A stretch of DNA of 64,000 bases from Pirellulimonas nuda (lineage in GTDB: Bacteria; Planctomycetota; Planctomycetia; Pirellulales; Lacipirellulaceae): positions 3,038,001-3,102,000 of the forward strand of contig NZ_CP036291.1 of the NCBI RefSeq assembly GCF_007750855.1. The letters run 5' to 3'. Positions 1 through 64,000 of the stretch are shown piece by piece. The notes under the pieces were generated by a model that was given only the letters and a program-made list of their open reading frames with translations, had not been told where the DNA came from and made no database searches. Each line of letters begins with the position of its first letter. The stretch's first letter is position 1. The translations under genes were made by a program, and so were the position numbers.

Positions 1-115
1 CCCGCTCGCCTTCAAGGCGATCATGTCGCTATCACAGCCGACGGCGTTCGCCGCGCTGTCGCAAGGGCTCGATGGTGAGTGCCCCTGCTGCCGACGGAGG
101 TTCCCTCAAGCGTAG
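1..115 (+). pseudogene. 3' end of a planctomycete tyrosine recombinase (5' part outside the window)
   Basis: Reading from base 2, 37 codons run to a TAG at 113-115. They match the last 37 residues of the integrase at 12195-13235 (minus) almost residue for residue, including the terminal ECPCCRRRF motif. It is therefore the C-terminal end of a second copy, in opposite orientation. Whether the gene is whole cannot be judged because it starts before the window. The repeat that follows the stop codon (copy A) also follows the other integrase. Confidence 0.85.
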
Positions 116-290
116 ATGCTTGCCAAGGCGGCGCCTCCCAGGTCACCCGAGGAGGCGTCGCCAACGCGGAGCGACCTCTGAGGATGAGCCCGGACGCCAA
201 CGCGCTAAGACTGAGACAAGTTCGGCAAGTGCCCGGAGCCGAACCTGAACGAAGTGATGTCTACCTCAGCGACTGAGCCGAACGTCCGGG
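116..290 (-). repeat. Dispersed repeat, copy A (after integrase copy 1)
   Basis: On the reverse strand this stretch contains GACATCACTTC and GTTCGGCTCCG, then a region like that following the integrase at 12195. A hairpin with arms at 127-138 and 151-162 (11 of 12 pairs) matches the one at 12148-12183. The shared sequence therefore covers the integrase tail plus at least 170 bp of noncoding DNA. The outer boundary is uncertain. Confidence 0.7.
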
Positions 291-353
291 GGGCCGCGGA
301 GGATGCACCCGACGCGGGTACGCTACCACTGATCTTACGTCAGATAGCCTGAC

Positions 354-540
354 GTGGCGCAGCTGCTTGCGTTAATCGTTAAGCTGTACGCGGTCGAGCG
401 GGAGGCGAAGGACGCATCGTTCGACGAGCGGCTCACGTTACGACAAGAGCGGAGCGTGCCGCTGCTGATGCAGATCGAGGCATGGCTCAACCAAGAGGAC
501 GACATGGCCCTCCCACGCTCCCCGATGGCCGGGGCGATCA
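354..540 (+). pseudogene. Internal fragment of an IS66-family transposase (TnpC)
   Basis: About 62 codons read VKLYAVEREAKDAS, then RQERSVPLL, then LPRSPMAGAI. This pattern belongs to the region before the C-terminal part of IS66-family TnpC transposases. Nothing recognisable of the N-terminal or DDE region is present, and homology stops where an IS3-type fragment begins on the other strand. It is a dead relic. The assignment is from family pattern recognition, not from a search. Confidence 0.6.
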
Positions 541-656
541 GCAATCGAGTTGGCGGCATGTCCGTCGGGCAGCATCTGCACCGCTTCTTCCTTGAACTCC
601 TTGGTGAACGTACGGCGGGCCGGCTTCGCTGGCTTCTGCTTCTGACCAGGCATCAA
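541..656 (-). pseudogene. N-terminal fragment of an IS3-family OrfA
   Basis: The reverse strand encodes a basic start followed by RRTFTKEFKEEAVQML and DGHAANSIA, the first helices of the OrfA helix-turn-helix in IS3-family elements. After about 40 residues the similarity ends at the junction with the IS66 fragment. No OrfB is nearby. It is a truncated relic. Confidence 0.55.
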
Positions 657-692
657 GGGAATGCTGAGGGTGGGCCCATCTTGAGGAATTCA

Positions 693-749
693 CCTGTCCG
701 TGGAATCCGCACCACCTCAACCTGAGGGGGTGCAGAGTCGACGGACAGG
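693..749. repeat. Imperfect inverted repeat, 57 bp
   Basis: Arms begin and end with CCTGTCCG / CGGACAGG and can be aligned over about 25 bp each with a few mismatches. The repeat lies just outside the IS3 OrfA fragment. It could be two abutting IS ends or a solo palindrome. No gene overlaps it convincingly. Confidence 0.5.
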
Positions 750-757
750 CGGGGAGC

Positions 758-1081
758 TTAGAACGGTGGGCGAATGGACCGCCGCGAGTCAATGACCGGC
801 CAACGCTCTAGCAGATAGTCACGCAACACGCCCGCCCAACTCTGCTGCAGCAGCCCTCGACGCTGTGGCGCAAGGTGCTCCCATGCGTATGTCAGGGGCC
901 CACTCGCGTAGTCGCGCAGGGTTCGAGATGGGCGAACTTGCGTCCGGCTCTCCGCGCGTAAGGTCAAGTGGCGGCTTCCTTCCGCTGCGTCGAGACTCGA
1001 CAGTTCCTCTGGGGGGTCGTCGAACGTGAGCTTGCCCGGTCCGTCCGCCCCGTCACGGGCAAACTCGCTTCGTGAGATCAA
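758..1081 (-). pseudogene. Open frame of unknown origin, possibly a transposase relic
   Basis: A 107-codon frame contains QVRPSRTLRDYASG and GLLQQSWAGVLRDYLLERW, which have the look of the N-terminal region of some DDE transposases. No catalytic motif is present. The surroundings are IS debris. The start is not supported by a clear ribosome binding site. Function is not assigned. Confidence 0.25.
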
Positions 1082-1634
1082 GATCCGTCGTGGCGGTCAT
1101 GGGCCGTCAACCGGGCGTCCGCTTCCTTCTTCTTTCTTCCAATGGACTCTCCCGCAAAGGGCTCGTCGCCCGCGAGCGGCGATGGGCGCCAGAGCACGAT
1201 GCATCGGAGCGAGGCGGCGCCGGCGCCAGCGGCCGGTCGTCGCGTCGGCAGCCGGAACCGCACCAGCGAAGGTCATTGCCCTTCGCGCGGGCTGCTCGAT
1301 TCGCCCTCAGGCACTCGCCCCAAAGGAGGCCTGGCGAAGCGAGGGCGCCTTACTGGGGGTAACGTCGCGGCCGCGGCTCGTCCGCGGTAGGTCGTGAGGA
1401 CGAACGGGAGCGTCCCAGGCCGCCGCTGAGGGCTACCTCTGAACGTGTCAACCATACGGTTTCGGATGGATCAATGTTGCTACGATAAGGGCGTCCGGTG
1501 AAGCGGAGTTCGGCTCTGCGGGGACGCAACCGAACGAGCAGTAGCCGGATCGATGGTGCGCCGAAGCGCGCAGGCCCGCGGACGGCTGGTCTGCTCGGGG
1601 GCCGCTTTACTGCAGCCCGCTTCGGACACCAGAG
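1082..1634. other. No recognisable gene
   Basis: Several short frames exist on both strands, but all have the Arg/Pro/Ala-rich composition expected of random frames in GC-rich DNA, and none shows a motif. The stretch lies between IS fragments and is probably decayed DNA. Confidence 0.5.
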
Positions 1635-2279
1635 CTATCCCTCAGCAAATCCCGGGGTCTGGGGCATAGCCCCAGCAGCTGCGCCTGGATTGTCGGCGTC
1701 TGCTGATACGTAAAAAAATGGGCAGCGGGGCCGCCCGGCAGGGCGGCCCATGGGCTCGGCTGCTTCGGGCTGGGTCGCCGACGGTCTTGACGCTAGTTCG
1801 TAGAGATCGCCAACGAACGACGTCAGCTTCCGCTGCTCGAGCATCCGCTGCTCGCCCTTTGGCAACTCCTCCGGCGAAGCGACCTTCGGCAGGCCCGCGC
1901 CCGCGTAGACGGCGGCTAGCCCCGCGCGGGCTTGTGCTGTGGGCCCCGCTTGCCGCTTCCCCGACCGCGGAGTCTTGCCCCCCGCAGCGCGGTCGAGCGC
2001 CGCGAACTTCTGGGCCACCCACATCGGTTTGGCGTAGCGGTACGGCTCGTTGTTCTTGAGCATCAAGAACGCGATGGTGATCAGCTTCCGCGCCACGGCG
2101 ACGATGGCGACCTGTCGGTTCTTGCGTTTGGCGAGCCGAGGGAAGAACGCGCCCAGCGGCCCGGGGCGCCTCGCCACGTGCTGGCACGACTGGGTCAGCA
2201 ACCAGCGGGCCTGGCTGCTGCCGGCCTTGGTGATGCAGCCGTCTTGAAGACGGCTGGTGTTGCCCAACGCGGATCGCAT
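1635..2279 (-). pseudogene. 3' part of an IS110-family transposase
   Basis: The 214-codon frame starts inside the C-terminal Transposase_20 domain: ITKAGSSQARWLL, then RKNRQVAIVAVARKLITI and MLKNNEPY are the usual IS110 tail motifs. The whole N-terminal DEDD (RuvC-like) domain is missing, so it cannot be active. The frame carries about 130 further residues of low-complexity sequence before the stop. It differs from the apparently complete IS110-type gene at 24502-25455, so it comes from another element. Confidence 0.8.
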
Positions 2280-2569
2280 TCAGATGGCTTCGGCATGATC
2301 GGCACTGGGTTGAACGATTTACTCGTGCCAAGCAGAGAAAAATGTCACGTGGCGGCTCCACTCGTCTACGATCTGGCATCCCCTAGCAAAGCACCTTCGC
2401 TGCCGCAAGCAACCAAAAACCTTTCAGCCGTCACGTGCGGCCCAGAAGGCATGTTGGTACCAGCAAAGACGCGGCCTGCTTGATCAGACCCCCCTCCCCT
2501 CCCCCGCCGGCCGCCCGGACGCAGCAGCGTCCGAAGCGGCCCGCCGGGAGTGGGGCGCCGCCCCGATCG

Positions 2570-2803
2570 CTACCGCCGCCGCTGCACCCGTCGCCTCGGC
2601 GCCGGCCTCGACAAGGCCCGCTTCTGCTGCGCGAGCCTGCAACAGGCGAGGACGCTGCCCACGACGAGCACGACGACGGTCGGCCAGAACGCGGTGGTGA
2701 GCAGCACGGCCAGAACAACGCACGCCCAGAACACGACCCCCCGCGGGGGCGGCCGCGTCCAGAACTCGGGGCGCGGGGCCCCTTGGTTTTCGTTACCCGA
2801 CAA
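2570..2803 (-). CDS. Small membrane protein, last gene of the ubiquitin-like operon
   Basis: A 77-residue protein has a polar, Pro-rich N-terminus, one long hydrophobic stretch (about residues 22-56, probably one or two membrane helices) and a basic Arg-rich tail, which favours a cytoplasmic C-terminus. I chose the TTG at 2803 because AAGGAGG sits 6 bases upstream, inside the end of the E1 gene. The longer frame has no such signal. It overlaps the E1 stop by about 11 bp, so translation is probably coupled. The family is not recognised. It may tether the conjugation machinery to the membrane, but that is only inference from position. Confidence 0.55.
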
Positions 2804-3488
2804 GGGTTGCCTCCTTGGCTCGAGGGGTTGAAACAATAAGCTCGCTCGCCAGCAGGTTGAGCGACAGGTCGGCGTCCAGCGGCTGCTGGCGCAGCCAGCG
2901 GACGAATTGGGAGAGCATCAAGCCGGCGGTCATGCCGGCGGCGTAGATCGTCGACCTCGCCGTGCAGGCGCCCGCCTGGGCCTCGTGCTGCGGAAACAGC
3001 GATTGGGAGTAGTGCGCGCGGCTGGCGGCGTCACACGCACTAAGCACCCGCAGGGTCTCGCCCCGCATCCGCCCGTCGGCCCAGAAGCCGACAAGGCCGC
3101 CGCCCCCTCGCCAGATGGCCGCGCGGGCGTCGATGGAATCGACGCAGCAGAAGGCCGCGTCCCCCAGCCGGGTCGCCGGGCGCCAGCGGTCCTGCACGGC
3201 GTCGACGTTGACCTGCGGATCGATCGCCAGCACCGCGTCGCGGCAGGCGTCGACCTTCCGGCGGCCGACATCGCCGCGGGCGTACCCCTGCGTCGTGACG
3301 TTGCTCGCGTCGACCTTGTCAAAATCCACCAGCCGCAGCCGGCGCACGCCGAGCGACGCCAGCTGCACCGCGACCTGCCTGCCGACGGCGCCGACGCCGA
3401 CCACGGCAGCGTCGAGTAACGCCAGCCTTGCTTGCGGCACCAGCTGCGCCTGCCGCGCGAAGCGGTCTTCCTCGGGTTCTGTAAACAT
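2793..3488 (-). CDS. E1-like ubiquitin-activating enzyme (ThiF/MoeB superfamily)
   Basis: This 231-residue protein has the core of an adenylating E1: nucleotide-binding GVGAVG at 31-36, the acidic DFDKVDASN loop at 55-63, and a Cys in GACTARS (C175) placed where the thioester cysteine lies in short bacterial E1s. It would use ATP to adenylate the C-terminus of the ubiquitin-like protein encoded 1.7 kb upstream, then pass it to the E2. It is shorter than eukaryotic E1s and lacks their ubiquitin-fold domain. The ATG at 3488 follows AAGGAG. It is 18 bp downstream of the JAMM gene and overlaps the next small gene. Assignment of the catalytic Cys is by alignment in my head, not tested. Confidence 0.88.
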
Positions 3489-3506
3489 CGGGCTCCTTGG
3501 GCTTGG

Positions 3507-4154
3507 TTAGTCTGGGGGGCAGCTCCAGAGGGCCTCCGCGGCCTCCGGGTCGATCCCGAACAGCCGCTCACCCAGCCCCTCCAGATCATCCCAGTCGGGC
3601 TCGGGCTCAACGCAGGCGGCGTACTGGGCGAGCCAAGCCGCGTGGTCGCTGCCGCCGAACGGCTCGTCCCACGCGACCCGCACGGGGAGCCGCTGGCTGG
3701 CGCCCGGGCCGGCGCTGACCCCCAGCCGGGCGTACCAGCCCCCACCACGCGCCAGGATCGCCATCACGGCCCAGTCGGCCGGCCCGAACACCCGGGCGAA
3801 CGTCGCCTCGTCGGTCCCGCTGGGGTGGGGCGAGACGCCGGGGTGGGTGTGGAACCAGATCCGGCCGAACTGTTGGGGGCTAAGCCCGGCGTCGGCCTGC
3901 TGGTCGAAGTAGTCGGCCACCGCGGCGTCGTCAAACGCCACGCTCACCGCGCTGCACGCCTGCCGGACCGGCGTTACGTCCCGCACCAAGAGCAGGTCCT
4001 GGGGGTCCGAGACGCCGAAGCAGCCGATCTCGGTCGGCCCCGCGTCACGCAAGAACCTGAGCTTGGCCCACGCGTGGGGCGTCAGCCGCAGCGACCGGCG
4101 CCGCTGCGGCTGGGGGCGCCTCGTCTTCTGATTCTTTCTCTGCAGTACACGCAT
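3507..4154 (-). CDS. JAB/JAMM-domain peptidase, putative deconjugase or Ubl processor
   Basis: A 215-residue protein carries a complete JAMM zinc motif: Glu42 in TEIGCFG, then HTHPGVSPHPSGTD with His102, His104, Ser112 and Asp115, the exact H-x-H-x7-S-x2-D spacing of active MPN+ isopeptidases. Such enzymes remove ubiquitin-like tags or trim the tag precursor. The ATG at 4154 has GGAG 6 bases upstream; a GTG at 4157 is possible. The first 36 codons overlap the 3' end of the E2 gene in another frame. The first 20 residues are strongly basic. Confidence 0.88.
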   Translation of the reverse strand: MRVLQRKNQKTRRPQPQRRRSLRLTPHAWAKLRFLRDAGPTEIGCFGVSDPQDLLLVRDVTPVRQACSAVSVAFDDAAVADYFDQQADAGLSPQQFGRIWFHTHPGVSPHPSGTDEATFARVFGPADWAVMAILARGGGWYARLGVSAGPGASQRLPVRVAWDEPFGGSDHAAWLAQYAACVEPEPDWDDLEGLGERLFGIDPEAAEALWSCPPD

Positions 4155-5070
4155 CACAAACTCCGTCGGTTAGGCATTGGTAGCAGCAGGTCCCGTCGCA
4201 GTCGCTACAGGGTTCCAGACACGCCCGGCAGTGGTGCTCGCCGCAGCCCTCGCACTCCCCGCGGCAGCCGTGGCAGAGGCCCTCGCCGCAGCCCTCGCAG
4301 GCGCCCGAGCAGCCGTCGCACACCTCGGCGTCGCAGCGTCCGCACAGCGACCGGTCCTCGTCGTCGACCAGCACGCCGCAGTCGCTGCAGGGGGACCCGT
4401 GCCAGCGGTCGAGGTCGACGTAAGCGCTCGACGCGTTGTAGGTCTGCAGGATCTGGCGGACGATCAGCACGTAGTCGTACAGCCGCCCCTCGAGGGCGGC
4501 CGCCTGCAGCACGGGGCCCCCCTCCCCTTCGCACAGCCGGTCCTCGACGACGTGCGGGTGGGTGACGCTCTGGTTGGACCCCGGGGCGTGCGGCTCCATC
4601 GCGATGACCAGCAGCTGGGGCTGGTCGCCGCCGAGCGTGCCCCAATCGAGCGACAGCAAGAACGGGCCGAGAGCGACCCCCTCGAGCGTGATCGGTCCGG
4701 TCGCGACCAGCAGCCGCCGCTGCGGGAGGTTGATCTCGAGCTGCGGGAACTCTTCGTCGATGGCGAGCAGGTCGCGGTAGAGGCCCCCGAGCGTTGGCGC
4801 CTGGCCCGCTCGCCGCTCTCGGCACAGGCGCTCGGCCTGTGAGGTGGCCGTGACGGCCAGGTCGCGCAGCGCCCGCTCGAGCCGCGGGCGGAGCCGCCTC
4901 GAAGCCGCGCGGTAGTGATGGCGGCAGGCGTGCCGCATCATGCGCGTGAGCCGCGCGACGGCGTCGAGCGGCAGCGGCTCCGCGGGCAGCGGCAGAACGT
5001 CTTGGCGGCGGGCGTAGGTCTCGGCGATCGCCGAGGCGGCCCGCCACAACATCTTCTGGCGTGGGTTCAT
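4045..5070 (-). CDS. E2-like conjugating domain fused to a Cys-rich RING-like tail
   Basis: This 341-residue protein has a helical N-terminus (1-105), then an E2-like core (about 110-225) with HPHV at 171-174 and Cys180 in RLCEGEG, equivalent to the HPN...C active site of ubiquitin E2s. The YDY and LQTYNASSAY segments follow. Residues 228-308 hold 21 cysteines, mostly CxxC pairs in a repeating pattern of about 15 residues, which should bind several zinc ions like a RING or tandem treble clef. The tail is Ala/Pro-rich and overlaps the JAMM gene. E2 and ligase-like functions would thus be in one chain. I chose Met at 5070; the frame opens 20 codons earlier. The E2 call rests on motif spacing and on neighbours. 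Confidence 0.8.
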   Translation of the reverse strand: MNPRQKMLWRAASAIAETYARRQDVLPLPAEPLPLDAVARLTRMMRHACRHHYRAASRRLRPRLERALRDLAVTATSQAERLCRERRAGQAPTLGGLYRDLLAIDEEFPQLEINLPQRRLLVATGPITLEGVALGPFLLSLDWGTLGGDQPQLLVIAMEPHAPGSNQSVTHPHVVEDRLCEGEGGPVLQAAALEGRLYDYVLIVRQILQTYNASSAYVDLDRWHGSPCSDCGVLVDDEDRSLCGRCDAEVCDGCSGACEGCGEGLCHGCRGECEGCGEHHCRACLEPCSDCDGTCCYQCLTDGVCDACTAEKESEDEAPPAAAAPVAAADAPRVGQAQVLA

Positions 5071-5182
5071 GGGATGGCCGCTTCGCGGCGGGGCTGGGGG
5101 CTGGGTAGGCAGTGGCCAGCAAGCAGGCATCCGTGCCCGCCGCTGACCGCTAATGACTAATACCTAAGACCTAACGCCTTCC

Positions 5183-5401
5183 TTAGGCCCCTTCGATCTT
5201 CACCGGCGTGAAGCTGATGCGGTCCCCTTCTTGGAGGACCTGATCGGCCGGCGCGGGCAAGCGGTTGACGCGGATCAGGTAGTTCTCGGGCCGCGGGTCG
5301 CGGACCTGCCGCTCGAACAGCTTGCGGACCGACGTGCCGGGCTCGATGTGCACGTAGTCGGCGAAGCCGGCACCGTCGTTGTTGATGACGAGGATTTTCA
5401 C
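5183..5401 (-). CDS. Ubiquitin-like protein (72 residues)
   Basis: The protein starts [10 protein letters not shown] and has the length and strand pattern of a beta-grasp fold, ending [11 protein letters not shown]. It resembles ubiquitin-like proteins that sit beside ThiF and JAB genes in bacteria. The last residues are Gly-Ala rather than Gly-Gly, so loss of one Ala would expose a C-terminal Gly for activation. The start is GTG at 5401. The upstream leader is unusual, with heptamer repeats and G-runs. It is the likely modifier for the E1, E2 and JAMM proteins encoded just downstream. Confidence 0.85.
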
Positions 5402-5463
5402 TATTGGACTCGGGGGTTAGGGGAGGGTCCGCCTGCGGCGGACGGGGTGTGTCGCTGCGCGAC

Positions 5464-5500
5464 GGGGCTGGGGACGGGGGGCTAGGGGTTGGGGACTGGG
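5464..5500 (+). other. G-quadruplex-like run cluster
   Basis: Six runs of three to six G lie within 37 bases on the plus strand, separated by two or three bases. This satisfies a simple G4 pattern. It lies about 65-100 bp upstream of the ubiquitin-like gene on the template strand. Short hairpins (GTCCGCC/GGCGGAC) lie between it and the gene. Any effect on expression is speculative. Confidence 0.5.
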
Positions 5501-5510
5501 AAAGGCGTCG

Positions 5511-5619
5511 ACTCATCACTCATCACTCATCACTCACAACTCACAACTCATCACTCACAACTCATCACTCACAACTCACAACTCACAACTCACAACTCAC
5601 AACTCACAACTCACAACTC
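5511..5619. repeat. Heptamer tandem repeat, about 15.5 units
   Basis: The plus strand consists of ACTCATC and ACTCACA units in a mixed order with no other sequence between them. The repeat covers the last codons of the 84-residue gene upstream (its VSCEL end and stop are spelled by the repeat). It lies in the leader of the ubiquitin-like gene. Units are too short and lack spacers, so this is not a CRISPR array. The copy number is likely to vary by slippage. Confidence 0.95.
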
Positions 5620-5851
5620 CGGCGTAGCGGGCTTGCCAGGCGTCGTCCCAGTCGAGGTAGCTCTCGTGGGCGATGTCGGCGGCGAGCGGGTTCACTTCTT
5701 CGAAGTCGTACGCCTCGTCGAGGACGACCTGCGGCTCGGGGTCGTGGCAGACGTCCAGCGGGGCGGCCAGCGAGAAGCCGAGTCGATCGATCGTGCGGCG
5801 GGACTCGCCGGTGGCGTGGGAGACGGCGGACAGCAGCTGGCGATGGGACAT
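5597..5851 (-). CDS. Small conserved-looking protein of unknown function
   Basis: An 84-residue acidic protein starts MSHRQLLSAVSHATGES and includes RRTIDRLGFSL and an acidic middle rich in Glu and Asp. The ATG at 5851 is preceded by GGAGG, better than the Met eight codons earlier. It sits between the 80-residue gene and the ubiquitin-like gene in the same direction. Its 3' end lies in the heptamer repeat, so its length could change with repeat number. No family recognised. Confidence 0.6.
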   Translation of the reverse strand: MSHRQLLSAVSHATGESRRTIDRLGFSLAAPLDVCHDPEPQVVLDEAYDFEEVNPLAADIAHESYLDWDDAWQARYAGVVSCEL

Positions 5852-5908
5852 GACGGACCTCCGGTTAGGGAACATGAACAGGGGGAGACGCAGAAGCGGT
5901 GACGCTGC

Positions 5909-6151
5909 CTAGAGGCGGCTTCGCAGCAGCCAATCGCGTTCGGCCCTCAGGGCCTCATTGCGGCTGGCGAACGGGCCCAACAGCGGCCCGTCCACAGGAG
6001 AAAGATCTGCCAGCCAATGACCGAGGGGGTCGGGCTCGACGTGGCTGGCCCGGGAGATCGAGACGCAGCCCAGAGTGGCCAAGTCGAGCGTCTCGTCGTA
6101 CAGCGTGGTGATCGTCCCCTGAGGTCCGACCACCAGGTGCAACGCTTCCAC
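5909..6151 (-). CDS. 80-residue protein of unknown function
   Basis: The protein begins MEALHLVVGPQGTI and contains SISRASHVEPD, then WLADLSPVDGPLLGPF and a helical end. It looks like a small, mostly beta domain. The GTG start at 6151 overlaps the TAG stop of the upstream gene (TAGTG), a sign of coupled translation. Its place inside the operon supports it being real. Possible roles include a substrate or adaptor of the conjugation system, without direct evidence. Confidence 0.65.
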   Translation of the reverse strand: MEALHLVVGPQGTITTLYDETLDLATLGCVSISRASHVEPDPLGHWLADLSPVDGPLLGPFASRNEALRAERDWLLRSRL

Positions 6152-7107
6152 TAGGCGCCACGCCGCATCACGCGGCGGCGGGGGCGGTCGACCAGCAGCG
6201 ACTCCAGGGACTGGGCGACCCGCCCCAACCCCTCGGCCGCCTGCTCGCGGAGCGACGTGTGGGTCCGCAGCCCCTCGGGCCGCACGCCGGCCAGCACTGC
6301 CTCGGCCTCTTCGACTAGCTCATCCAGCTCGCCAGAAGTGCTGAGCCGCAGGTGGCGGAACCGCTCGAAGAACGCCTGCAGGTTCTCGACCGCCGAGTCG
6401 CGGAACACCTTGGGCTTGCCGTCGGCCTGGCCCTCCAGCCGCTCGGCCAGGTGGCTTACCAGCCGCTGCAGCTCTTCGCCAAACGCCTGCTCGGCGAGGG
6501 CGACCGCTTCTTCGAAGCGTGCCCGCGTGCGCTCGCACTCCCGCCTGAACAGCTCGGGAGACAAACGACGCAGGTACTCCGGCGGCTCGACCGATGGAAA
6601 ATCCCACTCCACCGCAAAGAGCCCGCCGAGCCGTTCTGGGTAGTCGCCCGACTCAAACAGCTCTCCTAGACGGCGGCGGGCCGAGTCCCGCAGCTCGCCA
6701 TAGACCTCGTCCAGTTCCTGCACGGCTTCATTCAGCTCTTCGCGGTAGCCTTCAAACCGATGCTGCAGCGTCTCGACGTCGCCGCGACGCACGAGGCGGA
6801 CCCCCGGCTCGGGGAACGGCAGCGAGACCCCCTTCCAGTAGGCAACCGCTTGGCTGCGCACCGCGGAGACGCCGCGGTACTTGGGGTGCCGGGTGTCGAG
6901 CAGCTTCTTGCCGGCCGACAGAGAATCGCCGGCGGCGCCGAACGCCTCGGCCGCCTGCGCCTTCTGGTCGGCAGAGAGCGTCTTCTTGGCGCCGAACCAG
7001 GTGAACGACAATCGTACGGCCGCGGTCTCCAGCCGCAGCCGCTCTGGGGGTGAGGGAGGGGGCGCCTCGCGGTGGGTTGGAGGCGGGGCTTCGAGTAGTA
7101 CAGACAT
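6151..7107 (-). CDS. 318-residue helical protein of unknown function
   Basis: I chose the ATG at 7107 because GAAGGAG lies 7 bases upstream; the frame is open 21 codons earlier. After a Pro-rich start, the protein has a domain with LSFTWFGAKKTLSADQ and HPKYRGVSAVRSQAVAYW, followed by long charged helices that are probably coiled coils (about 120-290) and a basic end RPRRRVMRRGA. The overall look recalls helical DUF3150-type proteins of plasmids and phages, but I am not sure of this. It overlaps the next gene by one base. Confidence 0.65.
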   Translation of the reverse strand: MSVLLEAPPPTHREAPPPSPPERLRLETAAVRLSFTWFGAKKTLSADQKAQAAEAFGAAGDSLSAGKKLLDTRHPKYRGVSAVRSQAVAYWKGVSLPFPEPGVRLVRRGDVETLQHRFEGYREELNEAVQELDEVYGELRDSARRRLGELFESGDYPERLGGLFAVEWDFPSVEPPEYLRRLSPELFRRECERTRARFEEAVALAEQAFGEELQRLVSHLAERLEGQADGKPKVFRDSAVENLQAFFERFRHLRLSTSGELDELVEEAEAVLAGVRPEGLRTHTSLREQAAEGLGRVAQSLESLLVDRPRRRVMRRGA

Positions 7108-7166
7108 GGAGACTCCTTCGTGGTTGGTGAACGGTGGAAGCTGATCGCTGAACGCTGAAAGCTCCC

Positions 7167-7589
7167 TCACGGGGTGAGCCCCTTCAGCTCAAGCAGCACC
7201 GCGAGTTCGGCGCACAGGTCGGCCCCCGACCACTGCTTGTCGGGGTTCCAGAACGGCTCGTCCCTTTCGTCGCGGTCGAGGTAGAGCCGCTCCTGCACCC
7301 AGCGCGCCAGATGCTCGAGCTCCGCGCGATCGAGTTCGCCCGGGTCGCGGACGCCGCGTTTGGCGGCGGGGGTCAGCAGCTCGCCGTGGCCTCCCTGTTC
7401 GATGGCCCGCTCCAGGTCGCTCCCCCACAACGCGTGGATGCCAGCGGCCTCCATCGACTGCACGGACGGCTGCTGCGTTTCGGCGGCCTGAGCGTCCCAA
7501 TCTACGATTAGGGCGCGGACGCCTGGGCTGTTGGCGTACGCCTCTTGTACGACGCCGCCGAGGACGCTGAGGACGACGGTGATGTCCAA
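7167..7589 (-). CDS. 140-residue protein of unknown function
   Basis: The protein starts with a hydrophobic stretch (ITVVLSVLGGVVQEAY) and continues with SPGVRALIVDWDAQ and a helical, acidic remainder, ending LCAELAVLLELKGLTP. It starts at TTG (7589) with AAGGAGG 5-6 bases upstream, the same arrangement as the first and last genes of the operon. It lies 26 bp downstream of the AAA+ gene. No family recognised. Confidence 0.6.
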   Translation of the reverse strand: MDITVVLSVLGGVVQEAYANSPGVRALIVDWDAQAAETQQPSVQSMEAAGIHALWGSDLERAIEQGGHGELLTPAAKRGVRDPGELDRAELEHLARWVQERLYLDRDERDEPFWNPDKQWSGADLCAELAVLLELKGLTP

Positions 7590-7615
7590 TCTGCCTCCTT
7601 AGGGATATTCGCCCG

Positions 7616-9109
7616 TTAGTTGTTAGACGGGTCGCTACGCAGCGCGCGGCGACGCTTGGCGGTGGGCGCCGGTTGGCGATAAACCCCCGGCGAGTCGGCC
7701 GAGAGGCAGCGGCCGCTGGCCCAGCCCCGCAGCCGGGCGACCGACTCGGCCGCCGTCGAGGCGATGGGCACCACGTGCCTGGCCGCCTCGACCAGCGGCA
7801 GGTCGAGCAGCCGCGCCAGCCGGCAGCACGAGCGGACCTCGGCGCCGGTCCAGTCGTCATCTACTGGGCGGCGCTCGCCCGGGGCGATGCCGAGCGACGT
7901 GAGGTGGATCTTCCAGATCGCGTCTTTCTGCTGCCTCCCGGGGAGGTCCAGGAAGAACACCGCGTCGAACCGCTCGGCACGCGTCAGCTCGGGCGGCAGC
8001 CGCGAGACGTCGTTGGCGGTCGCTACGACGAACACGTCCGACTCGTGGTCCGCCAGCCAGCTCAACAGCGAGCCGAACAGCCGCGACTGCACCCCGGAGT
8101 CGCCGGTCTGGCTGCTCACGCCGGACAGGGCCTTGTCGAGCTCATCGACGAACAGCACGCAGGGCGCCATCGCGTCGATCGACGCCAGTGCCCCACGCGT
8201 CCGCTCCTCGGTCTGGCCGACCAGTGAGCCCATCAGCCGCCCCACGTCCAGCACCAAAGTCGGACGCCCCGTCTCGGCGCCGATCGCCTTGGCGATGGCG
8301 CTCTTGCCGGTGCCGGGGATGCCCAACAGCAACACCCCTTGAGGGCGGATGCTGGCGCCTGACTTGCTGTCGCTGGGCCGGGGACGCAGCGCCCGGCGAC
8401 AAAACCCCTTCAGCGACTCGAGCCCGCCGAGCTGGTCGAAGGAGCCGCCGCCCCGGTGGAGCGTCACCAGGCCCCCCTGGGCGAGCGTCTGGGCCTTGAG
8501 CGACCACAGCGTCTCGGGGGTGAGCCGCCGCTGGCGCACGAGGCTCAGCGCGAACGCCCCCTCGGCCTCGTACCGCGACAGGCCGCTGGCCGCATCTATA
8601 AGCTGCTCGAAGCCGGGCCCCTTGGGCAGCTCTCCGCGCTCGGTGGCGACGCCGCGGGCGATCTCTGCCAGCTGCTTCCTGTCGGGCAGGGCGTGCTCGA
8701 TCACGACGAACAACCGTTCCAGCTCGGGCGGCAGCTGCACCACCGGGGCGATCACGACCACGAACGTCGATCGCCGGCGCCCTTCTTCGACCTGGCGGGT
8801 GACGGCCTGCACGACTTCTACCGAGCTGAGGTAGCGGTGGAAGTTGGGCAGCACCAGCAGCGTGGCGCCCGCGTCTCGGGGGGCGTGGTCCAGCAGCCGC
8901 ACTGCAGAGACCGGGTCCGAGGCGGTCGCCGGGACGGCGGAGACCGTGCCCCACGCGCCCAGCTCGACGTCCCAGCCCCACGCCCGCCAGTTCTCGGCGC
9001 GGCACAGCGTGGCGATCTCTTCGAGGGCGTCGGGGTGTTCGTGGCTGGTGATCCACAGCCCCGAGAAGCACGCCCGCACGTGCTCCTGGAGGGTTTCGGA
9101 GAGCGACAT
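7616..9109 (-). CDS. AAA+ ATPase, Ycf46-like
   Basis: The 497-residue protein has a degenerate N-terminal ATPase-like half and a C-terminal AAA+ module with Walker A GIPGTGKS (263-270), Walker B CVLFVDELDKA (about 317-327), sensor 1 (VVATANDVSRLP) and an arginine-finger-like LTRAERFDAVF. This two-part layout is that of Ycf46 proteins of cyanobacteria and plastids. It follows the DUF1257 and DUF2997 genes. It could unfold or remodel tagged substrates, by analogy with AAA+ partners of ubiquitin systems. The ATG at 9109 follows AAGGAG. Confidence 0.85.
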   Translation of the reverse strand: MSLSETLQEHVRACFSGLWITSHEHPDALEEIATLCRAENWRAWGWDVELGAWGTVSAVPATASDPVSAVRLLDHAPRDAGATLLVLPNFHRYLSSVEVVQAVTRQVEEGRRRSTFVVVIAPVVQLPPELERLFVVIEHALPDRKQLAEIARGVATERGELPKGPGFEQLIDAASGLSRYEAEGAFALSLVRQRRLTPETLWSLKAQTLAQGGLVTLHRGGGSFDQLGGLESLKGFCRRALRPRPSDSKSGASIRPQGVLLLGIPGTGKSAIAKAIGAETGRPTLVLDVGRLMGSLVGQTEERTRGALASIDAMAPCVLFVDELDKALSGVSSQTGDSGVQSRLFGSLLSWLADHESDVFVVATANDVSRLPPELTRAERFDAVFFLDLPGRQQKDAIWKIHLTSLGIAPGERRPVDDDWTGAEVRSCCRLARLLDLPLVEAARHVVPIASTAAESVARLRGWASGRCLSADSPGVYRQPAPTAKRRRALRSDPSNN

Positions 9110-9154
9110 ACTGGCTCCTTGGCTAGGACAAGAAATGGCGAGCAGCAGAAGTGG

Positions 9155-9364
9155 CTAGGACGGGTTCGTGTGGCCTCCAGCCGAGAGGCGGTTTTGGACC
9201 GTTAGGGGTTGCTGGAAGAAGGCAGGCGTGAGCTGCTCCGACTGCCGGACGCCCAGGGCCGCCTCCAGCAGCCGGCTCGCCTCCTGGCAGGCGGCGCCGG
9301 CGTAGCCGCGGGTCTCGATGCGGGCCTCGCCGGTGGGCGAGACGATGATCTCGATCGTCTTCAT
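9155..9364 (-). CDS. DUF2997 family protein
   Basis: A 69-residue protein begins MKTIEIIVSPTGEARIETRG, then GAACQEASRLLEAALG, the pattern of the DUF2997 family: a short beta hairpin and one helix. Its ATG overlaps the TGA of the DUF1257 gene by four bases (ATGA), so the two are translationally coupled. No biochemical function is known to me. Confidence 0.8.
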   Translation of the reverse strand: MKTIEIIVSPTGEARIETRGYAGAACQEASRLLEAALGVRQSEQLTPAFFQQPLTVQNRLSAGGHTNPS

Positions 9365-9729
9365 GCGGCGCCCTCCATCTGGACCACCAAGCGGATCGAG
9401 CCGTCGGCGATGGGCTCTTCGTGCACCGCGTGCCCGCTCCGCCGGGCGACCAGCGTGGCCCGCTCGACGGCGTAGCCCTGCAGGAACCGGTCGAGCTGCC
9501 GGGGGTCGCCCCAGTGCCCGCCGTAGTGGTCGTAGCGCAGCGTGCCGGTGGGGAGCTCGCACACTACGGGGTAACGCCACGCGGGGAGCGCGACCGCGAG
9601 GCCGGTCGCCTGGTTGGTGAACAGCCGGTGCGTCCCTTCGGTGGGGGGCGGGAGCTGGAGCCGCCGGCAGGCGGCCGTGACCGACTCCCGGCAGCGGACC
9701 TCGGTCTGAATCGTGACGATGTGACTCAT
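9361..9729 (-). CDS. DUF1257 family (Ycf35-like) protein
   Basis: A 122-residue protein starts MSHIVTIQTEVR and shows the DUF1257 layout: an N-terminal beta strand, RRLQLPPPTEG, and a C-terminal segment DRFLQGYAVERATLVARR. The family includes the plastid/cyanobacterial Ycf35. DUF1257, DUF2997 and a Ycf46-like ATPase lie in direct succession here, which suggests they act together. ATG at 9729 follows GAGGAG and overlaps the stop of the lipoprotein gene. Confidence 0.8.
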   Translation of the reverse strand: MSHIVTIQTEVRCRESVTAACRRLQLPPPTEGTHRLFTNQATGLAVALPAWRYPVVCELPTGTLRYDHYGGHWGDPRQLDRFLQGYAVERATLVARRSGHAVHEEPIADGSIRLVVQMEGAA

Positions 9730-10241
9730 GCGTTCTCCTCGGGATGGTGGTGGAGACGGGGAGAGAGACGTTGGGTGGAATCACCGCGCAAGAGCTCTGG
9801 CAATGGAGAACCGCTCCGAAGCGACTCCCGCACGACCAGTGCTACGAGCTCCTGGTTGCCGTCGTCTTGGCGTTGGCCGAGCAGCAAGATCACGGCGACG
9901 CCGAGCGTCAGCAAGACGATCAGGACGACCCCTGTGCCACGCACCGCCATGGCCAAAGCCGAGTCGGTGCGCCGCTGGGCCGCGATCTGCCGCCGCTCCG
10001 CCTCCAGCTCGTTCCAGCCGCCGGAGAGTTCTCGGCGTTCGGCCTGCAGGTCGCCGTGGACCGCGACGATCTGCCGGGTCGCCTCGGCCGACTCACGCGT
10101 CACGCTCGCCATCGCCTCGTTCTGCGCCGCTTGACGGTCGGCGGCCTCGCGCGCGACCTGGGTGACGCGGTCGTCTTCGCAGCCGACGCTCGCCAGCAGC
10201 AGCATAAAACTCAGAAGCAGCATCCTTGGGGTTCGGTTCAC
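9726..10241 (-). CDS. Lipoprotein with coiled coil and a membrane segment
   Basis: The protein of 171 residues has a signal sequence ending in a lipobox (LLLASVGC, Cys at about 21), then a helical coiled coil (about 28-90) and a second hydrophobic segment (GTGVVLIVLLTLGVAVILLLG, about 102-122), ending in a polar tail. It starts at GTG with AGGAGG 4 bases before, inside the upstream gene. It overlaps the DUF1257 start by four bases. It suggests that the operon product works at the membrane. The combination of lipobox and later membrane helix is unusual, so membrane topology needs testing. Confidence 0.65.
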   Translation of the reverse strand: MNRTPRMLLLSFMLLLASVGCEDDRVTQVAREAADRQAAQNEAMASVTRESAEATRQIVAVHGDLQAERRELSGGWNELEAERRQIAAQRRTDSALAMAVRGTGVVLIVLLTLGVAVILLLGQRQDDGNQELVALVVRESLRSGSPLPELLRGDSTQRLSPRLHHHPEENA

Positions 10242-10371
10242 GGGGCCTCCTCGGGTTCAAGATCAGGTTCAGCAGTCGCTCGAGGGCCCGCCGCAGGCGG
10301 GTCTCTCGCACGAGGCGTAACGCTAGCAGCACAACTGCTAGCGAGAGCGCCCAGACAATCGCGTTGGACAA
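10093..10371 (-). CDS. Small membrane protein, first gene of the ubiquitin-like operon
   Basis: The frame starts at TTG (10371) with AAGGAGG 5 bases upstream. It codes a hydrophobic N-terminus (NAIVWALSLAVVLLALRLV) followed by a basic region. The frame runs 149 bp into the lipoprotein gene, where its residues become Arg-rich and shadow-like, so the real product may be shorter or the overlap may be genuine. No recognised family. Confidence 0.5.
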   Translation of the reverse strand: MSNAIVWALSLAVVLLALRLVRETRLRRALERLLNLILNPRRPREPNPKDAASEFYAAAGERRLRRRPRHPGRARGRRPSSGAERGDGERDA

Positions 10372-10525
10372 ACAGGCCTCCTTGGATCGCGGGAGGGGCT
10401 AAGAAGACGGCAGGCAGCCGTTCGGGGAGACGGGAGAGTGGGTCACGCAGAGAGAGGGGAGCGGCGAGATCGGCTCCGATGGCTAATCCCCGCTCAAGTA
10501 CTTATTGCGCAAATCCGGCGATTCT

Positions 10526-10743
10526 TTAGTGGGCTAGGCGTTGTTCGGCCGCCGCACGGCAACGCCCCGTGGCGTCGGCCGGCGGCTCGAACGCCACGTT
10601 CGTCGCTGCGGTGGTGACCACGTCGTTGGCCAGCGAGAGCACGCCGCGGCCGGACGAAGCAAGCCGGCCGCCGCTCGCCGGACGGTCCTTCGGCAAGTAG
10701 ACCCCGCCGGTTGGGGGGCGTAGCGGACGCGCACCACCGGGCT
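10526..10743 (-). pseudogene. 3' fragment of a gene cut by an ISL3-type element
   Basis: In the frame ending at TAA 10526-10528, codons read TGGVYLPKDRPASGG, then SGRGVLSLANDVV and FEPPADATG, with balanced composition unlike the neighbouring random frames. The reading ends exactly where the ISL3-type inverted repeat begins at 10744. It may have been the original first gene of the operon downstream. The stretch 10372-10525 holds no gene; a weak promoter-like TTGCGC-N17-GGATTA on the minus strand near 10490-10525 is only suggestive. Confidence 0.4.
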
Positions 10744-11935
10744 GTGAGTGGTATTCGAAAAGGGTTCTTGCTCACTCTTGGTGAACGCTTGGCCTCGTTG
10801 CGAGGTGTTTGTTGGTCGTCGGAAGAGTCTGCGAATCCGCGGTGGCTGGCGGAGAATGCCCACCCACGCTCGGCGAAGCTCTCCTACGCCGCATTAAGAA
10901 AGCGGATCCGCAGCAGGTCGAAGCCCGCGCGGCCGTACATCTGGCGTTTGATCATCTTGAGTCAGTTGACGTGGCCTTCCGTTTGACCATTGCTCCACGG
11001 AGAAGTGAAGGCCATTGGCGCCGCGGCCGAGTCCCGGCCTAGTCCATGGGCCACTCGCGAGAGCATCTCCCCAGCCAACGCACCAAGGCTTCGCGTAGGT
11101 TGCAGAGCAGATGCCACCGATCGGCGACCTGCAGCGCATGGGGGGCCCCTTCGCTAGCCCCTTGCCGGTAGTACTCCCCCCTGTCCCGACTGATAATCTT
11201 CACCCCTGAATGCTTCGATAGCCAGGCACTCAGCGACTCTTTACTCCGCTCCGGAAGCAGATGAATCGGTCGGCGACGAACCAAGTCGCAAAGAATAGTT
11301 CCATAGGTCGCCCTCTTCCTGAAGGCGATATCGTCTACGCCCAACACCTGCGGACAAGCGGGCTTCTTGTGTCCCGCCCGACGCAAGAGTCGGAGCAGGC
11401 TATCGCCGCTGGTCGCCATGCCGAGGCGGTTGGCCGGTCGGGCGCCTGGCAGACCACCGCAGGCCATGGCGATCGCCCGCAGCGCCTCCTCCGATCGCGT
11501 CGTCTGACGAGCGTGCGGCTGAGCGACTTTCGGGAGACGCTCGGTGAAAACCCGCTGCTGGCAGCCAGCGTTCCGGCAGAACAGCTTCCGGCTGCGCCAC
11601 ACAAGCCGAACCTGCAGCCCGTGCCAAGACAGGTCCTTCAAGTTCCGGACGTACCGGCTATGGACGCGTCGGGAAGGTTCGCCACAGGAGGGGCAATGAG
11701 CCGTCTGCCGGCCACTCTCCACGAGCAGCGTCGCCACGCCATCTTCAACCTGCACTGAACGGCAGATCAAGGACTCTGGTTCTGGCGATGCAGCTGCAAA
11801 TCGCACGGCAAGCGACTCCAGAAAGTCTGGCCGTGCATGGCATCAATGCAGAAAGTCCTACGGGTACTCCAGTATGCAAACCGAGCCGAAGCGTCCACCA
11901 AGAGTGAGCAAGAGCCCTTTTCGAATACCACTCAC
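10744..11935 (-). mobile_element. ISL3-family element, degraded
   Basis: Terminal inverted repeats of about 40 bp lie at 10744-10783 and 11896-11935 and start GTGAGTGGTATTCGAAAAG, differing by one base over most of their length. They enclose a damaged transposase. No 8-bp target duplication is visible at the two flanks. A lone copy of the same end occurs at 21375-21393, so the family has moved elsewhere in this genome. Confidence 0.85.
10893..11806 (-). pseudogene. ISL3-family transposase, truncated and with a stop codon
   Basis: The 5' part (11039-11806, 255 codons) has the N-terminal zinc finger (CPSCGE ... CRNAGC), a helix-turn-helix, VDDIAFRKR and ISRDRGEYYRQGA, which carry the first two acidic catalytic residues. 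It then runs into a stop. The C-terminal end reappears at about 10893-10990 (NGQTEGHVN, stop, LKMIKRQMYGRAGFDLL) with a nonsense codon, and roughly 100 residues between are missing. The element cannot make an active full-length transposase. Confidence 0.85.
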
Positions 11936-12034
11936 ACCAAGACACGTCGTCAGAAGCGAGATGATGAAAAAAGGGTTACGTAAATCTACGTGCCGTTCGC
12001 TTCATCGTCCGACGCAGCTTTGGGTGGCCCCTGA

Positions 12035-12194
12035 ATCTGCAGCGGTGGACATCACTTCCCTCAGATTCGGCTCCGAGCAAGTAGTTGGAACTGGCCCAGT
12101 TTCAGCAAGTTCGCGATCGGGCCTATCCTCCGAGGTCGCTTCGCGTTGGCGGCGCCTCCGCTGGTAATCCGAGAGGCGCCGCCTTGGCAAGAGT
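12035..12194 (+). repeat. Dispersed repeat, copy B (left half, next to integrase copy 2)
   Basis: The plus strand contains GCAGCGGTGGACATCACTTC followed by ATTCGGCTCCGA, as in copies C, D and E. It runs to the stop codon of the integrase. A perfect 11-bp hairpin (arms 12148-12158 and 12173-12183, GGCGGCGCCTC) lies just after that stop and could end its transcript. Copy F lies on the other side of the integrase, so B and F may be two halves of one integrase-carrying element. Confidence 0.75.
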
Positions 12195-13235
12195 CTATGC
12201 TTGAGGGAACCTCCGCCGGCAGCAGGGGCACTCGCCATCAAACCCTTGCGACAGCGCGGCGAACGCCGTCGGCTGTGGCAGCGACATGATCGCCTTGAAG
12301 GCGAGCGGGTCCCGATGGGCGTAGTGCCGGTAGGTCACACCGCCTACCGAATGGCCGAGGATCTCGATCGACGACTCCGGCATATGCTCGTCGTAGTACG
12401 TAGCACAGGTCTTCCGAAGGTCCTTCAAGACCCATGGCTTTTCCTCACCCGTCTCGATGTCCTGCTTTGGCTGGACTTCGGCCAAGGTGCAGAGCCGCTG
12501 GAACTGCTCGTTTGGACGCGAGCTGCCGCAACAGAAGACAGCCTGGCCCGGCTGCCGCTCGTCGGACCAAAGGCTCTTGAGGTGCGTCTTCACGACGCGA
12601 TTCATCGGACGATAGAACTGCTTCTTTGTCTTCACTCGGCGGTAGTATAGCCACCCGAAGCGGGAATCCCGGCCTTGCCCGCTCGGAGGCTCGGGCCGCC
12701 ACGAGACATGCCGCCACAGGACCGGCTCATGGAAGGAGGCGGACTGGAACACCGTTCCGGTGTCCACGCCGTAGTTGAAGAACACCACCAGGGCCGCCCG
12801 CCAATAGTGGCCGACCGTCAGCGACTGCTTCCACCCTCGCGGTTGCTCCAGAGCGTAGGTTGCGAAGTAGAGCGCGTTCAGATCAGATTTGGTCAGGTAA
12901 TGGCGCCCGGCGACATCGCGTTGAGGTTTAGACAACGGGAAGCGAGGCAGCTTTTCCAGGAAGTCCTGTTCCCAGGCCCACGACAGGATGGCCCGTAGGT
13001 TCTCACGAGCCTTGTTCGCTGTACGTCCAGCGTTCGATCCGCCATCAGATGCCGCCTTCTCGTAGACCCAGTCCAGAAAGTCCCGCAGGTCAGATCGGCC
13101 GATCTGATCGATAGTGGGGCCTCGACCCCAGGCGAGCCATTTAGCGACGGTCCGCCGATACTCTTTGCGGGTACCGGAAGAGAGCGGCTTGGCGTTCAGA
13201 TACTTGACGGCAACGTTCTCAAAGCTGACTGACAT
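12195..13235 (-). CDS. Tyrosine recombinase (planctomycete-type integrase)
   Basis: The 346-residue protein has an N-terminal SAM-like DNA-binding domain (1-100) and a C-terminal catalytic domain. Arg274 in LRKTCAT, His295 in LGHS and Tyr305 in YRHYAH fit the family's second Arg, His and nucleophilic Tyr. The place of the first conserved Arg reads NYGVDTGTV, with no Arg. The end carries ECPCCRRRF, a possible zinc knuckle. I chose the ATG at 13235; the frame opens 13 codons earlier. It is the only intact-looking integrase here and is framed by repeats B and F. Confidence 0.85.
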   Translation of the reverse strand: MSVSFENVAVKYLNAKPLSSGTRKEYRRTVAKWLAWGRGPTIDQIGRSDLRDFLDWVYEKAASDGGSNAGRTANKARENLRAILSWAWEQDFLEKLPRFPLSKPQRDVAGRHYLTKSDLNALYFATYALEQPRGWKQSLTVGHYWRAALVVFFNYGVDTGTVFQSASFHEPVLWRHVSWRPEPPSGQGRDSRFGWLYYRRVKTKKQFYRPMNRVVKTHLKSLWSDERQPGQAVFCCGSSRPNEQFQRLCTLAEVQPKQDIETGEEKPWVLKDLRKTCATYYDEHMPESSIEILGHSVGGVTYRHYAHRDPLAFKAIMSLPQPTAFAALSQGFDGECPCCRRRFPQA

Positions 13236-13394
13236 GGAAGCGGCTCCAGGCCGTCGGCATCTGCCTCCGTCCACGGCTCCGCCTACCGACAGCCCTGACT
13301 GGCGTCCTGCGTGACCTCCTGTCGCTCGGTGACAAGGTCAGGCAGCTCACGCTAGCTGCACAGATGATCCCAGAATAGTTGGCAGAACGGCCAA

Positions 13395-13640
13395 GTGTGC
13401 AATTTGGCAGACGGGCGAGCCTCAATAGAGCGACCCAACCGCTGCAAGATTGGACCCACAGCGATCTGCATGAGTGAGCTGCACTTCTGTATGTTCGAGG
13501 ATGGCCCCGGCGCGGGAGGATGGTCCATCGTCAGCGACTGTACGTTCAACCGGACATGCAGCGGTGTGGGGACCCCAGAAGCGTCGCGGCAATCCAAGGG
13601 CGCTCGACAAAACCGCCTCACTTCTCTCGGCTCAGGCGCC
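13395..13640 (+). repeat. Dispersed repeat, copy F (right half)
   Basis: This stretch aligns with the right half of copy E: GTGAGCTGCAC, then GAGGATGGCC, then ATGCAGCGGTGTGGGGACC, CAGAAGCGTCGCGGC and GGCGCTCGAC occur in the same order and spacing. The start also matches the end of copy C (ACAGCGA-CTGCATG). It lies upstream of the integrase gene and ends about 95 bp before the IS3 element. Confidence 0.75.
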
Positions 13641-13861
13641 GGCCGGGGGAAAATCATCCAGTGTGCCAAGCACGAATGGCTTCCCCGTCTGTCTTGGTAC
13701 GCAGTTCAAGTGGAATCGTCGGGGCTCGCTTTGTGAGAGACCTTTTCACGGTTTGATCTGTGCTTCTTCGAACAGGAGAAGTGGCTAGCCGGGGGTCCAG
13801 GGGGCGGCAGTGAGCCCCCCTGGTCGCCGCATGGATGCGGCGAAATCCGGGACAGGATGTC

Positions 13862-14860
13862 CTACGCGGCGGTCAACATCTTTTCCAGCTTCGCCTGGGC
13901 CGCCACGGCCCAACTCTGCCAACGGGGGGTGCGTATCTCTTTCCCTTCGGCGTACACCTCGCAGGGAACCAGCACGTCGCCCCCCTCGCTCGGCGCCAGC
14001 GACCAGTGCGGTCGCCGCGTGTTGTAACGCTCGCGGAACACGGCCAAGCATTCCCGCGCGTGCTGCGGATTCTCGTACAACTGCCAGTACACCTCTTCCT
14101 CCTTCAAGGTCCGGTGAAACCGCTCGAGCAGCCCAAACTGTTGCGGAGTGCGATACTGGATCCGCACGTGCGAAAAACGGTCCTTCACGAACGCGCCGAA
14201 CCGCCGGGCGATGAACGACGAGCCGTTGTCGGTCACCTGGTTGGGGTTCTTGGCGAGTGGGCCGTGGATCCGCTCCGCCTCCTCGCGGGCCAGCTTCAGG
14301 CCATGAATCACGTCGTGCGCGCTGTAGCTGGGCGTCAGGCAGCACGCCAGCAGGTAGCGGCTGTAGTAGTCGATCACCGTCACCGCATACCACCAGCCAG
14401 AGCCCGGGATGTGGATGTACGTCACGTCCATCTGCCACCGGTCGTTGGGAGCCTGCGGCAGCAGCTCGAAGAGCTTCGCCGCCTGGTAGACCTCGGCCCG
14501 CCGCGTCCGCTTCTGCCTGAGTAGCTTGTGGTCTTTCATCACGCGGTACGCTTGGCGGCCGGTTACGGCGAGGCCTTCGCGGCGGCGCATCACGGCGATT
14601 CGCTTGGCGCCGTACCAGGGGTTGCCGGTGGCCATGGCGACCACCCCCTGGACGATCTGGGTGGGGATCGCCTGCGGCATGGGGCCGGGACGCTTCCGCT
14701 CCCCGTCGCGTGGCGGACGATGCCAGCTCGATGGCGCGAACCCCACCAGCCGCAGCACCGCCGCCTGACGTGGCGTGGGCGAAGCCGTTTCGGATTCGAG
14801 CTCGGCGGCGATCCATGTGCGGGTCTCTTCGCTCAGAGGGAGGCGTCCGAGAGCTTTTTT
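13862..14860 (-). CDS. IS3-family transposase OrfB (made by -1 frameshift)
   Basis: The frame carries the rve integrase core with all three catalytic acids: Asp in WQMDVTYIHI, Asp in VTDNGSSF, and Glu in GLLERFHRTLKEEE. Upstream are the HTH_21 region (YGAKRIAVMRR) and a typical RHPHWSL-type end (RRPHWSLAPSEG). Translation probably starts in OrfA and shifts at 14854-14860, giving a fused OrfAB enzyme. No internal stop is seen, so the transposase may be active. Confidence 0.9.
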   Translation of the reverse strand, partial: KKALGRLPLSEETRTWIAAELESETASPTPRQAAVLRLVGFAPSSWHRPPRDGERKRPGPMPQAIPTQIVQGVVAMATGNPWYGAKRIAVMRRREGLAVTGRQAYRVMKDHKLLRQKRTRRAEVYQAAKLFELLPQAPNDRWQMDVTYIHIPGSGWWYAVTVIDYYSRYLLACCLTPSYSAHDVIHGLKLAREEAERIHGPLAKNPNQVTDNGSSFIARRFGAFVKDRFSHVRIQYRTPQQFGLLERFHRTLKEEEVYWQLYENPQHARECLAVFRERYNTRRPHWSLAPSEGGDVLVPCEVYAEGKEIRTPRWQSWAVAAQAKLEKMLTAA

Positions 14861-15144
14861 AGAATGCGGTTGGCGATCGTGTACTCGCCGATCACCTGAT
14901 CGCGTCGTTCGATCTCTCTTTCGAGCTCGGCGATCTGCTTGCCGCGGGTGTCGTGCTTGCCTGCCTTGGCTGAGAGCGCCTGCTCGCCACCGGCGAGCAA
15001 CTCGTCCCGCCAGCGGCACAGCGTCGGCTCGCTGACGCCAACCTCGCGGGCGATCGCCGCAGCCGGCTGTTCTCTTCGGAGTAGTTTCAGCACCGCCTCG
15101 CGGCGGTTGGCAATGGACACGTCACAGCGTTGCGCCATCGTCAT
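14833..15144 (-). CDS. IS3-family transposase OrfA
   Basis: A 103-residue protein has a helix-turn-helix (REQPAAAIAREVGVSEPTLC) and a leucine-zipper-like coiled coil (IAELEREIERRDQVIGEY). OrfA binds the element ends and is joined to OrfB by frameshifting. The ATG at 15144 follows GGAGACGATG with a GGAG site. The last codons contain the slippery sequence AAAAAAG. Confidence 0.9.
   Translation of the reverse strand: MTMAQRCDVSIANRREAVLKLLRREQPAAAIAREVGVSEPTLCRWRDELLAGGEQALSAKAGKHDTRGKQIAELEREIERRDQVIGEYTIANRILKKLSDASL
14854..14860 (-). promoter_or_regulatory. Programmed -1 frameshift heptamer
   Basis: On the coding strand the OrfA frame reads CT-A AAA AAG, a canonical A-AAA-AAG slippery site. 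A shift of -1 here leads from ...ANRILKK into the OrfB frame at ALGRLPL. This is the normal expression mode for IS3-family elements. Confidence 0.8.
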
Positions 15145-15382
15145 CGTCTCCTTCGTGATACTGGGCTCGGCCCCATCTTAATCACGAAGTCTCTCAACAG
15201 GACGATTCCCAAGAACTGCGAGTTATACACTGGATACCCCACGCCGCCCGACGCATCATCCTTGGTTTCGCACGCAGCAAAACACACTCGGGTGCCAATT
15301 AGCTGAAGCCGCCCGCACCTATAAACAACGAGCGATCGCGAGTACGGCCGACTCGCTGCTTCACCAAAAGTGCGGAAGAACC

Positions 15383-15420
15383 AAAACCGGCCACCGCGGG
15401 GCGCTTGAAAACCGGCCAAG
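15383..15420. repeat. IS21-like terminal repeats (relic)
   Basis: Two copies of AAAACCGGCCA lie about 22 bp apart, a pattern seen at ends of IS21-family elements. No istA or istB coding sequence follows, so this would be an orphan end. Confidence 0.4.
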
Positions 15421-15711
15421 CTTAGGAGCCGCCGATCGCCGCATAGCCTTCAGCATTTGCATGCTGAAGGAGCCGTCCGATGGCAAAATGCCTCTCGATG
15501 GCCTCGGTCGATACGATCTTCACGCTCCCCAGATCTCGGCGTTCCGTGGGTTCGGTGTTGTTAGAATGACGAATCATTGAACCGCCAATGTGAGAGAAAC
15601 TTGAAAAGTGGTGTGGCGAGCCGTACCCTTGCCAGTCGTGCTCATCCTCGGGCAGACACCGACAAGATTTGGTGGTCCGCCAACCACATGGAGCCCCGCT
15701 GAGAACTGCCG
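15421..15711. other. No convincing gene; one hairpin
   Basis: A minus-strand frame ends at 15422 (last 51 codons from MIRHSNNTEPTERRD) but has no family features. A perfect 9-bp hairpin (15447-15455 with 15462-15470, CCTTCAGCA) lies inside it without a T-run. The region separates IS debris from the gene at 15712. Confidence 0.4.
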
Positions 15712-16761
15712 GTGACGCCACCCGATCAATCGCCGGCCGACTACCGCCAGGCCGTCCTCGGCAAGCTCCGCACCGAATGCGCGGTGCTAACGACCCACGC
15801 GGCCAATGCCGGGCAGGTGATGGATTCGTTCCTGAGGTCACTGCTAGCCGCCGGCGCTGAAACGCTCTACCGCTTCGAGAGCACGCTCGACAAGCTTCAC
15901 GACGCCGTCGCTGCCTACGGCGAGCAGCTGGCGTTCCTCAACGGCGACCCCCAAGCGGGGGCACGACTGATCGTGGGAGAGCGGGCTTTCAACCGTGCCC
16001 GATTCGCGGCCTACCTGGTCGAGAAAGCCCAGGGGACTGAGCAGGCAGGTCACTCTCTAGATTGGGCAAAAGCCCTTGTCCGCGAGCGGCGGGACGCGTG
16101 CGAACAGAGGATCGCCCGAATGAGTTGGGAGCGGCGGCAGGTTCTTGATCGAGTTCACGCCCTCCAAGCTCACCTCAAGCGGTCGGCAGAGCTAGGGCTT
16201 ATCGCAAGAGAGGACCGGTTACGGGACGACATTGCCGCGTGCTTTTGGTTTGCCTTCGACGAGGGGATGATCAACAAGAAGAAGCGGTCGGAGACGAGCC
16301 AGCGGTCGAAAGAGCTGCTGTCGAGCGACCGGTTGGCGGCGTGCTTCGCTAAGCTGCTCGATCGCTACTGCCGAGCCGTCGGTGAAAACCTAGAAATCGC
16401 TCTGCAGCGGACGCGTCACGAAACGCTCCGACAGGCGGCTAGGACGAGAATCGAAAGCCTTGAGGGCCAACCAAGGGTGGTCGATGAGATCGAACAGACC
16501 ATGCAGGCCATCGCCGGGATACGGTTCAACTTCGCTTGCGAACAGGGCCTCGACTGCGGACGCATGGACGTCGCGGCGAGGACGGCCTATGAGACTTGGC
16601 TGAGCAGTGTCCCGCACAAGGTTCTCTTGGCCGCCGTGCGACGCATCCTCGAAAGTGGGATGGACCTAGAGCTGCTTCGGTACGTAGCCCCCGTACGCGA
16701 GGCGCTGCAAGAAATCAGCGCGCCAAAGCGGCCCGCTTCTAACCCGTTCCCAGTAGGATGA
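15712..16761 (+). CDS. Hypothetical helical protein, 349 residues
   Basis: A long frame starts at GTG 15712. It is rich in helix-forming charged residues and includes LERFESTLDKLHD-like and VVDEIEQTMQAIAGIRFNF segments, ending ISAPKRPASNPFPVG. There is no signal peptide or membrane segment. No clear ribosome binding site precedes the GTG, so the true start may be internal. I do not recognise a family. Codon use and length make it likely real. Confidence 0.65.
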   Translation: MTPPDQSPADYRQAVLGKLRTECAVLTTHAANAGQVMDSFLRSLLAAGAETLYRFESTLDKLHDAVAAYGEQLAFLNGDPQAGARLIVGERAFNRARFAAYLVEKAQGTEQAGHSLDWAKALVRERRDACEQRIARMSWERRQVLDRVHALQAHLKRSAELGLIAREDRLRDDIAACFWFAFDEGMINKKKRSETSQRSKELLSSDRLAACFAKLLDRYCRAVGENLEIALQRTRHETLRQAARTRIESLEGQPRVVDEIEQTMQAIAGIRFNFACEQGLDCGRMDVAARTAYETWLSSVPHKVLLAAVRRILESGMDLELLRYVAPVREALQEISAPKRPASNPFPVG

Positions 16762-16992
16762 CCGGCGACGCCTCTCCAAAGAGCCCGAAGAATGACGCAA
16801 TCGGCGTCACGAAGGGGACCTTTAAAGCGGCGTAGGGTCTGAACACATCCTGGGAGCCTGCGGTTCGAGAACTTTGGCAACCGCCCCTACGCCTGTTGAC
16901 AAACGCGTCTCACTGCATTCGAACCAAAGGAAGTCACTCCTGCGACGAGAGTAGTCCACAAAAGTCGCACGTCCGAAGAGAGATCTGATCTG

Positions 16993-17841
16993 ATGCCGAA
17001 CTTTCCCTGCATCGCCGCAACCGCCTTGGCTATTGCGTTCACTGCCGCGACAACTGCGAATCCGCTGCGGGAGATGTCCGCCGGCGCGACGGCCTTCACC
17101 CCCGAGACAATCGAGTGGACGTCTGGGCCCCCGTCGCTTCCCGACGGGGCCTCGACGGCGGTGCTAGAAGGCGACCCGACGAGCGAGGGACGGTTCGTGT
17201 TTTGGGTCAAGCTTCCTGACGGCTACCGCATCGCGCCGCACACCCATCCCACGTCTGAACGGGTGAACGTGATTGCCGGCATGCTCCACTGCGGTGCGGG
17301 CGAAACCTTCGCCCGACAGGCAGCGCACGCCTTGCCCGCCGGCTCCTACGGGTGTTGGCGCCCGGGCGCTGCCCATTTTTCCTGGGCCGAGGGCGAAACC
17401 ATCCTTCAGTTTCAAGGCGAAGGCCCTTGGGTCATCAATTATGTCGACCCTGCTGACGATCCCCGACCGGTCCGTGCACGCAACGTGATTACGTTCACAG
17501 AGGACCCGCTCGAAGTGGTCCGCGCCTGCGTTGCACAATCGCGTGCCCTGTTGGTCGATGTCCGCAGCATCGAGGAGTGGAATCAAGGGCGCCTCGAGGG
17601 TTCAATTTCCCTGCCGGCGACCTCGCTCCACAAGAGCAGCCTGGACGGAGACCGTTTGGCCGAGGTGCTTCCCGCGAAAGAGGAGGAGAGGATTCTCTAT
17701 ACCTTTTGCGTGGTGGGAATGCGAGCGAAGCAGGCGGCCAAGGTGTTGCAAGAACAAGGATATCGGGTTCGCGCAGTCAAGCCCGGCTATAACGAGTTGA
17801 TTGAAGCAGGGTTTAAGAAGGCCGATGAACCTACGCGATAG
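16993..17841 (+). CDS. Exported cupin-rhodanese fusion protein
   Basis: The 282-residue protein begins with a signal-like segment (about 1-22), then a cupin domain with APHTHPTSERVNV (His83, His85, Glu89) and GAAHFSW (His128), the four usual metal ligands. A rhodanese domain follows from about 172, with LLVDVRSIEEWNQGRLEGS and the active loop TFCVVGMRA, Cys239 at its start. The first half may bind a small molecule or metal; the second could carry sulfane sulfur. An export signal on such a fusion is unusual. It is monocistronic here. Confidence 0.8.
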   Translation: MPNFPCIAATALAIAFTAATTANPLREMSAGATAFTPETIEWTSGPPSLPDGASTAVLEGDPTSEGRFVFWVKLPDGYRIAPHTHPTSERVNVIAGMLHCGAGETFARQAAHALPAGSYGCWRPGAAHFSWAEGETILQFQGEGPWVINYVDPADDPRPVRARNVITFTEDPLEVVRACVAQSRALLVDVRSIEEWNQGRLEGSISLPATSLHKSSLDGDRLAEVLPAKEEERILYTFCVVGMRAKQAAKVLQEQGYRVRAVKPGYNELIEAGFKKADEPTR

Positions 17842-18163
17842 CGGGATGCCGCACGAGGCGTTCCGGGCGGCGTTGCTCGACGTCCCGCTGATCCTCGCAC
17901 GGCAGGGCATCGTAAGCTTCCGCGACGCGGCCGAGCGAGACAACGGTTACCCCGCATCGCCACTCCCGTTGCCCGAGCGGTCCGCGTTACACGTTGGACC
18001 TCGCTCCGCGACTACGCGGTTATCCGGCATCGTTGCCCTACTAACGACGCGTTCGATCAACGGTTGGGATGCATTTAATCCGAGTGTGTGTCATAGTGTG
18101 GCGCCTAGCGAGGCTATACTACTGTCTCGCGCGTAGATCCCATCCAATATGCTTGAGGTTGTT
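17842..18163. other. Intergenic, no gene seen
   Basis: No frame with coding character is present. The second half presumably holds the promoter of the 18164 gene; TATACT near 18115 could be a -10 box but no good -35 was picked out. Confidence 0.4.
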
Positions 18164-18502
18164 ATGGCTAAGAAGAAGGTCGCGTCCGCAGTGAATAAGA
18201 GCGAAGAGATCCGCAACTACAAGAAGGCGAACGCGACGGCGCGTCCGAAAGACGTGGTCGATGGCCTAAAGGCCAAGGGGATCGAGGTGTCGTCGGCGCT
18301 AGTGAGCAACGTGTTGGGCCCAAAGAAGAAGCGGGTCAAGAAGCGCCCAGGCGCGAAGCCGGGTCCCAAGCCCCAGCCAGCAGCCGCCGGGGAATCCGTG
18401 AAGATCGAGGCCCTGATCGAGGCCTCTGCGTTCGCGGGCAAGGTAGGCGGCGTCGAGAAAGCCCAATCGATCCTGAAGACACTCGGCCGCATCAACAAGT
18501 AG
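18164..18502 (+). CDS. Small basic DNA-binding-like protein
   Basis: A 112-residue protein starts MAKKKVASAVNKSEEIRNY and has a helix-turn-helix-like domain (ARPKDVVDGLKAKGIEVSS, ALVSNVLGPKKK), a Lys/Pro linker and a C-terminal helix domain ending SILKTLGRINK. I chose the ATG at 18164 (GAGG nearby) rather than five codons earlier. Similar small proteins occur in planctomycetes, as I recall, but no function is known to me. A role in DNA binding is inferred from the basic HTH-like part. Confidence 0.75.
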   Translation: MAKKKVASAVNKSEEIRNYKKANATARPKDVVDGLKAKGIEVSSALVSNVLGPKKKRVKKRPGAKPGPKPQPAAAGESVKIEALIEASAFAGKVGGVEKAQSILKTLGRINK

Positions 18503-18814
18503 CCACGACGGCTCCGGCGAGCAGCCGCGGGCGGTTCGTTAATGTCGCGTGTTGGGGGCGCCCTCGGCCCTGCCGTATTCTCCGTCGCTCGAACGGCCCC
18601 GAGATGCGTCGTCGGGTGGAAGTCGGAGGCGGGCGACCGCTGAGGGCTAAGAGAATGCCGTTATTCTCCGAAGCCGCCCCGGGGAGCCAACGGAACTCCG
18701 GGGCGACCACAATCAATCGGCTTGCTGACTATTCCGCCACTAACTCGGTCGCCAACTGCGCCGACCAACAGACGCAGTCTGTCGATACTTAAGTAGCCCA
18801 GCCCAGGCAGGACC
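18503..18814. other. Intergenic with a GC-rich hairpin
   Basis: No coding frame is supported. At about 18674-18703 GCCCCGG... pairs with ...CCGGGGC around a short loop, which may form part of a terminator, although no T-run follows. The rest should contain the promoter of the phosphoesterase gene. Confidence 0.4.
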
Positions 18815-19867
18815 ATGCAGCAACCATCGCTTCAGTCACGTCTGCGACGCCTTCGCAATGCTTGCTTCTTTGCGTTGGTCGCCGCCGCAGTAGGTGACGC
18901 ATCGGGACAGGCCGACCGGGTCTCTGACGGTTCATGGACCCTCGCGGTCCTGCCAGACACGCAGGTCTACGCGGAGTCGTACCCGCAGCACTTTGATGCG
19001 CAGACGAACTGGATCGTCGACAATCAAGACTCTCGTAACATCCGGTTCGTGCTCCACGAGGGCGACGTCACCAACCGTAACACCGCCGTGCAGTGGGACA
19101 ACGCAAAGCGTTCGCTCTCGATCCTCGACGGGCAGGTCCCCTACGCGGTTGCCCCCGGCAATCACGACTACGGCCCGGGGGGCAACGCTGCGGACCGCGA
19201 CAGCCACTTCAACAAGCCCGGGTACTTTGGTCCGGAGAGCCCGTACGCTACGCAACCCAACGTTGGCGGGTTCTTCCAGCCGGGCAAGACGGACAACTCG
19301 TTCCACACGTTCGAGGCGGGAGGCAAGGACTGGCTAGTGCTCGCACTCGAGTTCGGACCGCGGGACACGGTGATTGATTGGGCGAACCAGGTCGTCTCTC
19401 AGCACCCAGACCACCTCGTGATGCTGCTCACCCACGCATACATGTATTTCGACGAGACCATCTACGACTGGGACGCGAAGGGCCCCGCCCAGAGCTGGAA
19501 CCCCCATGCGTACGGCGTCGCGTCGCAACCGGGCGAAACGGTCAACGACGGCCAGGATCTGTGGGAGAAGCTTGTCTCCAAGCACAAGAACTTCCGGATT
19601 ACCTTCAACGGGCACGTGCTCGGGGATGGCGCCGGCTACCAGAGCAGCAAGGGCGACCACGGCAATGTCGTGCACCAGATGCTTGCCAACTACCAGTTCA
19701 AGTCGCAAGGAGGGATGGGCGACATGCGGCTGCTGGAGTTTAGGGACGACGGCGAAACCGTGGTCGTGAGGACCTACTCGCCCGTGCTTGACCGCCACGA
19801 TCGTGCGTTCGACCAGGAGTTTACGATCAACCTCAACGAGCTGCACTCCCCACTCTCTCCGCCGTAG
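18815..19867 (+). CDS. Secreted calcineurin-like metallophosphoesterase
   Basis: The 350-residue protein has a basic start and hydrophobic signal segment (about 14-31). The metal-binding motifs are in order: LPDTQ (Asp48), HEGDVTN (Asp84), PGNHDYG (Asn116-His117), LLTHAY (about 206) and FNGHVLG (about 268). This is the full set for a dinuclear phosphoesterase. The substrate cannot be read from the sequence. The gene stands alone. Confidence 0.88.
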
Positions 19868-20024
19868 ACGTTCACGTGCCGACTATCTTGCCACCCATTG
19901 GTCGCCAACTGCGTCGACCGACAGACGCGGCCTCCCGACAATCACATAGCACCTGAGAGCCCGCCGTCGGGGAAGAATGGGGCCGATCTGGCGCGTCGCG
20001 GCCACCCGATCAACGGCTGAGGGC

Positions 20025-20997
20025 TAAGAAGCCCTAACAAAACTCCCCTTTCAACACATTCCAGCAGACGAGGCATTTGCCGAGGTTGAGGAAGCCTTCG
20101 TGGATGTCCTCGCGTCGGTCGAAGCGGACCCTTAAGCGTTTAAAGTTATGCAGCCAAGCGATGGTCCTTTCAACGACCCAGCGGTAGACGCCCAGTCCGC
20201 TGCCATGCTCGTCGCCCCGGCGGGCGATGTAGGGCTCGATCCCGAACCACTCCAGCAGCAACCGATTGGCGTCGTCGTCGTAGGCCCGGTCGGCGAACGC
20301 CGCGTCGGGCCGCGATCGCGGATGCCCCACCTTGCCGCGGACCGGAGGGATCTCCGCGATCAGCGGGACCATGTGCTTGCCGTCGTGCGAGTTGGCGGCC
20401 GAAAGCTCGGTCTGCAGCGGCACGCCATTGCCGTCGGTGGCGACGTGGTGCTTACTGCCGGGCTTCCGGCGGTCGGTAGGGTTGGGACCGGTCTTTTCGC
20501 CACCCCCCACAGCGCGAACCGTGCCGCTATCGACCGCCACACGCGACCAGTCGATCTTGTTAGCTGCGTTCAGCTCGGCCAGCAGCAGCTCGTGGAGGCG
20601 GTCCCACAGGCCGGCCTCTTGCCAGTCGCGGGCCCGCCGCCAGCAGGTCATGCCGCTGCCGCAGCCCATCTCCTGCGGGAGCATCTCCCAGGGGATGCCC
20701 GTCTTGAGCACGAACACGATGCCGGTAAGCGCGGCACGGTCATCCACCGGCGGCCGACCCCCTTGGGGTCGTTCGGGTCGCTCGGGGATCAGCGGCTCAA
20801 TCTTCATCCACAACTCGTCAGGAACCAACGGTCCGGCCATCATGCACCTCCAATAAAGAGAACGGGATCCCGACTCTCCTGCTGTGCAGATCGCGTGATG
20901 CTAGCGGCCACAAAATGCAGAACGACGCCGCACTCCTACGGCGCCCATTGCGGATGCAAAGCTAGCGATTGACCTCCGGTTTTGTTAGTGCTTCTAA
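20025..20997 (-). mobile_element. IS5-family insertion sequence
   Basis: The element of about 0.97 kb has inverted ends: TAAGAAGCCCTAACAAAA on the left and, reversed, TTAGAAGCACTAACAAAA on the right. It encloses one full transposase gene. A target duplication is not obvious. Confidence 0.85.
20034..20843 (-). CDS. IS5-family transposase, single frame
   Basis: The 269-residue protein has the DUF4096 N-terminus (LVPDELWMKIEPLIPERPERP, then GRPPVDDRAALTGIVFVLKTG) and a DDE core: Asp in VAVDSGTVRA, Asp in AFADRAYDDDANR, and Glu in YRWVVERTIAWL. It is encoded in one frame, unlike the split IS427 type. No stop or frameshift was seen, so it may be active. Confidence 0.92.
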   Translation of the reverse strand: MMAGPLVPDELWMKIEPLIPERPERPQGGRPPVDDRAALTGIVFVLKTGIPWEMLPQEMGCGSGMTCWRRARDWQEAGLWDRLHELLLAELNAANKIDWSRVAVDSGTVRAVGGGEKTGPNPTDRRKPGSKHHVATDGNGVPLQTELSAANSHDGKHMVPLIAEIPPVRGKVGHPRSRPDAAFADRAYDDDANRLLLEWFGIEPYIARRGDEHGSGLGVYRWVVERTIAWLHNFKRLRVRFDRREDIHEGFLNLGKCLVCWNVLKGEFC

Positions 20998-21087
20998 GTG
21001 ATAGCCACGTCACACGAGAGCTTCCCAGACCACCCCGTGCAGCAAGCCGCTGCACGGGGTTACGACCGAGACCCGTCCACTTCACGG

Positions 21088-21374
21088 TCAGGCCGCAACG
21101 GGCTCCGCCGTAAACGCCCGCCAGCCCTCGGCCAGCTCGCGTCGCAGCCCGCTGATCCGAGCGGGCGAAACGCCGAACCGCCGGGCCGCGTCGCCGGTCG
21201 ACTCACCGGCGGCCAGCGTCAGGGCGACGCGACGCTTCTTGCTGGGCAACCCCTTGAGCCAAGCCCGAAAATCAATCCGTGTGGCGGCAAGCTCCGCGGG
21301 GGTTACACGTACGTCGGCTACCGGGTCGAGCCAGTGCCCTGGAGTCTCTTCTCGGCGATCGGAGTTGGCGGCGT
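21088..21374 (-). pseudogene. C-terminal fragment of a sigma/HTH-like planctomycete protein
   Basis: The frame ending at 21088-21090 reads PGHWLDPVADV, then FRAWLKGLPSKKRRVAL and GESTGDAARRFGVSP, then RISGLRRELAEGW. That is a region-4-like helix-turn-helix preceded by a linker. Its 5' end is cut precisely where the ISL3-type end begins at 21375. The gene is dead unless the rest exists elsewhere. Confidence 0.6.
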
Positions 21375-21393
21375 GTGAGTGGTATTCGAAAAG
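21375..21393 (+). repeat. Solo ISL3-type terminal repeat
   Basis: GTGAGTGGTATTCGAAAAG is identical to the outer 19 bases of the ISL3-type ends at 10744 and 11935. It is followed at once by an IS21-type end, so the rest of the ISL3 element was lost. Confidence 0.9.
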
Positions 21394-21552
21394 TGCAGCG
21401 CCCGGCGCCGTAAAAGTGCAGCGCTGGTTGGTTGCGGGGAATGGTATCAGGCCTCCCCGCGTCGGCCTATTGGGTTACGCTTTGGTAGTCTTTCGGCTCC
21501 GGCGGCGTGCGTCCTGCAGCCGGTAGCTCTCGCCGGTGAATTCGAGGATCGA
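21393..21552 (-). mobile_element. IS21-family right end with istB tail
   Basis: Two AAGTGCAGCGC direct repeats (near 21390 and 21413) form an IS21-type end. Beyond them, on the minus strand, the C-terminus of an IstB-like ATPase reads ILEFTGESYRLQDARRR and ends at TAA 21475-21477. The rest of istB and all of istA are missing; repeat copy C replaces them. Confidence 0.6.
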
Positions 21553-21775
21553 GCAGCGGTGGACATCACTTCCCTCAGGTCTGGCGAGGGCCCAGTTGCC
21601 CGAGTCTCGGCGGCTTGGGGCCTAGCGCTATCTACGGAGGTTTCGGCCCAGTTGGGACACCGCTGCGAGATGGCGGAGTCGGCCAACCGCTGCGGATGGC
21701 TCATCCGCCGCGAAGCTAGACCGACAGCGAACTGCATGGGTAAGCTGCACCGACGCGCACTAGGCCATTCGTTAC
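21552..21775 (+). repeat. Dispersed repeat, copy C
   Basis: The core begins GCAGCGGTGGACATCACTTC and later has GGGACACCGCTGCGAG, so CAGCGGTG and CACCGCTG face each other across about 95 bp. The end, CTGCATGGGTAAGCTGCACCGACGCG, matches D and F. The 5' border is cut by the IS21 relic. Downstream 21776-22015 has no gene. Confidence 0.8.
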
Positions 21776-22015
21776 GGCCCGTCGGCTGATGCATCTTTTC
21801 CAGACCAGAGTGGCGGCGAATTACCGGCGGTGGCGCGGCCGACGTACCCGGCAATTTGCAGCTTCCAGAACGTCGTCAATACTACCACTGGCTGAAGCCG
21901 GTGGCAGTCTTGTGTTCTACGACGACGATCGTGCGTGCTGCAAGTCTCTGCGGGGCACGCTCACCCACGTGATCGCGTCCACGAGTGGGCGAAGAAAAGC
22001 GCCGCAGCCACCGCG

Positions 22016-22846
22016 CTAAAACGTGGGCCGTAACGATTCCTCGAAATCCAATGTCTGCAGCTCGCCCGTTTCGGCGTCGAAGCGGATCGACCTCCCTTCG
22101 GAGATGGTCAGCGGGGCGTCCAGAGCGTGCTTGAAGCGACGGTTGAGACCGACCTCAACCAAGCCGTCAAACACGTGCAGATCAAACCTCGACTCGTCGA
22201 GCCAGCGTAGACGGAACTCAGTGCCGAGGTCCGTGATCCGCGCCAGTGGCGTCGAGAGGGTGAACCCGATCGCCTGCGTCGGCACCTGGGCCGAGGCGCC
22301 CCCCCGCTCAAGCGTGCACGCCATGGCGTGTTCCGGAACAAACACGGCCGGCGCCTCTACTAGCACCTGGGCGCCGCACTCGAACGTGAGCAGCACAACG
22401 CCGCGGTCGATCCGCAGCCGCTCGCCAGGGACCAAGAGGTCCCCTACCGCGAGTTTTTCTCCACGGCTTGTCACGGCGGCGCCGGCGATACGGGATACTT
22501 GAGCGACCACCGCCGGGGGCTTGAACCAATACCCCACGCCGACCGCCAGCGCCAGGCACGCTGCGAGCACGGCGAGCCTCGATACCCAGCGCCGCTTGCC
22601 GACCACCGGCCATCCGGCCTTGGGATCGCCGGGACCGGGCGCAGCATCCAACGCCTCGACCCACGCCAGCGATTGCATCTCTTGTTGCTGCAACAGATCC
22701 TGCAGGCGAGAGTGGAGCAGCAGCTCGCGCGCCAGCCGGTAGGCGTGCTGATCGTCTTCGCGTAACCACGCGATCAATCTGTCTCGATCTGCGGCGGATA
22801 GGTCGTTGTCACAGTAGCGGCTGATTAGCAGCGATGGTTCATCCAT
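22016..22846 (-). CDS. FecR-domain membrane protein, probable anti-sigma or surface regulator
   Basis: The 276-residue protein has an N-terminal cytoplasmic helical region (1-95), one membrane segment (RLAVLAACLALAVGVGYWF, about 98-116) and an extracytoplasmic FecR-like beta domain with GERLRIDRGVV, STPLARITDLGTEFRL and VFDGLVEVGL. The ATG overlaps the TGA of the sigma factor gene (ATGA), so they are co-translated. It probably holds or tunes that sigma factor. Planctomycete FecR proteins often carry an added LamG domain; this one lacks it. Confidence 0.85.
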   Translation of the reverse strand: MDEPSLLISRYCDNDLSAADRDRLIAWLREDDQHAYRLARELLLHSRLQDLLQQQEMQSLAWVEALDAAPGPGDPKAGWPVVGKRRWVSRLAVLAACLALAVGVGYWFKPPAVVAQVSRIAGAAVTSRGEKLAVGDLLVPGERLRIDRGVVLLTFECGAQVLVEAPAVFVPEHAMACTLERGGASAQVPTQAIGFTLSTPLARITDLGTEFRLRWLDESRFDLHVFDGLVEVGLNRRFKHALDAPLTISEGRSIRFDAETGELQTLDFEESLRPTF

Positions 22847-23370
22847 CAGGTGGTCCTCGCCCCGGCCTGCCGGCGTTCGATGCATTCGCGAAGCGTCTTG
22901 CGTGTGCGGCAGAGCAGCATCCGCACCGCGCCGGCGGATAGACTCATCTCTTTAGCGATCCGCTCCGCGGTAAAACTACGCGTGTAGCGTAGCCACACCG
23001 CGGTGCGGGCGCGACCGTTCAGCAATTCGAGGCAGCCCGACAGGGCTGTGTCGTCCGGGCCGTCCTCTTCGGCCAACCGCTGGAAGCCTGTCGCGAGCTG
23101 GGAGACCAGTTCGTCGTCGAACAATAGCTTGTCGGTCGCCCACTGGCGCCGAAAATACAGCACCTCGTTCTTGGCGACCCCGATCGCCCACGGGGCAAAC
23201 GGCTTGCTGCGATCGAACTCCGCAAACTTCCGCACGAGCGTCACGGCCACGCGCTGCAGCACCTCCTCCGACTGCTCTGCGTCGTGCAGCAGCGAGCGTA
23301 GGAACGCGTTGAGCATCGGGCTCGTGCGGGTCCATAACGCGGCGAATTCCTCGGCTTCGTGGTCGTTCAC
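22846..23370 (-). CDS. ECF-type sigma factor (planctomycete family)
   Basis: The 174-residue protein contains region 2 (LRSLLHDAEQSEEVLQRVAV, then FAPWAIGVAKNEVLYFRR) and region 4 (GRARTAVWLRYTRSFTAERIAKEMSLS with a helix-turn-helix). It would direct RNA polymerase to a small regulon in response to a signal sensed with the FecR protein. The two genes overlap by four bases. Nearby genes downstream are LRR and IS sequences, so the target is not evident. Confidence 0.9.
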   Translation of the reverse strand: MNDHEAEEFAALWTRTSPMLNAFLRSLLHDAEQSEEVLQRVAVTLVRKFAEFDRSKPFAPWAIGVAKNEVLYFRRQWATDKLLFDDELVSQLATGFQRLAEEDGPDDTALSGCLELLNGRARTAVWLRYTRSFTAERIAKEMSLSAGAVRMLLCRTRKTLRECIERRQAGARTT

Positions 23371-23519
23371 GTCGCTCCCGGGGTTTGGCCCGCGGCGGGG
23401 CCGGCCGCCACCGCGGCCAGAGTCCGTACGCAGCTACTCTGCGCCGGCGCCGCGGATGTCACGCGAGAAACGGTGAGAGGCGCCAACTTTCGATTTTTTG
23501 CCGGCTCGGCAGGGGTCTG

Positions 23520-24098
23520 TCAGTACAGGATTTGCAGGTGGGGGAGCGCCTGTTGCAGCGAAGCGACCCCCTTTGCGGTGACGTTGGTGTTGAAAAGCTC
23601 TACCTGCCTGAGGCGCTGGAGCTCTCGCAGGTGGACCAGGCCCGCGTCGCTGATCTTCGTGTGGTGCAGCCACAACGTTTCGAGACGCGATAGCCGGCCA
23701 ACGTCCTTGAGACCCTCGTCCGTGATCTTGAGATGGTTCAATGCCAGCAGCCGAAGCTCCGGGAACGATGCGAGCGCCGCCAAGCCCTCGTCCGTGACCT
23801 CCGTGTTCCGCAGGTACAACCGGCGCAGCCCGCGGAGCCCGGCTAGCTCGCGGACGCCGGCGTCGCCAACCTGGGTGTCTCCTAGGTCGAGCGACCGAAG
23901 GTCGTGGAGCGATCGCAGGTGTGCAAGGCCCGCGTCGGTGACCTGGGTCCCCGCCAAGAACAACTTCTCCAGCCGCTTGAGCCGGGCGACGTAGCGGAGT
24001 CCCTCGTCGCTAACGCGCGAGTTCTCCAACGATAGCGTATGCAGCCGAGTTAGTTGGCCCACCAGCGGCATCGCGGAATTAGAGACTTGGGTAGTGTC
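23520..24098 (-). pseudogene. Leucine-rich-repeat protein, 5' end missing
   Basis: About 190 codons form seven or so 24-residue repeats with the planctomycete consensus LxxLxLxxTxVTDxGL (for example LFLAGTQVTDAGLAHL, LYLRNTEVTDEGLAAL). In-frame repeat sequence continues upstream of the first ATG (24071) to about 24098, then meets a stop. No start or signal peptide is left, so the gene seems cut at about 24098, next to IS110-type DNA. LRRs usually mediate protein binding. Confidence 0.75.
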
Positions 24099-25455
<1,357 letters not shown>

Positions 25456-25628
25456 GACAGCCGATGTCCCTCGCTTGGCTTCGCCGGTCGGTGTCGGAGG
25501 ACGCCAGTGGCCCCCTCGGATCGCGACACGGTAGTCGCCGGGGGAGACTTTCTTGGCTAGCGGCGGGTGGTGCGCGGCTATCTGATCCGCCCTGACCGAG
25601 ACGATTCTACGCCCCGACCAGGAACCAC

Positions 25629-26528
25629 TTACGGCGATAGAGGCAGCGGGTCGCTGGACGGGTATCCGTCGCCCACCTTCTCATCGATTCGATTCAACAT
25701 TCGTCTAGCCGCTTCCCGTACGTCCTTGTCTGTCAGAAGATGTAAGCCGTGATTTGGCCAACGCCCAGGTGAAAACGCCGGAGCAGCTTCCTTGCAATCT
25801 AACGCCTCCCGAATTGCGGCAATACTGACGTCGTCATGTATACGATAGAGCTCTTGGATAGCCATGCAGCGTGCCGCGGCGTCTCCATCAGTCAAAAGGG
25901 CGATGTAGTGCTCTCTTCGCTCGGCATTCAGAGGCACCACGAGTTGATACGTGTCCTGCGTGCTCTCCAATGGGAAGTCGCTTAGATGGCTGAAACTTGA
26001 CATTCCGGAAAGGTCTACAGGAACCTTCGGCCGGGTTTCTCGAAAGTCCGCAGGGCGCGCCTGGCTCTTTGCGACTCTATCCGAGATTGCGGCGAGTAAT
26101 CTTTCTTCAGTGAGATACAACTCCCCGAACTCAGAAACGCCGTAGACGGCGTAGTCGAGACGTACTGCGTCCGGGCCCCAGCGTGGTCTTGCCAAACGGA
26201 CTTCCTGTAGCAGCTCCGACTTCCCCCGCACGTAGACAAGTCTTGCCGGCCCACCCGAACGCGGCTGCCAGAGTTGGCCGCTTGTGGATGGCGATTCCTT
26301 AAGCGGGAGCTCTATCCCGCCCGCGTCCCCTTTTAGAACTCGAACGACTTGCGAGAGTGCGATCTCATCATCGGTTGTTGTGTAGATGGCGATCGTGTCG
26401 CTGCTATCGACCAGCCACTCAACGGTGCGAATCGTCCATGCATTCAAGTCTGCACGCACTTCTCCGCTGGAGGTGAAAATCGCAGCAGTAGCGCAGAGCG
26501 TCGAGAAGACTCTGTGTGTAATGTCCAT
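25629..26528 (-). CDS. Secreted protein of unknown function with a HEAT-like end
   Basis: A 299-residue protein has a signal peptide (cleavage near EVRA, residue 26). The middle is a mixed beta domain (WLVDSSDTIAIYTT, VVRVLKGDAGG). The C-terminal third, with AAARCMAIQELYRIHDDVS and DVREAARRMLNRIDEKVGDG, looks like one or two HEAT-type helices. The lower GC content than the neighbours suggests a different origin. The family is not recognised. Confidence 0.65.
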   Translation of the reverse strand: MDITHRVFSTLCATAAIFTSSGEVRADLNAWTIRTVEWLVDSSDTIAIYTTTDDEIALSQVVRVLKGDAGGIELPLKESPSTSGQLWQPRSGGPARLVYVRGKSELLQEVRLARPRWGPDAVRLDYAVYGVSEFGELYLTEERLLAAISDRVAKSQARPADFRETRPKVPVDLSGMSSFSHLSDFPLESTQDTYQLVVPLNAERREHYIALLTDGDAAARCMAIQELYRIHDDVSIAAIREALDCKEAAPAFSPGRWPNHGLHLLTDKDVREAARRMLNRIDEKVGDGYPSSDPLPLSP

Positions 26529-26591
26529 ACTCTATTCAGGAATTGCGGGCAACGGAGCCTGTGATTAAACTATCATTCACCGCGGTCTACC

Positions 26592-27094
26592 TCAATAAGC
26601 AGTCGTCTGCATATTTGAGAACACTACCCCACTTCCCCAGTGGGATTGCACATCGAATGCACCGAGGTTCTGAAGTGCGATTCCGCTGCGCATGTAGCTT
26701 ATGCTGCCATTCAATGAAATCGTGACAGTGAACACCCCTCCACTCTTTACCACGTCCACAATCATGCTATTGACTTTGTCGCTTCGAGCAATATTGTTCT
26801 CAAGAGTTTGGAAGTAATTCGCGGCGGTCTGTGGATCCATAGGCTGCGAAGGATTGTCCCGCATCATCGTGCAAAGACCTTTATATTCGATTCCTGACAT
26901 TAGAGAGCTGAGCGGTTCCGTAGCAAAACCCGTGATGCCAACGCTGCCGCCAGCATCAATTCCCTGGCCAGCGGCGAAGCTGCCAACTCCCCCGCCGACC
27001 AACGCCATAGCGTCTACATCAAGTATTGATGCTTCGAACTTGGTGTTTGCGCCATCTGGCCTCGTGTAGCTTCCGAATTTTATGCCGCTATTAG
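26592..27094 (-). pseudogene. 3' end of the giant surface-protein gene, separated by an IS
   Basis: Reading continues from the IS border (the 9-bp duplicate at 27086-27094) as SGIKFGSYTRPDGANTK through a repetitive Gly-rich region to the TAA at 26592. Once the IS903-like element and one copy of CTAATAGCG are removed, this frame joins the 28133-32857 frame exactly (FVANS | GIKFG). The last segment holds FQTLENNIARSDKVNSM and GVFTVTISLNGSIS. It has no own start codon in a sensible place. Confidence 0.8.
27086..27094. repeat. Target-site duplication, left copy
   Basis: CGCTATTAG on the plus strand directly precedes the IS end GGCCTTGT. The same nine bases follow the other end at 28144-28152. 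Nine bases is the duplication size of the IS903 group. Confidence 0.93.
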
Positions 27095-28143
27095 GGCCTT
27101 GTCGAACAAACGCTAGAAACGCTGCGTAGATCGGTTCCGGACGGAGTCCCTTCTGTATTCAGACCGACGGAGCGAACGATGACGCAGCCTGCTAGCAAGC
27201 CGAGGAAGCTCGCCTACAAGGTAACGAACTGGCGGGACTACAACGAGTCGTTGGTAAGGCGGGGCGACATCACCTTCTGGTTTGATGACGCGGTGATCGA
27301 CGCCTGGGAGCACGAGAACGACCGGAAGAAGGTCGGCCGGCCGTTCCTCTACAGCGACGTGGCGGTCGAAACGCTGCTGATGATCCGTGAGCTATTCCGC
27401 CTGCCGTACCGGCAGACCGAAGGCTTCGGCCGGGCTCTCGCGAAGCTGATGCAGGCCGAGGTGGCGATCCCCGACTACACCTCGCTGCAGAAGCGAGCGG
27501 CCAAGCTGGGGGTCTTGATCGACCTGCGTGCGACCACGGGACCGATCGAGGTGGTGGTCGACAGCACGGGCCTCAAGGTCTACGGCGAGGGGGAGTGGAA
27601 GGTGAAGAAGCACGGGGTGGGCAAGCGTCGCACTTGGCGGAAGGTTCACCTGGCCGTCGATCCGGCCACCCACACCATCGTCGCCCAGGTCGTGACGGGC
27701 GCCGACACCCACGACGGCGATGCGGTCGAGCCGCTGCTGGAGCAAGTCGAAGCCGAAGTCCAGACGTTTTACGGCGACGGCGCCTACGACCAGTGGAAAG
27801 TGCGTAACTACCTCCAAGGGGAGTCGATCCACCAAGTGATCCCGCCGCGCAAGAACGCCAAGATCAAGCAGCACGGCAACGCGTCGGCCGAGCCGCTGGA
27901 GCGCGACGAGTGCCTTCGGCAGATCCGCCGCGACGGCAAGAAAGCGTGGAAAGAATCGATCGGCTACCACCGACGCAGCCTGGGTGAAACCGCCATGTTT
28001 CGACTCAAGACGAACTTCGGCGACCGCCTGAAGAACCGGACGCTCGCTAATCAGGCGACCGAGGTCGCACTCCGCTGCAAACTGCTCAATGTTTTCGTCA
28101 CCCTTGGCATGCCGTTGTTCGCATGGGGTTAGTCAACAAGGCC
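27095..28143 (+). mobile_element. IS5 family, IS903-group insertion sequence
   Basis: The element is 1049 bp with inverted ends GGCCTTGTCGAACAAACGC and GGCCTTGTTGACTAACCCC (similar to the GGCTTTGTTGAATAAA ends of IS903). Perfect 9-bp target duplications flank it. It is intact and looks recent, since the target frame is otherwise preserved. Confidence 0.93.
27179..28132 (+). CDS. IS903-group transposase
   Basis: The 317-residue transposase starts with YKVTNWRDYNESLVRRG and FWFDDAVIDAW, typical of IS903. The DDE core includes VVVDSTGLKVYGEGEW, FYGDGAYDQWKV and an ETAMFRLKTNFGDRL C-terminal Glu. The ATG at 27179 is preceded by GGAGCGAACG. Complete and probably active. Confidence 0.93.
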   Translation: MTQPASKPRKLAYKVTNWRDYNESLVRRGDITFWFDDAVIDAWEHENDRKKVGRPFLYSDVAVETLLMIRELFRLPYRQTEGFGRALAKLMQAEVAIPDYTSLQKRAAKLGVLIDLRATTGPIEVVVDSTGLKVYGEGEWKVKKHGVGKRRTWRKVHLAVDPATHTIVAQVVTGADTHDGDAVEPLLEQVEAEVQTFYGDGAYDQWKVRNYLQGESIHQVIPPRKNAKIKQHGNASAEPLERDECLRQIRRDGKKAWKESIGYHRRSLGETAMFRLKTNFGDRLKNRTLANQATEVALRCKLLNVFVTLGMPLFAWG

Positions 28144-28152
28144 CGCTATTAG
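28144..28152. repeat. Target-site duplication, right copy
   Basis: CGCTATTAG follows the second IS end GGCC and lies in the codons just before the disrupted stop of the giant gene. It matches 27086-27094 exactly. Confidence 0.93.
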
Positions 28153-31100
28153 CTACAAAGCTGAGTTTGTCTGTAACCGGGTTAGGGCCATCGCCATCCA
28201 GGTCAGCAGCTACATACCCATTCGGACCGACTCCGCGGCTTCTATCAAACTCGAAAGCGAACTCTAGCCTAAAGCCGTCGCTGTAGCTCTCTTTACTTGT
28301 TGAGTCATTCCCTGAAACATCGCCAGGATACGGGTAAGCAATTGTTCCTTCGTTCGGGTGAATCGTCGCCAGCTTCCCCTTGTTCCCCGGCTCCATAATG
28401 TAGTGGATCAGCGCCTTCTCCATCCACCAAGCGTCGGCGACATTTAGCCCTTCCCAAGAGGACGTGTTAAGGTCTTGCCACTCGTGCTCGCCTTCCTCCG
28501 GTGCGACCACCTGATCGACGAACGGATAGACCAGCCCTTCCACGCTAATCTTCACCGTGTCGCTTAAAAGGGGCTCCCCCCCGCCCGGCGGCAGAAGCTC
28601 CCAGGTCACGGTCTGGTCGCCCACCGCGATTCCCTCGGCGTGCGGGGCTTTCGGGAAGTTGGCGTCGCCGTTCTCGTCAAGTGTCCAGCTATAGCTTCGC
28701 TTCGGCAAGAGTTCGGCCGGGGGGTTGTTTAGCTCCATGATGGGAGTCTTTACGTCGTCCTGCCAAAGCTTGAGACCAGCGCTCGCCGTAAGCACCAGTT
28801 GGTAGCCGGCAAACCTCGGGTCGCCCTTGCCCATGAACTTGAGCTGCAACTCCGCGAAATCATTGTCAACCTCGCCCGCGTCCGTGTACATTTGCTTGAG
28901 GTCGTCGTTTGAAGAATCAGGAATGCCGTTCTTGTTGTCGTCGTCATTGTTAACAAAAATCCGCTTCGCCTCGCTGTCTTCTACGGCGTCGTCGTCGTCG
29001 TCGATGTCGACATCGTTCTCCGAATCGGTCCGGATGTCGAGAACTGGGATCGGGGGCAAGACAAATTCGCCCCACGACGGGAACAGGCTGTCGGTGTCCG
29101 GGGGGTTGGCTGTGTCGAGCACCACGTTGAGGTACATCCTGGTTTGCCCGTTGCCGGGAAATGTCAGTTCGACGCTGGATTGCGTATTCTCTTCCTCGTC
29201 GCCATCTGCATAAGACGAACCACCCCACACAAAGGGAAAGGACAGTGGATCGTCCGCGAGCGCCAGCGTATCGTACGGGAGGTTGGTGACGCTGATGGAG
29301 AATGAGTCCCAGTACCCTGTGTGATTATTGCCTAGGTTTTCATTGTACGAGTCCCACGTGAACAGGCTAAAGTCAAAAGTAAAGGTGTAGGAGTCCGCTG
29401 GCCCGAGTACGTACGTTGCCCCATGATAGCCGGCCGGCTGGGCTCCAGAATTCTCCAGGCGACCGGCCTGGCCGACCGTTAGGACCCCGTCCACAATCGA
29501 GGCTTCGCCGTAGGTTCTCCATGCGAGTGGGTCGGTTGACGGCGTCGAATTTGGGTCGTTCGGGTCCGTGCCGCCGATCTGCTCTTCTTCATTCGTTGCG
29601 CCATCGCCATCGGGGTCTTCGTCGCCGTCGGGCAGTACGTCGTTGTCCGAGTCGGGATCCAAGGGGTCCAGCGAGCCGTTCACGCTGTGCTCGACTTCCC
29701 AACCGTCTGTGAGGCCGTCGCCGTCCGTGTCAGGGTCGGTGGCGTCTGTCCCCAGAAGCGCCTCGTCCGTATTCGAGATGCCGTCGGTGTCGATGTCGGA
29801 GATGTCTGGGTCATCGGCGATGTCGATCCCAAGGCCGCCGTCGTAGATGTCGAATCCACTTCCGCCGTACAACTCGTCATCCCCGTCGCCACCGATGAGC
29901 GTGTCGTCGCCGTCGCCGCCGAACAGCACACCTGGCGCGGCGCCCCCCTCTAGGATATCATCCCCGTCGCCGCCGAACACTAACAGGCTGAACGCGACGT
30001 CCGTCGCTGCGATAATGTCGTCGTCGCCGCCGTGTCCGCGGATGACGATCCCGCCCGAGGTCAGCGGGTCGACCACGTCGATCCGCTCTAGGCGGATCGC
30101 GTCCGCCACCACCTGTCCCACAAGTGCGTTGGGCAGCTCCACCCGCAGCGTGCCGCTCGTGATGGCTACCGGGGCGCCGAGGTTCTTGAAGCCGACATTA
30201 GTTACGGGGCTAACGCCACTGTGCGACTCGAAGTGGACGATCGCCCCGTCCCCGGTCCAGCTTGAGTGCTCTTTCTGGCCGTTGTGGTGTACCTGGACCA
30301 GGTCCGCGTCGTCAAAGATGCGGTACGTCGCGTCGGACGCCCGATTGCTGTGCCCCTGCCACACGGCCGAGAGCTGATAGACTCCAGGCGCTAGGTCCGG
30401 GAACGTCCAAGTCGCCAGCTGCGCCTGTGTGTTGCTGCTTTCGTACGCGATGTCGCGGTCGTTGCCCCAAGTAGAAGCAAAGTTCGTGTTCGGATTGGCA
30501 AATCCTGCCGTCGCTGCATAGGAGCCGCCGCTATGGTCGGCAGAGTGGGTGAGCCCGTTGGCAAGGCTGTCGTCGTCGACGAAAGTGGGTCCGCTCCCCG
30601 TGCCGAATCGGTACACCGTCGCCAGCTCGCCGGCGATCTCGATGCCCTCGTTCGTGATGGAGATCGCGTCGGCGTCCTCTGAGCCGTGTGCATGCACCGT
30701 TGACACGCCGCCGTAGACGTTGACAAACACGCCCCCCGCGAAGTGGCCCGTGTTGTCCGAGAGGTCTGTCTCCGCGATTGATGCCGTCGTCCCTTCAAGC
30801 ACCACCACCAATCGGTAGTCGGTTTCCGAGTACGTCGCGTCATCGAGTGCGGCGGTGAACAGCTTGGTATGCTTGCCGACGCCCAACGACGAAAGCGAGA
30901 CGGTCATTGCAGGGTTGGCTTCAAGATCGCCGTTTATCTCACGGTAGATCTTCGCAGATAGTCCAGTGAACGCCTCGTTCCAGACCGAGTATCGAAGCAT
31001 TAATTCCGTGCCACGGGTCGAGAAGTCGGTGACTTCTACGTCCGCAATGTGCGTCACCACAAGCTCCGGCGCCGCCGCCCAGGTGTGCTCGCTCGACGCA

Positions 31101-32631
31101 AACTCTGCGTAGCCGCTGGCTTCTGCGGCGATGCGGAATGTCACCGAAGGAGACAACGGATCGAGACCGCTGGAAGTTCCGTAATTGTTCACGATGACCG
31201 AATAGTCTGCCGCATCAATGTACCCGTCGAAATTCCCGTCCCCCGCGGCGTAGCCGCCGTATCCGAACGCCGTCGTCGTTCCGTTATTCGCGGACCAGCG
31301 ACTTAGGTCCGACGCATTGGTCGTATCATCCAGAGTTACATCCCCGAGTCGCAAGCCCAGCCGCTGCCGCATCCAGTCCCAGTCGTCGCCGTCTACGACG
31401 CCGTCCCAGTTGATGTCGTTGGCGTACAGCAGGTCGGTCTCCGACGACGCCAGTGGCCCATAGACTTCGACGTAGGTTTCCCAATCGTGGACGGCCAAAT
31501 AGAAGGCTTCAAGGTCTCCCCGCCAGCCTTCGATATCGATGACGCCGTTGAGGTTCGAGTCCCCGGCCATCGTGGCGCGCACGACCGCTTCGCTGACGTC
31601 GTAGCCAGCGACGCCTCCGGCCGGCTGCCAGGTCGCGAGCGGGTCGCTGAAGTTCTCGTCGTACGTGCCGCTGACGCCCCCAAAGATCGATGCGCGGTTG
31701 TTCCATGTGAGTGCTTCTTCGTCGAAGCCGGCCGCGGAGGTAATACCGAACAGATCGCGGTGGGCTGTCAGCACGATCGCGCCGGGGGCGCCGACCGCCG
31801 CGATCGTCTGGAGTTCCAACTCCGCCACGGACACGCGCTTGCCGACCTGGCCGGAGAGGTCAAACTGTAAATAGGCCTCTTGGACGGTACCGCCGTTAAC
31901 CGCCATCAATGTGTGCTCAAAACCAGTGCCGGGCGCGCTATACGCATTCCCCGGAGTGTGGTTCGAGACGAACGCGTCACCCAGGAGCGTGCCATAGGAG
32001 GTGCTTGCTGCCATGAGGCCCACGCCGCTGGAAAGACCCAACGGGAGGCTGGTCTCCACAAACGCGGCCTGGCCCCCAAGCTCTAGGCGCAGCGACGGGT
32101 TGGCCCAGTACTCCGGCGTCTCGACCGCCCCGAGCTTGTACCGCTCGACGCCGGTCTCCCGTTCTCCCACTACTTGATTGCGGCCCATCCCCGTAAAGAC
32201 CGTGAAGTAGCTGTGGGTGGTGCCCAGCAGATGGGTCTGCAATGACTGGGCCGCTGCCGCTAGTTCGGCGTCGGGGCTGGACGCGTCTTTGTCCAGCTTG
32301 CCGGCGAGCAGCAATGCCGCGTTGCCAAGCTGGCGGGCCTGCTGCTCTACCGCGGCTCGGTCATCCGCCGATTCGACGGTCTGCTTGGCCGAGGTCAGGT
32401 CGCTGAGCGCCGCGTCAATCGCGCGGTAAACGCTCAGAGCACTGCCTCGGTCGGCGAGCGCATCCTGTTTGGTTGCTTCACGGAGGGCGATGCCGGCAAG
32501 CCGGTCGCTAGCCAAGCTCTGGGCGTCGTCGGCCGTGTGGCCATCGACTGCCTTATCTTCCACCAGGTCGGTGAACCTTCCCGACACGTCAATCTTTCCG
32601 AGCCAGCCCTGCACGTCCGCGAGCGATGCGG

Positions 32632-32857
32632 CGTCCGTCTCCAGCCGCTGCTGCTGCGCCGACGGCTTCTCGGCCCCCGTGTCGAACACCTTCGCCGCAG
32701 AGCCCATCAGCTGCTTCTTCCAGAGGTAGTACTGCGTCGGGTTGATCCCCTCACGGCGGCACAGCTCGCTCGTCTCCACCGAACCGTCCAGACCCGCCAC
32801 CACTATCCGCAGCTTCTCTGAGGCCGTCCAACTCCGACGCTTCGCCTTCTCGCTCAT
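32632..32857 (-). mobile_element. IS3-family OrfA fragment fused in frame to the giant gene
   Basis: Codons from the ATG at 32857 read KRRSWTASEKLRIV, then TSELCRREGINPTQYYLWKK and KPSAQQQRLE, the standard IS3 OrfA helix-turn-helix start. Similarity stops near residue 75, where the surface protein begins. GGAGGAGACG precedes the ATG, so the chimera has a good start. OrfB is absent. Confidence 0.82.
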
Positions 32858-33071
32858 CGTCTCCTCCTTCCTGGAATTAGCCCAGGATTCTACCAAGGAA
32901 AGAGGGGGATGCTAACTTCGCGAAAGTCTCACTTGGGGAGATGTTGTCGACCAGCGTCCTGCGGTGGGCCGTGACTTAGTAGCGTTGCGCAGTGTAGGTC
33001 GCCGCATGAACGACGCCATTCTCTCGGCAACACCGAGACCGCGCCGAGCTCGGAGCTCCTTCAGGTCCCGC

Positions 33072-35413
<2,342 letters not shown>

Positions 35414-38287
35414 TCAGTCCGCAACGGGCATGGATTGGAGATCGATTTGACAGCCCTCGAGTTGGTCGGATTCGGCTCTCACCTGTATGTCACCCCTTTG
35501 GCCCCTGTCGGCGCGTACGATCGCTACGGCCTTGCCGCCGAACAGCGGCACCGCATGCTCATGGAAAGACCGCATCGAGGTAGGGTCTCCGTTGCCCGTA
35601 GCGACAAGACTTCCTGCCCCCGCAACTTCCACCCGCACCAGATTTTCGGCGAGCGGGCACGGCACGCCGACGTCGTCATACGCTTGAATCGTGATGTAGG
35701 CGAGGTCTTCTCCACTAGACGACAACACGGCCCGGTCGGCCGACAGGACAATTTTCGCCGGCCTTCCGGCGGTGCGAACCACGTCCTCTCCTATCTGAGA
35801 CCCATTCTGATAGGCGACGACGCGCAGCACGCCGGGCATGTAGGGCACATTGTTCCAGCGAAGTCGGTAGTCGTACGTGGGCAGAAAATAGGGCGACTCG
35901 TACTCGTCCGCATAAACACGCACGCCTTTTGCCCGCTCTTCAACTCCGTCAAGACATTCGTCGAACACGACCCGAAACCTGCCGGCCTCAACGTCGACCC
36001 GATGGACCGCCTCGTGGACGCCTCCCCACAGGGGTTGCGTGGTCGCAACATGCGACGCCACCTCGCGCCAATCGCCCCCGTCGACGTATGCTTCGACCCG
36101 GTAGCCGTACAACTTCGACTCTCGCTCAAAGTCGATGACGATCGCCCGCACATGCTCTGGCCGCCCGAGATCTACGGTGGAACAGTCGAAAGCGACGTCG
36201 CCCTGTTGCGGGCTGAGGCGCGCCCCGCCTTCGCGGGACGGCGATCGGAAGGCGACGGCGTCGGTAAGAATCGCGGCGCCGTTCTGGAGAGGAACGTCCA
36301 CCGCCAAATCTTCGGGAGGCGCCGGTCGATCGCGCTTGCGGCGGAACCCGAGCGATTTGTCGTTCAGGAAGAGCTCCGCGGAATCTCCGTTGGTGTAAAC
36401 GATAATTGGCACGGCTTCCCCCTCATGGCCGGGCCAGTTCCAGTGGGGCGCCAGCCGGACGGTGGGAACCTCCGGGCGCCAGATGCTGCGGTAGAGGTAG
36501 AAACGGTCTTTCGGAAGGCCGACCAGATCGAGGATGCCGAAGTACGAGCTACGCGCGTTCTGTGCAAAAGGGGTCGGTTCTCCCAGATAGTCGAACCCGG
36601 TCCACACAAACTCACCCGCCACGTAGTCGTCGCGCCGCAATCGCTCAAACTCGATCTCCGGGATGTCGGACCAGACGGCGGACGACAGCTCGAAAGCGCT
36701 CACAACCGGCACGTCTAGGTACTCGCATTTCGTCCCATTGAGGGGAAGGCGATAGTCGCCGCGCGTCGAAACCGCAGACGCCGTCTCGCTGTAGATGATC
36801 GGCTTGTTCGGATACTTGCTCCACGCGCGCTCGTACCGGGCCTGGTAGTTCCATCCGGTAAAGTCGAGCGAGTCGAGCACGCCTGAGTCGGCGGCGGTGG
36901 GGACGTGGCACGCCAAGCCCACTGGCCGCGTGTTGTCGTGTTTGAGAATTGCCTGTCTGGCGAATTCTACTTTCTCTCGCGTTAACCCGTGCGGGTCCGC
37001 CGGCGCCTCCAGGATCTCATTGCCGATGGACCACACGATGACGCTGGGGTGGTTCCGGTCGCGCCGCACCATCGCTGCGGCGTGGCGTGCGTAGTGGGGT
37101 TCAAAGGCTGCTGTCGCCTCGCGGTCGGAGGTCGCGTCCCACTTGTCGAAAAGCTCTGCGTACACCAGTAGTCCGCGCTGATCGCAAAGATCAAGAAACT
37201 CCGTTGCCGGAGGGTTGTGGGCAGTGCGTACGGCGTTCACGCCCATGTCCTGCAAGATTTCGAGTTGCCGATCGGCCGCCCGCCGGTTGAATGCGGCGCC
37301 AAGTGGGCCGAGGTCGTGGTGGAGGTTCACGCCGCGCAGGGGAATCCGACTGCCATTCAGGCGCAACCCTCCGCTGGCGGTGAGTTCGATCGAGCGGACG
37401 CCGAACCTCGTCTCGCGTCGCTCAACCTCTTGACCGTTCACCATTAACCTCGTCACCGCGGTGTAGAGGTTGGGCGCCTGGAGGCCCCAACGCTCCGGAT
37501 CCGCCACTTCGAAGGCTGTGCTGACGCTCGTGATGGCGCCGGCAGGCAGGTCCGATCCGACGCTGCGTTGAGCCACCCGTTGCCCGCTCGGGGAAACCAG
37601 GGTCACTTCGACCTGAACGGCTTCGTCGACGTCGCCCCCGTTGACGACCTCGTTACTCACAACGACCTGCGCTTGTTCGGGCGTCACCTCGGGCGTCTCG
37701 ACGCAAGTGCCCTCCTTAGCCAGATGGATCGGTGGGCTAATCGTCAAAGAGACCTTCCGATAGATGCCCGCGCCGGGGTACCAGCGCGTCCCGTGGCGCG
37801 TTGTGTCGACCCGTACAGCGATCAGGTTGTCTCCACTAGCGCGCAGGTGCGGCGTTAGCTCAACGCGGAACGGTGTGTAGCCGTAGTCCCATTCCCCGGC
37901 CAGCACGCCGTTAACGTAGACCTTCGGGCTAGCCATGACTCCGTCAAAATCGAGGAAAACGCGTGCGCCCGCGACCCGCGGGTCGAGGGAGGCCCGCTTG
38001 CGGTACCAAGCGACTCCCCGCCACGGCAGTTTCCCCGCGTACCCGTGCTCCTCTGGATTGAAGGGCCCACCGATCGCCCAGTCATGGGGCGTGTCAACCT
38101 GGGTCCAATCAGCATCGTCGTAGTCGATCTCTTCTGCTCGTGGATCGTCGCCTCGTCGGAACCGCCAGCCGTCGTTGAAGTCCGCGGTCCCGGCGCCGGA
38201 CTCCGCCGCCACGAAGAGGAACGCGGCGCCGATCGTCAGGGCGATCAGCAGTTGGTGAATAACAACGCGGCCTGGACAGACTGACAT
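35414..38287 (-). CDS. Secreted GH2 beta-galactosidase-like enzyme
   Basis: The 957-residue protein starts with a signal peptide (HQLLIALTIGAAFLFVAAESG). A sugar-binding jelly roll follows (FNDGWRFRRGD, DTPHDWAI, YVNGVLAGEWDYGYTPF), then an Ig-like domain and a TIM barrel with LRGVNLHHDLGPLG, RTAHNPP, VWSIGNEILE (acid/base Glu) and IIYSETASAVSTRG (nucleophile Glu). The C-terminal part has DUF4982-like and added beta domains, one of them discoidin-like. I chose the ATG at 38287, where the signal peptide begins; the frame is open 99 codons earlier. Exact glycoside is unknown. Confidence 0.9.
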   Translation of the reverse strand: MSVCPGRVVIHQLLIALTIGAAFLFVAAESGAGTADFNDGWRFRRGDDPRAEEIDYDDADWTQVDTPHDWAIGGPFNPEEHGYAGKLPWRGVAWYRKRASLDPRVAGARVFLDFDGVMASPKVYVNGVLAGEWDYGYTPFRVELTPHLRASGDNLIAVRVDTTRHGTRWYPGAGIYRKVSLTISPPIHLAKEGTCVETPEVTPEQAQVVVSNEVVNGGDVDEAVQVEVTLVSPSGQRVAQRSVGSDLPAGAITSVSTAFEVADPERWGLQAPNLYTAVTRLMVNGQEVERRETRFGVRSIELTASGGLRLNGSRIPLRGVNLHHDLGPLGAAFNRRAADRQLEILQDMGVNAVRTAHNPPATEFLDLCDQRGLLVYAELFDKWDATSDREATAAFEPHYARHAAAMVRRDRNHPSVIVWSIGNEILEAPADPHGLTREKVEFARQAILKHDNTRPVGLACHVPTAADSGVLDSLDFTGWNYQARYERAWSKYPNKPIIYSETASAVSTRGDYRLPLNGTKCEYLDVPVVSAFELSSAVWSDIPEIEFERLRRDDYVAGEFVWTGFDYLGEPTPFAQNARSSYFGILDLVGLPKDRFYLYRSIWRPEVPTVRLAPHWNWPGHEGEAVPIIVYTNGDSAELFLNDKSLGFRRKRDRPAPPEDLAVDVPLQNGAAILTDAVAFRSPSREGGARLSPQQGDVAFDCSTVDLGRPEHVRAIVIDFERESKLYGYRVEAYVDGGDWREVASHVATTQPLWGGVHEAVHRVDVEAGRFRVVFDECLDGVEERAKGVRVYADEYESPYFLPTYDYRLRWNNVPYMPGVLRVVAYQNGSQIGEDVVRTAGRPAKIVLSADRAVLSSSGEDLAYITIQAYDDVGVPCPLAENLVRVEVAGAGSLVATGNGDPTSMRSFHEHAVPLFGGKAVAIVRADRGQRGDIQVRAESDQLEGCQIDLQSMPVAD

Positions 38288-38648
38288 GCGGCTTTGGGCG
38301 ATGGGGATAGATTGGTGGGGATAGGCCGTGCTGACTTTCAACGATGTTGCCGCACGGGAAAGAACACTGGCTTGACGGCGTGCTGCAACGGGCTGAGGCC
38401 GCAATAGCGGGACGTCTGATGCTTGATTTCCAAACCGACGACCCACGATGCGTTGCATCGGTTGCGGAGCAGGCCGTAAGGCCCCTCGGCAGGGCGCCCG
38501 TCGGAAGCCTCGTGCCACGCACTTGCCGAGTGAGGAGCAATCGGAATGCAGAAGCGCTGAACCATCGCAGCCGCCCACGGCCAAGGTGTTTCGGCTCGGG
38601 GCGGCTCGATGCGGTCTCCGACTGCCGCCGCCGGCGTAGCGACGCGGG

Positions 38649-40130
38649 CTACTTTTGCCGGGCCCCGCTCGACGAGCCAGTTACTGGCGAGTTCTGCTCT
38701 CCGTCTGGCGCCGGGGCGTCCAGCGGGGTCGCGGCGACGCCGTACATCGCTCGCCCGTGCCCTTCGTCGCCGCTCCACAGCCCAGCGCTGCCCAAGGTAA
38801 TCGGTGTTGTATCCGTACAGCGACGCCGCCATACGCTGAAGGTGTTGTCGACACTCTGACCGGCGCCGACTGCCGTCGTGTTGACGTCAAACTTGCGATA
38901 CTCCTCCGGGATATTGTCGAGCCACGGGCCCTCGTCGAGTCCGATGTCAATGCCGGTGTCTCTGAACTGCTCGACAAGCCACTCTGGCGGCGGTATCCGG
39001 TTGTCGGCGAACACGAACAGGTTTGCCGGCGCAGAGAGCTCGATCTTCATCTGAAACTCCAGCAAATACCGGTAGTGGTTGAACGTCCTGACGTAGTCCG
39101 CCCCCCGCAGGAAGCCAGGAAGCCCGTCTGGAGTCAGCCCGTTCCATTGATGGTTGGGGTTGTCGGTGTAGGCGACAGCATCGTCGCTTAGGCCTTGGTA
39201 CGTCGTCTGGTAGAACGCGTATACCTCGGAACTACCCCCGATGTTGTCGGTAACGCGCGCGATGAGCGGACCGTCCGCGCCGAGTCGATTGCCGGTCCAC
39301 CACCTGCCGTCCACGTCGCGGCCGACGTCCACGAGCCGTCCCATCGCGCCGTCTCGGGCTACCTTCACCGCGTTGCCTTGCGTGAGTCTTCGTTGGCCGC
39401 TTGCTTGGTCAAGGTTCGACTTCACATCGACCTCGCCGTCGAAGACCACGACGTCCGCGTGGTCGCCGTCGACTGAGATGCCGAACTCTGTGCCCAAGTC
39501 AACGACGTCGATCAGCGAGGACTCGATGGTGAACCCGATGCTATTGGGGGGCACCTGGGCGGTCGCGCGCCCGTGGTCCAGCCGCACAAGCATCTTCGAC
39601 TTAATCTCCAGCGACGCGCGGCCCACGACCCGAACGGTCGAGCCGTCGCGGAATTGCAGGGTGTACTCACCGCCCGACGACGACAGACGGCCAAGCCCTA
39701 CGGCGTCGTCGTCCGACAGCGCCGTTGTGTCGTCGCCCCAGCGAACCCCTTCTTGGTCGATGATGTCGGCAACCAACAACTCTCCGGGCGCTGAGTCAGT
39801 GAGCAGCCAAGCGCCCACCCCTACGGTAATCAACGCCGCCGCGGCGAGCATCCCGGCCCATAGGGGCTTCCGCCCGGCTCGCTTGATCGCGGAACGGCCC
39901 CTCCCGGGCCTCACCGGGACCGGCTCCGACAGCGGCCGCCCCGCGGCTATGTTGCCGCTCCGCCATCTCAGAAGCGCGTCCGTCGTTATCTCTTCAACGA
40001 CGGATGCGATTAGACTCGGGTCGGCCGCCGACATCCGCGCCAATTCCGCGCGTTCGCTCTCGGTGGCGACTTCGTCGATAACGAGCCGTGTCAGACGTTG
40101 GAATTCGCGTTCATTGGAGGCCATGGTCAT
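38649..40130 (-). CDS. FecR-domain membrane protein with a long C-terminal domain
   Basis: The 493-residue protein has a cytoplasmic helical N-terminus, one membrane helix (LWAGMLAAAALITVGVGAWLL) and a FecR domain (VRVVGRASLEIKS, ESSLIDVVDLGTEFGISV, VVVFDGEVDVKSN). After residue 250 an extracytoplasmic domain follows (YAFYQTTYQGLSDDAVAYTD, NHQWNGLTPDGLP), a form of beta-sandwich seen at the end of such proteins. ATG 40130 overlaps the sigma stop (ATGA); ATG 40124 has a better spaced GAGGG. It probably controls the sigma factor encoded upstream. Confidence 0.82.
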   Translation of the reverse strand: MTMASNEREFQRLTRLVIDEVATESERAELARMSAADPSLIASVVEEITTDALLRWRSGNIAAGRPLSEPVPVRPGRGRSAIKRAGRKPLWAGMLAAAALITVGVGAWLLTDSAPGELLVADIIDQEGVRWGDDTTALSDDDAVGLGRLSSSGGEYTLQFRDGSTVRVVGRASLEIKSKMLVRLDHGRATAQVPPNSIGFTIESSLIDVVDLGTEFGISVDGDHADVVVFDGEVDVKSNLDQASGQRRLTQGNAVKVARDGAMGRLVDVGRDVDGRWWTGNRLGADGPLIARVTDNIGGSSEVYAFYQTTYQGLSDDAVAYTDNPNHQWNGLTPDGLPGFLRGADYVRTFNHYRYLLEFQMKIELSAPANLFVFADNRIPPPEWLVEQFRDTGIDIGLDEGPWLDNIPEEYRKFDVNTTAVGAGQSVDNTFSVWRRRCTDTTPITLGSAGLWSGDEGHGRAMYGVAATPLDAPAPDGEQNSPVTGSSSGARQK

Positions 40131-40663
40131 CCCTCGGTCGCCAGCGCAGACTGAACGCACCGCGCAAGCGCCTTGCGGATACGGTGCAGCCGCGATGATA
40201 TCGCGTGCGCCGGAACGTCCAGGCGGCGCGCGATGGCCAGCACGGGCGTCTTGCCCGTGTAACGCTCGTGTACAAGCTGCGCCTCGTCGGCGCCGAGCCG
40301 CTTCACGCATCTCTCCAGCGCCGCCAATCGATCGTCGATGGCGTCGGACGAATCCAAGCAGTGGTCCGCCAAGGCGTCAACGGCCTCATCGCAGAACACA
40401 AGCCGGGACCGGCTGCAGGTCTTCCGGTAGGCCATTACCTGTTGGCGGGCAAAACCGAACGCCCACGGCAGGAACGGCTTCGTGAAGTCGTAGCGCTCAA
40501 TCTGCGACCACAGGGAGAGGTTGGTCTCCTGGAGAACATCGGCCGCCGCCGAGTCGCCGCACAATGCCGCCGCGATGTAGGCGTAGATCCGCGGCTGGTG
40601 CGAAGTCAGCAGCTTCACGAATTGCGTGTTCCGATCGGAAGACGCTTCTGGTTCTCGGTCCAT
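40127..40663 (-). CDS. ECF-type sigma factor (planctomycete family)
   Basis: The 178-residue protein has region 2 (RIYAYIAAALCGDSAAADVLQ, then KPFLPWAFGFARQQVMAYRK) and region 4 (GADEAQLVHERYTGKTPVLA and VPAHAISSRLHRIRKAL). I used the Met at 40663 (MDREPEA); eight further codons are open. It lies upstream of the FecR gene and amid glycoside hydrolase genes, so a role in switching on the polysaccharide locus is likely but inferred. Confidence 0.9.
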   Translation of the reverse strand: MDREPEASSDRNTQFVKLLTSHQPRIYAYIAAALCGDSAAADVLQETNLSLWSQIERYDFTKPFLPWAFGFARQQVMAYRKTCSRSRLVFCDEAVDALADHCLDSSDAIDDRLAALERCVKRLGADEAQLVHERYTGKTPVLAIARRLDVPAHAISSRLHRIRKALARCVQSALATEG

Positions 40664-41381
40664 CCGTGCTGGCTCCACGCAGTGCAAGGCCTTGCGCCGA
40701 CAAACCGCCCTCGCATGTGGGGGATGCCGACGGTGTCTTCGGTCTGGTCTATCAGCTCTCTGGCACGTTGGTTAGCGGTGCGCCAACAGGAAGATCCGCC
40801 GCCACGCGAACGTCCGACGCCCCACGCAGCGGCTAACCGAACCCCGTTGGCCCGTGAGGCGGCCTCGCCGCAGGCTGTATTCCCACCCGCAACGCTTTGG
40901 CCACTTGGATTTAGCGGCAGAAAGCAGAATCTCGCGGATAATCTGAGAATCCGCAATAGATTTCCGACACGAAGGCTAAATCACAGTGGCGGCGTCTCAT
41001 CAAGCCCTAATCACGAACATCCCCTGCGTGGGGGTAACTTCCGGAATGGACTGTCGCGAGTCTACGCCAGTCGTCGTGAGCACTCAGGCGATGACGTCGA
41101 GGACCGGCGGGACAGCGGTCCTCAGCCGATCGTCGCTTAGCAGGACGTCCGACGGAGCAGAATCGTGATGGTACTGAGTTTGCGCTAAGAGCCCACGCGA
41201 TTGTCGTGACCTCCACACAAGGAGCCGCTTCCCGCGATGGGCCGCCGCGGAGGCTAACTATTGCCGCGTCGGCCGCATCCCACGAACTCGTCATTGGGCC
41301 AATCCGAACACTTTTTCCATGCGCGCGATGTTTGTCCACTTAGGCGCGCAGTCTCTTCACGTCAATCGAGTGCAACGACCT
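40664..41381. other. Divergent intergenic region, no gene
   Basis: About 720 bp between the divergent sigma operon and the PEP-CTERM gene. Frames here are short and unconvincing. AT content rises towards 41160-41200 and 41370. Promoters for both sides should lie here; no clear -35/-10 pair could be fixed. Confidence 0.5.
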
Positions 41382-42428
41382 ATGAAACGCAATCTCTTGC
41401 TTTTAGCAATGCTGGCCTTGCTGGCCCCTCTGCCCGTATCAGCGCAGGTTGCTTTTTCGGACGACTTCGGAGACTACTTCCCCGGCCCTGGCGCCCCAAC
41501 GTGGCAGTGGTATAGCGGCGGAGGCGTTGGGGGCGGGACCAATCCGTTCGATCCGGCGCTCATGCAAGAGATCGTTGAGGACGGGCTGGAAGACCCCTCC
41601 ATGCTGGGGACAACGTCACAGGCGTGGAAGGTCTCTTTCGACGCCACCAACAGCACCGACTATTACTTCTGGTACACGGGTGGCGGGGTTGGCTCTTTCG
41701 GTCCCGAGTTTCGAGGCGCGGGCATCACCGAAGAGCAAGGAGCTACGGACCCCGGCAATTGGGTCGTTAGCCTCGACGTGCGGGCGGTAGGCGCACTCGG
41801 CGATCTGGCTCTCGTTGGGGGGTTCGAGTACTTCGACCCCGACTACGAGGTGATGTTCGGGGTGGACGCCAACAACGACGGCGATATGGAGGACGGCGCC
41901 ACCACCTACAAGATCGGCCTCAGCTTCTACGACAGCGATGGCGACCCGAACGGATTCACCTCCAATTCGATCCGGCTAGACGCGGGGATCGCGACGACCG
42001 ACGTATCCGGCGACATCCCCCGTTTCAACAATGACGGCCAGTGGTCCATGTCCCTCAACGGAGGGGGCGGCGAATACACCTTCGGCGACAATTCGGTCAC
42101 GATCGATAATCTTGTGATCCAGTTCCTTGAGAAGCCGTCGGCGCCTGGCGATTACAACGAAGATGGAACCGTCGATGCCGCCGATTACACGGTGTGGCGC
42201 GACAACCTAGGCACGCTCATCACACTTCCGAACGAAGGGGTCGGCGTCACCCCCGGCGAAGTGACCAGCGACGACTACGAGTTCTGGAAAACGCAGTTCG
42301 GGGGCGCGCCGGGCCCCGTTGTAGTCGCAACGGGCGTGCCTGAACCGGGGAGCTTTGCTGTTGCGTTGCTGGCTCTTGCGGCGTTGTCGTCAACCCGTTT
42401 GGCGGGCCAGTCCCGTCTTCGGAACTAG
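41382..42428 (+). CDS. Secreted protein with dockerin repeat and PEP-CTERM tail
   Basis: The 348-residue protein has a signal peptide ([22 protein letters not shown]), a beta-sandwich domain ([17 protein letters not shown] at its start), a dockerin-like Ca2+ loop ([18 protein letters not shown]) and a second shorter loop, then VPEPGSF, a hydrophobic stretch and a basic end. PEP-CTERM tails direct sorting by an exosortase to the outer surface. The ATG at 41382 precedes the signal peptide; the frame opens 21 codons earlier. Confidence 0.85.
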
Positions 42429-42504
42429 TGCAAAGCAGTGCGAAACGAGCTCCCCCTCCCGTCGCACTTGTAGGGCGAGCCGGCAACAGACGAAGGAGTC
42501 TCAG

Positions 42505-43596
42505 ATGCGGCGCGCATTCACGCTGGTGGAACTGCTGGTGGTCATCGCCATCATCGGCATCCTTATCGCCCTCTTGCTTCCTGCGGTCCAAGCCGCGAGA
42601 GAAGCGGCACGGCGGACGCAGTGCAAGAACAACCTGAAGAATATCGGCCTTGCGATCCACAATCACATCGGCACGTACGGGGTCTATCCAACCGCCGGGG
42701 CCAGTTTCGGCGAGCCGGCGGAGTGGTACATGGCCGGGGGAAAGCCGTTTGGGCCGAAGAAGCAGGGCATGAGTTGGGCGTATCAGATCCTCGCGTTTAT
42801 CGAGGAGGGGGCGATCCGCAGCCAGCAGAGCACCGCGGTGGTGCAGTCCTCGCCGGTCCCGTTGTTCAACTGCCCTTCGCGTCGGGGGCCGACGCTGTTC
42901 CAGAGCAACTTCTTTGGCGCCGCCTACCTGATGGACTACGCGTCCGCGGAGCCCGGAACCAAGCTGAAGGGCAGTGGCGTGCCGAACTACGTCGACCCGG
43001 TCCGGGATGGCAACATCCACAAGCGGATGTACTCCGTGTTCTGGGCGCAGCAGGCGGGTGGTTGGAACGGCAGCGGCCCGCCCGACAACGGGGTCTACGA
43101 CGGGGTGATTGTGCGTTCCCCGTGGAAGGTGTCGCTCAGCAAGCCGAGCAGCCTGAGTGGGGTGCAGTTTGACGCGCCGGGGGAATTCGCTAAGGGCGTT
43201 CCTTCGCCGGTACGCATCGCCCAGATCACCGACGGCACGAGCAAGACGATGATGATCGGCGAGAAGTGGGTCTTTGCCAGTGAATACGAGGGTGGCGGGC
43301 CGTCCGACGACCGCGGCTGGCTGGACGGCTGGGACCCCGACACGGTTCGGCTGACCTGCACCGGCCCCGCGCCGGACGGCGCCCTCCCCCAACTGATGGC
43401 GGACTCGGACTCCAAGGGCCTCGACAACCAGGCTTACCTTTTCGGCTCGGCGCATTCGGGCGTCCTGAACGCCGCCTTCGCGGACGGCTCCGTGAGATCA
43501 ATTGCGTTCGATATCGACCTGTACGTGTTCAACAGCCTGGGGACGCGCGATGGCGAGGCGCTGAACGAAACGACCTTAACCGAAGGCTTCGATTAG
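42505..43596 (+). CDS. DUF1559 prepilin-like surface protein
   Basis: The 363-residue protein begins with a type-IV-prepilin-like N-terminus: [15 protein letters not shown] then [18 protein letters not shown]. The large DUF1559 domain follows ([44 protein letters not shown]). ATG at 42505 follows GAAGGAG. Planctomycetes have many such pseudopilins; their role is unclear. It lies 77 bp after the PEP-CTERM gene, so the two are probably co-transcribed. Confidence 0.93.
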
Positions 43597-43701
43597 TGCT
43601 CGGCGGTCGCGCAGTGCTGCGATCCGAGATCATATTGCGTGAGTTCTGCTTCTTGTTGGCAATCTCATTCGTTTTATCAATCTTGTTGGAGGGTTCTACT
43701 G

Positions 43702-44400
43702 ATGCGACTACTTCTTGAGAGAACGACCCGCCTGGCTGGAGTTGCCGCGGTGCTGACCCTGCTAGGGGCGCCCGGGGAATCGTTGGGCGCCCTCATCTCG
43801 TCCTTCGAATCCGGCGACTTCGACGGATGGAACGCCCCGGATGTCAACGGCGCACCGAGCGCCGTGAACACAAACCGCGCTACTAACGGCATCTACAGCA
43901 CGCAGCACTCGTTTACGGTGCCCGCCGGCTGGGCTGGCTGGGGCACCCACACCCTGCTGTCGAAAGACACCGCGGCTATCGGCGTCACGGGCGGCACGAC
44001 AGAAATCTCACTGGATGCCTACGGCGACTGGTCGAACCCCAACGGCTGGGGCGTCTACAGCAACAACATCTGGCTAATCGCGAACTACGAAGGCGGCTAC
44101 CACTACATTGAGCCAAGCTCGGGTGGGCTGCCCAGCAATGGGACGTTCGCGACGATCACCTTCGACATCAGCCCCTACGCGGCTGCGATGTCTGCCCCCA
44201 GCCTCTCCTACTCGGCGCTAGAAATCATCTGGCATCTCGGCACCTATGCGGACAACGGACAAGACAACGGCACGCAGACGATTAACATCGACAACATCAA
44301 CGGGAATAACCTCGCGGCGTCCGTGCCGGAGCCGGCCGCGTTTCTCCTGCTAGCGTCAACTGCCTTAGCGATGTTCTGCTACGGTCGCCATCACGGCTGA
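43702..44400 (+). CDS. Secreted PEP-CTERM protein
   Basis: The 232-residue protein has a signal peptide (about 1-30), a beta-rich domain (SSFESGDFDGWNAPDVN, then GGTTEISLDAYGDWSNPNG) and a C-terminal VPEPAAFLLLASTALAMF with a short basic end. GGAGGG precedes ATG 43702. No dockerin is present. The beta domain resembles carbohydrate-binding folds, without a clear family. Confidence 0.82.
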   Translation: MRLLLERTTRLAGVAAVLTLLGAPGESLGALISSFESGDFDGWNAPDVNGAPSAVNTNRATNGIYSTQHSFTVPAGWAGWGTHTLLSKDTAAIGVTGGTTEISLDAYGDWSNPNGWGVYSNNIWLIANYEGGYHYIEPSSGGLPSNGTFATITFDISPYAAAMSAPSLSYSALEIIWHLGTYADNGQDNGTQTINIDNINGNNLAASVPEPAAFLLLASTALAMFCYGRHHG

Positions 44401-44440
44401 GGGGGTTCTGCGGACACGCAGCAGCAATGATCGTAAGATC

Positions 44441-44470
44441 GAGGGCGGCCGACCCTGGTCAGCCGCCCTC
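44441..44470 (+). terminator. Possible terminator hairpin after the PEP-CTERM gene
   Basis: GAGGGCGGC (44441-44449) pairs perfectly with GCCGCCCTC (44462-44470). No T-run follows, so it may act weakly or only protect the mRNA end. Confidence 0.5.
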
Positions 44471-44623
44471 TACTTCCGACGGGCGGCGGGACGATTCGGC
44501 AAGGTCAAGGGGCGGGCGATTCTTCCGCACCGGCGTATCCGTAGCGGCCGGAACAGCCGCGGGTCGTTCCAAGCCTTCTCGAAGTTACATTCTTGTATTC
44601 AAGCGCAGCGGGGGCAGCATCCA

Positions 44624-46636
44624 GTGTTGTGGATCAGAAGTCGGAACGCTGCGGTGTTCGCGGTGTTGGTTGTCCTGTCCATTGAGGTCCCGACAACGCG
44701 CGCCATCACCCCCGACAAGCCGGGCGGCGGTAGCGTGCAATTCGCCATCGATTCAGGACTGAACGTCGCCCCAATCTCACCCTGGATCTACGGGACAAAC
44801 TTCAACTCGGTGCCCGGCGCCACGCTCAACCGAATCGGGGGGAATCGGCTGACCGGATACAATTGGGAGAACAACGCCTCGAACGCCGGAGCCGACTGGT
44901 ACCACCACAACGACTACGGAATGGCGAGCGGCCCCAACGACCCGCCGGGGTCGGCCTTCCGCGGCTCAATCCAGAGTGGTGCGGTGAGTGGTCAAGCCGT
45001 GCTCGTTACGGTTCCTATGGCTGGTTACGTCGCGGCAGATGGGATCGGGACGGTTGATGAGACGGAGATCGCGCCGTCGAACCGTTGGAAAGAAGTCGTT
45101 CCAAAGAAATCGACCATCTACCCCGGCTCGTCGCTCTCGACCAGCCCTAACCATTTAGACGGATACGTCTTCACCGATGAGCTAGCCCATTGGGTCGAAG
45201 GCTTCAAGACGCCGAATCAGGCGGTCTTCTACAGCCTCGACAACGAGGTCGGCCTGTGGGGTGAAGACCTCCAGGACGGCTGGCAGTCTGGATCTCAACC
45301 GCGGCCGTGGGAGAATCCGCCTGTCCCAGCGGTCCAACCCACGTCGGGCGGTCGCACGCACCCCACCATCCATCCTTTCAATCCCAGCTTCGCGGAGCTG
45401 CGCAACAAGACCATCGCGCACGCCGGCGCGATCAAGGACGTCAATCCGAACGCGATCGTGTTCGGCGGCGTCGGCTACGGCTGGACTGATTTTACCAATC
45501 TTTCGAGCGCACCCGACGCGGTCACAAGCCCCGCGCACCCGGGGGGCGATCAGCCCGGTGAGATGCACTACTACGAGTGGTTGCTCAAGGAGGTCCACGA
45601 CGCAGAGGTCGCCCAGGGCCGCAAGCTGATGGACGTGCTCGACCTGCACTGGTACACGGAGGTCTACGCGGACGGGCAGCGGATCACAAGCGACATGGCC
45701 ACGCCGGCCGCCATTGAGGCCCGTGTGCAGGCCACCCGCTCGTTGTGGGACCCCACATACGCCGAAGAAAGCTGGATCAGCCAGTGGGGCACTTGGCAGG
45801 GTTCGCCCGGGAACAACGGTCCGATTCAACTCCTGCCCCGCGTTCAGCGCGACATCGACGACTTCAAGCCGGGCACAAAGATCGCCATCACCGAGTACAA
45901 CTACGGCGGAACCAACCACATTTCCGGCGCGATCGCCCAGGCCGATGCGCTCGGGGTCTTTGGCCGCGAGGGAGTGTTCGCGGCGAATCTGTGGGGAGAA
46001 GGAAGCTACGTCGAAGGGGCCTTCGACATGTACCTGAACTACGACGGCGCGGGGGGCGCTTTCGGCAGCACCTCGATCGAAGCGGGCACGTCGAGCATCG
46101 CCAGCTCCGCCGTTTACGCGAGCGTCGATGAAGACGACCCCAATCGGATGTTCGTCATTGCGATCAACCGAACGGGGAGCGCCATCACCACCGGCGTCGC
46201 GGTGACCCACGATCGGGTCTTCGATCACGCCGAGGTGTACCAGCTCACGAACGCCGGCGCCGTACCGCAAAGAATGGCCGACGTAGAGCTTGACCTGCTC
46301 AACGCCTTTCAATACACGATGCCCGCCTACAGCGTCACCACGCTGGTCCTGGTTTCCGACGGACTGCTGGGGGACTTCAACCGCGACGGAACGGTCGACG
46401 GCGCAGACTACACCGTGTGGCGCGATTCGCTTGGCCTCACCGGAAACCTCGCTGCCGACGCCAACGAAGACAACATCGTCGACATCGACGACTACAACCT
46501 CTGGCGGAGCAACTTCAGCCTCACGACCTCAAGCACTGGCTTGCCTACCGTAAGCACCCCTGAGCCGTCCGGAGTAACCCTCGCCTTGGCGGCCAGCTTG
46601 TGCGGCGCCGCCATCCAGAGATGGCGGTCTCGGTGA
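44624..46636 (+). CDS. GH44 endoglucanase-like enzyme with dockerin and PEP-CTERM
   Basis: The 670-residue protein has a signal peptide (about 1-27), then the GH44 domain: NRIGGNRLTGYNWENNASNA, YSLDNEVGLW (acid/base Glu) and IAITEYNYGG (nucleophile Glu). A C-terminal beta domain, two dockerin-like loops ([33 protein letters not shown]) and TPEPSGVTLALAAS with basic end follow. GH44 enzymes cut glucans, including xyloglucan and cellulose. The start codon is GTG at 44624. Confidence 0.88.
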   Translation: MLWIRSRNAAVFAVLVVLSIEVPTTRAITPDKPGGGSVQFAIDSGLNVAPISPWIYGTNFNSVPGATLNRIGGNRLTGYNWENNASNAGADWYHHNDYGMASGPNDPPGSAFRGSIQSGAVSGQAVLVTVPMAGYVAADGIGTVDETEIAPSNRWKEVVPKKSTIYPGSSLSTSPNHLDGYVFTDELAHWVEGFKTPNQAVFYSLDNEVGLWGEDLQDGWQSGSQPRPWENPPVPAVQPTSGGRTHPTIHPFNPSFAELRNKTIAHAGAIKDVNPNAIVFGGVGYGWTDFTNLSSAPDAVTSPAHPGGDQPGEMHYYEWLLKEVHDAEVAQGRKLMDVLDLHWYTEVYADGQRITSDMATPAAIEARVQATRSLWDPTYAEESWISQWGTWQGSPGNNGPIQLLPRVQRDIDDFKPGTKIAITEYNYGGTNHISGAIAQADALGVFGREGVFAANLWGEGSYVEGAFDMYLNYDGAGGAFGSTSIEAGTSSIASSAVYASVDEDDPNRMFVIAINRTGSAITTGVAVTHDRVFDHAEVYQLTNAGAVPQRMADVELDLLNAFQYTMPAYSVTTLVLVSDGLLGDFNRDGTVDGADYTVWRDSLGLTGNLAADANEDNIVDIDDYNLWRSNFSLTTSSTGLPTVSTPEPSGVTLALAASLCGAAIQRWRSR

Positions 46637-46788
46637 GGCGGGACCAACCTGTCGGGTTGCTGCCTCCGACGCCAACGTTCGTGCCTACCTTCTGGCGGCT
46701 CCGACGAAAGCAGTTCATCCCGATACTGGGCTGCGAGGGCCGGCGATCATTTTTCCCAATAAGACCAAAGGCCGCGAGACACACTGGA

Positions 46789-48135
46789 ATGAAGCCGCAT
46801 CTCCAAGACCAACATCCTAGAACCACCCGCCGCGGCTTCCTCCGCACTGCCGCAGCCCTTACAGCGGCGCCGGGTTTCGCCCTGACGGCGCCCGCCTTCG
46901 CCAACCTCGCAAAGAACGACCGACCCCGCATCGGCTGCATTGGACTGGGCAGCATGGGTACCGGCGACGCGGCAGATCACGCTCGCTTTGGGGACGTCGT
47001 GGCGGTGTGCGACGTGGACTCGCTGCGACGCGAGAAAGCAAAGCACGACCAAGTTATTGGCAAGGGGCGTGCCGACAGCTACGCGGACTATCGGCGAGTC
47101 CTCGACCGGAAGGACGTCGATGTTGTGAGCATTGTGACGCCGGACCACTGGCACGTGAAAATCGCGATCGAAGCGCTCCTGGCGGGCAAGCATGTTTTCT
47201 GCCAAAAGCCCCTGACGCTGACGCTCGAGGAGAATCGGCTGATTCGCGCCGCCTGCAAGAAGCATCCCGACCGAGTTTTTGTCGTCGGAACGCAGCAACG
47301 CAGCGACCGGGACCGTTTCCTACGCGCCGTGAACATGGTGCAGCAGGGGCTGCTCGGGCGCATCACCAAGGTCACGGCCGGGATCGACGGCAGCCCGACC
47401 GGCGGACCGTTCACGCCGGAGTCGCCCCCCGAGAACCTCAACTGGAACGCGTGGCTCGGACCGGCGCCGCTGGTAGATTTCATGACGCGGCGCTGCCACT
47501 ACGAGTTCCGCTGGTGGTACGAGTACTCAGGCGGAAAATTCACCGATTGGGGCGCCCACCACGTCGATATCGCCCTGTGGGCGCTGGGGCTGAACAAGGA
47601 GGGCGCCGGCCCCGTTGCGGTAGACGGATCGGACGCCCGGCACCCCTTGCCGATGAAGGACGGGTACCCCACGGTCGACAACTGCTACAACACCTCGCAC
47701 GACTTCAACGTCATCAGCAAGTTCCACCAAGGACCCGAGCTGCACCTCACCAGCCGGGGTGACAACGGCATCCTGTTCGAAGGCGAAGAAGGCCGGCTCT
47801 TCGTGAACCGCGGCAAAATCACCGGCACGCCGATCAAGGAGAACTGGGACGCGGGTAAGTTTGGCGACGACCAGCTCCGTGAGCTGTACGGCAACAAGCC
47901 GTTCGAGGGCCACAAGGAAAACTTCTACCGGTGCATCCGAGAAGGGGGTCTGCCCGTTTCCGACGTCTACTCGCACGTGCAGGCGATGAGCGTGTGTCAC
48001 CTGTCCGCCATCGCTGCTAGACTGGGACGCCAGATCGCCTGGGACCCCAAGAGCGAACAGATCACCGGCGATCAACAGGCGGCCAGCATGATGGCGCGCG
48101 TGGCGAGGCCCGGCTTTGAGGTTCAATCGAGCTAG
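46789..48135 (+). CDS. TAT-exported Gfo/Idh/MocA-family oxidoreductase
   Basis: The 448-residue protein has a twin-arginine signal (TTRRGFLRTAAALTA), a Rossmann fold with IGCIGLGSMG, and HVFCQKPLTLTLEEN, where Gln replaces the Glu of the usual EKP motif. A C-terminal domain with GGKFTDWGAHHVDIALWAL is the family's substrate-binding part. It would oxidise or isomerise a sugar in the periplasm. Start chosen at 46789, where the TAT signal begins. It lies between GH44 and GH29. Confidence 0.88.
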   Translation: MKPHLQDQHPRTTRRGFLRTAAALTAAPGFALTAPAFANLAKNDRPRIGCIGLGSMGTGDAADHARFGDVVAVCDVDSLRREKAKHDQVIGKGRADSYADYRRVLDRKDVDVVSIVTPDHWHVKIAIEALLAGKHVFCQKPLTLTLEENRLIRAACKKHPDRVFVVGTQQRSDRDRFLRAVNMVQQGLLGRITKVTAGIDGSPTGGPFTPESPPENLNWNAWLGPAPLVDFMTRRCHYEFRWWYEYSGGKFTDWGAHHVDIALWALGLNKEGAGPVAVDGSDARHPLPMKDGYPTVDNCYNTSHDFNVISKFHQGPELHLTSRGDNGILFEGEEGRLFVNRGKITGTPIKENWDAGKFGDDQLRELYGNKPFEGHKENFYRCIREGGLPVSDVYSHVQAMSVCHLSAIAARLGRQIAWDPKSEQITGDQQAASMMARVARPGFEVQSS

Positions 48136-48199
48136 GCGGCGTGGCGTCCTGCGACAGCTCGGTTTACAACCAGACGTGACGCGCTAACTCGAGGAATGC

Positions 48200-50398
48200 A
48201 TGGACGACAAGAGGCGCCACGCGACGCTTTGGTTGCTTCTATTGTTCGGCGCTCAAACCGCGTCGGCACAAGACGTAGTGCTCTCGCCGGGGGACTCGAT
48301 CGAGAATGTTGTCGCCAAGGCGGCATCGGTCCGACCGACTGACCGGCAGGTTGCTTGGCAAAGCGACGAGATCTCCGCGTTCATCCATTTCGGGATGAAC
48401 ACGTTCACGGACCGCGAGTGGGGCGATGGGGCCGAGGACCCTCGTTGGTTCAATCCAACAGAGCTCGACTGTCGGCAATGGGTGCGGGCAGCCAAGGCGG
48501 CCGGCATCACCCGGATGATCCTAACGGCGAAGCACCACGACGGCTTCTGCCTCTGGCCCAGCAAGCACACTGACCACTGCGTTCGCAGCAGCCCCTGGAA
48601 AAACGGCAAGGGGGACGTGGTTGGCGACTTCGTCGCTGCTTGCCGCGAGGAAGCGATGCACTTCGGCATCTACATCTCGCCCTGGGACCGACACGAGCCG
48701 ACGTACGGCGATTCGCCGAAGTACAACCAGTACTTCTTGAACCAACTCGAAGAAGTTCTGACGGCATACCCTGGAATCCAGGAGGTGTGGTTCGACGGCG
48801 CGTGCGCGGAGGGTCCGAACGGGAAACGGCAGGAATACGATTGGCGCGCCTACTGGAAGCTCATCCGCAGGCTCGCGCCGGAGGCGGCCATCACCGTTCG
48901 GGGGCCGGACGTGCGCTGGTGCGGCAATGAAGCCGGTCATTCCCGCAAGAGCGAGTGGAGCGTCATCCCGATGCCGGGCGACGGGGCGTCCTGGCTGAGC
49001 TCGGACGCAGCCCTCGCCGGATTCACGCGCGACATCTACGGCGATGATCTCGGCAGCCGCGACGTGTTGATGCGCAGCAGGCTCAAGGGCATGAGGCTGG
49101 CCTGGTATCCGGCGCAAGTCAATACCTCCATCCGTCCCGGCTGGTTCTACCACGAGAACGAAGACGATCGCGTCCGATCCTTGCAGGATCTCCTGAACGT
49201 CTATTACGGCTCCGTGGGTGGAAACGCCCAGTTCCTGCTCAATATCCCACCGGACCGGCGAGGCCTGGTGCACGAGAAGGACGTCGCTCGCCTCAGACAG
49301 TTCGGGCAAACCCTGCAGGCGACTTATTCAAACAACCTCGCTGTCGGGGCGGAGGGGAGGCTCGAGGTCATTGGCGGCGCCCCCGTAGGCGACGTGGCGG
49401 CGCTGCTGGACGGCGACTCGAGCACCTTCCTTACCACCTCGGACCGGCCCGAATCCGTGGAACTCGTCGTAGAGTTGTCCGCCCCGCGGCGCGCCAACCG
49501 CTTGATGCTGCAGGAGCACATCGCTTCCGGGCAGCGGGTCGAGGCGTTTGAAGTGGAGCGGTATTCGGACAGCAAGTGGCTGCCGCTGGCCGAGGGCGCC
49601 GTGATCGGGCGCAAGCGTCTGCTGCGCTTCCCGGACGCCACCCTCTCCAAGTTCCGGGTCCGCTTCACAGGCTTCCGCGTCCGCCCAACCCTCGCCGGCC
49701 TCGGGCTTTATCTCGCTCCAGCGGCCTTGGCGCCGCCAACGATCAAGCGTGATCTCGCCGGTCTGGTGACCATCGCGACTCCCGAAGGGGCCTACGCCAG
49801 ATACACCCTCGACGGTTCGATCCCGACGGACGGCTCGAGCCGATACGAAGGGCCGATCAAGATGCGTAGGGGCGGCCTGGTGACCGCCAAGGCGTTCCCA
49901 TCTACCTCCGACGCAGTGGGCGGCGACTCCAATGACCTGGTCTCGCAAGCAGAGTTTGGATTGGCGAAGGCCAAGTGGAAGGTGGTTGATTGCGATTCGC
50001 AAGACGGCTCTGAAGGGGCAGCCGGCAAGGCGATCGACGACGATCCCACGACGTTCTGGCACTCGCGCTATCGCGACCAGCGCGACCCGATGCCGCATCA
50101 CCTCGCGATCGACTTGGGAGAGCAGGTGACCATCGCCGGATTTATCTACGCGCCTCGACAGGACCAGTGGGAGGGTGGAATCATCCTCCGAGCGCGGTTT
50201 GAAGTGAGCGAAGACGGTGAGACCTGGATGGTTGCGGCAGACAACGTCGAGTTTGACAACATAGTAAACAGCCGCCAGCATCAAGTTGTCTCTCTGCCGA
50301 CCAGCGTCACGTCGCGCTACTTCCGGCTAACAGCGCTGAGAACGGTGGGTGACGAAGACCTGGCCTCCGCGGCTGAGGTTTCTGTGCTCATCCAGTGA
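48200..50398 (+). CDS. Secreted GH29 alpha-L-fucosidase with discoidin domains
   Basis: The 732-residue protein has a signal peptide (about 1-23), a GH29 TIM barrel with FIHFGMNTFTDREWG, TAKHHDGFCLWPS, VWFDGACAEG (nucleophile Asp199), and LLNIPPDRRG. Two F5/8-type C-like domains follow (GDVAALLDGDSSTF; GKAIDDDPTTFWHS) with an Fn3/chitobiase-like C-terminal domain between (YTLDGSIPTDGSSRY). It should release fucose from glycans. It is 64 bp after the oxidoreductase gene. Confidence 0.92.
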   Translation: MDDKRRHATLWLLLLFGAQTASAQDVVLSPGDSIENVVAKAASVRPTDRQVAWQSDEISAFIHFGMNTFTDREWGDGAEDPRWFNPTELDCRQWVRAAKAAGITRMILTAKHHDGFCLWPSKHTDHCVRSSPWKNGKGDVVGDFVAACREEAMHFGIYISPWDRHEPTYGDSPKYNQYFLNQLEEVLTAYPGIQEVWFDGACAEGPNGKRQEYDWRAYWKLIRRLAPEAAITVRGPDVRWCGNEAGHSRKSEWSVIPMPGDGASWLSSDAALAGFTRDIYGDDLGSRDVLMRSRLKGMRLAWYPAQVNTSIRPGWFYHENEDDRVRSLQDLLNVYYGSVGGNAQFLLNIPPDRRGLVHEKDVARLRQFGQTLQATYSNNLAVGAEGRLEVIGGAPVGDVAALLDGDSSTFLTTSDRPESVELVVELSAPRRANRLMLQEHIASGQRVEAFEVERYSDSKWLPLAEGAVIGRKRLLRFPDATLSKFRVRFTGFRVRPTLAGLGLYLAPAALAPPTIKRDLAGLVTIATPEGAYARYTLDGSIPTDGSSRYEGPIKMRRGGLVTAKAFPSTSDAVGGDSNDLVSQAEFGLAKAKWKVVDCDSQDGSEGAAGKAIDDDPTTFWHSRYRDQRDPMPHHLAIDLGEQVTIAGFIYAPRQDQWEGGIILRARFEVSEDGETWMVAADNVEFDNIVNSRQHQVVSLPTSVTSRYFRLTALRTVGDEDLASAAEVSVLIQ

Positions 50399-50654
50399 GA
50401 GCCCTCGCGTCCGCCCGAATGCATGGTGCGCCGCAATCAACCTTTCGGCGCAGAACGCGACGGCCGAAGCCGGGCCTTGATTGAGTGGAGAAGTCATTTG
50501 GGGCGGCGAGAGGGCCTGCGCTCGACGGGGGGAGGCATAAAAGCCCAGATTCTGCACTGCGGCGACTCGCTTCCGAAGTATCCCCCCAAAACGCTGTGCC
50601 CGTCGAGCAAAACAAAGGCTGGATCAAAGTGCCGCGGCGGTTGCACGCTTCTCT

Positions 50655-50930
50655 TACTTGCAGAGGTTACATCATTCGAGGCGGCTTGGAGGCTCAGCCA
50701 AGTCGCAGCGGTGGACATCACTTCCTTCCTTCCGATTTGGCCCCAGTCGAGGCGCCAAGAATGGACTAGCTTCGACGCCCCGGAGTCTCAGGCTATCTGC
50801 GGAGCTCTTAGCCGAGTCGGGACACCGCTGCGAGTTGGCCGTGCCGCCCAGCGGCCAGGCCGATGCACCCTCGGTCAGTTGGCCAATCGGCACTCCGACG
50901 CAGGAGAGCTGCACCGACGCGAGTAAGGCG
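50655..50930 (+). repeat. Dispersed repeat, copy D
   Basis: GGTTACATCATTCGAGGCGG and TTGGAGGCTCAGCCAA match copy E in order. The core GCAGCGGTGGACATCACTTC and GAGTCGGGACACCGCTGCGA follow, then GAGTTGGCCGTGCCG and GAGCTGCACC-ACGCGAG. The right end found in E and F is lost. The rest of 50399-51015 has no gene. Short frames there are shadows of the repeat. Confidence 0.85.
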
Positions 50931-51015
50931 AAGCGTGAACGGCGCTGATTGGGTCCGCCTCAGCAAGTCGACGTCCAAGAAGAGCCAAAGCGGCGAACCG
51001 ACTTCAACCCCATGG

Positions 51016-52989
51016 CTACTCCGGTATGATCGCGTCCCTGTCGGGAACAACTTTGCTCCGATCCGGCGATGCGGCGTCCCCTCGATGGAAGGGAGCGATC
51101 ACGCAGCCCGCCAGCTCATTGACATCAATTTGCTCCTGCGTGTCGATCGTGAGGTCCGCAGACAGCGGCGATTGATAGTGAAAGTCCACCCCCGGAAACC
51201 CCTTGATCTGCCCGTTTTCGGCGGCGGCATAGCGACCGGTGGTGTCCCGGGCCCGGCAGGCCGCAACCGAAGCGTCGAGGTGGACATGGAACACGCGATG
51301 GCGCCCGACGATTTCGAGGAACTTCTGACGCGTCGCCTCTTCGGGGGCGCAGAACGACGCGATGCAAAACTGTCCCGCGTCGTTGAGCAGCCTGGCCACT
51401 TCGGCGCCCCGGAGGAGGTTCTCGGACCGCTCTTCGATGGAGAACCCGAGGCCCTTGCTGAGTCCCTGACGCATCGACTCGCCATCGACCAACACTCCGA
51501 TAGCGCCAAGTTCGAACAGCCGTTGCTCCAATTGCTTGGCGACGGTTGTCTTCCCGGAAGCGGGCAGCCCGGTCAGCAGCACGGTAAAGGGTTCGTGCCC
51601 ATGCCTCTGCGACCGACGCTCGAGAGCGACGTGACTCTGGATCACGCGAGCCCGCTGGAAGTCCGCCAGCCCCTCGCCTGACTCGCCCGACACGTCGTGC
51701 TCGAGAAACATACCCGCGGCAAGCGTCTCATGAGTGATACGATCCACGAGGATGAAGGCGCCGGTCTCGCGGTTCCGCGCGTACGCGTCATAGGCGATCG
51801 GTTCATGGAAGCTCAGGGCGCATCGACCGATCGAATTCAGACCAAGCGTCTGAGATTGCTTTCGGTGCAGAGAGTTGACATCGACCTCGTACCGGAGAGA
51901 CTCGACCTCGCCCACGGCTCTGCCGGCCGAGTTCTTGAACCACACCGGGCGGTCAAACTTCAGAGTCTGCTCCGACATCCACACGAGCATTGCCTCTGCG
52001 TGGCGTGAGACGTGCGGCCGGTTGCCCGGCCGACAGATCATGTCTCCGCGGGTGACATCGATCTCGTCTTCCAGCGTTAGCGTGCAGGACTTCGACGACG
52101 CCGCCTCTTCCAACGGACCGTCCATCGTCACGATGCTGCGGACCCGCGACCGTTTGCCCGACGGGAGAACGACAATTTCTTCGCCGGCGCGTATCACCCC
52201 AGAGGCGATCGTACCGCTGAACCCCCGAAAGGTCTCATCCGGACGGTTGACCCATTGCACCGGGAAGCGGAAGTCTCGCAGGTTCTGATCGGACCCGACG
52301 TAGACGGACTCGAGTTGGTGCAGGAGCGACCCGTCGGCGTACCACAGCATCTTGGCGCTCGGCTCGGCGACGTTGTCTCCGTGACGCGCCGAGAGCGGCA
52401 CGAGGCGCAGGTCCGTGATCTCAAGCTTCGCGGCGAATCGCTTGAAGTCTTGGCAGATCGACTCGAAGGCCGCCTCGTCGTAGTCGACAAGGTCCATCTT
52501 GTTCACCGCAAGAATAACGTGCTTGATCCCGAGCAGCGAGACAATAAACGCGTGCCGTTTGGTCTGAGTCAGCACCCCCTTGGTGGCGTCGACAAGCAGG
52601 ATGGCGAGGTCGGCGTTCGAAGCGCCGGTGGCCATGTTGCGTGTGAACTGCTCGTGACCGGGCGTGTCAGCGATGATGAACTTGCGTTTCTGGGTTGCGA
52701 AGTAGCGGTAAGCGACGTCAATGGTGATCCCTTGCTGCTGCTCGTCTTCGAGCCCGTCCAGGAGCAGGGCCGTATCAATTTCACCGCCGTTGGTGCCGTG
52801 CTTCCGGGACTCCGATTGAAGTGCAACCAGCTGATCGCTGTACACCGCTCCTGCGTCGAGCATCAGCCGACCGATTAGGGTGCTCTTGCCATCGTCGACG
52901 CTGCCGCAGGTGATGAACCGCAGGAGGTCCTTCTCGCATGGCTTCACGGTTAGGTCCTGTCGCGTGGCGGGGGTGGTGAGCGATGTCAT
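51016..52989 (-). CDS. cysNC: Bifunctional CysN-CysC: ATP sulfurylase GTPase subunit / APS kinase
   Basis: The 657-residue protein has an EF-Tu-like GTPase at the N-terminus (GSVDDGKS 29-36, DTPGHEQFTRNMATG, NKMDLVD), beta barrel domains, and a C-terminal APS kinase with P-loop GLPASGKT (474-481), VDGESMRQGLSKGLGF and KGFPGVDFHYQ. It would make APS from sulfate with CysD and then PAPS. The ATG at 52989 follows AAGGAA; the frame opens 40 codons earlier and overlaps the cysD end. It is the last gene of the operon that starts with dabB. Confidence 0.95.
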   Translation of the reverse strand: MTSLTTPATRQDLTVKPCEKDLLRFITCGSVDDGKSTLIGRLMLDAGAVYSDQLVALQSESRKHGTNGGEIDTALLLDGLEDEQQQGITIDVAYRYFATQKRKFIIADTPGHEQFTRNMATGASNADLAILLVDATKGVLTQTKRHAFIVSLLGIKHVILAVNKMDLVDYDEAAFESICQDFKRFAAKLEITDLRLVPLSARHGDNVAEPSAKMLWYADGSLLHQLESVYVGSDQNLRDFRFPVQWVNRPDETFRGFSGTIASGVIRAGEEIVVLPSGKRSRVRSIVTMDGPLEEAASSKSCTLTLEDEIDVTRGDMICRPGNRPHVSRHAEAMLVWMSEQTLKFDRPVWFKNSAGRAVGEVESLRYEVDVNSLHRKQSQTLGLNSIGRCALSFHEPIAYDAYARNRETGAFILVDRITHETLAAGMFLEHDVSGESGEGLADFQRARVIQSHVALERRSQRHGHEPFTVLLTGLPASGKTTVAKQLEQRLFELGAIGVLVDGESMRQGLSKGLGFSIEERSENLLRGAEVARLLNDAGQFCIASFCAPEEATRQKFLEIVGRHRVFHVHLDASVAACRARDTTGRYAAAENGQIKGFPGVDFHYQSPLSADLTIDTQEQIDVNELAGCVIAPFHRGDAASPDRSKVVPDRDAIIPE

Positions 52990-53069
52990 GCCTATTCCTT
53001 CTTTCTGCAAGAGCGTGAAACGCGACTCGGGCCTAAGCCGCGGCGCCGGGCCCGACTCAGGTGCGGCTT

Positions 53070-54029
53070 TCAGAAGTATCCTTCTCGCTTCTTGCGTTCC
53101 ATTGCGCACGCCTCGTCGCGATCGATCGCACGCCCCTGCCGCTCCGAGTGTCGAGTCTCGATCAGTTCTTGAACGACCTGCTCGATGGTCGCCGCCGCGG
53201 ACTCCACCGCCCCGGTGACCGGGTAGCAGCCAAGGGTGCGGAAGCGGACGGTCCGGATCTCGGGGTGTTCACCCTCCACCAATCGCATCCGCTCGTCGTC
53301 AACCACAATCAGATCGTGGCCGCGCTGGACGACAGGTCGGGGTCTGGCGAGGTAGAGCTCCGGGAGCGGAACCATCTCCCGCGCGATGTACTGCCACACA
53401 TCGAGCTCGGTCCAGTTGGAGAGAGGAAAAACACGCAGGCATTCGCCGGGTCGGCGCCAAGTGTTGTAGATGCTCCACAGCTCCGGGCGTTGGTTTCGCG
53501 GGTCCCAGCGGTGGCTTCGATCGCGGAACGAGAAAATGCGTTCCTTGGCCCGCGAACGCTCTTCATCGCGTCTGCCGCCGCCGATGGCGGCGTCAAAACC
53601 ATACTCGGTGAGGGCCTCCTTCAGGGGCAGAGTGCGCATCACCTCGGTGTAGGCGTTGCTGCCGTAGTCGAACGGGTTCACACCCGCCGCCCGGCCCTCC
53701 TCATTGATCTTGACGATCACCCGCAGGCCGAGCTCCTGGCGTGCGTAACGCTCACGGAATTCCGTCATCTCGCGGAACTCCCATGTCGAGTCGATGTGCA
53801 GCAGCGGGATCGGCGGCTTACCAGGAAAAAACGCCTTTCGCATCAAGTGCAAGAGGACCGAAGAGTCCTTGCCGATCGAGTACAACAACACCGGGTTCTC
53901 GAACGCGGCGGCGACCTCGCGCAAGATGTGGATCGCCTCAGATTCCAAGGCGTCTAGGTGGGGGGGCGCTGGCCAGGCCTCGCCGCGCCCTCGTCCGCTC
54001 TGCGTCCGGTCGATTGATTGAGTGACCAC
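53070..54029 (-). CDS. cysD: Sulfate adenylyltransferase subunit 2
   Basis: The 319-residue protein has the PP-loop [13 protein letters not shown], then [28 protein letters not shown], and [15 protein letters not shown], all standard for CysD. It makes APS with the GTPase CysN. GTG start at 54029 with AGGAGG 7-8 bases before. It lies 30 bp downstream of the carbonic-anhydrase-like gene and 80 bp upstream of cysNC. Confidence 0.95.
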
Positions 54030-54059
54030 GTCGTCGCCTCCTGGCGGATGGACCTGTGT

Positions 54060-54617
54060 TTAGTTGATGAGCGCCCGAAACGAGCCGTCCCGCGGATCGA
54101 AGGCCGTGAACACGCCACTTTCGGCGCGATAGAACAGGCAGTGCAGAGCAAGCGATCCCCTGGCAACCCGGTGCCCTACCTCATGGACGTTGACGAGCGA
54201 CTGGACCTGCTGCGAGAAATCTTCCTGGGCTAGCCGCCGCTTCCGTTCTGATGCGCGGACTGATGCGAGCAGCGTGTTCTCGCTTTCGTCCGCCGCGGCT
54301 CGGCCAGCCAGTATTGGATCGCTCACGGGGACTCCCGCCGCTGAACTGCCGACCAGGACTACAGAGACCACCGCAAGTTCATTGATCGCCCAGACGACCG
54401 CGTCTTCGAGCGCGTGTCCTCCGCAGCTCCACAGATTCTGGGGCGCCGGGATAATTGCGGCGGACTCTTTTCCAAGGGCCTCGCCCAGCCGTCGCAGCAT
54501 CAGAGGGTCATCGTCTGCGAACACGGCCCACGTAATTGAACGATCCGCCTGCTGGACGACCTTCTTCAGGTTCTGTACGAGCCGGTTGCCCTCATGGGGC
54601 TTGCTTGCTGCGACCAT
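54060..54617 (-). CDS. Beta-carbonic-anhydrase-like protein lacking zinc ligands
   Basis: A 185-residue protein has a beta-CA-like order: WAVFADDDPLML where active CAs have the Cys-x-Asp-Arg, IIPAPQNLWSCGGHALEDAV in place of the RNAG...SL segment, and VVLVGSSAAG where active enzymes have GHxxCG. The zinc Cys/His/Cys set is absent, so catalysis as a normal CA is unlikely. ATG at 54617 follows GGAG; the upstream ten codons are probably not used. It sits between dabA and cysD, 63 bp and 30 bp away. The assignment is moderate. Confidence 0.6.
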   Translation of the reverse strand: MVAASKPHEGNRLVQNLKKVVQQADRSITWAVFADDDPLMLRRLGEALGKESAAIIPAPQNLWSCGGHALEDAVVWAINELAVVSVVLVGSSAAGVPVSDPILAGRAAADESENTLLASVRASERKRRLAQEDFSQQVQSLVNVHEVGHRVARGSLALHCLFYRAESGVFTAFDPRDGSFRALIN

Positions 54618-54680
54618 GCTGTCTCTCCGTTGTTGGGTGTAAGGCAAGGTTTCGTTGCCAACTAAAGCGGGGCTCGAGCG

Positions 54681-57347
54681 CTACGAAGCCAGGGACGGGA
54701 CCGGTTCGCCGGACGCCATCGGCGCCTCGACCTCTACGCCAGTTCGTGCGTACGCCAAGTCGATCTCTTGCCAGGTCTTCTGAGGTGTGAACCGATGGAA
54801 CGCTCCGGCGTCGATCGCGACGAGGTGAATCCACCCGTTGACGGCTAGCTGCTCAACGCCGCTGTGTCGCCTGAGGATGCCGGCGATCTGAGCCCGTGGA
54901 GCGGCGACCACCGACAACAGCCGCACAGGATCGTGTCGGTAGTGGACGCCGTCGTGGATCGATTCCCACGGCAGTCCCGTCTTGAGATCGCCCCCGTTTC
55001 CCGAGAAGGCGCCGAAGCGGCCGACCACGTTGTGGATCGTCTTGCTCCCGCTGCCGAAATGGCCGGGGTCGACCGTCGATGCGAAGTACTGAAGGTTGAT
55101 CCAACTCCCGACGACCATCGGCGCCGTCAGGATCGCTTCGAGCACCTTGCCATCGGGGTCGGTCAGGTGGTCGTAGCTGTGCAGGAACGCACGCCCGTCA
55201 AGGTTGATCGACTCGGTCAGCCAACGCGGCGCCACGATGAACGCCGCGTTGCCGGTGAGCCCCCATTCGGGCCGCACCTCAGACCAGTCGAGGGCGCGGC
55301 GGAAGGGGTCGCTAGCCCTTTGAGTGCAGAGCAGCGGGAGCCGCTCCTGCCTTGTTTGATGCGCAGCTGTCTCGGCCGCCGCGCAGAGTTGCGCAACGTC
55401 TGGTTGGTGGGACGGGGGGACTAGGTCGAGGTCGAAAAAGCTGATCTGGTCCGTAGTGGTGTTGTGCAGGCCCGCAAGAAAGTGTACCTCCGCGGGCAGA
55501 TCGACTCCTTTGGCCAGCAGCCGAGATCGGACTTCTGGACGGTTGAGCAACTGGGCGGCCAGCCGCGCATTAGGCTCGCCGGAATGACCACCGCAGGCGC
55601 CGCAATCGAGACCCGCGGCGAGCGGGTTGTTTTCGGTCTGGGTCCCGTGGCCGCAGAAGACGACGAGCCTAGCGAAGCCCTGAAGCAGCCCCATGCCGGC
55701 AAGGATCGACCCTGCCAGGTCCGCCTGCCGATCTAGCGTCAATCCCTGCGAATCCAGAACCGCCAGGTCGGGCCCCAGCCGGCTGCGCTGCTCCTTAGCA
55801 GCACCGTCGCAACGCGGATCAAGAGAACCAGACGGGATCGGGGCGACACGTTGTAGCAGCTTGAAGCCGAAGAGCACGCCGGTAGCTTCGACAAACGCGA
55901 AGGCGCTGACCGTAGCGGTTTGGAACCGCTTCCAGGATTTGCGTAGGGTCCGCACGAAGCCCCTCCGAGCGACGACCGTCTGCTGCTGATCGGCCGCTAC
56001 GCCCCGGACCTGCTCGACCACCCTGAACTGAGGTCGGACGAGCACGGGCAATTGGTTGGTCGCCGCCGATTCGCCGAGCCGTTCGTAAGCGAATGGGATC
56101 CCAAAGAAGCCGGCGAAGCCGATCGTTTCGATCTGATCGTTGGTCCCCTCTAGGTGACGACGGACCCGTTCCGAACGCACGTCGATGCAAAACGCAACCT
56201 GGGCGAGTTTACGCCTGGCGGCGGCTCCACCCCCTGCGACGACCTCCGCCGCGGCGTCACCAAGAGAGGCTGCGGAAGACTCTGCCAGCCGACAGAGAAT
56301 GCGGTTTCGGTAGCCAAGCTCGTTGGCTCGCATCAAGGCGTAGCGCACGAGCCCATGATTCGGCGTTCCTCGATGGTCGCGCGCGGTCGCTGCGGCGCCC
56401 GACCGGTGCGTTTCGAGCACCGCCGACACGTCCATCGCGAAGTCAAACTGCTCCGACAGAGTGACATCGTAGGCCAGCCTTATCGCGAGCAGCCCGATCA
56501 GGTCGTCGCCTTGACCGTCACCCACCCGCGCCTCACCCCCCTCGACCCAGGCCGACTGATACTGAGCCCATGCGCTCCAGCCCGGCAATTCGTACGCCAA
56601 GCAGAGCAGATAGGACGGCCAAAGCTGTGAAGGCACGCCGGATGCTTCCAGCAGTTGGGCGCACGCAGCCGCTGGCTCATTCGGCAGCCTCTCGGCCAGC
56701 GCACGCACGCCCCGCAGCCCGAGGATCTCCATTCTCCGGTCGTGCCGCATCGCCGATCGCCACGCCCTGTACAGCGACAGCTCTTTCCACGGGCTTTGCC
56801 ACGACGCCTGACCCCGGTCGTAGTGAGCGGCGCAGTGCTTGCCGATCTCTTCGTGGATCCTAGCGGTCCACGAGGCTCCCGCGTGTTGGTCGAAGGCCCC
56901 AGATATCGACCGAAGGCGGGGCGAACGCTCCGAGGGTTCGGTCGCGTCGGTGTCGACCTCTTCTGACCACCGGCCCGTTAAGACGCGTTCAAGGTTTTTG
57001 CTTGTCAGCAGCTCGGCGTCCTGCACTCCGTCGTCGACCAACTCGTCGATCGCTGACGCGATCTCTGCTCGGCCGAAGCTCCCTTCCTCAAACCGCTGTC
57101 GGTAGTAGTCTACCGACATCAGCAGTTCGCAATCGGAGAAGCCCTGCAAGCGCTCGCGTGCTTCCAAGAACTTTGCATTCGTGAGGCCAAGGTATGGATT
57201 GACGGCGACGTAGTCGGCGAGCGGCCAAACCGGTGCGATGGTCTGAGCCACGACGCGGCAAGCGTCTGTGCTCAACTTGGCGATGTCGCTAGCCTGCCCA
57301 GTTGGCAGCGGTTGCTTGAACGCCCGTTCCAGATTCTTAATGCTCAT
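54681..57347 (-). CDS. dabA: DabA (DUF2309/UPF0753), inorganic-carbon accumulation subunit
   Basis: The 888-residue protein has the zinc site of DabA: Cys387 and Asp389 in FCIDVRSE, His567 in VFCGHGT and Cys582 in GLDCGACGG. The 15-residue gap between the last two equals that in the characterised Halothiobacillus protein (His524, Cys539). DabA with DabB forms a membrane complex thought to drive CO2 hydration to bicarbonate using ion motive force. It is 44 bp downstream of dabB. Confidence 0.93.
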   Translation of the reverse strand: MSIKNLERAFKQPLPTGQASDIAKLSTDACRVVAQTIAPVWPLADYVAVNPYLGLTNAKFLEARERLQGFSDCELLMSVDYYRQRFEEGSFGRAEIASAIDELVDDGVQDAELLTSKNLERVLTGRWSEEVDTDATEPSERSPRLRSISGAFDQHAGASWTARIHEEIGKHCAAHYDRGQASWQSPWKELSLYRAWRSAMRHDRRMEILGLRGVRALAERLPNEPAAACAQLLEASGVPSQLWPSYLLCLAYELPGWSAWAQYQSAWVEGGEARVGDGQGDDLIGLLAIRLAYDVTLSEQFDFAMDVSAVLETHRSGAAATARDHRGTPNHGLVRYALMRANELGYRNRILCRLAESSAASLGDAAAEVVAGGGAAARRKLAQVAFCIDVRSERVRRHLEGTNDQIETIGFAGFFGIPFAYERLGESAATNQLPVLVRPQFRVVEQVRGVAADQQQTVVARRGFVRTLRKSWKRFQTATVSAFAFVEATGVLFGFKLLQRVAPIPSGSLDPRCDGAAKEQRSRLGPDLAVLDSQGLTLDRQADLAGSILAGMGLLQGFARLVVFCGHGTQTENNPLAAGLDCGACGGHSGEPNARLAAQLLNRPEVRSRLLAKGVDLPAEVHFLAGLHNTTTDQISFFDLDLVPPSHQPDVAQLCAAAETAAHQTRQERLPLLCTQRASDPFRRALDWSEVRPEWGLTGNAAFIVAPRWLTESINLDGRAFLHSYDHLTDPDGKVLEAILTAPMVVGSWINLQYFASTVDPGHFGSGSKTIHNVVGRFGAFSGNGGDLKTGLPWESIHDGVHYRHDPVRLLSVVAAPRAQIAGILRRHSGVEQLAVNGWIHLVAIDAGAFHRFTPQKTWQEIDLAYARTGVEVEAPMASGEPVPSLAS

Positions 57348-57391
57348 GCTTCTGCTCAGTTTGGGTTAGCGATGGCTTGGAGTCCGCGTCC

Positions 57392-58981
57392 CTACATGCG
57401 GTGCGTGAGGAGGCCCCACAGACGCATTACCACGGCGTCGGCGTAGAATCCGTTCAGGGCGTGAACGTAGAAGGCTTCACGCCACCGGAGACCCGCCTGG
57501 GACCTCAATGCAACCTGCAGGGCGGCGAGCCCGATGAAGGCAGACACCACGATCCATCCGGCGAAGACGGCCGTGGCGCCGGCTGGAGGCTGGGCGACGT
57601 AGCTTCCCACGAGACCGTCGATCGCCTGGTAGCCGCCGATGTACAGCGCCGCGACGACGGCGGCGGCTACGGCCGCCGTGCCTCGGCCCTTTTGGGAGCG
57701 GATCGCCATCGACTCCCACAATCCCATCGTCAGAGCGAGGCAGAAGACCATAGCCAGGGCGTACCCCCCCGGCTTGGCGGCAAGATCGAAGCCGAGCAGC
57801 CAGGCGATCGTCCCGCAACCGATGACCACCGACGCCGCGACGACGGGCAAACGCGCGAGCCTTGCCTGAGGAGACGCATCGAGCGGCTCTGCGCCTCGGG
57901 CGGCGTGCTCTTCCTTGAGCACGTTGCCGCTGTTGAGGAAAGCGTACGCCTTGTACAGCGAGTGGGTGACGAGGTGGAGCATTGCCGCCGAGAAGGCGCC
58001 CAGACCGCACTGCAGCATCATGAAGCCCATTTGCGCGACTGTGGAATATGCGAGCCCCTTCTTCACGCTTGATTGGGTCAGCATGACCACCCCCGCGTAA
58101 CTGGCGGTTGCTGTCCCGACGATGGCAAGCATGTCGAGGGAGGCCGGCGCATGGACGACGAGTGGACTCAGCCGGATGATCAGATAGCCGCCGGCGTTCA
58201 CAACGCCTGCGTGCATCAACGCCGAGACCGGAGTGGGGGTCTCGAGCGTCTCGGGGAGCCAACTGTGCAACGGGAACTGGGCCGACTTGGTGATTCCTCC
58301 GAAGACCACTAACCAGCCAATCCACGTCAAGCTGTACGTGCGATCCGGCGAAAGGTTTTGATCCGGCGCGATGGCGGCAAAGATGGCCGACAGATCGAAG
58401 GTCTCAAACTCGCCAAACGCGAGCAGCAGGGCCGCGATTAGGAAGAGGTCGCCAACGCGGCTGATGGCGAACTTCGTCCACGCGGCCCGCTGGGCGCCGG
58501 CCCGGCCGGGCAAGAATAGCAGCAAATGGTGCAGCGAGAGGCTGGTGGCTATCCAGGCGCCGACGAGCATTAGCAGGTTGCCCGAAAGCACAAGCAGCGA
58601 GACGCTACCGATGGTGGCGGCTACCCAGCGGAAGTAGTCTCCCTGACGCGGATCGCCGTCGAGGTAGCGGATCGAGTAGCGACACACGACGAGGCCTACA
58701 AAGCTGACCAGCATCAGGGTCAGGCTCGAAACGCCGTCAAAGTACGCGCCGCAAGCGATCGGGCCCACCGGCGGCCACCTCAGTTCGGCGATAGGATCGA
58801 CGGCGCCGCAGATCCGGCCCAGAACCCCAGCCGAGGCCAGAACAAACAGCCACGCGACGAGCAGCGTGACGGCTGTCCTGACCGCCACCGGGCGGCGGTT
58901 GCACCCGGACGCGGACGCCGCACAGAAGAAAAACAGCGAAAACGCCGAGGTAAGCAGCGCTAGCAGCAGAAGAATCGTCAT
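57392..58981 (-). CDS. dabB: DabB, NuoL/Mrp-like membrane subunit
   Basis: The 529-residue polytopic protein belongs to the proton-conducting complex I (ND5/NuoL) group. Motifs include VVFGGITKSAQFPLHSWLPE, TPVSALMHAGVVNAGGYL and MLHLVTHSLYKAYAFLNSG. It has about 13 to 15 hydrophobic segments. No other complex I genes are adjacent. It probably supplies ion flow to DabA. First gene of the minus operon. Confidence 0.92.
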   Translation of the reverse strand: MTILLLLALLTSAFSLFFFCAASASGCNRRPVAVRTAVTLLVAWLFVLASAGVLGRICGAVDPIAELRWPPVGPIACGAYFDGVSSLTLMLVSFVGLVVCRYSIRYLDGDPRQGDYFRWVAATIGSVSLLVLSGNLLMLVGAWIATSLSLHHLLLFLPGRAGAQRAAWTKFAISRVGDLFLIAALLLAFGEFETFDLSAIFAAIAPDQNLSPDRTYSLTWIGWLVVFGGITKSAQFPLHSWLPETLETPTPVSALMHAGVVNAGGYLIIRLSPLVVHAPASLDMLAIVGTATASYAGVVMLTQSSVKKGLAYSTVAQMGFMMLQCGLGAFSAAMLHLVTHSLYKAYAFLNSGNVLKEEHAARGAEPLDASPQARLARLPVVAASVVIGCGTIAWLLGFDLAAKPGGYALAMVFCLALTMGLWESMAIRSQKGRGTAAVAAAVVAALYIGGYQAIDGLVGSYVAQPPAGATAVFAGWIVVSAFIGLAALQVALRSQAGLRWREAFYVHALNGFYADAVVMRLWGLLTHRM

Positions 58982-59193
58982 GGTTCTACCGGCGGGGCGG
59001 GGAGGGATCGGGACGACACAAGAAGATTAATGCCGGAACTATACTTCGTCAATAAGGCTTCTGGTGTTTAGCCCGTTTTTTCCTTAAGATGGCGACACCG
59101 CTTGGGAGACCCCCTGCGGCTGCGGGCGCCGGGGGGTTGTCACCGAAGAGCGGCCGCCGGCCGACACCTTTTCTGCAGCGACGAGCCAGCCCG

Positions 59194-59622
59194 ATGCCTA
59201 AGAAGATTCCGCCCCAAGCGCCGACCAAGTCGGGGAAGCAAGCGAAAAAGCCACCGGGTCCGGGCGTGAAGTCGCCGCCGCTATTCTCGGCCCCGCCGAG
59301 GCGCGGCGGGCAAGAAACCCGCCACCGCTGGACGTTCCTCACCAACCACTCGCACGTCCTGATCCTGCTCAACGCAGAACCCGACCTCGTCCTGCGGGAG
59401 ATCGCCGCCAGGGTCGGGATTACCGAGCGGGCGATCCAGCAGATCCTTGCCGACCTGCAGGAAGAGGGGTTTATCGAACGCGAGAAAATCGGTCGTCGCA
59501 ACCACTACCGGGTGAAGACGGATCACTACTTGCGTCACCCCATTGAGGCCCACTGCAAGGTCGCCGACCTGCTTTCTCTCATCGTCGACCACCCCGACGC
59601 CAAGAAGAACGCTTGGCTATGA
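59194..59622 (+). CDS. Winged-helix regulator, divergent from dabB
   Basis: The protein (142 residues from the ATG at 59194) has a Lys/Pro-rich start and a winged helix-turn-helix: [40 protein letters not shown] and [12 protein letters not shown]-like wing. It resembles MarR/Lrp-type HTH domains, followed by a short helix end. The frame is open 35 codons earlier. It is divergent from dabB with 212 bp between, so it may regulate the dab-cys operon. Confidence 0.75.
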
Positions 59623-59879
59623 TCTTAAGAGCGGTCAGGGTGCGGGCGTTTGCGGGCAGTTGGCGAAGTATGGGAACTGGCAACAGCTCACCTGTCAGAC
59701 CCGGAGTGGCTTGAGGCCGCTACCAGGGACGGTCGGTCCGCGCCGTGGGTCCGACAGGCTATTGGTGCATTGGGGCTCGACGACCGCTGGATTGCGCGGT
59801 GTGCATGAAACCCTTCTTGAACGCTAAGCCGCCACCTACGGTCTGCTCCGAGTATCGCGACCGCTGTGAGTTTCGGGAA

Positions 59880-60290
59880 CTTCCCATGGGAGAGCGGTTA
59901 CATCATCCGAGGCGGTTTGGAGGCTCAGCCAAAGTCGCAGCGGTGGACAGCACTTCGTCCAGATTCGGCTCCGACCAAGTTGCCGGAGATGGGCCGGACT
60001 CGGCGGCTGGGTGCCTCGATCTATCCGCACAGGTCTTAGCCGAGTCGGGACACCGCTGCGAGTTGGCCGTGCCGTCCATCCGCCCCGGATGAAGCGCCCT
60101 CGGTCCGTTGGCCAGTCGGCAGCCCGAAATAGGTGAGCTGCACCTGCGCGAGTTTGAGGATGGCCTCAGGCCGGGAGTCTGGGCCACCGTCGGCGACCTT
60201 ACGATCCGCTCGATATGCAGCGGTGTGGGGACCTCAGAAGCGTCGCGGCGATCCATTGGCGCTCGACCCTGCGCCTAACGACCAGCGTAA
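59880..60290 (+). repeat. Dispersed repeat, copy E (most complete solo copy)
   Basis: Left part: GGTTACATCATCCGAGGCGG, GTCGCAGCGGTGGAC, ATTCGGCTCCGACCAAG. Middle: GAGTCGGGACACCGCTGCGA and GAGTTGGCCGTGCCG. Right part: GTGAGCTGCACCTGCGCGAG, ATGCAGCGGTGTGGGGACC, CAGAAGCGTCGCGGC. CGCAGCGGTG and CACCGCTGCG face each other over about 125 bp. No gene lies between 59623 and 60365. Confidence 0.88.
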
Positions 60291-60365
60291 CCGGGCGGCG
60301 ACGTTACCGGCTGACTTTATTCTCCGTCTAATTCGCCGCTCCGGATCACGCAAATGTTCGGCACT

Positions 60366-60905
60366 CTAAGGTTCAAAGTCTGGATGTGACACTTGGCATG
60401 TCACAACACTTTGCACTCTCATTTGATCGCCCCCTGTCCTGACAAACCAAAGTTCATCTCCGTTTTGGACGAGCGTGCAATCCGATAACGGGCTATTCTC
60501 CTTTGTCGCGAATTCCTCCGATGGTTGCATTAGGATGCTGAAAGCAGCACCGTCAATTACCTGCACTTCCATCTTCGTCGAGAAGCTTTCAAAGTGACAG
60601 ACGCAATCCATTGCTAGCATTGCGGGTTGGTGGTAGTCCATAAAATCGACCGGTGGCAATCGACGGATCGACAATATCTCCATTGACGCGAATCTTCCAT
60701 GCCGGCGGACCAATGTGTCGTTGGACGCCACCTTTGATTCCAACTGCTTAACCGTCTCTGACGCGATTCGCCTATCATCAGCAGAAACGTTTCGCGGCTG
60801 GATTGAGCGGGAGTTACAACCAGATGTAGAGAGAATTCCCGCGAAAGCGACACTGACGGCTAGGATGGCTTGTGTTCGCGTCGCAGATTGCCAGTAAGTT
60901 TTCAT
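60366..60905 (-). CDS. Predicted lipoprotein of unknown function
   Basis: A 179-residue protein has a signal sequence with lipobox (AGILSTSGC, Cys at about 29), then a mixed alpha/beta domain (MEILSIRRLPPVDFMDY, AAFSILMQPSEEFATKE, CTLVQNGDELWFVRTGG). ATG at 60905 chosen because it starts the signal peptide. GC content is lower than neighbours. No family recognised. Confidence 0.65.
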   Translation of the reverse strand: MKTYWQSATRTQAILAVSVAFAGILSTSGCNSRSIQPRNVSADDRRIASETVKQLESKVASNDTLVRRHGRFASMEILSIRRLPPVDFMDYHQPAMLAMDCVCHFESFSTKMEVQVIDGAAFSILMQPSEEFATKENSPLSDCTLVQNGDELWFVRTGGDQMRVQSVVTCQVSHPDFEP

Positions 60906-61192
60906 GGTGCTCTCGAAATCAATGTTTTCGCCTGCCGAACGATTCTGCTCATTGACGGCCGCCGGAGACGGGCGCTGGCAGCGAATCCTGCATCCGATGA
61001 ACCGGCGTCCCCGAATTCGAACCGGAGGACGGCGGTTCGTGTGCAGCGATTTGTTTGGCAATTCGGTGGCCATCGCACTCGGTCGCGTGGAAGTCCTCAT
61101 CCGCCTACCATCTGCCGGAGTCATTCAAGCAGACCCTCGCCATAAGCTCTGTCAATCGCGGCATCAGATCTGTCGGAAAGTCGAAGGAACTC
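60906..61192. other. Leader region with repeat-like sequence
   Basis: On the minus strand this reads, in one frame, NKSLHTNRRPPVRIRG. I recall similar translated phrases scattered in planctomycete genomes, which hints at a dispersed repeat, but no second copy is in this window. No gene is supported. Confidence 0.35.
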
Positions 61193-61378
61193 CTACCCCC
61201 AACCGCTACTGACGCTGACCTCTTGAATCGGTCCACCCGGATTGCCGCCGGTCGAGCTATAAGACGCAGGGTCGCCATCTTCTCCACCGGAGTCGGTGAA
61301 CATCCAGCTCTCGGAGTCACTCTCACAGCGGCTCTCGGCAGCCCGCGCTAGCAGCGGCCCGACGCGTAAACGTTTCAT
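61193..61378 (-). CDS. Very small protein with Ser/Gly-rich end
   Basis: A 61-residue frame starts at ATG 61378 with AGGAGGAG about 9 bases upstream, among the best ribosome binding sites in the window. The N-terminus is basic (MKRLRVGPLLARAAESR). The C-terminal half is rich in Ser, Gly and Asp and contains SYSSTGGNPGGP and VSVSSGWG. No signal peptide. It lies 90 bp downstream of the large gene on the same strand, so is probably its last operon partner. Function unknown; a peptide precursor is one possibility. Confidence 0.5.
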   Translation of the reverse strand: MKRLRVGPLLARAAESRCESDSESWMFTDSGGEDGDPASYSSTGGNPGGPIQEVSVSSGWG

Positions 61379-61468
61379 TGCAAGGACTCCTCCTGATTGA
61401 GTTGGTTGACGCAAGGATCGCACGACGCCGTGCCGGGAGCGGGCCCGCCGGCTGCGCTGCGGCGCGCG

Positions 61469-64000
61469 TCACTCGCCCGCTTTACGCCGCTGGACTTCGA
61501 ACACCGCTTGCAGTCCGTACTCGGTGAACGTCAGCGTGGCCGAGACGTCTCCCAGCTGCGAGAGGGCCGTCGCCGCGGCGCTGGTATCCGGGGCCGTGGC
61601 GGCCTGCCTGGGGCGACTCGCGTCGCCGTGCAGGCTGCAGCGGACCGATGGTTGCTGACCCGCCGGTTGGTGGAGCGAGTACTCCCCGCCGCACGGGCAC
61701 GCGTAGCTGGTTCCAAACGCCTGGCGGGCCGCCTCGGACGGCCCTCCCGCCGCTTCGAGCGGGATGCTGGCAGCCGAGTTGAGCGGTCCCAGGTTCTCGA
61801 GACACGCCTCGCGCGCAGACTCTCCCCAAGCGAGACGCATCTCGTTGAGCCCCTGCGACCAGTGCTGGGGCTGGATCCGCAGCTGCACGTGTCCGGGGGG
61901 GCCCTCGCGGGCGGCCAGACCGCCAGCCGCCCTGCTCTGCACGAGCCCATCAATGACGTCGGGTTGTGATGCGATCACCAGGTGGTCGTCGACCCGCGCA
62001 TAGAACGCACGCAGCCGGAACCCCAGCAGCTCCCAGGCGATGCAACGGACTATCGGATCGGAGCCGGACAGGCGGTAAAAATCGAAGGAGACCGGCCGGG
62101 CAGGTTCGCTGCGGGCCGCGGTCGCAAGCAGCCCGTCGAGTTCTATCAGGAACGCATCGACGAACTTCGGGTCGTCGAGCGACCACGCGACGTAGACCGG
62201 CGCGCTGAGCGAGTTCACGACCGGCACGAGCATCAAGAGTTCGGACCGCAGCCAGCCCGATCGGTCCGCCAGCAGTCGGCCCGCGAACCGCAGGGAGTTG
62301 AAGCTGAATGCGGGCCGGGCGTCGCAGACATGGAAGCTGACATGCCGGCCCAGCCCTTGGCGGGCGAGTTTGACGATGTCGAGCCGCGCGCTGTCATTGT
62401 CCGACACTCCGAGGGAGCGGAGCCAGTCCCGCACCGTGCTCTCTCGCAGGGCGGGCCGAGGACGTGGACGCGGACGCACGGCGCGGCTGCGCCGAATTCC
62501 TTCCCCACCGTTGTAGGTGGCGTAGGCCAGGAACTCTTCTGCCGGGATATCCGGAGGCAGGACCAGAACGGCGCCGTCGGCAAACACCACGGCGAGTCCC
62601 TCTTCCCCGATCGCCCCAACCGACGCCAACGGGTCCGCAGGATCCAGCGGCAGGTCGGCGGGCTTCGTCCAGGGCACTGCCCGCGCCCTCCCGGCGTCGA
62701 CGGCCAGCAGCGTGTTGGAGAGCCCGTCGGTGATCTGCCTGAGTTGCAGGCCCCGCGGCTTAGCGTTCAAGAGACCCTTGCCGCTCAAGCCGAGGATGCT
62801 CGTGTCGCTGCCCCGATCGCCGTAGACGGCGGGCATCTGGTTGAGAAGCTCCTGGTTGTGCGGGCTGTCCCACGGCTCGTCGAGCCGGAACCGGTCGTAC
62901 AGCGCCTGCTCCTCGAGGTAGGGCAGGATGTGCACGCGCCAGCTCAGCCCGGCGCCCTGGGGGGCCCGCGGCGGGAGCCGGCGATTGGCGGACTCGAAAT
63001 TAAGCACCGCGAGTCCTATCTGCCTTAGGTTGGCGAGCGTGTCGCTGCCTCCGGGCCGGGCGTCCGCCACAAACAGGCCGTCCTTCTTCAGCGTCGCCCC
63101 GACGCTCAGCACAACCCGTTCCGACACGGGCGCTCGGGTAATGGAGGCCGGCGGACCCCCCAGGACCTGCGCAGCGGCGGAGTAGATGCTGTTGTCCAAC
63201 AGCGGCAGCACGACCGTTTCGACGCGTGAGGCGTCGGGGGCGTGGCGGATCCGGATCGCGATCGGGTCGAAGAAGGTCCGCCAGTACTGGTTGTACTCGG
63301 CAAGGAACGCATCGTAGAGCTGCTTCTCGGCGTGCGTAACGCGCTGCGCGGCGGTCTCGATCCCGGGCGCCATGCAGTGGGCGCAGCCGTGGTGGGTGCA
63401 GCGGGTCGTCTGCCCCCCGTCTTGCAGCGCGTATTGGCCCCCGTCGGGGCAGCGGATCGAGCCGTTGATGAACCCGTCGGGGAGGCATCCGCTGCGGACC
63501 AGCTGCGCGACGCTCGTCGGGCGGACGCCGTGCTCGGTGAGGTAGAGCAGCGTGGCGTAGTGGACCATCTGCAGGTGGGCGTAGCACTGCCGGCGACGCA
63601 TCTCGGTGATCTTCGAAGCGGGCCCCATCAGCCGTCGGATGAAGGGGTCCGAGAGGTAGACCAGCACGTCTTCCTCCTCGGCGCCGTACGCGTACACCGT
63701 CCGCACATAGCGGAACTCGGCGCTAGCGCCGAGCGACGCGCGGCCCGCGGGGGCCCCGCCCTGGTCGGCGCCGACCATCGTGTCGATCAACTGCTGCATC
63801 GCGAGCAAGGAGTTGCTGCGGAGGTGTACGTCGTCCCGCGGGTAGGCGGTGAAGGCGTGGACGCTGCGGTCGGAGGTGGTCACGTGGGTGTAGGCGACCC
63901 CGGCGTACTGGCCGTGTGAGACCCGGGCGCTCGGGTGGCTCCGACGCGCGGCGGCGAGCCCCTGGTCCAGCAGCCGCCGTGCGTCGCTCCCGGGCTCGAA
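61469..64000 (-). CDS. Large protein with an internal DUF1559-like domain (5' end outside window)
   Basis: The frame is open from the window edge: codons before the GTG at 63883 read FEPGSDARRLLDQGLAAARR and HGQYAGVAYTHV, so the gene begins beyond 64000. 843 residues are visible. A middle domain resembles DUF1559 (TLANLRQIGLAVLNFESANR, WRVHILPYLEEQALYDRFRL, ITDGLSNTLLAVDA) without the pilin N-terminus. Around it are two Cys-containing segments (IRCPDGGQYALQDGG; CPCGGEYSLHQPAG) that look alike and may bind zinc. Overall function unknown. Confidence 0.75.
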   Translation of the reverse strand, partial: FEPGSDARRLLDQGLAAARRSHPSARVSHGQYAGVAYTHVTTSDRSVHAFTAYPRDDVHLRSNSLLAMQQLIDTMVGADQGGAPAGRASLGASAEFRYVRTVYAYGAEEEDVLVYLSDPFIRRLMGPASKITEMRRRQCYAHLQMVHYATLLYLTEHGVRPTSVAQLVRSGCLPDGFINGSIRCPDGGQYALQDGGQTTRCTHHGCAHCMAPGIETAAQRVTHAEKQLYDAFLAEYNQYWRTFFDPIAIRIRHAPDASRVETVVLPLLDNSIYSAAAQVLGGPPASITRAPVSERVVLSVGATLKKDGLFVADARPGGSDTLANLRQIGLAVLNFESANRRLPPRAPQGAGLSWRVHILPYLEEQALYDRFRLDEPWDSPHNQELLNQMPAVYGDRGSDTSILGLSGKGLLNAKPRGLQLRQITDGLSNTLLAVDAGRARAVPWTKPADLPLDPADPLASVGAIGEEGLAVVFADGAVLVLPPDIPAEEFLAYATYNGGEGIRRSRAVRPRPRPRPALRESTVRDWLRSLGVSDNDSARLDIVKLARQGLGRHVSFHVCDARPAFSFNSLRFAGRLLADRSGWLRSELLMLVPVVNSLSAPVYVAWSLDDPKFVDAFLIELDGLLATAARSEPARPVSFDFYRLSGSDPIVRCIAWELLGFRLRAFYARVDDHLVIASQPDVIDGLVQSRAAGGLAAREGPPGHVQLRIQPQHWSQGLNEMRLAWGESAREACLENLGPLNSAASIPLEAAGGPSEAARQAFGTSYACPCGGEYSLHQPAGQQPSVRCSLHGDASRPRQAATAPDTSAAATALSQLGDVSATLTFTEYGLQAVFEVQRRKAGE

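Follow-up and report, generated by a model that had tools for sequence, protein, structure and literature searches.

What is a complete ubiquitin-like conjugation gene set doing in a bacterium, and does the ATPase encoded beside it belong to the same system? These questions are raised by a run of minus-strand genes in Pirellulimonas nuda (GCF_007750855.1, NZ_CP036291.1), within the 64,000-nt stretch analysed here (positions 3,038,001–3,102,000, forward strand; hereafter the window). Our analysis suggests that the gene set probably attaches a small ubiquitin-like protein (Ubl) to other proteins, and a complete protein-tagging pathway appears to be traded between bacteria and their viruses.

Organization of the operon

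A preliminary description had placed the operon at 2570–10371. All of its ORFs were found at these positions with unbroken reading frames; they are listed below, together with a recombinase gene of the window.

2570–2836, minus: 88-aa single-TM protein, overlaps the E1 gene
2793–3488, minus: E1-like adenylating enzyme, 231 aa, single ThiF domain
3507–4154, minus: JAMM/JAB metallopeptidase, 215 aa, overlaps the end of the E2 gene
4045–5070, minus: E2, UBC fold (model), HPH...C180, with N-terminal helical bundle and C-terminal CxxC run
5183–5401, minus: Ubl, 72 aa, C-terminus ...TPVKIEGA
5597–5875, minus: p92, small protein, N-terminal ~40 aa conserved
5909–6151, minus: p80, small conserved protein of the ATPase module
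6151–7107, minus: cc339, mostly helical, ATPase partner (ORF opens at 7170)
7167–7589, minus: p140, small, poorly conserved
7616–9109, minus: AAA+ ATPase, 497 aa
9155–9364, minus: DUF2997 protein (profile match 2.8e-14)
9361–9729, minus: DUF1257 family protein (family-level PF06868 matches)
9726–10241, minus: predicted lipoprotein, LASVGC lipobox, coiled coil, C-terminal TM stretch
10093–10371, minus: 92-aa protein, hydrophobic stretch at N-terminus
12195–13274, minus: tyrosine recombinase

The genes are as tightly packed as had been described: the E2 and JAMM genes share ~110 nt, and several further junctions overlap by 4 nt. AAGGAG-type sites are located ahead of the E1, cc339 and AAA+ starts. 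The G+C content of the operon is 0.69–0.70, compared to mostly 0.62–0.65 elsewhere in the window. The ORFs, domain matches, motifs and E2 model all agree with the presence of a complete Ubl, E1, E2 and JAMM set in one operon, as originally proposed.

The Ubl, E1 and JAMM proteins

Profile matches of the Ubl are weak (ThiS, E 0.01; MoaD, 0.52 in the PDB search). Its family conserves Gly71 followed by Ala, and Gly71 is present in 84 of the 86 bacterial sequences. Beyond Gly71-Ala, the proteins carry tails of 0–67 residues, and the phage Ubl precursors consist of tandem units, each with a KV(Q/E)GA end; both features are consistent with proteolytic maturation. Among the six copies in this genome, the dN/dS of the Ubl is 0–0.08, and the copies are thus under strong purifying selection.

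The E1 matches ThiF (PF00899, 2.4e-24). Its invariant positions include glycines, R35, D53, D55, N61, Q65, K76, D113 and C172; the Cys preceding Thr (CT) is invariant. The JAMM protein gave a Prok-JAB match of 6.3e-5, just under the cut-off, and the motif E...HTHP...S..D is complete in 14 aligned members.

The E2 and its Cys-rich tail

The Pfam scan of the E2 gave no match; the search of its own genome with PF14461 (Prok-E2_B) gave none either, nor did the controls of that search. The AlphaFold model of the protein has a pLDDT of 91.9. Residues ~91–225 of the model superpose on E2 enzymes, UBE2S among them (Z 7.7, rmsd 3.7, 124 residues), and many further E2 structures align at Z ~7. H171, P172, H173 and C180 are invariant in 74 sequences. 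As Z values near 7–8 are not decisive alone, the E2 assignment is based on Z and motif together, and by the model the protein at 4045–5070 has the UBC fold claimed for it, with Cys180 as the predicted catalytic residue. When the E2 model was searched against a viral structure library, the top rows were long, poorly superposed or Cys-rich proteins, and these were rejected.

The C-terminal tail contains ~10 CxxC pairs, all Cys. Its profile matches are MID1, TRIM21, p44 and FYVE (E 0.004–1), and its Foldseek matches are the CARP2 FYVE and tandem PHD domains. The single-chain arrangement of E2 and Cys-rich tail was borne out; for the tail itself, RING is only a candidate identity, as the repeated CxxC pattern resembles that of FYVE, PHD, B-box and RING-class fingers in general, and 'E2-RING' is therefore only a label.

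The ATPase module

The AAA+ protein gave a domain match of 4.8e-28, and the phage family phrog_8638 matches it over almost its whole length (2.6e-83); in the NCBIfam scan the ATPase domain is close to the Cdc48, PAN and FtsH ATPases. PF06868 (DUF1257) is matched by 13 of 16 family members, the window's own copy not among them. The mean column identity of cc339 is 65% over 32 sequences; one family member weakly resembles DUF3150, and the fold search with the cc339 model returned no credible match. The genes next to the module include no protease that could be its partner in degradation.

The module stands upstream of the Ubl set in 25 of 53 loci. Co-occurrence of the Ubl set and cc339 was found in 7 of 294 genomes, against 0.46 expected (P 6e-9; 1e-7 when P. 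nuda itself is left out). The attached ATPase, DUF1257 and DUF2997 module is a conserved but separable partner, and each set also occurs alone: about half of the loci, and four of the six copies in this genome, have the Ubl set without the ATPase module, and two of these four retain cc339, p80 and p92. Of the membrane module noted earlier, the lipoprotein is conserved (kept in ~20 loci), whereas the 88-aa TM protein was recovered from this genome's six cassettes alone. Corndog-type mycobacteriophages were considered as carriers of the module and rejected; they have the AAA+ protein (28% identity), but its neighbours are unlike the module.

Distribution and mobility in bacteria

P. nuda contains six intact cassettes, one of which is the window's operon, and a decayed seventh. 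Among 69 bacterial loci, almost all from planctomycetes, 60 keep the order Ubl-E2-JAMM-E1; the contig scans for cassettes used the Ubl as query, and the majority of loci derive from draft metagenome bins. The neighbourhood is therefore not peculiar to this genome, as gene set, order and strand recur in dozens of loci, far beyond chance. The Ubl set is patchy in its distribution (9 of 294 planctomycete genomes). The cultured planctomycete Lacipirellula limnantheis I41 has cassettes at two loci, L034 and L049.

A serine recombinase lies upstream in 17 of 53 loci, and TniQ and transposase genes are found among the cassette neighbours. Ten recombinase or integrase ORFs were counted in the cassette flanks versus none in control segments from the cassette-bearing genomes. 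In the window, the tyrosine recombinase at 12195–13274 has an inverted copy across the operon (88% identity over 1.4 kb), mostly beyond the window's left end. Homology among the six copies ends shortly past the TM gene, where inspection showed neither a common terminal sequence nor an att site. At E ≤ 1e-10, PADLOC families numbered 223 in 113 flank ORFs versus 9 in 114 control ORFs. This is a small sample, and the figures are counts of models rather than genes, because related models match one protein. The flank families include GajA, MkoA (twice), type I restriction and PD-T4-6. Taken together, these observations indicated that the bacterial cassettes sit on mobile, defence-rich islands, with mobility being well supported.

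Cassettes in tailed phages

Approximately 30 metagenomic viral contigs in IMG/VR carry the cassette, whole or in part. Three contigs were checked, and all are tailed phages: they encode terminase and portal, or else head and tail proteins. In some phages the E2-JAMM-E1 set is present twice. The AAA+ protein is also present on seven related viral contigs, and cc339 on six of these seven. At the limits used, no Ubl or E1 relatives were detected among the INPHARED phages, so every phage case is metagenomic, and no Ubl relatives were detected among the PLSDB plasmids. One further contig (L126) has a terminase match, yet it resembles a bacterial island and was left out of the phage count. In a quick, midpoint-rooted E1 tree with long branches, the viral sequences branch more deeply and are more varied, and the bacterial rows fall among them. 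Because phages carry the cassette too, 'defence' is not its full meaning.

Proposed mechanism and alternatives

By homology, the conjugation chemistry is well supported as a prediction, and we infer the following steps. The JAMM peptidase would remove the residues past the conserved ...K(I/V)xG, exposing a C-terminal glycine. The E1 would adenylate the Ubl, carry it on a conserved Cys and pass it to Cys180 of the E2, whose own zinc tail may serve as an in-built E3 or select the substrate. Target proteins would receive the Ubl, and the JAMM protein could also take it off them. In the form seen in the window, the AAA+ protein together with cc339, p80, DUF1257, DUF2997 and the lipoprotein would form a downstream machine, which most likely unfolds or remodels tagged proteins. 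We lean, by a modest degree, toward a mobile conjugation and deconjugation pathway that is traded with tailed phages and has its role in conflicts between phages, mobile elements and hosts, the ATPase acting on the tagged proteins. Bacteria might use it for defence or to exclude rivals, and phages for takeover or superinfection exclusion.

A rather unlikely alternative is a replication-linked modifier, in which the Ubl would be placed on the sliding clamp or another replisome protein, as in eukaryotic PCNA modification, with the AAA+ protein, cc339 and a nuclease at the fork. It draws on the ATPase modules that lack the Ubl set in other planctomycetes (L150–L160), which are usually followed by a beta-clamp-like protein (profile match to solved beta clamps, 6.6e-7) and often by a PD-(D/E)XK nuclease (1.2e-30); at four loci (L037, L055, L069 and L078) the Ubl set itself is followed by the clamp, at L069 by the nuclease too. 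However, only 6 of 50 loci have a clamp or nuclease in the 4 kb that follow E1, for which reason we demoted the clamp link from main reading to rival; none was seen near the phage cassettes, and the operon in the window has no clamp gene next to it. A combined form, in which a pathway shared by phages and islands would act during DNA replication on the beta clamp or replisome of a host or rival, with AAA+/cc339 reading the tag as an independent counterpart of PCNA modification, strikes us as unlikely. The ATPase next to a tagging system, its domain similarity to Cdc48, PAN and FtsH and the strong purifying selection would also suit host protein quality control, in which the Ubl marks damaged proteins for unfolding by the AAA+ protein and delivery to host proteases, the island location being incidental. 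Such a role is distinctly improbable in view of the patchy distribution, the surrounding recombinases and defence genes, the phage occurrence and the presence of up to six copies per genome.

The deeper viral E1 branches and the two enzyme sets of some phages could mean that the genes serve phages, in takeover or counter-defence, and that the copies in bacteria are left over from integrated phages or satellites. We find this very doubtful, as the tree has the weaknesses given above, and the copies in bacteria are intact and under selection, with no phage structural genes around them in the loci that were inspected. The Ubl and E1, whose closest relatives are ThiS/MoaD and ThiF/MoeB, could instead form a sulfur-carrier pair that serves a cofactor pathway or thiolation, with no protein tagging; this is scarcely credible given the JAMM peptidase and the UBC-fold E2, conserved Cys included, that are encoded alongside, with an end that is Gly-Ala rather than Gly-Gly and no thiamine or molybdopterin gene noticed next to the copies.

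If the favoured reading of a mobile, phage-shared tagging pathway is true, complete E1-E2-JAMM-Ubl pathways are carried by tailed phages as well as by bacteria; the phage versions have tandem Ubls ready for maturation and sometimes two sets of enzymes, and the benefit to a virus of its own tagging system becomes testable. Prokaryotic Ubl conjugation would also be tied to an AAA+ machine and, at some loci, to a DNA sliding clamp, both of which are central partners in the eukaryotic system. The two L. limnantheis I41 cassettes offer workable material.

Comparison with known systems

For the occurrence of the set in phages, its fixed pairing with the ATPase and the connection to a beta clamp, we found no earlier record. 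Operons with E1, E2, RING and JAB genes in Planctomycetes were noted earlier (Burroughs 2011, as cited in PMC4197634); they may overlap with the present cassettes, and are known here through that citation. Those operons and the ones of Iyer 2006 (PMC1779556) likewise bring Ubl, E1, E2, JAB and zinc-finger parts together and are sporadic and mobile. In the part of the Iyer 2006 table that was consulted, no class was seen with a separate one-domain E1, a Cys-tailed E2 and AAA+, DUF1257 and DUF2997 partners. Bub (bacterial ubiquitination-like) operons, compared by description only, are likewise Ubl-pathway operons, and have regulators common to restriction and other immune systems (PMC13373217). 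The PADLOC E1-E2 (Cap2-type) model was rejected, as the E1 matches its E1 half only and the separate E2 gene is unmatched.

In cyanobacteria, a DUF2997-ycf35(DUF1257)-fed7 cluster has DUF2997 adjoining DUF1257 (PMC4284462), the same adjacency as here; there the partner is a ferredoxin, and a Ubl pathway is unreported. The Bil systems (BilABCD), to which the operon had been likened, also distribute Ubl, E1, E2 and JAB across four genes. Bil has a two-domain Ubl, an E1 with inactive and active lobes plus a Cys domain, and a CEHH E2 (PMC11354881). Different from Bil, the bacterial cassettes here encode a single Ubl unit (72 aa), a one-domain E1 of 231 aa and an HPH...C E2 with a zinc tail; C180 is followed by EGEG..., with no His pair, so the CEHH motif is absent. 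By these Ubl, E1 and E2 features, the cassette is not a member of Bil. The Caldiarchaeum subterraneum operon encodes a pro-Ubl matured by a JAMM peptidase, an E1, an E2 and a zinc E3 (PMC5654768). Its E3 is a separate small RING protein and its Ubl has a Gly-Gly end, whereas here the E2 is fused to the zinc tail and the Ubl has Gly-Ala.

Genes of the operon and its surroundings

The run of minus-strand genes announced by the preliminary description was borne out, and the encoded genes were identified as follows.

2570–10371, minus strand, upstream to downstream: hydrophobic small protein; predicted lipoprotein; DUF1257; DUF2997; AAA+ ATPase;
same run, continued: p140 (small protein); cc339 (mostly helical ATPase partner); p80 and p92 (small proteins); Ubl (ubiquitin-like protein); E2; JAMM peptidase; E1; small TM protein
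11039–11806: ISL3-type transposase, apparently incomplete
12044–13484: tyrosine recombinase; its inverted 1.4-kb copy, 88% identical, is at 2841–4265 of locus L021

The gene junctions are overlapping or tight, AAGGAG-like sites precede several starts, and the G+C content of the operon (0.69–0.70) is higher than that of most of the window. On both sides, the operon is flanked by inverted tyrosine recombinase gene copies.

Features of the enzymes and the modifier

E1 is composed of one ThiF domain, 231 residues in length; its nucleotide-binding glycines, one Arg, two Asp, one Asn, one Gln, one Lys and a Cys-Thr pair are invariant across the bacterial and phage members. The JAMM protein has the complete E...HTHP...S..D motif. 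E2 has no match in Pfam. Its AlphaFold2 model (74 sequences, mean pLDDT 91.9) contains one N-terminal helical bundle (residues ∼1–90), one domain (∼91–225) and, at the C-terminus, a series of CxxC pairs. The central domain aligns with E2 enzymes (UBE2S: Z 7.7, rmsd 3.7, 124 residues); many other E2s and the TSG101 UEV lie near UBE2S among the matches, though unrelated helical proteins in the same list also score Z ∼7. Because of the latter, the E2 assignment rests on the fold together with the invariant His171-Pro-His173...Cys180, which corresponds to the HPN...C of classical E2s. Of the single-chain "E2-RING" proposed earlier, the union of a UBC-like domain and a Cys-rich tail in one protein stands, while RING is one candidate class for the tail: similarity extends to FYVE, PHD, B-box and RING fingers alike, with no class favoured. 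One distant planctomycete has, beside a trypsin-like protease, another and distinct E2-like protein (L010, 898–1743) that combines HPN...C with a Cys-rich tail.

The Ubl is 72 residues in length and weakly similar to ThiS and MoaD. NN.G.GFAD, YLIRVNRQP and the C-terminal K(I/V)(E/D)G are kept across planctomycetes, where the last motif is followed almost always by Ala and then by 0–67 more residues. Phage precursors (L110 and L111) contain tandem units, each closed by KV(Q/E)GA. Judged by sequence, such ends and tandem precursors would be the expected look of a JAMM-matured modifier, with one glycine in place of two. The phage contigs L110, L111 and L116 from IMG/VR carry two E2-JAMM-E1 sets each, adjoining SbcCD-like and helicase genes; their Ubl precursors are 221–245 residues in size.

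Distribution in bacteria

The neighbourhood recurs beyond the P. nuda genome with conserved order, a check that the preliminary description had proposed. Among 294 planctomycete genomes, Ubl is present in 9 and cc339 in 15; the two occur together in 7, versus 0.46 expected (P 6e-9; 1e-7 with P. nuda removed). A Ubl profile scan of 84,980 species, one genome each, gave 128 relatives, and the best 80 of these are nearly all from Planctomycetota; one each came from bins labelled Chloroflexota, Pseudomonadota and Actinomycetota, which may be misbinned. The exact order Ubl-E2-JAMM-E1 is found in 60 of the 69 loci with enough downstream sequence. Among the 53 with enough upstream sequence, DUF1257, DUF2997 and AAA+ precede Ubl in 25, and cc339 and p80 in 30. 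In several loci, mostly from Phycisphaerae (L079, L092, L100, L105 and L106), a GHKL (Hsp90-like) ATPase precedes the cassette, in some with a DUF2958 protein also upstream. A TOPRIM-like conserved protein (VEGxxDxxFL; no match in Pfam) occurs in ∼17 loci and is often located between the DUF2997 and AAA genes (L029 4883–5668, L058, L063, L142 7517–8146).

P. nuda itself has six cassettes and a decayed seventh; six are also present in a second planctomycete of the sample (G238). Copies 1 and 3 possess the full ATPase module. Copies 2 and 5 keep cc339, p80 and p92, with no AAA+ gene recognised, and copies 4 and 6 have a small HTH/sigma-region-4-like gene in place of the module. Reading frames are open in all compared Ubl, E2, JAMM and E1 genes; Ubl dN/dS is 0 to 0.08, and E2 changes fastest. 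The decayed seventh (G000:C1:3724938–3728194) retains Ubl residues 35–72 (at 3724938) and part of cc339, interrupted by an in-frame stop (3728006).

Mobility and carriage by phages

Large serine recombinases (Resolvase and Recombinase domains) lie upstream in 17 of the 53 loci, and other loci are flanked by TniQ and transposase genes. In complete genomes, recombinase/integrase ORFs numbered 10/113 in cassette flanks and 0/114 in same-genome control segments. With PADLOC models at E≤1e-10, 223 families were matched in flanks against 9 in controls, model counts that exceed gene counts; despite this inflation, flanks and controls differ plainly in kind of genes. The flank matches include GajA, two MkoA, type I and II methyltransferases, specificity subunits, PD-T4-6 and AriA-like proteins, and copy 5 of P. 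nuda adjoins a type I restriction N6-methylase and specificity subunit.

Scanning IMG/VR with Ubl and with E1 matched ∼30 distinct contigs, the largest of 185 kb, mostly with the four cassette genes in the bacterial order; 12 of 30 have a terminase match. Three were examined: G300 and G302 encode terminase and portal, and G313 encodes terminase, head-tail adaptor, major head protein and tail protein, which shows that tailed phages carry the cassette. Seven related viral contigs have AAA+ within ∼10 kb of the cassette; six of them also encode cc339, and some p80 or DUF2997. The Ubl pathway and AAA+/cc339 are therefore associated in two genomic settings that differ greatly. In a quick E1 tree, rooted at the midpoint and with many long branches, bacterial sequences are interspersed among viral ones that branch more deeply, and at least two bacterium/virus changes are forced; given these features of the tree, no direction of transfer is assigned.

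Possible functions of the system

We favour a mobile pathway that would conjugate and remove Ubl through an E2 with a built-in zinc finger. This pathway is frequently linked to an AAA+ machine, whose proposed substrates are the Ubl-tagged proteins, and it would serve in conflicts between phages, mobile elements and hosts. That the cassette is mobile and shared with phages is nearly certain, and Ubl-pathway enzymology, as a class, is very probable. A role in conflict is fairly likely, and the action of AAA+ on tagged proteins has about an even chance; taken as a whole, the reading is slightly more likely than not.

The main alternative, a replication-linked role, comes from the company of the ATPase module. 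Genomes with cc339 and no Ubl have the order DUF1257-DUF2997-AAA+-cc339-p80-p92. Next in line is usually a protein whose profile hits solved structures of beta sliding clamps (6.6e-7), and often a PD-(D/E)XK nuclease too; in four loci (L037, L055, L069 and L078) the clamp stands in a single row with the Ubl set. We consider this role unlikely.

In L150–L160 (e.g. L154 6588–14159), the same Ubl-less row ending in clamp and nuclease adjoins type I restriction genes, helicase/methylase genes or a 1632-residue SIR2 protein, and is possibly a separate defence system.

Comparison with known systems

Bacterial operons with E1, E2, JAB and Ubl parts are on record since 2006 (PMC1779556), and PMC4197634 credits related planctomycete operons to Burroughs 2011. 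Bub operons (PMC13373217) are a further known Ubl-pathway type. The comparison was by features with the antiphage system Bil, and the operon in the window lacks the Bil features examined. A literature search, thin on subscription journals, found no report of this pathway in phages, of DUF1257/DUF2997/AAA+ partnered with a Ubl set, or of a Ubl/ATPase link to the beta clamp.
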